From Anaerolineaceae bacterium (GTDB lineage Bacteria > Chloroflexota > Anaerolineae > Anaerolineales > Anaerolineaceae): a stretch of 33,595 nucleotides of DNA. Positions 1-33,595 of this stretch are shown piece by piece. Numbering within the stretch: position 1 is the stretch's first letter; every line of letters begins with the position of its first letter. The notes beneath the pieces were generated by a model. It was not told the origin of the DNA and did not search any database. It saw nothing but the letters and a program-made list of their open reading frames with translations. The DNA lies in assembly GCA_018060515.1 (NCBI GenBank), contig JAGOVY010000006.1, forward strand, positions 1 to 33,595, given 5' to 3'. A program made the translations under genes and the position numbers.

Positions 1-32
1 GTTATACTGATTTGGACAGCTTCGTCTGTCAT
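1..32 (-). CDS. 5' end of an unidentified gene leaving the window
   Basis: An ATG at 32-30 on the minus strand opens ten codons (MTDEAVQISI) before the window ends. A good ribosome site (AAAGG, about 8 bases upstream) precedes it. The product cannot be identified from ten residues. A perfect 9-bp inverted repeat upstream could hide the ribosome site (separate entry). The gene is divergent from the methyltransferase at 348. That it is a real gene is inferred from the ribosome site and start only. Confidence 0.45.
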   Translation of the reverse strand, partial: MTDEAVQISI

Positions 33-33
33 T

Positions 34-86
34 GAGAGTTCCTTTCTCTGTTGTTTGTGCTAACTTCAATATTGACTGGAACTCTC
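34..86 (-). promoter_or_regulatory. Inverted repeat that could sequester the ribosome site of the gene at 1-32
   Basis: In the minus-strand mRNA, GAGAGTTCC (86-78) is perfectly complementary to GGAACTCTC (42-34). The second arm contains the GGA of the Shine-Dalgarno and ends one base before the ATG. The loop is 35 bases. This geometry would block ribosome binding when folded, so translational control is possible. The ligand or trigger, if any, is unknown. Confidence 0.4.
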
Positions 87-143
87 TCTTTTTGCAACCC
101 TTTCTATGGATATTTGTGACTGTAACAATCATGCGACAATTGA

Positions 144-171
144 TTGATTTATCGCAATAAAATGCTATAAT
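144..171 (+). promoter_or_regulatory. Sigma70-type promoter of the methyltransferase gene
   Basis: TTGATT (144-149), a 16-base spacer and a perfect TATAAT (166-171) with an extended -10 TGC just before it. Transcription would begin near 178, giving a leader of about 170 bases before the ATG at 348. The same TGCTATAAT string occurs before the aldolase (minus strand) and at 32867. Confidence 0.7.
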
Positions 172-177
172 CTATTT

Positions 178-216
178 GACCTTCTGCTGGTTGCCCCCCT
201 CAACCAGTGGAAGGTC
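178..216 (+). other. Strong hairpin at the predicted 5' end of the methyltransferase mRNA
   Basis: GACCTTC-TG-CTGGTTG (178-193) is mirrored by CAACCAG-TG-GAAGGTC (201-216). This gives two 7-bp helices around a TG/TG internal loop, with a C-rich 7-base apical loop. It begins at the predicted transcription start, so it would form the very 5' end of the transcript. It could stabilise the mRNA or be part of a larger leader switch. Confidence 0.6.
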
Positions 217-251
217 ATCTTAATAAACAGGCAATAAAAGACTGTTTCACC

Positions 252-304
252 GGCACCCACGGCAGGCTGGGTGAGCCCTCCGCTTTCAGCATCACAGCCT
301 TGCC
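252..304 (+). promoter_or_regulatory. Leader region with two mutually exclusive stems
   Basis: Stem A pairs GGC+ACCCA (252-259) with TGGGT+GCC (268-277). Stem B pairs GGCAGGCTG (261-269) with CAGCCTTGCC (295-304), with one bulge. The stems share 268-269, and the 3' arm of A would be trapped inside the loop of B, so they compete. That arrangement is typical of riboswitches or attenuators. I recognise no consensus of a named riboswitch class, and no T-run follows, so control would be at translation or decay. Confidence 0.35.
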
Positions 305-347
305 AGCATAAAAAATACTCCTGAAACTGGTCTGGAGGATTACTGAA

Positions 348-1229
348 ATGAAACCAACCGATAGAAGCAAAATGGAACTGAACCGCCAGTTTTGGGATGA
401 AGTCGTGCCAATTCATGCCAAGTCGGCGCTCTACGACGTGCCCGGTTTCGTGGCTGGCCGTCTGTCGCTCGATGAACTCGAGCGTAGCGAGGTGGGTGAT
501 GTAAAAGGTAAAACGCTGCTGCACCTGCAATGCCATTTTGGGCTCGATACGCTCTCGTGGGTCAGGCTGGGCGCTCAGGCCACCGGCATCGATTATTCCC
601 CTGCCGCTATCAGCGCCGCCCGCCGCCTCGCAGAAGCGTGCAGCCTCTCAGCGGATTTTCTTTGCTGCAACCTCTACGATTTACCGCAACACCTCAGCCG
701 GCAGTTCGACATCGTCTTTACCTCATACGGCGTGCTCTGCTGGCTGCCAGACCTGAAAGAATGGGCGCGCATTGCGGCCTCTTTCGTCAAGCCGGGCGGG
801 TTCTTCTACATCGCGGAGTTCCACCCCTTCTCTTATGTATTCAACGACCAGTCAGATACCCTGCAGGTTCGCTACCCCTACTTCAAGCGCGAGACAACCT
901 CCTTCACCGAAGAAGGAACCTATGCCGATCGCGAAGCCCTCGTCACAAATCAGACAACCGAAGAATGGACCTATCGTTTAGGTGATGTGGTCACAGCGCT
1001 GCTCGATGCCGGTCTGCAGCTCGAGTTCTTGCACGAGCACCCCTTCACCGTATATGAACAATTCCCTTTTCTTGAAAAAAACGCGCCTGAGCGCTGGCGC
1101 TTTCCCGGCAACGATGAACCCATCCCCTTGATGTTTTCATTGCGCGCTAAAAAAACCTCACCATTAATCGGCCATCAAATCCCAGGTGAAATATCCGCCA
1201 CCTCAGCGGGCGTACAGGCGCGCCATTGA
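348..1229 (+). CDS. Class I SAM-dependent methyltransferase
   Basis: A predicted cytosolic 293-residue methyltransferase; its substrate is unknown. Motif I is the variant LLHLQCHFGLDTLSW (near residue 57), followed by the acidic strand TGIDYS that would bind the SAM ribose. Later blocks are FDIVFTSYGVLCW and VKPGGFFYIAEFHPF, the usual motif IV and VI regions. The variant LHLQCHFG in place of LDLGCGxG marks a common Methyltransf_11-like family of about 270 residues, so the active-site region looks intact. The ATG at 348 has GGAGG nine bases upstream. The family core seems to end near MFSLRAKK. The last 24 residues are encoded antisense to the end of the convergent TiaS-like gene, so the tail may be a read-through extension. 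Expression probably depends on the long structured leader. Family assignment is firm; substrate cannot be given. Confidence 0.85.
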   Translation: MKPTDRSKMELNRQFWDEVVPIHAKSALYDVPGFVAGRLSLDELERSEVGDVKGKTLLHLQCHFGLDTLSWVRLGAQATGIDYSPAAISAARRLAEACSLSADFLCCNLYDLPQHLSRQFDIVFTSYGVLCWLPDLKEWARIAASFVKPGGFFYIAEFHPFSYVFNDQSDTLQVRYPYFKRETTSFTEEGTYADREALVTNQTTEEWTYRLGDVVTALLDAGLQLEFLHEHPFTVYEQFPFLEKNAPERWRFPGNDEPIPLMFSLRAKKTSPLIGHQIPGEISATSAGVQARH

Positions 1230-1930
1230 CAGGGGTCTGCGCGTTCGCAGGCTTCCAAAAGCAGGTGCGATTGCTGGTTACGCAAAATCACCTGCGGTGC
1301 ATCCCCCAGGTCAATCAAATCGCGTTCAAGCGGAACCCGTCCGCGGAAGTTCGCCACATTCTCAATCGCGCAAAGTCTTAACAGTTGCGGCAGCGTCAAC
1401 ACCCCTTTCACCTGTTCCAACCCTGGCAGCCAGATGAACACCCCGTCATTACCAGAAGCACGCAGCCCAACCGCAGAAAGCGCCCCAATCACCCCGCCGC
1501 CGTGGCCATGAAAGCCCGCCGCTGCCAGCCCTTCCGCGCGCGCCAGGTCAACCGCCGTCAGCCGCGAAAGGCGCGTGCGTTTAGCCTGCCTGCCCCAGGC
1601 TTCAACCGCCGCCGAGAGGTTGCTCCAGGCTGCCAGCGCAAAGCCAGGGTTGGAATCAGGCGCGCTCTTTCTCAGCAGGAACTCGCGACAGGTGAGTTCC
1701 AGGTCGCGCCGGGCTTCCTTATCTCCCTCGATGAAGAGACAGGCGGCGCGGTTTTCGCTTGTGAAGCGCACTTCAGCCTGCTGCAGCAGTTGGTGGCGCG
1801 TAACACCCAGCAGATGTCCAAAGCGCCGTTCCTCAATCAGCCGCCCCAACTGAATCGCAAATTCACCCGTATCCGCCGCGCCCATACCAGTCGCGCTGTC
1901 GGTATCATCCACACCGATCAAGTAGAACAC
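1175..1930 (-). CDS. Short TiaS-like protein (tRNA-Ile2 agmatinylcytidine synthase family)
   Basis: A 251-residue protein starting FYLIGVDDTDS, with GMGAADTGEFA at 15-25 and a glycine-rich block HGHGGGVIGALSAVG at 141-155. The DDTDS N-terminus and the later GxIGALxAxG block are hallmarks of archaeal TiaS, which adds agmatine to C34 of tRNA-Ile2 at the expense of ATP. Archaeal TiaS has about 420 residues, with an OB fold and zinc ribbon at the C-terminus; those are absent here. Bacteria normally use TilS (lysidine) for this job, so the bacterial homologue probably has another substrate. The start is a GTG at 1930 with no ribosome site. No ATG lies in frame before an upstream stop, and translation is probably coupled to the small ORF at 1918-2010. 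It overlaps the methyltransferase tail by 55 bases, convergently. Confidence 0.7.
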   Translation of the reverse strand: MFYLIGVDDTDSATGMGAADTGEFAIQLGRLIEERRFGHLLGVTRHQLLQQAEVRFTSENRAACLFIEGDKEARRDLELTCREFLLRKSAPDSNPGFALAAWSNLSAAVEAWGRQAKRTRLSRLTAVDLARAEGLAAAGFHGHGGGVIGALSAVGLRASGNDGVFIWLPGLEQVKGVLTLPQLLRLCAIENVANFRGRVPLERDLIDLGDAPQVILRNQQSHLLLEACERADPCQWRACTPAEVADISPGI

Positions 1931-2010
1931 AGCATCCCATTCACCGCGAGGCGCGTTGTACTAAACCCTGGTATATCATTCGCCTTGGTTTCTCCGTTCA
2001 TGTCGTGCAT
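1918..2010 (-). CDS. Small upstream ORF (30 aa) overlapping the TiaS-like start
   Basis: ATG at 2010, preceded by TCCTCC on the plus strand (2017-2022), i.e. a consensus GGAGGA six bases upstream. This is the best ribosome site in the region. The peptide begins MHDMNGETK and ends NGMLCST. Its TGA (1920-1918) lies just inside the TiaS-like gene, whose GTG (1930) is in another frame and lacks a ribosome site. A good promoter lies directly upstream. It is probably a leader peptide used for translational coupling. A sequencing or real frameshift that would join it to the TiaS-like ORF is the alternative. No function can be read from the peptide. Confidence 0.5.
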   Translation of the reverse strand: MHDMNGETKANDIPGFSTTRLAVNGMLCST

Positions 2011-2034
2011 TTACCGTCCTCCATGGATGTTGTA

Positions 2035-2063
2035 ATCATAGTAGATTGCAGCTTGATTGTCAA
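2035..2063 (-). promoter_or_regulatory. Near-consensus sigma70 promoter for the leader ORF/TiaS-like gene
   Basis: On the minus strand TTGACA (2063-2058), a 17-base spacer and TATGAT (2040-2035). The predicted start of transcription is near 2028, leaving a leader of about 18 bases that contains GGAGGA and the ATG at 2010. This is one of the two best matches to the sigma70 consensus in the window. Confidence 0.75.
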
Positions 2064-2411
2064 ATTAATTGGCTTGTGTTAATACAAAACGAAAATCTCT
2101 CTTCTTGTCATAGTTAAATAATAACCTTGCCTCGCAGCAGAAAGCAAACCTATTATTCAAAATCAAAAAACACAGCTCATGCGTCAGCCGTCAAAAACAA
2201 AACAGCAAACTGTCCGCCAATCTTCAACAAATTAACTTGCCACAGGTGAAGCGGTATTAACCGAGGGTTCACGATGGCGCTCTGGCAGCATTGATGCATA
2301 AGTGCCCTGAGAAAGATTGCCCCGCGATCTGAGCGCTCTGCAAACCCAGAAAAAGGTCAACAATCTCCGTGAAGATCCCGCGCTTTTATTCCAAACCTGC
2401 CGCAGCCTAGC
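2064..2411. other. Gene-free, AT-rich stretch between the TiaS-like promoter and the histidine kinase
   Basis: No ORF with a ribosome site was found on either strand. An 11-base direct repeat AGGTCAACAAT occurs at 2354-2364 and 2417-2427; the second copy lies inside the 3' end of the kinase gene. A short minus-strand reading around 2260-2370 (containing EIVDLFLGL) has no start signal and is probably spacer or decayed sequence. No clear terminator for the kinase operon is seen. Confidence 0.4.
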
Positions 2412-3794
2412 CTAAGAGGTCAACAATTTCGCTTCCAAAGGTCGAAAACTGATCACAAAACTGGTTCCCCCACCTTTCCCAGGTGATTCTACCGAAATCA
2501 CTCCCCCCTGTGCATGGATAAGCGCTTTACAAATCGCCAGTCCAAGCCCCATTTTTCCGCTTGATCCTGTCCGGCTCTTTTCAACCCGGTAGAATCGATC
2601 GAAAACATAGGGCAGGTCTTCGGCATCGATGCCCTCGCCTGAATCACTCACCAGAAGGCGTACAAAATCACCCTTCTCAACGCTCAGGGTAATCGTGCCG
2701 CCTGATGAAGTGTAGCGCAGCGCGTTATCCATCAGGTTTTTCAAAACCTGCACCAGCCGCCCTTCATCCGCATTAATCCAGGCATCTTCATCGCCCGCCT
2801 TCAGCGTCAGATCAACACCTTTTTGCTTGACAATTGGATGATATATGCGTTGGATGTGTTCCATCAGCACCACAGGGTTGAGCGGTTGGAGCTGTATGTC
2901 CAATGACCCTGATTCAGCCTGGGTCAGTGTCGTCATATCGCCTACCAGGCGGCGCAGATGCTCGACCTCTGTCTTAATCACCTCGATTCTTTCAGGTGTT
3001 AGCGTAACCTCGCCTTCTTGCAGCATTTCAATATATCCTGAAATAATCTGCAGCGGTGTGCTCAAATCGTGGGTGATATCGGCAGTAAAACGTTTACGTT
3101 TCTGGTCATTTTCGAAAAGGTCAGCGCTCATTTTGTTAAAAGCTGTCGAAAGTTGGCCAAGTTCATCTTGAGAAGTAACCGGAACCCTTTGCTGCAGCTC
3201 GCCCATTGCCATGAGGCTTGATGCCTGAGTGAGCCGCCGGATTGGGATAATCAGCCGGCTCGCCAGAATATAGCCGATTATCACCGCTGCCAGAACCCCC
3301 GCCAGAGCCGCGACCCCAATAATGAGGTTGGTGCGTTGGATGAACACCTTCTCCTCCGCGTTGAGAGCAAACTGGTATTTTGTATCGGGGATAATCCAGG
3401 CGATTGTTTCATCCTCAACCTTTACCTCAACAGCTTGATTTAAATGGTCTTCCGGCACCATATCGCCGATATTAAAACCGGCAAAAGGTATCAACGCTCG
3501 ATGATTAACGTCCACCATTCCATTTAAACCACGCATATTTTTCTCACCCATCGGATCGGGTTTTGGCATTTGATAACTATTCGCCATAAAGATATCGAAA
3601 AACCCGTTCAATGTACCGTTTGCGGTGTAATAAGATTGAGCGGCATTCTTTAAATCAGCAGTTTCCTGTTGAACCACGAGGTTCATCAGCGATTGGCCTG
3701 AGGTCAGGCGAATTAAAGCTGAAACAACCACCACGGTGAGCAGCGCCACAATCAAATAAGAAAAGATCAGTTTTAACTTAATCGATTTTTTCAT
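2412..3794 (-). CDS. Membrane sensor histidine kinase (PhoR/BaeS-like)
   Basis: A 460-residue two-component kinase. TM1 is at about 10-30, an extracytoplasmic sensor region spans about 33-152, TM2 is at about 157-178, and a HAMP domain follows (about 178-232). The dimerisation box is FTADITHDLSTPLQ, with phospho-His 242; HDLST is a rarer form of the usual HELRT or HDLKT. The ATP domain shows an N box (QVLKNLMDNALRYT), G1 (VSDSGEGID), F box (YVFDRFYRVEKSRTG) and G2 (MGLGLAICKALI), so it appears catalytically complete. The ATG overlaps the stop of the OmpR regulator by 4 bases, indicating coupled expression and a cognate pair. The two genes follow the VTC and DUF4956 genes on the same strand, so they may sense a surface or phosphate signal for that cluster; this is inferred from position. 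Confidence 0.93.
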   Translation of the reverse strand: MKKSIKLKLIFSYLIVALLTVVVVSALIRLTSGQSLMNLVVQQETADLKNAAQSYYTANGTLNGFFDIFMANSYQMPKPDPMGEKNMRGLNGMVDVNHRALIPFAGFNIGDMVPEDHLNQAVEVKVEDETIAWIIPDTKYQFALNAEEKVFIQRTNLIIGVAALAGVLAAVIIGYILASRLIIPIRRLTQASSLMAMGELQQRVPVTSQDELGQLSTAFNKMSADLFENDQKRKRFTADITHDLSTPLQIISGYIEMLQEGEVTLTPERIEVIKTEVEHLRRLVGDMTTLTQAESGSLDIQLQPLNPVVLMEHIQRIYHPIVKQKGVDLTLKAGDEDAWINADEGRLVQVLKNLMDNALRYTSSGGTITLSVEKGDFVRLLVSDSGEGIDAEDLPYVFDRFYRVEKSRTGSSGKMGLGLAICKALIHAQGGVISVESPGKGGGTSFVISFRPLEAKLLTS

Positions 3795-4480
3795 TCGGCA
3801 TCTCCCAGCATCCGATACCCGATACCAAATACCGTCTCAATATACCGCGGTTGAACCGGATCATCATCCAGTTTTATGCGTAAATTGCGGATGTGAATTT
3901 TTAATGTGGCTTCTGAACCCGAATAACCGTTTTCTATCAAACCGATACATAAATCGGCGCGTTTTACCACCTTGCCGGCGGCTCTCATCAGCATTTTAAG
4001 CACCTGAAACTCAAGCGGAGTCAGCTCAACCGGCTGACCTTGTTTTGTCACCATGTGCCGGCTGTAATCCAGCTCGATATCGCCGTTTTTAATCACCGGC
4101 AGGGTTTCATCAAATGGCGCGGCTCGCCGCAGCACCGCCCGCATTCTAACCAGCAATTCGCGAAGATGAAACGGTTTGGTGATGTAATCATCCGCGCCCA
4201 GGTCAAACCCCTTGATGATCTCTGCTTCCTGCTGTTTGGCTGTAATCATAATTACCGGTGTATCCGATTCTTTGCGCAGCTCTCTGATAAACTGATAGCC
4301 ATCCATATTGGGCATCATGATATCCAGCAAAATCAAGTCAGGCGTTTCAGCGGCAAAGCTTTCCAGCGCTTCTTTCCCGTCTGCAGCGGTTAGCACTTCA
4401 TAATCCTGGCTAACGAGGAAATCGCTAATCATTTTCAACACATTGAGGGTATCATCTACCACGAGAATTTTTCTTGCCAT
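3791..4480 (-). CDS. OmpR/PhoB-family response regulator
   Basis: A 229-residue DNA-binding regulator. The receiver domain begins KILVVDD, with phospho-acceptor D53 in LILLDIMMPNMDG, the switch residues in PVIMITAK, and the conserved lysine in DDYITKPFHLREL. The C-terminal winged helix (about 130-225) has ELTPLEFQVLKML and ends VETVFGIGYRML-like (ETVFGIGYRM). The frame is open to a TTG at 4504, but ATG 4480 is preferred. A TATAAT lies exactly six bases before that ATG and no Shine-Dalgarno is present, so a leaderless transcript is likely. ATG 4483 is an alternative. It shares a 4-base overlap with the kinase. The 57-base gap after DUF4956 holds this promoter, so the pair could be expressed both with the upstream genes and on its own. 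Confidence 0.92.
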   Translation of the reverse strand: MARKILVVDDTLNVLKMISDFLVSQDYEVLTAADGKEALESFAAETPDLILLDIMMPNMDGYQFIRELRKESDTPVIMITAKQQEAEIIKGFDLGADDYITKPFHLRELLVRMRAVLRRAAPFDETLPVIKNGDIELDYSRHMVTKQGQPVELTPLEFQVLKMLMRAAGKVVKRADLCIGLIENGYSGSEATLKIHIRNLRIKLDDDPVQPRYIETVFGIGYRMLGDAE

Positions 4481-4486
4481 CATTCC

Positions 4487-4517
4487 ATTATAACCACTAC
4501 TCAATACCGATTATCAA
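4487..4517 (-). promoter_or_regulatory. Promoter for a leaderless regulator mRNA
   Basis: On the minus strand TTGATA (4517-4512), a 19-base spacer, TATAAT (4492-4487), then six bases and ATG 4480. The expected +1 coincides with the A of the start codon. The long spacer is the weak point. Confidence 0.55.
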
Positions 4518-4537
4518 TCATCCCATCCCGCCTCGCT

Positions 4538-5179
4538 TCAATCATCAAGATCGTCGCTGGAGTAAGCCATGAAGCGCGGTTGTTCAACGCTATTCAAATT
4601 TCCGCGCATCTGATCTTCATAAATTACAGTTAATTCCACAGTATCCTTGAGAAAGTTGATCTTGCCGATACTCACTTGTTTAATCTTCAATCCGGTGCGC
4701 TCTTTCAAGTCGGCCATCAATTCATCCATGCGCTCTGGCCGGATCAACTCAATTTTTTCATAAATAATCCGTTTTGAACCATCGTATTTGAACCCCCAAC
4801 CCTTTTCAAGCACAAACATAAGCATCAGAATCGCCAGGTTGGCGGCAATCACCTGCGGCCAATTCGAAGCATCCAGGCTGGCGGCGTTCATTACAGGCAG
4901 CGCTGCAATAATGAACAGATAGGTCATTTCTCTTACCGGCAGCGGATCGGTCCGGTAGCGCAGAATCGTAAAAATGGCGAACAGCCCGAATCCCACTCCA
5001 AGGCTGATATCGATGCTGTTCATAAAATGCAATACGAAAAAAATAACAGAATTAAACGCCAGAAAAGTTAACACATAACGTTTGCTGCGGGTTGCGGGAT
5101 AATAAACAAACCTGACCAGGATAACAGCCATAAAAAGATTAAAAATAAAACTTAACAACAAATTGCTCAGCTCGTTCAT
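4538..5179 (-). CDS. DUF4956 membrane protein, partner of the VTC polymerase
   Basis: A 213-residue integral membrane protein. Four to five hydrophobic helices cover about residues 5-130, with the conserved-looking loop FTILRYRTDPLPVREMTYLF between helices, followed by a soluble C-terminal domain of about 85 residues (IRPERMDELMADLKERTG onward). This matches DUF4956 (PF16316), which is very often encoded beside bacterial VTC-domain proteins. By position it probably forms the membrane part of a polyphosphate-synthesising complex, perhaps the channel or anchor; its molecular function is not established. The ATG overlaps the VTC stop by 4 bases, so the two are translationally coupled. Confidence 0.88.
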   Translation of the reverse strand: MNELSNLLLSFIFNLFMAVILVRFVYYPATRSKRYVLTFLAFNSVIFFVLHFMNSIDISLGVGFGLFAIFTILRYRTDPLPVREMTYLFIIAALPVMNAASLDASNWPQVIAANLAILMLMFVLEKGWGFKYDGSKRIIYEKIELIRPERMDELMADLKERTGLKIKQVSIGKINFLKDTVELTVIYEDQMRGNLNSVEQPRFMAYSSDDLDD

Positions 5180-6027
5180 TTTACAACTCCATGGGTGGTT
5201 TTATTGATAAATAAAAGCGACTCCTTCAGCGAGTTCTTCTTCAAAGATTCATAAAGCAAAGAGGCGCCAATACAATACTTACTGAACTTATGGGTGTGCA
5301 CATGCTGCTCATGCATCAAACGTTTGAACGCTGAGTCGAGATCCTGCCTGTCCATTTTCACTTCCGCCACTGCCACGCCTTCCAAAAGCGAGAGGTGGTT
5401 TGCGTTATAAAAAGCGATATTCATATCGATGGTCACCCGCTCACAACGCTCAAGGCTTACCAAAGTGATTCGGGTAAACGTATTGCATATTTTGGGCTCC
5501 AGAATTCCCGTCTCCTGGGGAATAATCCCGTCAACCCATTGGCTCGCTTCACCATTCAGGTTGAGCAGCGGCAGGCGGGTGGCCAGCCTTTTTTTAACCG
5601 TCCGGTTCTTGCGGGTCTTGTGTTTCACCTCAAGAAAATTAGATCGGGTATCCAAATACTCCCTAGAGCGCACCTTGTAGCGTTCAGCTTGGCCATTAAC
5701 ATGCATATTGAAAAAAGCAAAACCAGGTGTATCAAAATAGAGCGTGCGATAATGATTAAAAGGTTTATCCTTTACCACCAAAATGCGATACTCATTAACC
5801 AATGCGCTTAGCGTATTTTGCATAACGTTGAGCGGCATCACATATTTAATATCCACGCGGTTCTGTAAAGCCACCGTCTCCATCTCATCGAGGCTGATCG
5901 GCTGATACCTTTCAAGTATGGTCTCCAGGTCGATGTCAGCCATTTTCCATTCATCAATGCGTGGAGTTTCAAGCCAGGGGTTTTCCACCATCCTGTTATT
6001 GAGTAAGATCGGCTCTTCCTTATTCAT
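5176..6027 (-). CDS. VTC-domain polyphosphate polymerase
   Basis: A 283-residue cytosolic protein of the VTC family (PF09359), the CYTH-like tunnel fold that in yeast Vtc4 makes polyphosphate from ATP. Visible blocks carry the expected basic and acidic tunnel residues: NRVDIKYVMP near 50, YRTLYFDT near 108, YKVRSREYLD, FLEVKHKTRKNRTVKKR, TRITLVSLERCERVTID, VAEVKMDRQD and HKFSKYCIG near 262. All strands of the barrel seem present, so it should be active. ATG 6027 has AAGG about 9 bases upstream. It heads a tightly packed set with DUF4956, while the beta-helix lipoprotein gene lies upstream on the same strand. The polymer could be stored, exported or attached to surface material; which of these is unknown. 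Confidence 0.9.
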   Translation of the reverse strand: MNKEEPILLNNRMVENPWLETPRIDEWKMADIDLETILERYQPISLDEMETVALQNRVDIKYVMPLNVMQNTLSALVNEYRILVVKDKPFNHYRTLYFDTPGFAFFNMHVNGQAERYKVRSREYLDTRSNFLEVKHKTRKNRTVKKRLATRLPLLNLNGEASQWVDGIIPQETGILEPKICNTFTRITLVSLERCERVTIDMNIAFYNANHLSLLEGVAVAEVKMDRQDLDSAFKRLMHEQHVHTHKFSKYCIGASLLYESLKKNSLKESLLFINKTTHGVVK

Positions 6028-6135
6028 CCTCTACAACCTTCTTCCTTTCCTTTAGCGATTTCAATTAAGAAAATCATAACCGCGCTGAATCACACCTTGG
6101 TATATTTCTTGTATAAACCACCATAGAAGGGAGAT

Positions 6136-6168
6136 GAACAGGGCGTGTGTTTTATCAACGCCCTGTTC
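6136..6168 (-). terminator. Strong hairpin after the beta-helix lipoprotein gene
   Basis: GAACAGGGCGT (6136-6146) and ACGCCCTGTTC (6158-6168) form a perfect 11-bp stem with an 11-base loop, starting 8 bases after the lipoprotein stop on the minus strand. No T-run follows, so it may protect the 3' end or give partial termination before the VTC gene. Confidence 0.55.
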
Positions 6169-6175
6169 AATAAAA

Positions 6176-8149
6176 TTAACGGCGTTGCCCACCACCCGCA
6201 CCACGCGATGAGACATTGCCGATAGTAGTCAGTATGGAGCTGACCGTGAAGCTGTCAAATTTACTTCCGCCCGAAAGCGTAGCGTTAACCGCCAGTCCAT
6301 CAACAACCTCGCCTGAAGCCGTTCCGCCGGTGTAAATTGTGTAAGATGAGCCGGTTACCAGATCTGCGGATGTAAACCCGATTGATTGATAATTCTTCGC
6401 CGGTGTAAAAGTTAATACGCTCTTTCCAGAATCGTCCTCAATGTGGAAAGTCGTGCCAGCGGGCAGCGTCGTATCAAACCCCACCAGCAGAGAATTTTGT
6501 GTGGAGTTTTCACTCAGACTCATGGCCATTCCCGCGCTGCCCGCAGTCACCAAGGTTCCACCGCTAACTTTGAAAGTACCGTTATAGTCTATTGCACTGT
6601 TCATATTTTCTGTAGGCCCGTTCACCAGCACCAAACCATCAGTCATCACCACGCTTCCATTAACATCAATTCCATCACCGTCGGCGTTCACCACTACATA
6701 CCCCCCGTTTATATAAAGGTAATAATCACCAGTTTCAGTGAACATATCCTGTCCAAACCCGCCGGGTTGTCCACCTGGTATCAAGCCTTGCTGCCCGCCC
6801 GGTTGCTGCTGCCCCCCCGGTTGCACCTGCCCGCCTGGCTGTCCGCCGGGTAGCTGCGGTAAACCGGTTCCAGCGTTACCCATCCACCCCCGATCCGTCC
6901 CCGAACCATCAACTCCTGAGGATACATTGATACCGTCATCGCTCGAATTGATTCTCAGATTCCCATCATTAATCGTGATCACCGCGCTTTCAATTCCCTC
7001 ATAACTCTCGCTGATTAAGATCTCGCCGCCGTTGATATCAAGCGTCCCGTCAGCGTGCATCCCGTCGTCGCCGCTCGCCAGATACAACTCCCCGTTATTT
7101 ACGGTAATTGAACCATTCGAATGAATACTGTCGTCCGCCGAATTGACCGTGACGCTGCCGCCATTGATTACCACACTCACATCCCCTTTGATGCCTTTGG
7201 CAGAGACGCTGTCATCCAACCAGGTTCCGCTTCCTCCACCCGAAGCCAATACAAGCGTCCCATTGTTAATCAAAACATTCGTTTCAGCGCTGATCGCATC
7301 CCCACCGGCGCTGATATCCATATACCCGCCTTCGATTTGGATGTAACCCAAGCTCGCTTCTTCGGTTTTATCAGATTTGAACCCATCCCCGATAACACTA
7401 ACATGGATATTACCGTCCTTAATAACCAGATAATCCTTTCCTCGAATGCCGTCATCCGCCGCATTCACCCTAATCGTTCCGCCAGTAATCAGCAAACCGT
7501 CTTTGCTTGTAATTCCATCCTGGTAATTGGCGTTCACAATCAAATCCCCGCTGCCGCTGATGGTTAGCGCGTCTTTACTGAAAAGCGCGGCGTTCGGCTC
7601 ATCTTCTTCGGCGCTCTCAAATACATAAGCGGATCCATCCGTCAGCGTATTGACGCTGTCATCGGCGAGAATCACAATCACCTTTTCCGCCTTCACCACA
7701 AACAAAGGAGCGTTGGTCGTGTTGGTGATATCTGCTCCGTCCAAAATCAGCCTGATCACCCCATCTTCCTCTGAATCTACGATCACCTGCCCATCGGCGA
7801 GAGAACCGCTCACGCGATAATTTCCCGGCTGGTTGATGGTGATCAGGTTTTCAGCCACCTCAACCCCATCGCCTTCGACTTGAGCCGTGTTGCCGGTTAA
7901 CGAAATGGCAACCTCATCCTCGCTATTCCACTTGTAATCATCAGAATCTTCATGTGTTCCTGCCAGCACAATTTCAGCAGGTGAAGTTACCCCTGCAGTA
8001 ACAACTTCCGCGGTAGATTCAGCCGCCGTCATAATATTCTCATTTGCAGCACCGCCTGTAGAAACTTCAGTTGCTGAACCTGACGTAGCACAGGCCGCCA
8101 AACCAATTGTCAGAATAATGCTCAATAACAATCCAATTATTTTTTTCAT
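6176..8149 (-). CDS. Lipoprotein with beta-helix carbohydrate-binding domain (Cthe_2159/DUF4353 family)
   Basis: A 657-residue secreted lipoprotein. The signal peptide is MKKIIGLLLSIILTIGLAAC, with lipid attachment at Cys20. A Ser/Thr/Ala-rich linker follows, then many short repeats alternating valine/isoleucine strands with glycine and SxDDGI, NAADDGI or SADDSIHS turns. These are the hallmark of the Cthe_2159-like right-handed parallel beta-helix (PF14262), whose founding member binds cellulose and acidic pectins and carries bound calcium. Around residues 425-470 the fold is interrupted by a low-complexity Pro-Gly-Gln segment. The upstream in-frame start at 8182 is rejected: ATG 8149 has AGGAGA at 8160-8155 and places the signal peptide at the N-terminus. 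It lies upstream of the VTC/DUF4956 genes. That neighbourhood recurs in other bacteria, often with CotH kinases, and suggests a cell-surface role. Confidence 0.88.
   Translation of the reverse strand: MKKIIGLLLSIILTIGLAACATSGSATEVSTGGAANENIMTAAESTAEVVTAGVTSPAEIVLAGTHEDSDDYKWNSEDEVAISLTGNTAQVEGDGVEVAENLITINQPGNYRVSGSLADGQVIVDSEEDGVIRLILDGADITNTTNAPLFVVKAEKVIVILADDSVNTLTDGSAYVFESAEEDEPNAALFSKDALTISGSGDLIVNANYQDGITSKDGLLITGGTIRVNAADDGIRGKDYLVIKDGNIHVSVIGDGFKSDKTEEASLGYIQIEGGYMDISAGGDAISAETNVLINNGTLVLASGGGSGTWLDDSVSAKGIKGDVSVVINGGSVTVNSADDSIHSNGSITVNNGELYLASGDDGMHADGTLDINGGEILISESYEGIESAVITINDGNLRINSSDDGINVSSGVDGSGTDRGWMGNAGTGLPQLPGGQPGGQVQPGGQQQPGGQQGLIPGGQPGGFGQDMFTETGDYYLYINGGYVVVNADGDGIDVNGSVVMTDGLVLVNGPTENMNSAIDYNGTFKVSGGTLVTAGSAGMAMSLSENSTQNSLLVGFDTTLPAGTTFHIEDDSGKSVLTFTPAKNYQSIGFTSADLVTGSSYTIYTGGTASGEVVDGLAVNATLSGGSKFDSFTVSSILTTIGNVSSRGAGGGQRR
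6752..6862 (-). repeat. PGGQ-type low-complexity coding repeat
   Basis: Inside the lipoprotein gene the codons encode a run of PGGQ, PGGQV, PGGQQ and similar units, about ten copies in all. The segment is likely a flexible, exposed loop or cell-wall-spanning linker within the beta-helix. Slippage-prone repeats of this kind can vary in length between strains. Confidence 0.75.
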
Positions 8150-8171
8150 TCTTATCTCCTGTATCTTTCCT

Positions 8172-8252
8172 CCGAAAATCAAAACTTTCGGGTGAGATTA
8201 TTCTATGATACAGAATCTTTCACAGGTTTACATCTGGTATAGACTGTGAAAG
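8172..8252 (-). promoter_or_regulatory. Two inverted repeats upstream of the lipoprotein gene
   Basis: CCGAAA/TTTCGG (8172-8177, 8186-8191) would form a small stem in the 5' leader just upstream of the ribosome site. CTTTCACAG/CTGTGAAAG (8217-8225, 8244-8252) is a perfect 9-bp repeat with an 18-base gap. The second could be an operator for a dimeric regulator such as the neighbouring OmpR protein, or a hairpin. I could not settle on a convincing -35/-10 pair here. Confidence 0.35.
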
Positions 8253-8324
8253 CAGGTGGCTTACAGCCTTCAACTAAAAAGTGTCTGTAAATCAGTTCTG
8301 AAATATCGCGCAGGATTAAAACCA

Positions 8325-8356
8325 TTACGGAGAGGTTTATTAAAACCGCTCCGTAA
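8325..8356 (-). terminator. Terminator of the liv operon
   Basis: TTACGGAG-a-GGTTT / AAACC-g-CTCCGTAA forms an almost perfect stem (8325-8338 with 8343-8356), about 60 bases after the livF stop on the minus strand, followed by TGGTTTTAAT. This is a modest T-tract but a very stable hairpin. Confidence 0.7.
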
Positions 8357-8417
8357 CAAAAAAGGTATCACCTGATTGGTATGTGCTCATTGGCGAATAT
8401 TTTACGCCCCTGAAACC

Positions 8418-9137
8418 CTACTCATCGGTTTCTCCTCCCAAATAAGCGCTGACAACCATCGGGTCACGCAGTAAATCATCCGCTTTACCTTCCAATACCA
8501 CATGCCCGGTATCCAGCACATAGCCGCGGTCGGCAATCGAAAGCGCCATCAACGCATTCTGCTCCACCAGTATTATGCTCGTACCGCCTTCATTAATCTC
8601 ACGTACAATATCAAAAATCTGCTCAACCAAAATCGGAGACAACCCCATCGAAGGTTCATCCAACAACAGCACCTGCGGGTTGGCCATCAGGCCGCGCGCA
8701 ATCGCCAGCATTTGCTGTTCACCACCCGAAAGCGTCCCGCCTGCCTGGTTCCTGCGCTCTTTCAGGCGCGGAAAGCGCACGAACATCGCCTCCATGCGTT
8801 CCTTCACCGTCGAGCGGTCAGCCACCGAATAAGAACCGATTTCAAGATTCTCCCACACCGTCATCGAGGCGAAAACGCGGCGCCCCTCAGGCACATGAAC
8901 CAACCCCTTGCGCACAATTTCCTGCGGCGAAGTGGCGCTGATATTCTCACCGTGATAGCGGATACTGCCGCTGCTCGGGTGCAAAATACCCGAAATCGTA
9001 TTGAGGCTGGTGGATTTTCCCGCCCCGTTTGCACCGATCAGCGCAACAATCTCCCCTTCATTCAAATGAAAACTCACATCCTTAAGCGCGTGGATGGCTC
9101 CATAGTGTACATTAATATTCTCTACATTAAGAATCAT
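8418..9137 (-). CDS. livF: Branched-chain amino acid ABC transporter ATPase LivF
   Basis: A 239-residue ATPase of the high-affinity branched-chain amino-acid (or amide/urea-like) importer. Walker A is GANGAGKST (near 36), the ABC signature LSGGEQQ, Walker B QVLLLDEPSMGL, and the H-loop falls in IILVEQN, where the LivF/G class often has EQN or EHD. Length and the N-terminal LNVENINVHYGAIHALKDVS are typical of LivF. The ATG overlaps the livG stop by 4 bases. It is the last gene of a five-gene operon that ends at the terminator near 8340. The true substrate cannot be read from the ATPase. Confidence 0.95.
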   Translation of the reverse strand: MILNVENINVHYGAIHALKDVSFHLNEGEIVALIGANGAGKSTSLNTISGILHPSSGSIRYHGENISATSPQEIVRKGLVHVPEGRRVFASMTVWENLEIGSYSVADRSTVKERMEAMFVRFPRLKERRNQAGGTLSGGEQQMLAIARGLMANPQVLLLDEPSMGLSPILVEQIFDIVREINEGGTSIILVEQNALMALSIADRGYVLDTGHVVLEGKADDLLRDPMVVSAYLGGETDE

Positions 9138-9943
9138 GAGGTCTTACGCTCCCTGAATTTTTTCGCCAGCGCCGCGCCGCCCGGACCGAGGTAAGCCTCA
9201 ATCACACGCTCATTCTTTTGTATCTCCGCCGGTTCGCCTTCTGCAATTTTTTCACCAAAATCCAGCACAGCAATGCGATCCGAAATTTTCATCACCACAT
9301 GCATATCGTGTTCAATGAGGATAATCGTCATGGTGAACTCAGAGCGCATTCGCTGGATGAGTCCAATCATCTCCTCCGTTTCGTGCGGGTTCATCCCGGC
9401 CGTGGGTTCATCCAGCAGCAGCAGCTTGGGGTTGCTTGCAAGCGCGCGCGCAATTTCCAATTTACGCTGTGCACCGTAGGGCAGGCTAACCGCCGCCGTG
9501 TTTGCCGCTTCACGCAGTCCCACAAAATCCAACCAACGAAACCCCTCCCTGATCGAAAATGCCTCTTCTCGCCGGTAACGCGGCGTATGCAAAATTGCAT
9601 CCAGCCACGATTCCTTCAGCAGCGGGTGGAAGCCCACCATCACATTTTCCAAAGCCGTCAGGTTTGAAAACAGCCTGATATTCTGATACGTACGCGACAA
9701 ACCAATCGAAGCGATCGTATCAGTTCCCTTGTTGCAAATTGAGTTGCCGTAAAACAGTACATCCCCATGATCCGGCGTGTAAAACCCCGAAATACAATTG
9801 AACAGCGTCGTCTTGCCTGCACCGTTGGGTCCGATAATCGAGTATATGGATCCCTCTTCAACTTCAAGGCACACACGGTTAACAGCTGTTAACCCGCCGA
9901 AGATTTTGCTAACCTCACGCGCCTCGATCACCACGTTACTCAT
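9134..9943 (-). CDS. livG: Branched-chain amino acid ABC transporter ATPase LivG
   Basis: A 269-residue second ATPase of the importer. Walker A is GPNGAGKTT, Walker B LLLLDEPTAGMN, and the H-loop His lies in IILIEHDMHVVM. The signature is the LivG variant LPYGAQRKLEIARAL in place of LSGGQ, which is normal for this subfamily. The C-terminal GEKIAEGEPAEIQKNERVIEAYLG is also typical. It overlaps livM by 8 bases and livF by 4. LivF and LivG would form the heterodimeric motor under LivH and LivM. Confidence 0.95.
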   Translation of the reverse strand: MSNVVIEAREVSKIFGGLTAVNRVCLEVEEGSIYSIIGPNGAGKTTLFNCISGFYTPDHGDVLFYGNSICNKGTDTIASIGLSRTYQNIRLFSNLTALENVMVGFHPLLKESWLDAILHTPRYRREEAFSIREGFRWLDFVGLREAANTAAVSLPYGAQRKLEIARALASNPKLLLLDEPTAGMNPHETEEMIGLIQRMRSEFTMTIILIEHDMHVVMKISDRIAVLDFGEKIAEGEPAEIQKNERVIEAYLGPGGAALAKKFRERKTS

Positions 9944-11495
9944 GGCTCACCTCCGCGGCGTCTGCTTTTTCCACCTCTTCAGGCGGCGGCTCATACCTCG
10001 GTCTCTTGGAGGGAATCATCCCATCCGGCCGCGAAATCATCATCACCACTAACAGCGCGCCAAAAGTCAGCAGGCGGAAGTTCGCGAACTCGCGTAAAAT
10101 TTCAGGCAGCCCCTTCAGCGCGAAAGCGCCCAAAAAAGTACCCGGAATGCTCCCCATCCCCCCCACAATGATCAGGCTGAGAACATTGATCGACGCCATC
10201 AGCGCGTGCTCTTCCGGCCCCGTAAACTGGTTGCGGCTGGCGAAAATCGCCCCTGCCAGCCCGGCGAATGCCGCCCCCAGCGCCAGCGCCAACAGCTTAT
10301 AACGGCTGGTATTCACACCTGTGGCGCGGGCTACCGTTTGGTCTTCTCGAATCGCAAGCCAGGCGCGCCCCGAACGTGAGTATTGCAGCCGGTTATAAAC
10401 AAAAGCTGCCAACAGCACCGCTGCCGCAATCAAATACATAAAGTGGGCATCACTGCTGAAAGATCTGCCAAACAACGTCGGCCCGCTGATATTTTGAATC
10501 CCGCGCGGACCACCGGTAAAAGCGGTAAGCACGTCACTTTTCAACAGAATACGCACAATCTCGCCAAAACCAAGCGTAACAATTGCCAGGTAATCGCCGC
10601 GCAGCCGCATCAGCGGCAGCCCCAGCAGCACACCCGCCAGCGCTGCCAACGCCACCCCCAATGCCAGTGCCGGCCAAAACCCCCACATCAAGTTGTGCGG
10701 AATCGGCGAGTTCAGCAGCGCCATCGTGTAAGCCCCGATGGCGAAGAAAGCGATATATCCAAGCACCAACTGACCCGAAAGCCCCACAATAATATTCAGC
10801 CCAAGCCCAAGGATCACATAAATCCCAACCGTGCCAGCCACATAATTCCAGTAAGACCCCCATTTCAGCGGCAGGAAGATCACCAGCAGCCCCAGAACCA
10901 CCGCCCCGCCAATCAGCAGCACCAGCCGATATTTTCCGTGGAGGGTTCGGCTTAGCGTAGCTTTAAGCTTTTGCAGCCCCGCTCCAACCCACCTGAAAGC
11001 ATTTTGGCTGCCTTCGAGGTTGAACACACCATAAATTAAGCCCCCCAACGCTGCTCCGCCGAGGTAAATTCCCGCGCTCGCCAGCGCGCCAGCCAGCGGC
11101 GCCAGATCGAACAGCGTCACGCGAATGAAATCAAAAGACAGCACCGCCAAATACAGTCTGAAATCCACCTTATTGATCAAAAACCAGCCCAAGCCCAGGC
11201 TGAAAAAGAACACAATCAAACCCGAGGCAAACCCTGCCGTTGCCCCCAGCGTCAACCAGCGGGTTACCGATCGCGTTTGGCTCTGTTTTGCCGCCGCAGC
11301 CCCAGCCCACACCGCCAGCAAAAGGGTGTAAATCACCATAAAATGCGGCGCCGGCAGGCTGCCAACCAGCGGCGTCCCGCTGATCTTCGAAAGCAGCGTG
11401 CCCATCAGCGTGTTAAAGCCAATCAGCACCAAAAAAATGTGCACAACCGCGAAAATTACTCCTGTCCGTAAACTGTTCCGAATTTGAGGGTTCAT
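9936..11495 (-). CDS. livM: Branched-chain amino acid ABC permease LivM with extended N-terminus
   Basis: A 519-residue integral membrane permease. The LivM core lies in the C-terminal 310 residues, including GLNIIVGLSGQLVLGYIAFF and LRGDYLAIVTLGFGEIVRI, and the helical region ends near SRPDGMIP. The first 190 or so residues add several further hydrophobic segments (for example VIFAVVHIFLVLIGF and FMVIYTLLLAVWAGAAAA) that a standard 300-430 residue LivM does not have. The start ATG overlaps the livH stop by 4 bases. It pairs with LivH to form the translocation path. The extra N-terminal membrane domain is odd but may be common in related bacteria. Confidence 0.92.
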   Translation of the reverse strand: MNPQIRNSLRTGVIFAVVHIFLVLIGFNTLMGTLLSKISGTPLVGSLPAPHFMVIYTLLLAVWAGAAAAKQSQTRSVTRWLTLGATAGFASGLIVFFFSLGLGWFLINKVDFRLYLAVLSFDFIRVTLFDLAPLAGALASAGIYLGGAALGGLIYGVFNLEGSQNAFRWVGAGLQKLKATLSRTLHGKYRLVLLIGGAVVLGLLVIFLPLKWGSYWNYVAGTVGIYVILGLGLNIIVGLSGQLVLGYIAFFAIGAYTMALLNSPIPHNLMWGFWPALALGVALAALAGVLLGLPLMRLRGDYLAIVTLGFGEIVRILLKSDVLTAFTGGPRGIQNISGPTLFGRSFSSDAHFMYLIAAAVLLAAFVYNRLQYSRSGRAWLAIREDQTVARATGVNTSRYKLLALALGAAFAGLAGAIFASRNQFTGPEEHALMASINVLSLIIVGGMGSIPGTFLGAFALKGLPEILREFANFRLLTFGALLVVMMISRPDGMIPSKRPRYEPPPEEVEKADAAEVSHE

Positions 11496-12592
11496 ACCTT
11501 TTCCTCCGCCAGCACTTCGCCCAACAAACCGGAAGGACGGAAGATCAGGATGATGATCAGCAAAGCAAAAGCAATCACATCCTTAAGCTGAAAGTCAATT
11601 CCCAGCGCAGCCGGTCCCAGAGATTCAATCACACCCAAGAAGAGACCACCCAGCATCGCTCCCGGCAGGTTGCCGATGCCCCCCAGCACCGCCGCCGTAA
11701 AAGCCTTAATCCCCGGGATAAAGCCCACAAAATAATACACCAGCCCATTGTGCAGCCCCCACATCACCCCCGCGGCGCCCGCCAGCGCCCCGCTGATTAG
11801 AAAGGTCCGGCTGATCGTTTTATCCACATCAATCCCCATCAATGCGGCCGTTTTCTTATCCAGCGCCACCGCTCGCATCGCCCGCCCAAAGCTGGTTTTC
11901 TGCACCATCAGGTAAAGCCCGCCGAGCAGCAAAAAAGACAAAACAAAAGTGAAAACCCCCGTATAAGGGATAACCACAGTGCTGCCGTTGATCAGAACCT
12001 TCCAGCCGCTGCCGCGCAGCAAAATATCGGGGTTCGCCACATCGCGCAGTTGCGGGCTGAAGAGCAGTTGCGCCGCATTCTGCAAAAAGATGGAGGCGCC
12101 AATCGCACCGATCAAAGGCACCAGCCGCGGCGCTTTGCGCAGCGGGCGGTACGCAATCTTCTCCAGAAAATATCCCAAAGATGCTGAAACACCCATGCCA
12201 ATGATAAAGGTAATCAAAATCGCCACCACCGGATACGCATTTGAAAAACTCAGATCAGGCTTAACCTTAATCGCTTTGAAAGCCTCCAAAGCAAAAAAAC
12301 AGGCGTAAGCCCCTAACATCATAACTTCGCCGTGGGCGAAGTTAATCATAAATAAGATGCCATATACCAGCGTATAGCCAATGGCGATAAGAGCGTAAAC
12401 CCCGCCGATGATCAACCCAGCAATCAAAAGTCGAGTCCACGTTTCTGGCCCGTACTCCTGCTGGATAAAAAGAACTTGATAAAGCCGGTAAACAATAAAA
12501 ATGATAATGGCTGCGCCAAGCAGAACCCTGGCAAACCTAAGCGCCTGAGCGATCTTGCGGTTTTTACTGATTTTTCTCAATGAATCATTCAT
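11492..12592 (-). CDS. livH: Branched-chain amino acid ABC permease LivH
   Basis: A 366-residue integral membrane permease with the LivH hallmarks GLIIGGVYALIAIGYTLVYGIL, NFAHGEVMMLGAY and RAVALDKKTAALMGID, plus GALAGAAGVMWGL and the glycine-rich GFIPGIKAFTAAVLGGIGNLPGA. About 75 residues precede the core, with one extra predicted helix. ATG 12592 is used. A GTG at 12598 in the same frame is the alternative and has a weak AGAAAG site. The gene is separated from the binding-protein gene by a 76-base gap holding a strong hairpin, so downstream genes may be expressed less than the binding protein. Confidence 0.93.
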   Translation of the reverse strand: MNDSLRKISKNRKIAQALRFARVLLGAAIIIFIVYRLYQVLFIQQEYGPETWTRLLIAGLIIGGVYALIAIGYTLVYGILFMINFAHGEVMMLGAYACFFALEAFKAIKVKPDLSFSNAYPVVAILITFIIGMGVSASLGYFLEKIAYRPLRKAPRLVPLIGAIGASIFLQNAAQLLFSPQLRDVANPDILLRGSGWKVLINGSTVVIPYTGVFTFVLSFLLLGGLYLMVQKTSFGRAMRAVALDKKTAALMGIDVDKTISRTFLISGALAGAAGVMWGLHNGLVYYFVGFIPGIKAFTAAVLGGIGNLPGAMLGGLFLGVIESLGPAALGIDFQLKDVIAFALLIIILIFRPSGLLGEVLAEEKV

Positions 12593-12626
12593 AAACACGT
12601 GGCACTTTCTTCGTGGTCACATAGGT

Positions 12627-12652
12627 GGTCGGGGAGGGGATCCTCCCCGACC
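12627..12652 (-). other. Intergenic hairpin between binding protein and livH
   Basis: GGTCGGGGAGG (12627-12637) and CCTCCCCGACC (12642-12652) make a perfect 11-bp stem with a 4-base loop. No T-run follows on the minus strand. Such hairpins after binding-protein genes commonly protect the upstream mRNA segment and lower the expression of the permease genes. Confidence 0.75.
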
Positions 12653-12668
12653 GAGGAGAGAAGGAAGA

Positions 12669-13898
12669 CTAAGGAGCAGGAACCCAGGCGCCACCTTGAA
12701 TCGTAACGAACATCGGCGGTAAAGTATTGCATTCACCGCTTGCATCGCAGCTGTAAGTGCCGCCAATTCCCTTGAAATCGGTCAGTGAACGTACCGCTGC
12801 AACCAGTGCGCTGCGCGGAACATAAAGGTTGCCGTTATCACTCAAAATCGCCACCGACTTAATCGCTGAAATCAATCCAGCTACTGCGTCATAACCATTC
12901 CAGGTATACGGAGAGAGCGAGCCGGCTTCTTTACCATAGGCTTCAAGGTATGCGGCATCGAAAGCATCTTTTTCTGGTGAATCAGGAGGAATCGGCGCGA
13001 TGGTTGCAAAAGCGCCTTCACCATTGGCTCCCGTTCGGGCAAGGAAATCTGCCCCGTATGTGCCGTCATCCCCAAAGAAGACAGCCGTTTCAAGCCCTGT
13101 CTGCTTCATCTGGTTGAGGATAACAGCGCCTTCTGCCGTGTACCCGCCAAAATAAAGCGCATCGGGGCTGGTGGATGCCACAGCCGAGAGCACCGGCGTG
13201 AAATCAGTTTCGCCTTTGGTCACAGCTTCAGTCGCTACAACCTCGCCGCCCAGTTCAACAAAGCGCGCCGCCACCGCTTCCGCCAGACCCTTGCCGTAGT
13301 CGCTGCCATCGTGCAGCACCGCCAAACGCCGTGCGTTTAACTTGTTATACAAATACTCTGCAGCCGGCGGACCCTGTCGCGCATCGGTGAAAACAATACG
13401 ATTGAAGACAGACGAACCCATTGTCGTCAAAGCCGGCAGACTAGCAGAAGGCGAGAGCATCGCAATCCCCGCTTTTTCATAAATCGGCATGGCGGCAGAT
13501 GTCGCGCCAGAATAAATGTGTCCCGCAACAGCCAACACCCCCTGATCAGAAGCAAACTTGTTCGCCACCGCAGCGCCGCCTTCAGGCGTACCGCCGTCAT
13601 CTTCTGCAAGCAGCACAAACGTAAATCCATGCAGCTCACCCTGGTCCTTAATGGCAATCAAACCGCCTTGCGAAATGTCGATCCCATAAGAAGCGTCCCC
13701 ACCGGTCATGGGTGCGCCCATGCCGATCTTAATTAAATCACCAGGTTTAAACACGGCACAACCCAGGGCATCAGCGCTGCACTCCGCGGGCGCTTCGGCG
13801 TTTGCCGCGGGGGCTTCGGTGGCGCTGCCAGTCGGCTGGCAGGCAGATACCGCGAACGATAATACCAGGATCAGTACAATAAATTTCAAGGCTTTCAT
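12669..13898 (-). CDS. Branched-chain amino acid-type ABC substrate-binding lipoprotein
   Basis: A 409-residue type I periplasmic-binding-fold protein (Peripla_BP_6, LivJ/LivK-like) anchored as a lipoprotein. The signal peptide MKALKFIVLILVLSFAVSAC gives lipid attachment at Cys20. The mature part starts with a low-complexity linker, then IKIGMGAPMTGGDASYGIDISQGGLIAI, the typical ligand-site start, followed by AVAGHIYSGATSAAMPIYEKAG and LAVLHDGSDYGKGLAEA. It probably delivers a branched-chain amino acid, another amino acid or an amide; the fold does not discriminate. The start has AAGGAG about 9 bases upstream. It is the first gene of the liv operon. An AT-rich tandem repeat, TTAATGA twice plus TTAA (13912-13929), sits just upstream of the ribosome site. 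Confidence 0.94.
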   Translation of the reverse strand: MKALKFIVLILVLSFAVSACQPTGSATEAPAANAEAPAECSADALGCAVFKPGDLIKIGMGAPMTGGDASYGIDISQGGLIAIKDQGELHGFTFVLLAEDDGGTPEGGAAVANKFASDQGVLAVAGHIYSGATSAAMPIYEKAGIAMLSPSASLPALTTMGSSVFNRIVFTDARQGPPAAEYLYNKLNARRLAVLHDGSDYGKGLAEAVAARFVELGGEVVATEAVTKGETDFTPVLSAVASTSPDALYFGGYTAEGAVILNQMKQTGLETAVFFGDDGTYGADFLARTGANGEGAFATIAPIPPDSPEKDAFDAAYLEAYGKEAGSLSPYTWNGYDAVAGLISAIKSVAILSDNGNLYVPRSALVAAVRSLTDFKGIGGTYSCDASGECNTLPPMFVTIQGGAWVPAP

Positions 13899-13911
13899 TT
13901 CTCTATTCTCC

Positions 13912-13929
13912 TTAATGATTAATGATTAA
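13912..13929. repeat. Short AT-rich tandem repeat upstream of the liv operon
   Basis: TTAATGATTAATGATTAA: two copies of TTAATGA plus TTAA, just before the ribosome site of the binding-protein gene. It could be a regulator site; I see no convincing promoter pair around it. Confidence 0.35.
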
Positions 13930-14014
13930 GTTATTGTGAAGAACCCGTTCATTCCACATTTCATTTTCTCTTTCAGCACCTCCTCAGTACCCTGCGTTTC
14001 TATTCGAAAAAAGA

Positions 14015-14044
14015 AAAGCCACCTGGTTTCGGTCAGGTGGCTTT
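14015..14044 (-). terminator. Intrinsic terminator after the 35-aa membrane protein gene
   Basis: AAAGCCACCTG (14015-14025) and CAGGTGGCTTT (14034-14044) form an 11-bp stem with an 8-base loop. On the minus strand it is followed by a TTTTCTTTTTT tract. It lies 21 bases after the stop of the small ORF at 14066-14173, a classical distance. Confidence 0.88.
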
Positions 14045-14065
14045 GGGGTTTGCTTCTTATTCCTT

Positions 14066-14173
14066 TTATTCCCTTACTTCTGCCATCCTAACCCGAAAAA
14101 CACCTGCGTAAAGCCACATGCTCGCAAGCATCATAATAAAAATAATAAAGGAAATGGCGAAAGAAGTTGTCAT
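14066..14173 (-). CDS. 35-residue single-span membrane protein
   Basis: ATG 14173 to TAA 14066 encodes 35 residues: MTTSFAISF, then a continuous hydrophobic helix (IIFIMMLASMWLYAGVF), then a basic/acidic tail RVRMAEVRE. A near-consensus promoter (TTGACT, 17 bases, TAAACT) ends 22 bases upstream. A GGA about 6 bases before the ATG is a modest ribosome site, and an intrinsic terminator follows 21 bases after the stop. The complete transcription unit makes a real gene likely. The positive tail suggests an N-out, C-in orientation. Small proteins of this shape often attach to a larger membrane complex; no family is recognised. Its neighbours are the sensor cyclase (upstream) and the liv operon (downstream), both on the same strand. 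Confidence 0.65.
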   Translation of the reverse strand: MTTSFAISFIIFIMMLASMWLYAGVFRVRMAEVRE

Positions 14174-14195
14174 TTGCTATCCAAGATAATTAAAG

Positions 14196-14224
14196 AGTTT
14201 ACGGTTTTTAAATACAAAAGTCAA
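14196..14224 (-). promoter_or_regulatory. Promoter of the 35-residue membrane protein gene
   Basis: On the minus strand TTGACT (14224-14219), exactly 17 bases, then TAAACT (14201-14196). Transcription would start near 14189, about 16 bases before the ATG at 14173. This separates the small gene from the upstream cyclase gene, which ends at 14260. Confidence 0.72.
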
Positions 14225-14259
14225 GCGGTTTTAAGAAATTTTAACAATTAAAAAATTCA

Positions 14260-17200
14260 TTATTCAGCATTCCCCATTTCACCCTTCAGCGCGCCTCGTT
14301 TTCGCCTCAATGTGCTGCTCCAACGCGTCACCTGATCGCCCCCCGAATCTTTTGAAACATAGCTGGCATAATCTGCCCGCTCAAACAATTGTTCAAGCGT
14401 CTTGCAGCTCTTATCAAGGCTGGCCACCCCAATGCTGATCGTCAGGCGTAACGGATTTTCAGAGTGAATCAGGTTCTCCTGATGAATGTTTTTGCACAAA
14501 CGTTTGGCCGCTCTTACCGCAGCGCTGGCGCTTGTTTCAGGCATCAGAATCATAAACTCGTCGCCGCCGTAGCGTGCCAAAATGTCCGATCGCCGCAGCG
14601 TGTCAGTAAGCACGCGCGATAGCCGTTGCAGCGCGGCGTCTCCAGCCGTGTGCCCCAGCGTGTCATTGATCAATTTGAAATCATCACAATCTACCATCAC
14701 CACCGAAAGCTCGCGCTCATAACGTAGCGCATTTTGAAAAGTCGGTTCACCCAACTCAATCAGCTTGCGCCGGTTATATAGGCCAGTCAACGCATCGGTC
14801 ACCGCCAGGTTTTGCACCTCGCTGAAGAGACGCGCGTTTTCAATCGCAATCGCCACATTCGCGCCGAGCAGCTCAAGTATTTCAAGGTCCTGCGCCGAAT
14901 GAGCATACGGCTGATAAGACTGCACCGAAACCAACCCAATCAGGCTCAAACCAATCTTTAATGGAACAATCATTACAGATTGCGAAACAGATTCATCGTC
15001 CTGTTCCCCAACCAAAATCGCCCCGGTTTCATCTGCCAGATCCTGGGTGAAGTTCTCATAAAAAACCGATTTCCCCGTTTGCACCACCCTCCCATACAGC
15101 CCCTGATCCATCGGCTGCGCAGAGAGCGCCATCGGCTGACCGTGGTCAACCATAAACACGTCCTCCACCATCCCCGTACCCTCATTCAACTGCGAAATAC
15201 CGAAGAATTCAGTCAGCATCAGCGCAGAAGTAGCCTGGTAGAAAGCCGTGTAAATCTCATCAGAGCGGATATTCGCGCTGATAACCTGGCTGAGCTTATA
15301 CAGGGTTTCAAAACGGCTCGCTGACTGCAGCGCACCCTCGTAGAGGCGCGCATTTTCAAGAGCAATCGCCACCTGGTCCGCGAAGGCAATCACCATGCGT
15401 TCGTGCTCTTTGTTAAAATGGTGTTTTGTGTGGCTGTCCAGCGCAAGAATGCCGATCGGCTGGTTCTGAATCTTAAGCGGAACACCAAGCCACGATCTAA
15501 CCGGCTGGTTCGAGCCGGCATAGCGGTTGAAATCTGGCGCAGCTTCAACAATATCACCAATAATTTTCGGTTCATTATCCAGGTAAACCGTCGCCCCGGG
15601 GTTGGTGCGCTCCAGCGAAAATTCCAGCCCCATCACTTCACTAAAATCATCAAAGCCATGGCCGCCTACAATCTGCAAGCCGCATTTGGTGAACAACAAT
15701 ACCGCGGCGCTGTCATAGGGCACCACATGTGACAGCTGCTCAAGAATAAGCTCAATCGTCTTCTCCTGATTGAGCGCAGAAACAACCACCGCCCCGGCTT
15801 TTCGAATGGTTTCAGCTTCTTCAGCCCGGCGCCGCGCTTCTTCATACAGCTGTGTGTTGCGCAAAGCCACAGTCGCTTGCTGGGCAAAAAGGCTCAACAA
15901 ACGTGTGTCATTCTCATTAAAACTGTGCTTCTGTTGAATATTGGCAACGTTCAGCACCCCAAGTACCTCATTACTCCCTCCAAGCATGGGCACTGCCAAC
16001 CCGCTGTAGATATTGTGAACCTCATGAGATTTTAATCGGCCTTCCCATTGGTTGTAATGCGTAATCGTCGCCGCCTGCTTTGTTATAACCGCCCGCCCGA
16101 TAAGTCCTTCACCAGGTTTGACGATCAGGCCCGTGGTATCCGGCGTGAAATTCTCAGAAACAAGAATGCGAATCGTATCACCCTCCGCATCGTAAATGCC
16201 GAGCTCAGCCACCTCAGCATTTAACAGCCGCATGGCACGTTTCACAATTTCCTTCAAAAGAATGTTCACATCGAGCTGCGCGCTGATGTCGCTCAGCGTG
16301 GCGCGTAACCCGTCCAACTCCTTGATACGCGTTTTTTCGGCGCTGTACAGACGCGCGTTCTTGATTGCAAGTGAAGCCTGCACGGCAAAAACTTCAAGCA
16401 GCTTAATGTGTTCCTCAGTGTAAAATGCCGGTTCTAACTTATTCAGCGTAAAGAACCAATCAATCTGCCCGTCAATCTGAATTGGAACCCCCACCCAGCA
16501 ATGATAATCAGCCGAAATCGGAGACGGTATAAAACTCGCTTCCTGTGCGATGTCATCAATAATAAAAGCTCTCTTGCTCGAGGTTAACCTCTCCAGGTTT
16601 GCCGTCTGCTCAATTTTCAAGCGCATCTTCTGATACTCTTTGAGGTAACGCTTGTCCGAAATTTCAAAACCCCGCGTCCGTGCAACTACAGCCTCCCCTT
16701 CATCCACCTGCAGCACAGTGCTGCCGTCGTATGGCACCAACCGCGAGAGCTGATCGAGCAGCAAATCCAGCACTTTGTTGAGATCAAGCGAGGTCGTCAG
16801 CGCAGTGCTGATGTCGCGCATCGTCTCTGCCATGCGCCGTTGATCATGCTCGCTCTTGAACAACCTCACGCGTTCAATCGCAACCGCCAGAGAATCACAA
16901 ATTGTTTGCAGCAGGCGAATCTTGTTGTCGTTCAACGGCGTATGCACATCCTCGTTGAAATTCAGCACCCCCAAAGGTTGTTTGCCAAGGTACAGCGGAA
17001 AGGCATAATGCACCGCGTCACTGCTCAACGCGCTGCAGCGGCATTCTTTCACCAATTGTGGATAGGTGAGTTTCCCTTCCATCAACTTCGTCATACACTT
17101 CGGCTGCCTGCTGCCCAATTTGTCGCTCGACAATAAATTATCTTCCTCAAGCGGATGGTACTCATACCGTTGGTGCCCTGAGGCATGCGCTCCAAGCAGG

Positions 17201-18765
17201 TAAAGCCAAATACTCTCCGAACGTGTGATACTCTTAACGGTTTCAAGCACAGGCAGCAGCGCATTCCGCAGTGAAGTAGCCTGGTTGAGGTCTTCGGTTA
17301 CACTCCGCAGCGTTGCCAGCTCTTCAACCCGCAGTTGAACAGTCTCAAGCGCCGCATGCGTCGTCGTCTCTGCCCGTTTCCGTTCACGGATGTCTTGCAG
17401 CATGATAAAGTACGCGGTGGCTGAACTGCCGCTGATCGGAGTGATATTAAGCTCCACCGGAATCTTCTCGCCATCAGCCCGCAGCAGCGCCAGCTCTCCC
17501 GATGAAAATGGTTCGCGCAGCGCCGTTTCAGCCACATTCGGCGCCCCGACGATAATCTCACCCAGCCGGCTGCCCCGGCACCTTTCCAGCGTATAACCCG
17601 CAAGGCTCGTAAACTGATCATTGCTCTCAAGAATTGCCCCCTGCGGGTCAAGCAGCAGAATGCTGTAACTCGTGTTTTCAAAAATCGCGTGGTACCGTTC
17701 CTGAATCAGCACCCTTTCGCTTTCAAGCCTGATTCTTTGCGTAATATCCCGCAGCACCACCAGCGCGCCCACTACCTTGCTCGCCGCCCCAATCAGCGGA
17801 GAAATGCGCATGTCATAAGTTTTCTCGCCCAGCCTGATTTCTTCTGAATGATCGCGCATCCACTCTTCCGCCAGAGTGAACCCCGCGTTCTGTTGCAGCG
17901 CAGCAGCGAACGGTTTGCCAATATTTGCATCCAAATCAAGAAGCTCAATCTCCGCCGCGCTTGGGTTGTAATCAAGAATTTCTCCCCGCGAATTGAGCGT
18001 AATCACACCATCACTCAACTGTTTAAGCAGCGAACTGCCCGAAACCGGAATCACCTCCAAAATACGGTTGCCCAGCAAGCCGTATGCCAGCACAATAATC
18101 CCGATCAGCAGCGCAATCAGCGGAATATTCACCACGCTGTTATTCAACCACGCGGGTATCGAGAGCGCAGTGGCCGCAATGAAGAGCACAGCCCCGAAAA
18201 GTAAAATCCCCACCTGTCCTCGCTGCCAGCGCGGTGAACGCACATAAGTGTTCAATAACAGCCACAAAGCCGCCAGCATCAGCCCGATATTGTAGGCAAT
18301 AATCACCCAAAACCAGGGTCCGTGTACGGGCTGCGTAGGTTGCAGCCAGCCAGCCGAAAGTGACCCCGAATCAGGGATCTTCCTGAACAATTCGTGTGCA
18401 TTGTTCGTCGCAATCAGAATGACCGACAGCGTAGGAATCACATACAACAGCAGCAGGGAAGGGTGGCGCGAAGCCTCGTTTCTGCCGGTGAAAACCAAAG
18501 TCAGGGACAGAAACACCGGCGCCATAAACAGCGCGGGCACATACTGCAAATCGTCAAAAAGCTGGGTATACAAAAAAGACCGCGAAACAAGTTCAAGTAC
18601 ATAAATAACCCCCCAGGCAGCCCCCAACGCAGCCAGCGCCACAAGCAACGGCGCGCCCGAAACGCGCCGATGAAACAAAGCAAAGAACATCACCACAATA
18701 GAAAAAATGGTCGCAATTGCCGTAATTAACAGAATCGTATAAGAAGATAATAAAAAGCCGGTCAT
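14260..18765 (-). CDS. Multi-sensor diguanylate cyclase (7TM, two PAS, about five GAF, GGDEF)
   Basis: A 1501-residue signalling protein. The N-terminal 225 or so residues form a seven-helix membrane module like the HisKA_7TM domain. Two PAS domains follow (starting near LSDGVITLNSRGEILDYNP and IFENTSYSILLLDPQGAIL), with predicted coiled-coil linkers between later parts. About five GAF domains then run from roughly 490 to 1320, recognisable by repeated VPYDG/VPYDSAAVL, WVGVPIQ, GLAVPML and WLGVPLK cores and LAIKNARLY/VALRNTQLY/IALENARLY end helices. The C-terminal GGDEF domain has YGGDEFMILMP at about residue 1400, with the RxxD inhibitory site (RRSD) five residues before it, so it should make c-di-GMP and be product-inhibited. 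No kinase domain is present. ATG 18765 is preferred over an in-frame TTG at 18801, because it places the first helix at the N-terminus. Confidence 0.92.
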   Translation of the reverse strand: MTGFLLSSYTILLITAIATIFSIVVMFFALFHRRVSGAPLLVALAALGAAWGVIYVLELVSRSFLYTQLFDDLQYVPALFMAPVFLSLTLVFTGRNEASRHPSLLLLYVIPTLSVILIATNNAHELFRKIPDSGSLSAGWLQPTQPVHGPWFWVIIAYNIGLMLAALWLLLNTYVRSPRWQRGQVGILLFGAVLFIAATALSIPAWLNNSVVNIPLIALLIGIIVLAYGLLGNRILEVIPVSGSSLLKQLSDGVITLNSRGEILDYNPSAAEIELLDLDANIGKPFAAALQQNAGFTLAEEWMRDHSEEIRLGEKTYDMRISPLIGAASKVVGALVVLRDITQRIRLESERVLIQERYHAIFENTSYSILLLDPQGAILESNDQFTSLAGYTLERCRGSRLGEIIVGAPNVAETALREPFSSGELALLRADGEKIPVELNITPISGSSATAYFIMLQDIRERKRAETTTHAALETVQLRVEELATLRSVTEDLNQATSLRNALLPVLETVKSITRSESIWLYLLGAHASGHQRYEYHPLEEDNLLSSDKLGSRQPKCMTKLMEGKLTYPQLVKECRCSALSSDAVHYAFPLYLGKQPLGVLNFNEDVHTPLNDNKIRLLQTICDSLAVAIERVRLFKSEHDQRRMAETMRDISTALTTSLDLNKVLDLLLDQLSRLVPYDGSTVLQVDEGEAVVARTRGFEISDKRYLKEYQKMRLKIEQTANLERLTSSKRAFIIDDIAQEASFIPSPISADYHCWVGVPIQIDGQIDWFFTLNKLEPAFYTEEHIKLLEVFAVQASLAIKNARLYSAEKTRIKELDGLRATLSDISAQLDVNILLKEIVKRAMRLLNAEVAELGIYDAEGDTIRILVSENFTPDTTGLIVKPGEGLIGRAVITKQAATITHYNQWEGRLKSHEVHNIYSGLAVPMLGGSNEVLGVLNVANIQQKHSFNENDTRLLSLFAQQATVALRNTQLYEEARRRAEEAETIRKAGAVVVSALNQEKTIELILEQLSHVVPYDSAAVLLFTKCGLQIVGGHGFDDFSEVMGLEFSLERTNPGATVYLDNEPKIIGDIVEAAPDFNRYAGSNQPVRSWLGVPLKIQNQPIGILALDSHTKHHFNKEHERMVIAFADQVAIALENARLYEGALQSASRFETLYKLSQVISANIRSDEIYTAFYQATSALMLTEFFGISQLNEGTGMVEDVFMVDHGQPMALSAQPMDQGLYGRVVQTGKSVFYENFTQDLADETGAILVGEQDDESVSQSVMIVPLKIGLSLIGLVSVQSYQPYAHSAQDLEILELLGANVAIAIENARLFSEVQNLAVTDALTGLYNRRKLIELGEPTFQNALRYERELSVVMVDCDDFKLINDTLGHTAGDAALQRLSRVLTDTLRRSDILARYGGDEFMILMPETSASAAVRAAKRLCKNIHQENLIHSENPLRLTISIGVASLDKSCKTLEQLFERADYASYVSKDSGGDQVTRWSSTLRRKRGALKGEMGNAE

Positions 18766-18837
18766 CTGCGCAAGCACCAAAAATGGGTTTCCATTCCCCA
18801 ATCACCAATCAGAAAAAATACAGTACCCTGAATGCTA

Positions 18838-18843
18838 ATTATA
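18838..18843 (-). promoter_or_regulatory. -10 element upstream of the sensor cyclase
   Basis: TATAAT on the minus strand, about 70 bases before ATG 18765. The -35 position holds no good match, so the promoter call rests on the -10 only. Confidence 0.4.
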
Positions 18844-18930
18844 CGAATAAAAAATTGTATTAATCGGTACCTATGAAAACTGATAAGAGATTCTAAACTC
18901 ATCATTTCCCCCAAACACACTGTGAATAAC

Positions 18931-18964
18931 CAGCGGGTTATCCAACCAACTGAAAAACCCGCTG
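18931..18964 (-). terminator. Hairpin downstream of the aldolase gene
   Basis: CAGCGGGTT (18931-18939) and AACCCGCTG (18956-18964) form a 9-bp stem with a 16-base loop, about 35 bases after the aldolase stop on the minus strand. There is no clear T-run, so it is a probable but not classical terminator. Confidence 0.5.
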
Positions 18965-18999
18965 ATTCCTATCGCTCACAAATCAAACCGCTGCGCACC

Positions 19000-19950
19000 C
19001 TAATGGCTGACAAGCCCGCGCACAATCTCCAGTTGCCCCGTGCTGCCCAGTTTTACATTTTTCGCTGCGATAAACTTCGCATATTCCGCCATAAAAATCT
19101 TGCCAATCGGCCGCAGGTCAAAATTCTCCGGGTGCTCCAAAAAATATTCGCGGTGCACGCGCGTCCACACCAGGCGGCCATCGGTGTCAATGTTAATCTT
19201 GGTCACGCCCAGCTCTGCCGCGCGCTTGAATTGGTCCGCATCCACACCCTTGGCACCCTTCAGGTTGCCGCCAGCCTTGTTGATCCGCTCCACCTCTTCC
19301 TGCGGCACCGAGCTCGACCCATGCATCACCAGCGGGAACCCCGGCAGCTGCTCCTGGATCTGCGCCAGCACGTCAAAGTGCAGGCTCTGACTGCCGCTGA
19401 ACTTAAACGCCCCATGGCTCGTGCCGATGGCAACTGCCAGCGAGTCGCAGCCGCTGCGCTCAACAAACTCGCGCGCCTGGGCAGGGTCAGTCAGCATCGC
19501 ATTGGCTTCATCCACCTGAACATGCTCCTCAACGCCGCCTAATTTTCCAAGTTCAGCTTCAACCACAATTCCTTTGGCGTGGGCAGCATCAACCACACGG
19601 CGCGTAATTTCAATATTCTTCTCGAAAGGTTCCGCAGAGGCATCAATCATCACCGATGAATAAAATCCGCTGTTAATGCAGTCATAACAAGTGTCCTCAT
19701 CGCCATGATCCAGGTGAACCGCGAAAATCGCCTGCGGAAAAACCTCATCAGCAGAGCGGATCAGCCCTTCAAGCATCAACTTGTCTGAGTATGTGCGCGC
19801 CCCTTTGCTGATTTGAATAATGAAAGGCGCGGCGCTGTCAATATTGCCCTGAAAAAGCCCCATCGTCTGCTCGAGGTTGTTGATATTGTAGGCGCCGATG
19901 GCATACTTGCCATAAGCCGCTTTAAAGAGTTCTTTCGTCGTAACAATCAT
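19000..19950 (-). CDS. fba: Class II fructose-bisphosphate aldolase
   Basis: A 316-residue zinc-dependent aldolase that splits fructose 1,6-bisphosphate into DHAP and glyceraldehyde 3-phosphate in glycolysis and works in reverse in gluconeogenesis. Metal and catalytic motifs are present: FAVHLDHGDE with D81 and H82, an EAELGKLGG segment near 131-139, AIGTSHGAFKF with H179, LVMHGSSSVP with H210, and the phosphate-binding INIDTDGRL. Length fits class II enzymes, which run from about 285 to 360 residues. The ATG at 19950 has AAAGGAG 8 bases upstream, and an extended -10 promoter lies about 48 bases upstream, so it is transcribed alone. A tagatose-bisphosphate aldolase is the main alternative for this fold, but the sequence and the single-gene context favour fructose bisphosphate. 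Confidence 0.93.
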   Translation of the reverse strand: MIVTTKELFKAAYGKYAIGAYNINNLEQTMGLFQGNIDSAAPFIIQISKGARTYSDKLMLEGLIRSADEVFPQAIFAVHLDHGDEDTCYDCINSGFYSSVMIDASAEPFEKNIEITRRVVDAAHAKGIVVEAELGKLGGVEEHVQVDEANAMLTDPAQAREFVERSGCDSLAVAIGTSHGAFKFSGSQSLHFDVLAQIQEQLPGFPLVMHGSSSVPQEEVERINKAGGNLKGAKGVDADQFKRAAELGVTKINIDTDGRLVWTRVHREYFLEHPENFDLRPIGKIFMAEYAKFIAAKNVKLGSTGQLEIVRGLVSH

Positions 19951-19997
19951 ATTCCATCTCCTTTAATCTCCGCGCGCGGAGGTATTTTTCACCCTCA

Positions 19998-20006
19998 ATT
20001 ATAGCA
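19998..20006 (-). promoter_or_regulatory. Extended -10 promoter of the aldolase gene
   Basis: TGCTATAAT on the minus strand (20006-19998), i.e. TGn plus a perfect -10. No clear -35, as is usual for extended -10 promoters. The leader of about 40 bases ends in a normal ribosome site. Confidence 0.65.
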
Positions 20007-20089
20007 TCTCAAAGCGCTGCCTTCCATACCCTTCCCCCTCGCGCTTCCCCTTATCGCAGTCCCCATTCTTCCTTGCGCCAGATCAGCTT

Positions 20090-20530
20090 CTATAAATCCT
20101 CATCCACCACATAGTCCGGCAGATCGTCTTCATCAATGTCTTTTGCCGAAACCACCTTGCCGCGCACTGAAATGCCCGCCTTGTGCACTGCGTTGCGGTC
20201 GCCGCAAACCAGATAATGCCAGTCGGGCAGGTCGGCGCCATTTGCCACCAGGCGGTAAGCGCAGGTTTCCGGCATCCACGAGAGCAGCCCCGCCAGTTCT
20301 GGTGTCAGTGTCAAACACGTCGGCACTAACACAGACCGTTCTTCATAACGCGTACAGCGGCAATGAAAAATCTCAAGATACTCGCACACTACGTTGGTCA
20401 TATAAACCTGCCCGCTGTCTTCATCCTGAAATTTAATCAAGCAGCAGCGCCCGCAGCCATCGCACAGGCTTTCCCATTCTTCGCGGCTCAGTTCATTCAA
20501 CGGTTTCGCTTTCCAAAAAGCAGCAGACAT
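20090..20530 (-). CDS. YcgN/UPF0260-type cysteine-cluster protein
   Basis: A 146-residue predicted cytosolic protein. The N-terminus has FWKAKPLNELSREEWESLCDG, followed by CDGCGRCC (C23, C26, C29, C30, a CxxCxxCC metal-binding cluster), then further cysteines in CEYLEIFHCRCTRYEER, VPTCL, ETCAYRL and the segment GISVRGKVVS. This is the pattern of the E. coli YcgN family (UPF0260, about 150 residues). Its function is unknown; zinc or iron-sulfur binding is inferred from the cysteines. The frame is open to 20557, but ATG 20530 fits the family start and has a TATAAT exactly six bases upstream, implying a leaderless mRNA. The family is best known from Proteobacteria, so lateral transfer is possible if the host is Chloroflexota. 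Confidence 0.88.
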   Translation of the reverse strand: MSAAFWKAKPLNELSREEWESLCDGCGRCCLIKFQDEDSGQVYMTNVVCEYLEIFHCRCTRYEERSVLVPTCLTLTPELAGLLSWMPETCAYRLVANGADLPDWHYLVCGDRNAVHKAGISVRGKVVSAKDIDEDDLPDYVVDEDL

Positions 20531-20536
20531 GCGCTG

Positions 20537-20542
20537 ATTATA
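20537..20542 (-). promoter_or_regulatory. -10 element for a leaderless YcgN-like mRNA
   Basis: TATAAT on the minus strand, six bases (CAGCGC) before ATG 20530. No Shine-Dalgarno could fit between them. The -35 is weak. Confidence 0.5.
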
Positions 20543-20585
20543 GCGGATTTGCGCCAACCCGCATTAACCCGCCAGCCATTAACAA

Positions 20586-20605
20586 CAAATCCGCCTAAAA
20601 AGGCG
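20586..20605 (-). terminator. Terminator of the efflux operon
   Basis: ATCCGCCT (20586-20593), a 4-base loop and AGGCGGAT (20598-20605). On the minus strand it is followed by TTGTTGTTAA. It lies 43 bases after the HlyD stop. Confidence 0.75.
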
Positions 20606-20647
20606 GATCTGTAAAGTTCATCGTTAATATTCCGGTTACTTCACGCT

Positions 20648-21976
20648 TTACCGGTTTGACAAAGCAAAAGTAACGTCCGCCGGCATCCCCGGTTTCAGCC
20701 GCGCATCCGGGTTCGGCACGCTGATCACCACCGCGTAAACGGTAGAGGTGCGCCCATCGGCAGTCTGCACATTGCGCGGAGTGAACTCAGCTTCACTTGC
20801 AATCCGCATCACCTTGCCGCTGAAGGCAGCGTTGGGGAAGGAATCTACCGTAATCGCCACCTGCTGACCCAAAGTAACCTGACCATACCGGTCTTCAGGA
20901 ATATAAACCGTTAGCGTCAAATCTTCAAGCTGACCGATAATCATCACCACACCGCCAGCCGCGGCCAATTCACCGGCTTCGAGGTTGCGCGTCATAATGA
21001 TCCCGTCAATGGGTGCGGTAACCGCCGCCCGGTCCAACTGAAGCTGCAGCAAAGCCAGGGCAGCGTCTGCCTGGCTGGCGTTGGCTTCAGCCTGAGAAAT
21101 TGCCGCTTCAGCCTGCGCTACACCAGCTTCAGCCGATGCCACCAGCACAGATTCATCACCCGTTTGCAGTTGGAAGAGAGCATCTCGGGCGTTGTCAGAG
21201 CGTGCCTGTGCAATTGCCACATTCGCCCGCGCAGTCAACACAGCATCCGCAGCCGTAGTATTGAGCACCCGGTTATACTCCAACCGCGCCACATCCAATT
21301 CAGATTGTGCCCGGTCGAGATTATTCTGCGCCGATTCGATCAACAGGTCTTCATTGCTCGCTTCTGCCTGCTCCAGCGTGATTTCTGCCACGGCTAACTT
21401 CGCCTGAGCTTCGTTCAGCCGCTTCTCCATCTTGGTGAAATTCTGGCTGCTTACTTTCTCCAGCTCTTGCTTTAAATCTTCCAGTTCCTTATCCAGCGCT
21501 TCCTGCGCCGCATCAACCTCTATCTGAGCCGCAGCCACCCGTTCGCTTTTCTGGAAGTACCAGCCCGGCTGATCCTCAACCGAAGTTTCAGCCGTCCACG
21601 CGTTCACCCTTGAATAAGGGTCTTGAGCCCGCGCGCTTTGCAATGCCAGATCGCGCTGGTTTTGGGCATAAACAAGCTGCGCCTGCGCAGCGCTCAGCGT
21701 TGCCGCCGCGGCGTCAACCCCGGCCTGCGCCTGGTTGTATTGAGCTTGCAGAAAATCATCTTCAATGGTGAAGAGCACGTCGCCAGCGCTGACGGTATCT
21801 CCCTCTTCTACATTAATTTCCAACACCCTGCCGCTCACTTCCGGAGCAACGGGAACCTCAAGCGCGGTTAAATAGCCCGAAGCCGTGAGGTTGGAATTCG
21901 ATTCCACACTGCAGGCGCTCAGCGCCAGCGGAAGAATCAAAGCCAGAGACAAAAAGAGCAGATGAGCACGTTTCAT
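20648..21976 (-). CDS. HlyD-family efflux adaptor lipoprotein
   Basis: A 442-residue membrane-fusion (adaptor) protein. It has a lipoprotein signal (MKRAHLLFLSLALILPLALSAC, Cys22) and a split biotinyl-lipoyl domain (VSGRVLEINVEEGDTVSAGDVLFTI at the start, APIDGIIMTRNLEAGELA later). A long alanine/glutamine-rich coiled-coil hairpin lies between them (roughly 80-320), and the beta-barrel region carries VYIPEDRYGQVTLGQQV. It would link the ABC-2 transporter to the outside or assist substrate release. In a cell with a single membrane it cannot dock to TolC, so an envelope-anchored role is likely. The ATG has AAGGAG 8 bases upstream and follows the permease stop by 27 bases. It is last in the operon, and a hairpin terminator follows. 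Confidence 0.9.
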   Translation of the reverse strand: MKRAHLLFLSLALILPLALSACSVESNSNLTASGYLTALEVPVAPEVSGRVLEINVEEGDTVSAGDVLFTIEDDFLQAQYNQAQAGVDAAAATLSAAQAQLVYAQNQRDLALQSARAQDPYSRVNAWTAETSVEDQPGWYFQKSERVAAAQIEVDAAQEALDKELEDLKQELEKVSSQNFTKMEKRLNEAQAKLAVAEITLEQAEASNEDLLIESAQNNLDRAQSELDVARLEYNRVLNTTAADAVLTARANVAIAQARSDNARDALFQLQTGDESVLVASAEAGVAQAEAAISQAEANASQADAALALLQLQLDRAAVTAPIDGIIMTRNLEAGELAAAGGVVMIIGQLEDLTLTVYIPEDRYGQVTLGQQVAITVDSFPNAAFSGKVMRIASEAEFTPRNVQTADGRTSTVYAVVISVPNPDARLKPGMPADVTFALSNR

Positions 21977-22003
21977 ATGAGAAACTCCTTATAGTGAGAA
22001 GTG

Positions 22004-23137
22004 TTAGAGACGTTTCCGGAAGACCAGAACCGAGGAAATAAAGTAAATAATGCTGAGGATGATCAGCGGTACCGTCGAAGTCCACAGCAAAGATCCGGCG
22101 CTTGCGCCGCGCACGATGATTCCGCGCGTAATTTCAACATAATGCGTCACAGGCAAAAGTTCGCTGTACCAATACGTGATTGCAGGCATGTTCTCCCGTG
22201 AGAACATCAAGCCCGAGAGAATGATCGCCGGGATTAACACCACAAATACCGACAGATACACCGCCTGCATTTGCGAGCGCGAAATGTTCGAGATCAGTAC
22301 TCCCATCCCCAAAGAGCCCACGATAAAGATCAAACTCAGCAAAATGAGATCCCAGAAATTGCCGGCAACCGTTACCCCAAACAAAAGCTTGCCCAGCCAC
22401 AGCAGCACAAACAGGTTGAAGATGCTGACCACCAGGTAAGGGATGATTTTACCGAGCATCAATTCCCAGGCTTTAATCGGTGTAACAATCAACTGCTCCA
22501 TCGTGCCTTGTTCACGTTCGCGCACAATCGCCAGCGCCGTCAGCAGCAGGGTTTGCACTTGCAGCAAAATCGGAATCAACCCCGGGATCATAAATAGCTT
22601 CTGGTCACCGTTCGGGTTGTACAGTGTGCGGATATTATCCTGAATCGGCAGCTCCAAAGTAAAATTTGCCCCGCTGCGCGAAATCCGCTCCACCAAAATC
22701 TTTTGCGAAGCCATCTGGCTGATCGCGCTTAATTTAAGTTGAGTGGTCATCGCATCCGTCGGGTTCATCGACCCATCCACCAGAACCTGCACAGTGGCTG
22801 TTTGATTGGTGTTAAGCTGCCGCCCAAAATCCTCCGGGATGATAATCCCCACGTCAATCTGGTCGCGATCGATGAGCGCTTGCAATTCACTCTGGTTGGC
22901 AACGGCGTAACGCAGCTCAAAATCCTGGCTGCTCGTAAACTGGTCCAAATACCGCCGGCTGGCGTCAGATCTGCTCAAATCCACAACCCCAATGCCGGTA
23001 TTCAGCGATTCACCTGAGATACCGTAACCGAGCAGAACCAGCAACATTGCGGGCAGCGCCAATATCAACCCCAGCGTAAGCGGGTCACGCCAGATGTGAA
23101 ATAACTCTTTCTTCATGATGGTCCAAAGACGTTTCAT
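22004..23137 (-). CDS. ABC-2 type permease (YbhS/YbhR/YhhJ-like)
   Basis: A 377-residue membrane protein of the ABC-2 exporter class. TM1 is near 22-42 (LTLGLILALPAMLLVLLGYG), followed by an extracellular domain of about 130 residues, then five more helices from about 175. The permease region has LTALAIVREREQGTMEQLIVTP, the conserved coupling segment of this family, and ends in a short basic tail. Its ATG (AGGAG upstream) directly follows the stop of the ATPase at 23138. Only one permease gene is present, whereas YbhFSR has two, so it may act as a homodimer. The likely substrate is a drug or other amphiphile, inferred from the family only. Confidence 0.9.
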   Translation of the reverse strand: MKRLWTIMKKELFHIWRDPLTLGLILALPAMLLVLLGYGISGESLNTGIGVVDLSRSDASRRYLDQFTSSQDFELRYAVANQSELQALIDRDQIDVGIIIPEDFGRQLNTNQTATVQVLVDGSMNPTDAMTTQLKLSAISQMASQKILVERISRSGANFTLELPIQDNIRTLYNPNGDQKLFMIPGLIPILLQVQTLLLTALAIVREREQGTMEQLIVTPIKAWELMLGKIIPYLVVSIFNLFVLLWLGKLLFGVTVAGNFWDLILLSLIFIVGSLGMGVLISNISRSQMQAVYLSVFVVLIPAIILSGLMFSRENMPAITYWYSELLPVTHYVEITRGIIVRGASAGSLLWTSTVPLIILSIIYFISSVLVFRKRL

Positions 23138-24112
23138 TTATGGCTCCTGATTGTGTAACTGATCTGCGCCTGAGTTTGCCCCGGAGCGTTGCTCTGTAAC
23201 CATGGAGATAAAGGCGTCTTCAAGAGACGGTTGGATAATCTCCAGGGAGTTAACAATAAAACCGGCGTGCGTCAGCGCTTTTTCGATCTGGCTTGATTCA
23301 TGCGCCGTATTAACCGTCACATGCACCTGCGCGCCGTGCACCGATACATTTTTCACAACCGCCAGGCTTTGCAGCAGGTCGGCGGCGTCGCTGGGGCGGT
23401 CGCAATCCACCTGCAGCAGAATTCCCGGCAACCGATCCTTAATCGATTCAGGGCTGGCGAGCGCCACCAATTCACCCTGGTACATCATGCTGATCGTGTT
23501 GCAGTAATCAGCCTCATCCATATAATGCGTGGTCGCCAGCACGCTTACCCCTTCTCCAGCCAGCGCATAAATCAAATCCCAAAACTCGCGCCGCGAAACC
23601 GGGTCAACCCCCGCGGTCGCTTCATCAAGAAAGAGCATCGGCGGCTTGTGCACAATCGCGCAGGCCAAAGCCAGCCGCTGACGCCAGGCGCCTGAAAGCG
23701 TGCGCGTCTGTTCCCGCTCAAAACCTCTCAGCCCCGAAATTTCAATAAGGTATTCCACCCGTGCCGCGCGCTCTTTTCTGTTTACCCCGTAAATATCGGC
23801 GTAAAAATTCATATTCTCAAGCGCTGTCAGATCGTTATAAAGCGAAAACTTCTGCGACATATACCCGATTTGCCGCTTAACCTCTTCGGGGTGTTTCGTT
23901 ACGTCATACCCCAAAACTGTCGCCGAGCCCGTTTCTGGCAGCAGCAGCCCGCACAGCATGCGGATCGTGGTGGTTTTTCCAGCCCCGTTAGGTCCCAGCA
24001 GCCCAAAAATTTCACCCCGCGGAATGTAAAAACTGATATTATTCACAGCGCTGAACTTGCCAAAGCGTTTGGAAAGGTTCTTCACCTCAACCGCGTTTAC
24101 ATAATCGTTCAC
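23138..24112 (-). CDS. ABC exporter ATPase, catalytically complete half (C-terminal half of YbhF)
   Basis: A 324-residue ATPase. Walker A is GPNGAGKTT, Walker B PMLFLDEATAGVDP, and the H-loop is LATTHYMDEAD with the histidine present. The signature is LSGAWRQRLALACAIVH, in which LSGGx is changed to LSGAW, as I recall for the second ATPase domain of YbhF. The GTG start at 24112 overlaps the stop of the preceding ATPase gene by 4 bases. It corresponds to the second nucleotide-binding domain of the fused YbhF protein, here a separate gene. It would pair with the neighbouring ATPase on the permease. Confidence 0.9.
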   Translation of the reverse strand: MNDYVNAVEVKNLSKRFGKFSAVNNISFYIPRGEIFGLLGPNGAGKTTTIRMLCGLLLPETGSATVLGYDVTKHPEEVKRQIGYMSQKFSLYNDLTALENMNFYADIYGVNRKERAARVEYLIEISGLRGFEREQTRTLSGAWRQRLALACAIVHKPPMLFLDEATAGVDPVSRREFWDLIYALAGEGVSVLATTHYMDEADYCNTISMMYQGELVALASPESIKDRLPGILLQVDCDRPSDAADLLQSLAVVKNVSVHGAQVHVTVNTAHESSQIEKALTHAGFIVNSLEIIQPSLEDAFISMVTEQRSGANSGADQLHNQEP

Positions 24113-25059
24113 AGCGCGCCTCGCTGTTGTTTCACCAGGTGCACAAAGGCATCTTCCATCGTTCGGCGTGTATGCCGCAGCGTAATAATCTCAGCCTTGC
24201 TTTGCTTCAACTGAACCTTGAGCGAACGCAGCGCTTTTTCTGATGCTCCGTTTCCCGATACAAGCACGCGAATTCGGTCGCCTACCGGGTTCCAGTCCAA
24301 TACGTCATCCGATTCAGAAATAATCTGGCGCATCAACTTGCGTGGTTTTGCTTTCACCTCAAGAATTTCGAATGGCAGGTTGGATGTCAGCGCTTCAGGC
24401 GAGCCCGAGGTTAAAATTTTCCCCTGATAGAGAATCCCCACCTGATGGCAGCGTTCAGCTTCATCCATATAGGGTGTACTTACCAGCACCGTAACACCGT
24501 TCTGCACCACCCTCGCCAGCAGCACCCACAACTCGCGCCGCGATACCGGGTCAACCCCCGTGGAAGGCTCATCCAAAATCAGCACCCGCGGGTTGTGCAC
24601 CATCGCGCACGCCAGCGCCAGCTTCTTTTTCATCCCGCCAGAAAGATTGCCCGCGCGCCGCTTGGTAAATTTCTCCAACTGAGTGATCGACAGCATCTCT
24701 TCAATCCGCTGCTGCTTCTCCGCCGCAGGCACGTGTTGAATATCTGCAAAAAAGTTCAGATTCTCCATAATATTCAAATCAGGGTACAAACTAAAGTTTT
24801 GCGGCATATACCCCAGGTGGCGGCGCACCTCTTCAGCCTGGTTGCGCACGTTAAACCCGCTCACCCAGGCGTTTCCGCTGGTAGTGTTCATCACCGAAGA
24901 GAGAATGCGCAGAATGGTCGTCTTCCCCGCGCCGTCCGGTCCCACCAGCCCATAGAGAATCCCCTGCGGAATTGCGAACGACACATCCTCAATGGCAGGC
25001 GCCCGATTCTTGGATGTGTACCGTTTGGTTAAGTTTTCTGCTTTAATTGCGCTTTCCAT
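24109..25059 (-). CDS. ABC exporter ATPase, degenerate half (N-terminal half of YbhF)
   Basis: A 316-residue ATPase heading the efflux operon. Walker A is the variant GPDGAGKTT, the signature LSGGMKKKLALACAMVH is consensus, and Walker B is RVLILDEPSTGVDP. The switch histidine is missing: the segment reads VLVSTPYMDEAE, with Pro in place of His. A GPDGAGKTT site plus a lost H-loop matches the first half of YbhF, so it probably hydrolyses ATP poorly at its own site and forms an asymmetric pair with the next gene. The start has AGGAGGC 5 bases upstream. It is divergent from the NarL-type two-component pair at 25232, a typical arrangement for a regulated efflux operon. Confidence 0.9.
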   Translation of the reverse strand: MESAIKAENLTKRYTSKNRAPAIEDVSFAIPQGILYGLVGPDGAGKTTILRILSSVMNTTSGNAWVSGFNVRNQAEEVRRHLGYMPQNFSLYPDLNIMENLNFFADIQHVPAAEKQQRIEEMLSITQLEKFTKRRAGNLSGGMKKKLALACAMVHNPRVLILDEPSTGVDPVSRRELWVLLARVVQNGVTVLVSTPYMDEAERCHQVGILYQGKILTSGSPEALTSNLPFEILEVKAKPRKLMRQIISESDDVLDWNPVGDRIRVLVSGNGASEKALRSLKVQLKQSKAEIITLRHTRRTMEDAFVHLVKQQRGAL

Positions 25060-25143
25060 AAGCCTCCTGTACTGCTCAGGTCACGAATCCATCTTACTCG
25101 CTGCCTCTGCCTGATCAAAGATGTTAACAGTCACCAACCAATA

Positions 25144-25177
25144 TGACGCCAGCCACATCGTGATATGACCGGCGTCA
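25144..25177. promoter_or_regulatory. Candidate operator between the efflux operon and its two-component pair
   Basis: TGACGCCAG (25144-25152) and CCGGCGTCA (25169-25177) form a 9-bp inverted repeat with one mismatch. In addition ATATGAC occurs twice in direct order (25141 and 25163). In the 172-base divergent region this is the only clear symmetry, so it is a plausible binding site for the LuxR-type regulator. Confidence 0.45.
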
Positions 25178-25216
25178 CCTTAAAGCGCCACAGCAACCGG
25201 TGTTTTAAAGGATTCA

Positions 25217-25225
25217 TGTTATGAT
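25217..25225 (+). promoter_or_regulatory. Extended -10 for a leaderless kinase mRNA
   Basis: TGTTATGAT (TGn plus TATGAT) ends six bases before ATG 25232, so +1 should be the A of the ATG. No Shine-Dalgarno is present. Confidence 0.5.
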
Positions 25226-25231
25226 GAAATC

Positions 25232-26485
25232 ATGGGAAGACCTCTCGAACCTGGTCTTATTCGCATTTTTCGCTATTTCACCGGTGTTGCCGCTGTATAT
25301 TTCTTGATTCTCTGGGGTTATGGCGCCGCTGCGTCTGAGCAAAGCCTCTCGCTTCAAGCCCAGTCGCTCCTCAACCTGGTTGCCAACCTTGCCCTCTACA
25401 TCTATCTCTCGGTTCCCTGGCTCGAACGAACCCTGAAAAGTCTCTACCTGCCGCTTGCCCTAATCGTCTATACCGGCGCCGTCATGTTCAGCAACATGAT
25501 CTACATCGTCGATCCCACCGAAAACCTCTTTACCTTATTACAGCGCGGATGGATGCTCGTGCCCATCTTGCTCGTACCGCTGGTGATCATCGCCTGGCAA
25601 TACTCGCTTGCGCCGGTCATCCTTTTCACCATCTTTACCAATGGCATCGAGCTCGCCATCTTGTACAGCGTCGTCAAGCGTTTGGATTTTTCCACCCTGC
25701 CAGTGTTGGGCCTTCCTTTAATCCTGGCGTTCGCCTACGGTACAGTCGGCTTTATCGTCGTACAGTTGATGAAAACACAGCGCTCGCAAAAGCGTAAACT
25801 GATCCTGGCCAATATCCGCCTGGGTCAGCAAGCCAACACCCTCGAGTCTCTCGCCATCAGCCGTGAACGCAACCGCCTCGCGCGCGAGCTGCACGACATT
25901 CTGGCGCATACCTTAAGCGGCATGGCCGTCAACCTCGAAGCCATCAAAGTCATGCTGCCCCCCGATGCAGATGAAATCTCCGGCATGCTCGACCACTCGC
26001 TCAACGCCGCCCGGCTGGGCTTGGATGAGACCCGCCGCGCCCTGCAAGACCTGCGCGCCCGCCCCCTCGAAGACCTCGGCTTGGATTTAGCCCTCCGCGC
26101 ACTGGCTCGCACCTTCGAGGAACGCGAATCCATCAATACACAGCTCCAAATCTCCCCGCAATTACCCGTCTTGTCGCCGGATGTCGAACAAACCATTTAC
26201 CGCATCACCCAAGAGACGCTCGCCAACATCTCAAAACACGCCAACGCCAGTCAGGTTTGGCTAAAGCTTGAATCTACCGCCAGCCGTATTGAGCTCACCA
26301 TAAAAGACGACGGCGCCGGCTTTAACCCCAAAGAAAAACTCGCCAACGACCGTTTCGGCATCAAAGGCATGCGCGAACGCGCCGCAGTGGTCGGCGGGTT
26401 GCTATCCGTCCAGAGCCAACCCGGCGAGGGCACAACAGTTCAATTTATATGGGAAATACCAGATGATCAAAGTGCTGATCTGTGA
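25232..26485 (+). CDS. NarL/LiaS-type membrane histidine kinase
   Basis: A 417-residue sensor kinase. Six hydrophobic segments cover about 13-180 with almost no extracellular loops, so sensing probably takes place within the membrane. A coiled linker follows (about 180-210), then the HisKA_3 box ERNRLARELHDILAHTLSG with phospho-His 221. The HATPase domain has the N box YRITQETLANISKHANA and the G boxes IKDDGAGFN and RFGIKGMRERAAVVGG. Such intramembrane-sensing kinases (LiaS, DesK-like) commonly control divergent ABC-2 or ABC drug exporters. The efflux operon on the other strand starts 172 bases away, which supports that role. It overlaps the regulator gene by 23 bases. Confidence 0.92.
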   Translation: MGRPLEPGLIRIFRYFTGVAAVYFLILWGYGAAASEQSLSLQAQSLLNLVANLALYIYLSVPWLERTLKSLYLPLALIVYTGAVMFSNMIYIVDPTENLFTLLQRGWMLVPILLVPLVIIAWQYSLAPVILFTIFTNGIELAILYSVVKRLDFSTLPVLGLPLILAFAYGTVGFIVVQLMKTQRSQKRKLILANIRLGQQANTLESLAISRERNRLARELHDILAHTLSGMAVNLEAIKVMLPPDADEISGMLDHSLNAARLGLDETRRALQDLRARPLEDLGLDLALRALARTFEERESINTQLQISPQLPVLSPDVEQTIYRITQETLANISKHANASQVWLKLESTASRIELTIKDDGAGFNPKEKLANDRFGIKGMRERAAVVGGLLSVQSQPGEGTTVQFIWEIPDDQSADL

Positions 26486-27113
26486 TGACCAGGAAATCGT
26501 CTGCGAAGGACTGCAGCGCATCCTGAAAACTGACCCCCAAATCAGTGTGGTCGGCATTGCCCACAATGGGCAAGAAGCGCTGGATTTGGCTTCACAACTG
26601 AACCCCGATCTGGTTTTAATGGATCTGAAAATGCCGCTCATGAACGGCATTCAAGCCACCCGCCGCCTGCGTCAAACGCATCCCAAAATCCAGGTATTAA
26701 TCCTCACCACCTATACCGATGACGAATGGCTCTTCGACGCCATTCGCAATGGCGCCGCGGGCTATCTGCTCAAAGACAGCCCAAGCAAAGATCTGATCAG
26801 CGCCATCAAAGGCACCGTTTTGGGTGAATCCTTCATAGATCCGAGTGTGGCGCGTAAAGTGCTGCAAAACGTGGCGCAAACTCCGCAGCACGAGTCTCAG
26901 CCCAACATCACACTCACACCGCGCGAGCGCGAAATCCTCGAACTGCTGGCTTTGGGGCTCTCCAATGCCGATATCGCCAGCCGGCTTTACCTTTCGCGCG
27001 GCACCGTGCGCAACTATATGAGCGACCTCTTTACAAAACTCGGCGTCTCCGACCGCACCCAAGCCGTAGTTGTCGGCTTGCGCCTCGGTCTTGTGGATAT
27101 CAACAAGCTCTGA
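26463..27113 (+). CDS. NarL/LuxR-family response regulator
   Basis: A 216-residue regulator. The receiver domain begins IKVLICDDQEIVCEG, with phospho-acceptor D54 in VLMDLKMPLMNG, switch residue T in VLILTTYTDD and the lysine in GYLLKDSPSKDL. The LuxR-type helix-turn-helix is LTPREREILELLALGLSNADIASRLYLSRGTVRNYMSDLF. The start ATG lies inside the kinase gene in another frame (23-base overlap), so the pair is cotranscribed and cognate. Likely targets are its own promoter and the divergent ABC-2 operon. It converges on the MFS gene with only 50 bases between and no visible terminator. Confidence 0.93.
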   Translation: MIKVLICDDQEIVCEGLQRILKTDPQISVVGIAHNGQEALDLASQLNPDLVLMDLKMPLMNGIQATRRLRQTHPKIQVLILTTYTDDEWLFDAIRNGAAGYLLKDSPSKDLISAIKGTVLGESFIDPSVARKVLQNVAQTPQHESQPNITLTPREREILELLALGLSNADIASRLYLSRGTVRNYMSDLFTKLGVSDRTQAVVVGLRLGLVDINKL

Positions 27114-27163
27114 GTTTCCCCTAAATCCCCCAAAAACCGCGCCGGTATCTTAATCCCCTTGCT

Positions 27164-28426
27164 TCAATCCCTCTCGGGTGCTTCTGCCGCGCTCTCACTG
27201 GCCGCCGGCAGCTTAAACTTGAACCACACCGGAAGGATGATAATCAGCGAGACCACAGCCGTAACCAAAAACGGAAACTGCGGCGAAATATTCTCCCACA
27301 ACAGACTGCCGATAAAAGGCGCCGGCAGCGAAATCAACCCCAGGCTGGTGCTGAACAGTCCAAAAGCCGTCCCCCGCATGTGCGCTGGCACAGCCTTACT
27401 GATCAACGACTGGTAAGCCGGCGCCATCAGACCCATCCCGATGCCGGCGAGCGCGAACCCCACAAAATACATCCAGGCCGGGCTGGCCGCCGGCAGAATC
27501 GCGATGCCCCCCAGCGCGAGCGAATTAAATACGAAACCAATACTAATCCCCACGCGTTCCCCTCGTTTATCCGCCAGCCAGCCGCCGGGAATCATCAACG
27601 CCATCGAAAATAACCCAAAAACCCCATTCAGCAAGCCGATGGTTTGAATCGTAAGGTTGCCGATTTTCTCCATATACAACCCGAGAAAGTTCAGCGAAAT
27701 ACCGTAAGAAACATCCCTCACACCATCGGTAATCAAAATCCAGGTGATCACACCCCCCGCAAACACCAGCGCAAACAGTTCGCCAAGGTTCTTCTTGAGC
27801 CCCGTAAACGTCAGCGCCGCGCGATTGTAAACCACCGTATCATGCTTGCCGCTGCGCGCCATCCCAATGCGGATCACCATCGCCATCATATACAACACCG
27901 CCGCAGCCCACAGCATCGCCTTAAAACCATAGTTTTGCACAATCCAGCCGCCTGCCGGCGGACCGATAACCGCCACAACCCCATACAGCATCTGCGCCAC
28001 ACCAAACACCCGCGCCCGGTTATCATCGCTCGATTTTTCAGCAATGAAAGCGTCAAAACTTGGTCCCACCAGCGCGCCCGCCGCCGCTCCAACCGCGCTT
28101 GAGAGCAGCACCATCAGCCAGCTTGTCGAGCCCACCAGAATCAGCGCGCCGATCGTGCCGAAAACACTCCCAATTGCCACTGCGCGTAGCCGTCCAAGCG
28201 AATCTGATACCCAGCCGCCCAAAATTTGCAGCACCAGCGGCACAATCTGCGACAGCGTGTAAAACAAACCAATCTGCGTCACCGTGGCGCCCAGCGATTC
28301 AAGGTAAAGCGAAAGCAGCGGTCCGTACATATTGCCGCCAAGGTTTGCCAAAATCATCGCCACCATAAACATGATCAGCACAGGTGGCAGCAGGGGTTTC
28401 TTATCTGAGTGGTTCGTTGTTATCAT
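27164..28426 (-). CDS. MFS transporter (12-helix, drug-efflux-like)
   Basis: A 420-residue major facilitator protein with about 12 helices in two halves. The loop 2-3 motif appears as GGWVSDSLGRLRAVAIG, and its counterpart between helices 8 and 9 is GGWLADKRGERVGISIG. The segment VIGPPAGGWIVQNYG in TM5 resembles the motif C seen in proton-coupled drug antiporters. Substrate unknown. The frame opens at a TTG (28441), but ATG 28426 is preferred, with GGGA about 9 bases upstream. It is separated from the methyltransferase by an intrinsic terminator and so needs its own promoter, which I could not find with confidence. Confidence 0.9.
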   Translation of the reverse strand: MITTNHSDKKPLLPPVLIMFMVAMILANLGGNMYGPLLSLYLESLGATVTQIGLFYTLSQIVPLVLQILGGWVSDSLGRLRAVAIGSVFGTIGALILVGSTSWLMVLLSSAVGAAAGALVGPSFDAFIAEKSSDDNRARVFGVAQMLYGVVAVIGPPAGGWIVQNYGFKAMLWAAAVLYMMAMVIRIGMARSGKHDTVVYNRAALTFTGLKKNLGELFALVFAGGVITWILITDGVRDVSYGISLNFLGLYMEKIGNLTIQTIGLLNGVFGLFSMALMIPGGWLADKRGERVGISIGFVFNSLALGGIAILPAASPAWMYFVGFALAGIGMGLMAPAYQSLISKAVPAHMRGTAFGLFSTSLGLISLPAPFIGSLLWENISPQFPFLVTAVVSLIIILPVWFKFKLPAASESAAEAPERD

Positions 28427-28458
28427 CGCTGTTGTTCCCAAATATCTAAGCAGAAATC

Positions 28459-28479
28459 AAAAAAGGGGCAGCGTGCCCC
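28459..28479 (-). terminator. Intrinsic terminator after the small methyltransferase
   Basis: GGGGCA (28465-28470), a 3-base loop and TGCCCC (28474-28479). On the minus strand it is followed by TTTTTT (28464-28459). It lies 42 bases after the methyltransferase stop and precedes the MFS gene on the same strand. Confidence 0.85.
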
Positions 28480-28520
28480 CCGCTTGCAATCAGCGCTCGC
28501 ACCCTTGCAGGGGAGGGGGC

Positions 28521-29111
28521 TTAGCGCTTAAGGCCCAGCACCTGCAGAACAGCCATCGCTTCGCTTTCAGGGTCGCTCTCTTCTCGCCGCCGCACCACTT
28601 CGCGCCCAATGCGCAACTCTAAACCCTGCAGCTCGCGGCGCGCCTGCGCCAGAGAAACCAGGTTTTCAAGCGTCGTCGGGCCGCCGCTGTTGAAATCCAG
28701 TTGCCGCGGCGAAAATACCTCATAAACATAAGCGCCGCCGCGTTTCAACCCGGCTGCAACCCGCCGGTGCAGAGGCTCGCGCTCATCCTGCGGCATATGA
28801 CAAAAAAAGCACATAATCAAATCCCAGGCGCCTGGCTCAATCACGTAATCATTCAAGTCCGCCGTAATCGTGGTCAGCGTTACCGCGTTCAGCTGCGCCA
28901 GTTTTTGCGCCTTCGCGTTCCCCACAGCAGAGAAATCCACCGCCGTCACCTCATACCCGCGCTTTGCCAGGTACACTGCGTTGCGCCCTTCGCCCTCTCC
29001 CAAAGACAAAACCTTGCCGGGCTTCAGGAGCGCGGCGCATTCTACTAAAAATTGATTCGGCTGAGTGCCAAAGTGGTACTCAGCGCCTGCGTATCGTTCA
29101 TCCCATTTCAT
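28521..29111 (-). CDS. Small class I SAM methyltransferase (TehB-like)
   Basis: A 196-residue predicted cytosolic methyltransferase. It opens MKWDERYAGAEYHFGTQPNQFL, has motif I as VLSLGEGEGRNAVYLAKRG (GEGEG in place of GCGxG) followed by VTAVDFS, and LIMCFFCHMP at the motif IV position. This is the common 195-210 residue TehB/thiopurine-methyltransferase-like family found beside many unrelated genes; its substrate is unknown. The frame is open to 29141, but ATG 29111 fits the family start, and a TATAAT ends six bases before it (29123-29118), so the mRNA is probably leaderless. It ends with a good intrinsic terminator. The gene is divergent from degV. Confidence 0.88.
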   Translation of the reverse strand: MKWDERYAGAEYHFGTQPNQFLVECAALLKPGKVLSLGEGEGRNAVYLAKRGYEVTAVDFSAVGNAKAQKLAQLNAVTLTTITADLNDYVIEPGAWDLIMCFFCHMPQDEREPLHRRVAAGLKRGGAYVYEVFSPRQLDFNSGGPTTLENLVSLAQARRELQGLELRIGREVVRRREESDPESEAMAVLQVLGLKR

Positions 29112-29117
29112 CCCGCC

Positions 29118-29123
29118 ATTATA
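29118..29123 (-). promoter_or_regulatory. -10 element for a leaderless methyltransferase mRNA
   Basis: TATAAT on the minus strand, six bases (GGCGGG) before ATG 29111. GGCGGG touches the start codon, too close to act as a ribosome site. The -35 is weak (TTGGTG with a 19-base spacer). Confidence 0.5.
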
Positions 29124-29211
29124 GCCCCATTTCCTCATCAAACACCAACATTTATCCTGCCCGCGGGCAAAATTTGGTCAAAAATCGTCTGAATATCCCA
29201 CCTAAGACACA

Positions 29212-29239
29212 TTCCCAAGCTCGCCAAATTCGTTATACT
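29212..29239 (+). promoter_or_regulatory. Probable degV promoter
   Basis: TTCCCA (29212-29217), 16 bases and TATACT (29234-29239). The leader of about 40 bases carries GGGAG before the ATG at 29284. The -35 is only a partial match. Confidence 0.4.
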
Positions 29240-29283
29240 CTTATTGCCCCCAAAAAGGGACTTTTAAGTTGGGAGACTTTAAC

Positions 29284-30153
29284 ATGCAAATCGTAACAGA
29301 CAGCGGATCCGACGTTAACTTTAATGCCGAAGAACTGAAGAAATTCAATGTACACATCGTTCCTCTAAAAGTAACCTTAGGTGAGACCTCATATCGTGAA
29401 GGCATTGATATTCAACCCGATGCTTTCTACAACCTGCTTGACGCCTCAGAGCAGATGCCTACCACCTCGCAGCCGTCAGCCGGTGATTTTGCCGCCGTCT
29501 ATAGCGAGCTCGCAAAAACCGACCCCGATATCCTCTCCATTCACATCTCCTCGGGCCTCAGCGGCACAGTAAACTCAGCCCGCGCCGCCGTAGCGCTGGC
29601 GCCTGAAGCGCGCGTCACCGTGATCGATACCAAAACACTCTCCGTACCCGCAGGCTGGCAGGTAGAAGCCGCCGCCCGCGCCGCTGCTGCCGGCTGGCCG
29701 CTCGAGAAAATCCTCGCGCTCATCGCCCGCGTCGGCGAGGCAACCAACGTCATGTACTCCCTCAAAGAACTGAAATACCTCATCCACGGCGGTCGCATCA
29801 GCCACATGAAAGGGCTGATCGCCTCCATGCTCAACATCAAACCCATCATCGGCGTCGAAAAAGTGGGCGGAACCTACGTCAACCTGGCGCAGGCGCGTTC
29901 CTTCAACAACGCCATTAAAAGCCTTGGCGATCTCATCAGCAAAAAGTTTGAACCGGGTACAAAAATGCGCATGCAAGTCGTGCATGCCTCAAACCCTGAA
30001 GGCGCCCAGCAGCTTGTGGAAGAAGTCTCCAGTCGCTTCGATATAGAATGGGTGCCCATGCGCCAACTGTCCCTCGTGCTCGGCGCGCACGTCGGCCGCA
30101 GCATGATCGGCGTGTGTTTTGCCCCCGCCGCTGAGTTTACCGAAATCCCATAA
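29284..30153 (+). CDS. DegV-family fatty-acid-binding protein
   Basis: A 289-residue cytosolic protein. It starts MQIVTDSGSDV, has IHISSGLSGTVNSARAA near 87, the phosphate-turn DTKTLSVPAG, and the lid segment YSLKELKYLIHGGRISHMKG followed by LNIKPIIGVEKV. These are the standard DegV (PF02645) blocks. DegV proteins (FakB in Firmicutes) hold a fatty acid and present it to the kinase FakA, but whether that pathway operates here is unknown; no fakA lies in the window. The frame is open to a TTG at 29269, but ATG 29284 has GGGAG 9 bases upstream and matches the family start. It is transcribed alone and ends at a strong terminator. Confidence 0.93.
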   Translation: MQIVTDSGSDVNFNAEELKKFNVHIVPLKVTLGETSYREGIDIQPDAFYNLLDASEQMPTTSQPSAGDFAAVYSELAKTDPDILSIHISSGLSGTVNSARAAVALAPEARVTVIDTKTLSVPAGWQVEAAARAAAAGWPLEKILALIARVGEATNVMYSLKELKYLIHGGRISHMKGLIASMLNIKPIIGVEKVGGTYVNLAQARSFNNAIKSLGDLISKKFEPGTKMRMQVVHASNPEGAQQLVEEVSSRFDIEWVPMRQLSLVLGAHVGRSMIGVCFAPAAEFTEIP

Positions 30154-30175
30154 TTTGAAACCACCACCAATCAGT

Positions 30176-30203
30176 CGGGCAGGTATCCAACCTGCCCGTT
30201 TTT
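30176..30203 (+). terminator. Intrinsic terminator of degV
   Basis: CGGGCAGGT (30176-30184), a 5-base loop and ACCTGCCCG (30190-30198), followed by TTTTT. It lies 22 bases after the degV stop. Confidence 0.93.
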
Positions 30204-30376
30204 AATCCCCGCGCATAACCCTTCCCGTGCGCTTCACCAACAAATCCCGAGGCCGGCTTGCACCTGCGGCGCTCCATACCGTTCACCCCCATCCACCTGC
30301 GCATAGCCGTCACATCCCTTGCGCCTCTGCGCCAACCGCCGCTGAGAATCTCACAGAGCGCGCCCAGCTTCTCAGT

Positions 30377-30382
30377 TATAAT
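30377..30382 (+). promoter_or_regulatory. -10 element upstream of the LOG-family gene
   Basis: TATAAT. Transcription would start near 30389. An in-frame ATG at 30390 could be read leaderless, but ATG 30426 has a GGAG 5 bases upstream and fits the protein family. Confidence 0.5.
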
Positions 30383-30425
30383 GGAGTGCATGCACCACCC
30401 TCAACCCTCGCCACCCGGAGCCCAC

Positions 30426-31016
30426 ATGACCATCCCTTACACCTCCATATGCGTTTTTTGCGGATCCGCCGACAACCTCGCCCCAGAGTATTACACCGCC
30501 GCGCGCTCAATCGGCGCTCTTATGGCGCAGCAGGGCATCAGGCTCGTCTACGGAGCCGGCTCCACCGGCTTGATGGGCGCCCTCGCTCAAAGCGCGCTGG
30601 CTGCCGGCGGAGAGGTGATCGGCATCGTCCCCAAAGGTCTCGACAGCTCCCAGCTCATCTTCACCACCGGCCTCACCCAGCTTGAAATCGTTCCCGATAT
30701 CCAACAGCGCAAAGCGCGCATGAACGAACTCGCGCAAGCCTTCATCGCCCTCCCCGGCGGTTACGGCACCCTCGATGAAACCTTCGAAGCTCTCACCTGG
30801 TCGCAAATCGGCTTACACCGCAAACCAGTCGCCTTTCTCAACACCAACGGCTATTGGGATGACCTGCTGGCTTGGATCCGGCGCGCCTATCGCGACCGCT
30901 TCATTTACTCCGAACACCTCAGCCTCTTCGTCGAAGACGCCTCACCCGATGAGCTGCTGCGCAAACTCGCCGCCTTCGAATTTCCACACAATATCGCCCG
31001 CTGGCTGGAGCGTTAA
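30426..31016 (+). CDS. LOG-family (TIGR00730) nucleoside-5'-monophosphate phosphoribohydrolase
   Basis: A 196-residue cytosolic Rossmann-fold enzyme. The start SICVFCGSADN, the nucleotide loop LVYGAGSTGLMGALAQSAL, the QRKARM segment (94-99) and the catalytic loop LPGGYGTLDETFE (109-121) are all present and characteristic of LOG proteins, which cleave AMP-type nucleotides or cytokinin riboside monophosphates to base and ribose 5-phosphate. In bacteria the physiological substrate is usually unknown. ATG 30426 is chosen over in-frame ATGs at 30381 and 30390 because of GGAG at 30417-30420 and the normal family length of about 190-200. It is followed after 12 bases by the DUF2142 gene and is probably cotranscribed with it. 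Confidence 0.93.
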   Translation: MTIPYTSICVFCGSADNLAPEYYTAARSIGALMAQQGIRLVYGAGSTGLMGALAQSALAAGGEVIGIVPKGLDSSQLIFTTGLTQLEIVPDIQQRKARMNELAQAFIALPGGYGTLDETFEALTWSQIGLHRKPVAFLNTNGYWDDLLAWIRRAYRDRFIYSEHLSLFVEDASPDELLRKLAAFEFPHNIARWLER

Positions 31017-31028
31017 CCAAGGAGACGC

Positions 31029-32849
31029 ATGAAGAAAAAGCTGCATATTACAATCCTCCTGCTCTTGGTAATCGGCACCCTCTTCGGCGTGCTGCTGGCC
31101 ATCTTCACCCCCTTTGGCACCGGCTTCGACGAAGAACGCCACCACCTGCCGCGCGTCTTCGACATCTCCGTCTTCAACATGCTTCCCAACACCACCGTAG
31201 ACAATCAAACCGCCTATTTCTCTGAGTTTCATACCCTCTCATTTTGGCGCCGCTTCTTCCGTGATGAAGGCTTCGAAATGTTCAAACCCGAAACCTTCCT
31301 CGTCCGCGGCAACTACGGCGGCATGAGCATTGGCGCCATCAACTCAGTCTACCCCCCGCTGATGTTCTTCCCCCAAGCCGCTGTCGCCGGCATCGCCTGG
31401 CGCTTCTTCGATTGGCCCATCATCCCCGTGACCATCGTAATGCGCATCGTGGGCTTGCTTCTTTTCCTGGCGGGCTGTGCCGTCACCCTCAAACTGCTGC
31501 CTATCAGCAAGTGGAGCTTCCTCGTGCTCGCCCTCACCCCCACCGCCTTGTATCAGGCTTCCACCATCAACGCCGACGGCTACTCCTTCGCAGTGGGCTT
31601 CATCTTTATGGCCTTGGTCCTCAATGCCGCGCTCCGTCCCCAGGTCAAACTCACCCGCGGCTATTGGCTCGCCCTCATCCTCGCAGTTATCGGGCTCGGG
31701 TTGGGCAAACCCGCCACTGTCTTCCTCCTGCCCATGCTCCTCATGCTGCCGCGCCGTGTGTTCTCCTCGCGCGCCCAGCTCATCACCCTCTGGCTCGTCA
31801 GCATCGCCGCCTTCATCTTCCAATTTGCCTGGCTCTACCTCGGCTTCCAAAACACACGCTTCGGCAGCGAGATCTTCACCGATACCGCCCTCAGCATCAC
31901 CTCCCAGTTGGGAACCTACCTCACCGCCTTCGCCCGTTCCTTCATCTTGTACAAAACCCAGCTCTTCAGTTCCATGCTGGCGGGCTATGGCAACTGGTTC
32001 GGCAAGGTGCCCGCCCTAACCTACGTCTTTCTCATCGCGGCTTTGCTCCTCAGCCTGCTGATGGATAAAAAACACCCCCAGCTCACCTGGAAAATGCGCC
32101 TCTTCATGCTCGGATTAATGCTCCTCAACTGGGCCGGCACACTCTTCCTTCTCACCTCCGGCAAATTCTCTCAGGGCAGCACCGATACCTTCCTTATCAT
32201 TCAAGGGCGCTACCTCCTCCCAACCCTGCCGCTGCTCTTCTTCGCCCTGTCCGGGCTCCTCAGCGTCAACGACAAAACCACCCGCCTCTTCCAGCGCCTC
32301 ATCCCGGTCGCCAGCGTTCTCGCGCTCATCGTCTTCTTCTGGGGTCTCTACGCTTACTTCTACACCTCCTGCGGACCCTATCTCTTCACCGGTCAAAACT
32401 GCGAACTGCCCGCCTATCACAATATGGAGCTCGATGAGCCGGCGGAGATCCTGCTCAGAGAGAACACCCTGCTCGAGCAGGATTTCAGCAACACCTGCCG
32501 CAACCTCACCGAGGTCCAGGTGCTCATCGGCGACAAAGAGATTGACGCCTCCGGTCAGCTTCGCCTCTCCCTGGTAGATGCCAGCGGCGCCGTCATCCTC
32601 AGCCAAACCTACCACGCGGATGACCTTTCACCCTTGCAGCGCCTCAGCCTGCCCGTGCCGCGGGGTCAACAGCTCCAGCCTGGAGCCTTCACCATCCGCC
32701 TCGAGCCCGTCGACCTCAAAGGCTACGTCGGCTTCGCCATCCGCTACCCCGACCGTTACCCCGGCGAGTTCCGCGAAGATGGCGACCCCGTGGATGCCGA
32801 TCTCGTATTCTTCTACTTCTGCGCCCCCGCCGGTCCCTTCAGCTACTAA
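31029..32849 (+). CDS. DUF2142 family multi-pass membrane protein
   Basis: A 606-residue membrane protein. The first loop has TGFDEERHHLPRVFDIS, the acidic, His/Arg-rich signature expected of DUF2142 (PF09913), which sits where glycosyltransferase C-type enzymes hold their acidic site. About 11-12 helices follow up to residue 450 or so. The last 140 residues form an extracellular beta-rich domain (FSNTCRNLTEVQVLIGD onward), ending in a conserved-looking Cys before PAGP. Lipid-linked sugar transfer is a reasonable guess for this architecture but is not established. The ATG has AAGGAG 5 bases upstream and follows the LOG gene by 12 bases. Third codon positions are very C-rich, which creates long open frames on the other strand. 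Confidence 0.85.
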   Translation: MKKKLHITILLLLVIGTLFGVLLAIFTPFGTGFDEERHHLPRVFDISVFNMLPNTTVDNQTAYFSEFHTLSFWRRFFRDEGFEMFKPETFLVRGNYGGMSIGAINSVYPPLMFFPQAAVAGIAWRFFDWPIIPVTIVMRIVGLLLFLAGCAVTLKLLPISKWSFLVLALTPTALYQASTINADGYSFAVGFIFMALVLNAALRPQVKLTRGYWLALILAVIGLGLGKPATVFLLPMLLMLPRRVFSSRAQLITLWLVSIAAFIFQFAWLYLGFQNTRFGSEIFTDTALSITSQLGTYLTAFARSFILYKTQLFSSMLAGYGNWFGKVPALTYVFLIAALLLSLLMDKKHPQLTWKMRLFMLGLMLLNWAGTLFLLTSGKFSQGSTDTFLIIQGRYLLPTLPLLFFALSGLLSVNDKTTRLFQRLIPVASVLALIVFFWGLYAYFYTSCGPYLFTGQNCELPAYHNMELDEPAEILLRENTLLEQDFSNTCRNLTEVQVLIGDKEIDASGQLRLSLVDASGAVILSQTYHADDLSPLQRLSLPVPRGQQLQPGAFTIRLEPVDLKGYVGFAIRYPDRYPGEFREDGDPVDADLVFFYFCAPAGPFSY

Positions 32850-32866
32850 ATCCCCGCAGCCTGGCA

Positions 32867-32875
32867 TGCTATAAT
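32867..32875 (+). promoter_or_regulatory. Extended -10 promoter of the methyltransferase relic and Fic gene
   Basis: TGCTATAAT, identical to the elements before the 348 methyltransferase and the aldolase. Transcription would start near 32882, 18 bases before ATG 32900. Confidence 0.6.
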
Positions 32876-32899
32876 TAACCAAGAGGAATTGCCCGGCTC

Positions 32900-33067
32900 A
32901 TGAACCAACAAGTCAAATCAAAGCTGCGCGTTGCCGCCCATGGTGAGGTCTTTACCGCCGAGCGCGAGGTCAACGCCATGCTCGATTTGGTCAAGCACGA
33001 AACCGAGCGCATTGACAGCCGCTTCCTCGTCGAAATTTTGCGCCTATGCCGAAAGCGGTTTCGTTGA
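32900..33067 (+). pseudogene. Relic of a restriction-type DNA methyltransferase, SAM motif deleted
   Basis: A 55-codon ORF. Its first 44 or so residues (HGEVFTAEREVNAMLDLVK, then [10 protein letters not shown]) match the N-terminus I know from class I DNA methyltransferases of restriction systems. There RIDSRFL continues as EPACGxGNFL (the SAM-binding motif I) and then A/VEILRRKL. Here RFL runs straight into VEILRL, so ten codons containing the whole motif appear to be missing, consistent with a deletion between two short copies of the Phe-Leu codons. After LRL the frame soon stops (TGA 33065-33067); the rest of the enzyme is absent. It cannot be an active methyltransferase. The TGA overlaps the ATG of the Fic gene (TGATG), so it may now act as a translated leader for that gene. 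Confidence 0.7.
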
Positions 33068-33595
33068 TGGCTAAAATCTCGCTTCGTTTCTTCGACGACC
33101 ATGAAGTCCGCGCCGTTTGGGATGAAGCCAACGCTACCTGGTGGTTTTCTGCGCTCGATATTATCGGCGTTTTGCGTGAAGAACCCGATCATCAAAAAAA
33201 CCGGAATTATTGGAAATACCTGAAAACAAAGCTGAAAAAAGAAAACCCCCAGTTGGTTAGTGCCGCTAACCAACTGAAAATAACCGCCGCAGATGGTAAA
33301 AAATACCTCACAGATACTTTCAACGCTGACGGGGTAATCGAGCTGGCGAAAAACTTCCCAAGCAAAAAGGCCAACCGGTTTATCGAGTGGTTTACCTATA
33401 GCGCTGAAACCATTGACGGAAAAAGTAAAAGCAAAGCTTATGCGCTCTTTGACAGTTCGCTCTATCATACGCTGGAGGTCGGCACACTCAACGGCTTGTG
33501 CCAAATCCACGCTTACCTCTTCGGCGGGCTGTATGATTTTGCCGGGCAAATTCGCACGCTCAACATTGCCAAAGGCGGCTTTCGTTTTGCACCCG
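33067..33595 (+). CDS. Bro-N domain plus Fic domain protein, 3' end outside the window
   Basis: At least 176 residues, open at the window edge. Residues 1-110 or so resemble the phage antirepressor Bro-N domain: [40 protein letters not shown], then [18 protein letters not shown] and [13 protein letters not shown]. From about 125 ([18 protein letters not shown], then [15 protein letters not shown] and [11 protein letters not shown]) it is the N-terminal half of a Fic domain. The catalytic HPFxxGNGR motif would lie beyond the window, so activity cannot be judged. Fic enzymes usually transfer AMP to proteins and often act as toxins; Bro-N suggests DNA binding or phage origin. ATG 33067 overlaps the stop of the methyltransferase relic by one base; an ATG at 33046 is in the same frame. 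The start choice and domain order are inferred from motifs. Confidence 0.8.

Follow-up and report, generated by a model that had tools for sequence, protein, structure and literature searches.

The minus strand of the window, the 33,595-nt stretch of an Anaerolineaceae contig that was analysed here, carries a 35-codon open reading frame (ORF) immediately 5' of an amino-acid transport operon. Does this ORF encode a small membrane protein, as a preliminary description of the DNA proposed, or does it serve the genes behind it? It is most likely a regulatory leader rather than a gene, and we assign a probability of about 0.88 to its taking part in ribosome-mediated attenuation of liv operon transcription. 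The computed support for this reading is that the anatomy is conserved, the competing helices exclude each other, the antiterminator strands coevolve, and leaders at related operons match the pathway of the genes behind them.

All elements of the leader locus lie on the minus strand, which the preliminary description left unstated, between a gene for a GGDEF/GAF/PAS protein (14260-18801) and a livK-like gene (12669-13898). A motif scan places the promoter of the leader transcript, TTGACT-N17-TAAACT, at 14196-14224, and the ATG-started leader ORF (MTTSFAISFIIFIMMLASMWLYAGVFRVRMAEVRE) follows at 14066-14173; both are present as first described. Hairpin P1, a probable RNA polymerase pause hairpin, is internal to the ORF (14102-14131). 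The final ORF codons contain the 5' strand of a predicted antiterminator, UUUCGGGUUAGGAUGGC (14082-14098), whose 3' strand, GCCACCUGACCGAAA (14027-14041), comprises the 5' arm and loop of an intrinsic terminator. The terminator is an 11-bp hairpin with an 8-nt loop, 21 nt past the ORF stop (14015-14044), and the T-rich tail TCTTTTTT directly follows it (14005-14014). It had been correctly noticed but falls outside 14066-14224, the interval assigned to the whole unit. The motif scan found no further promoter-like site between the hairpin and livK. By inspection, the peptide has a hydrophobic stretch with charged ends, and it has no match in Pfam or NCBIfam.

The single signals of this locus occur near chance frequency. 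In 8 kb, promoter-like sites number 10 (5.5 expected) and terminator-like sites likewise 10 (11.3 expected). The argument that the arrangement is hard to explain by chance thus fails for the signals taken singly and holds through their conservation, which is what makes them significant. In DNA read upstream of the livK orthologue, the order promoter, 33-36 codon ORF, hairpin, and livK recurs in 13/13 readable genus loci (G002 was left out of the genus set because of Ns at the attenuator). TTGACT-N17 is kept in 10/14 genus loci with related hexamers in the remainder, and a TTG..-N17-TA...T promoter is recognisable in most. The terminator stem is conserved in 13/13 genus sequences, and every readable genus locus has a terminator between the ORF and livK. 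The hairpin was first taken as the end of a stand-alone gene; it is better read as the attenuator terminator ahead of livKHMGF.

The downstream genes form a full branched-chain amino-acid type ABC operon in the order livK-H-M-G-F, all on the minus strand. The first controlled gene encodes a livK-like substrate-binding lipoprotein (12669-13898; Peripla_BP_6, 5e-46). It is followed by a livH-like permease (11492-12598; BPD_transp_2; best NCBIfam model LivH, 2.8e-70), a livM-like permease (9936-11495; LivM, 6.7e-86), a livG-like ATPase (9134-9943; LivG, 7.4e-92), and a livF-like ATPase (8418-9137; LivF, 2.4e-83), with each of these NCBIfam matches below its cut-off. Downstream of the operon, on the same strand, is a gene for a 668-aa Cthe_2159-type carbohydrate-binding protein (6176-8182).

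On its other side the operon adjoins the gene at 14260-18801 (minus), which encodes a 1513-aa protein with HisKA_7TM, PAS, several GAF, and GGDEF domains; this neighbourhood is kept in some congeners only. Because the GGDEF gene is retained in only 3/8 genus relatives, the promoter-ORF-hairpin unit belongs to the liv operon, and a common function with the upstream gene was rejected.

The terminator has a competitor. UUUCGGGUUAGGAUGGC, at the end of the ORF, pairs with GCCACCUGACCGAAA over 15 bp at -20.8 kcal/mol, and 32/5000 dinucleotide shuffles of the ORF tail pair as well. Since the terminator needs GCCACCUGACCGAAA for its 5' arm and loop, the two structures are mutually exclusive. The loop ACC, which is unpaired in the terminator, is conserved in 11/13 genus sequences, as expected if it serves the antiterminator. 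As long as the terminator 3' arm has yet to be transcribed, the RNA is predicted to fold into P1 and the antiterminator; once a ribosome sits on the stop codon, no structure but the terminator can form. In one context the equilibrium favours the terminator over the antiterminator (-31.6 versus -24.8 kcal/mol), so the switch has to act kinetically. There is no overlap between P1 and the antiterminator, and the predicted default without translation is therefore read-through, unlike in the E. coli trp leader.

Comparison of 35 non-redundant elements from related loci indicates that the antiterminator pairing coevolves. Strands of the same element pair at a mean of -16.9 kcal/mol and strands of different elements at -13.4 kcal/mol, with 0/100,000 permutations as good (z -8.6). 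Antiterminator cells are paired in 84% of cases versus 22-45% when the strands are slid, and G-C to A-U exchanges are seen. Strand pairs include GGUUAGG/CCUGACC, GGUUGGG/CCCAACC, GUUCGGG/CCCGAAC, and GAUUAAGGG/CCCUUAAUC. Column-wise covariation is modest (13 double-change cells versus 7.3 shuffled, 4/500) because the strands shift register, and the duplex permutation test was used for this reason. P1 is found in 31/35 elements at z<-1.5 (mean z -2.9), and its sequence varies.

The locus thus has a terminator between leader ORF and genes, an antiterminator that excludes it, and a short in-frame ORF overlapping the switch. In the attenuator model, translation, stalling, pausing, the direction of control, and the identity of the amino acids sensed are inferred, and events would unfold as follows. 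Transcription would start about 15 nt ahead of the leader ATG, and RNA polymerase would probably pause at P1, which would let the ribosome catch up. The control codons would be the hydrophobic ones, namely Ile, Leu, and Val, and here also Phe, Tyr, Trp, and Met. When charged tRNAs are plentiful, the ribosome would cross the antiterminator strand to the stop codon and keep this strand covered, so that the terminator forms and transcription ends. When they are scarce, the ribosome would stall upstream of about codon 21 and leave UUUCGGGUUAGGAUGGC free. With the terminator 3' arm still to be synthesised, the free strand would then pair with GCCACCUGACCGAAA, allowing read-through into livKHMGF.

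The ORF itself is under constraint. An ATG-started frame that runs through the antiterminator strand and stops soon after is kept in 40/43 elements versus 5.3 expected in shuffles. In one clade of close relatives pN/pS is 0.25, which marks amino-acid constraint. Synonymous divergence is low in the C-terminal antiterminator segment (pS 0.08-0.19 versus 0.30-0.54 in the remaining ORF), and both observations fit a putative translated leader under RNA constraint. A peptide search, which had been proposed as a check, returned a significant match only in G011 (E=4e-5) and weak matches in several other genus members. Conservation as a protein does not extend further: at family distance the hydrophobic codon composition is kept and the amino-acid sequence is not, and the RNA pairings persist. 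The original proposal of a complete membrane-protein transcription unit is borne out in part: there is good support for a small ORF that is translated and has its own promoter, but not for a free-standing unit.

Elements of this kind also occur in relatives across the class, the named relatives being Anaerolineaceae, Chloroflexota. R1, a covariance model with terminator-only structure, matches 100/147 genomes of the family when the cut-off is set laxly at E<=1, a level at which weak matches include chance ones. With a second model, R2, and E<=0.01, 67/396 genomes of the class gave matches. The incomplete genome from which the window comes yields this element alone with R2, plus one weaker candidate with R1. 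The elements inspected precede ilvD, ilvB, ilvE, cimA-like (L065), leuA-like (L159), and liv substrate-binding protein genes as well as an ECF-type transporter operon, where gene names outside the window were recognised from protein starts and not by family search. L080 and L081 were left out because they were judged false, being ordinary gene ends; L052 and L059 were retained with no downstream gene identified.

The codon content of these leaders follows the genes that they precede. Genes behind Ile/Leu/Val-rich leaders (ilvD, ilvB, ilvE, leuA-like, cimA-like, and liv) match the control-codon pathway, and the leader of the leuA-like locus has an LLLL run. Leaders of biosynthesis genes are rich in Ile/Leu/Val and those of transporters in Ile/Leu/Val plus Phe/Tyr/Trp/Met: ilv-type leaders contain 61% Ile/Leu/Val, 6% aromatics, and no Met, versus 35%, 23%, and 9% in liv-type leaders (p=1.7e-7 for Ile/Leu/Val; p about 1e-7 for each class). 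Codons 2-22 of the window's leader include 6 Ile/Leu/Val and 5 aromatic codons with no long single-amino-acid run. Lacking one dominant amino acid, this leader does not make its own control codons obvious by itself. Gly+Ala amounts to 6-7% in both leader types compared with 27% in the transmembrane segments of proteins encoded in the window. Given this low share and the codon content, the apparent membrane helix is best explained as a run of control codons.

Two sets of related loci extend this picture. Class-wide branched-chain amino-acid leaders in Anaerolineae (L048-L066, L135-L161, L197-L216) stand before ilvD, ilvB, ilvE, cimA-like, and leuA-like genes, and the 14 loci tested from this set gave no Rfam match at gathering scores. 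At L054, L055, L058, L060, L071, L073, and L074, a like attenuator precedes an ECF-type transporter operon that encodes a 187-193 aa membrane protein; at L071 the next genes encode a two-domain ATPase and a permease-like protein. The position behind such an attenuator suggests a candidate ECF transporter for hydrophobic amino acids.

An attenuator whose leader peptide also acts in trans, for example by binding the transporter or an mRNA, is improbable. The peTrpL peptide of Sinorhizobium meliloti is a precedent for a leader peptide with a trans role (PMC7298713), and a hydrophobic peptide would insert in membranes. Yet the leaders have no conserved residue pattern beyond the RNA-constrained parts, and ilv-type leaders are equally hydrophobic in build with no adjoining transporter. 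Still less probable is a riboswitch, T-box, or protein-binding attenuator with an incidental ORF: terminator and antiterminator alone would fit any attenuator class, but the locus has no conserved ligand-binding core, the ORF stays intact far above the shuffled expectation, and leader codons track the downstream pathway. The window and 14 related loci gave no Rfam riboswitch or T-box match at the gathering score, and a riboswitch or T-box was rejected on this ground. Least probable is that the locus is an independent gene, complete with promoter and terminator, for a functional single-pass membrane protein. The conserved ORF, its hydrophobic stretch with charged ends, and the pN/pS ratio of one clade would suit this reading, but it was rejected as the main function on composition without the Gly/Ala of membrane helices, on RNA constraint (C-terminal codons conserved as nucleotides, sequence diverging past recognition within the family while pairings persist, and only RNA-constrained parts and hydrophobicity persisting outside the genus, with no protein family), and on a context that is always immediately 5' of an amino-acid operon with a terminator in between.

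The attenuator of the liv operon may be followed by a second element. An orphan Shine-Dalgarno sequence, GAGGAGGTG, lies at 13977-13985 (minus), about 82-85 nt before the livK ATG, with no ORF attached. Downstream of the terminator, GGAGG, mostly as AAGGAGGTG, recurs in 29/29 transport-type loci versus 1.8 expected, about 80-88 nt before the gene start codon (a few at 77 or 94-107). A second leader ORF behind AGGAGGTG was rejected, as no start codon or open frame is common to the loci. Nine Anaerolineaceae genomes together contain 146 instances of the pattern AGGAGGT-N54-82-GGAG-ATG versus 29 for the reversed control. Most inspected genes behind it look like ABC-transporter substrate-binding lipoproteins, as do all six distinct pattern loci read in the window's own genome. 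The orphan sequence AGGAGGTG resembles the STAB-SD of Bacillus cry3A mRNA (PMC4113751) and by this analogy is possibly an mRNA-stabilising 30S-binding site. A wider proposal is tentative and rather doubtful: transport-type leaders might be multi-amino-acid sensors, reading out the overall supply of hydrophobic amino acids through a mixture of Ile/Leu/Val, Phe/Tyr/Trp, and Met codons that mirrors the substrate range of the transporter, with the orphan Shine-Dalgarno at about -82 as a second, post-transcriptional layer that lifts the mRNA of the substrate-binding protein to a higher level than the remaining operon.

Among Rfam families, the highest-ranking independent match to exactly this stretch is RF01859 Phe_leader (14009-14170, minus; E=0.0028), at 30.5 bits versus a gathering score of 55. 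It shares the architecture of leader ORF, antiterminator, and terminator; because the score is under gathering and Phe_leader is a proteobacterial phenylalanine leader, this is resemblance and not membership. The C. glutamicum ilvBNC attenuator, described by a three-hairpin model (PMC11857589), likewise has a short leader peptide with Ile/Leu/Val codons, a transcription start almost at the leader ATG, a pause/anti-antiterminator hairpin, and a strand shared by antiterminator and terminator. It differs in controlling biosynthesis rather than transport, in its 15-residue leader, and in an anti-antiterminator that overlaps the antiterminator, which P1 does not. In Staphylococcus aureus, a leucine-rich attenuator peptide lies upstream of ilvD and attenuation was proposed (PMC5794164); like the ilvD relatives described here it combines a leader peptide with a terminator, but it is Leu-specific, from a Firmicute, and not attached to a transporter operon.

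Attenuators ahead of ABC transporter operons, as here, were predicted by Naville and Gautheret (PMC2965389), often overlying ORFs labelled hypothetical. A search of their text by term gave no mention of Chloroflexi, livK, or branched-chain amino acids. The present arrangement fits classical leader-peptide attenuation, from which it departs in that the leader ORF continues through the antiterminator strand, P1 does not compete with that strand, and the target genes form a transport operon. The mechanism itself is known. Among the open papers searched, none appears to describe it acting on a transport operon in Anaerolineae, and none that was found describes such an attenuator in Chloroflexota. 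Novelty is claimed cautiously because a 2010 comparative survey of attenuation (Mol Biol 44:128-139, cited in PMC4833913) may already cover Chloroflexota.

A general trap is illustrated by this locus, in that leaders rich in Ile, Leu, and Val codons resemble single-pass membrane proteins. If leader codons do follow transporter specificity, they could predict the cargo of uncharacterised ABC and ECF transporters, and testable elements lie near cultured strains such as Longilinea arvoryzae KOME-1, a relative that carries the element (L091). The supposed small protein becomes a predicted switch for amino-acid uptake, and branched-chain amino-acid genes of the class Anaerolineae would join those controlled by leader-peptide attenuation.
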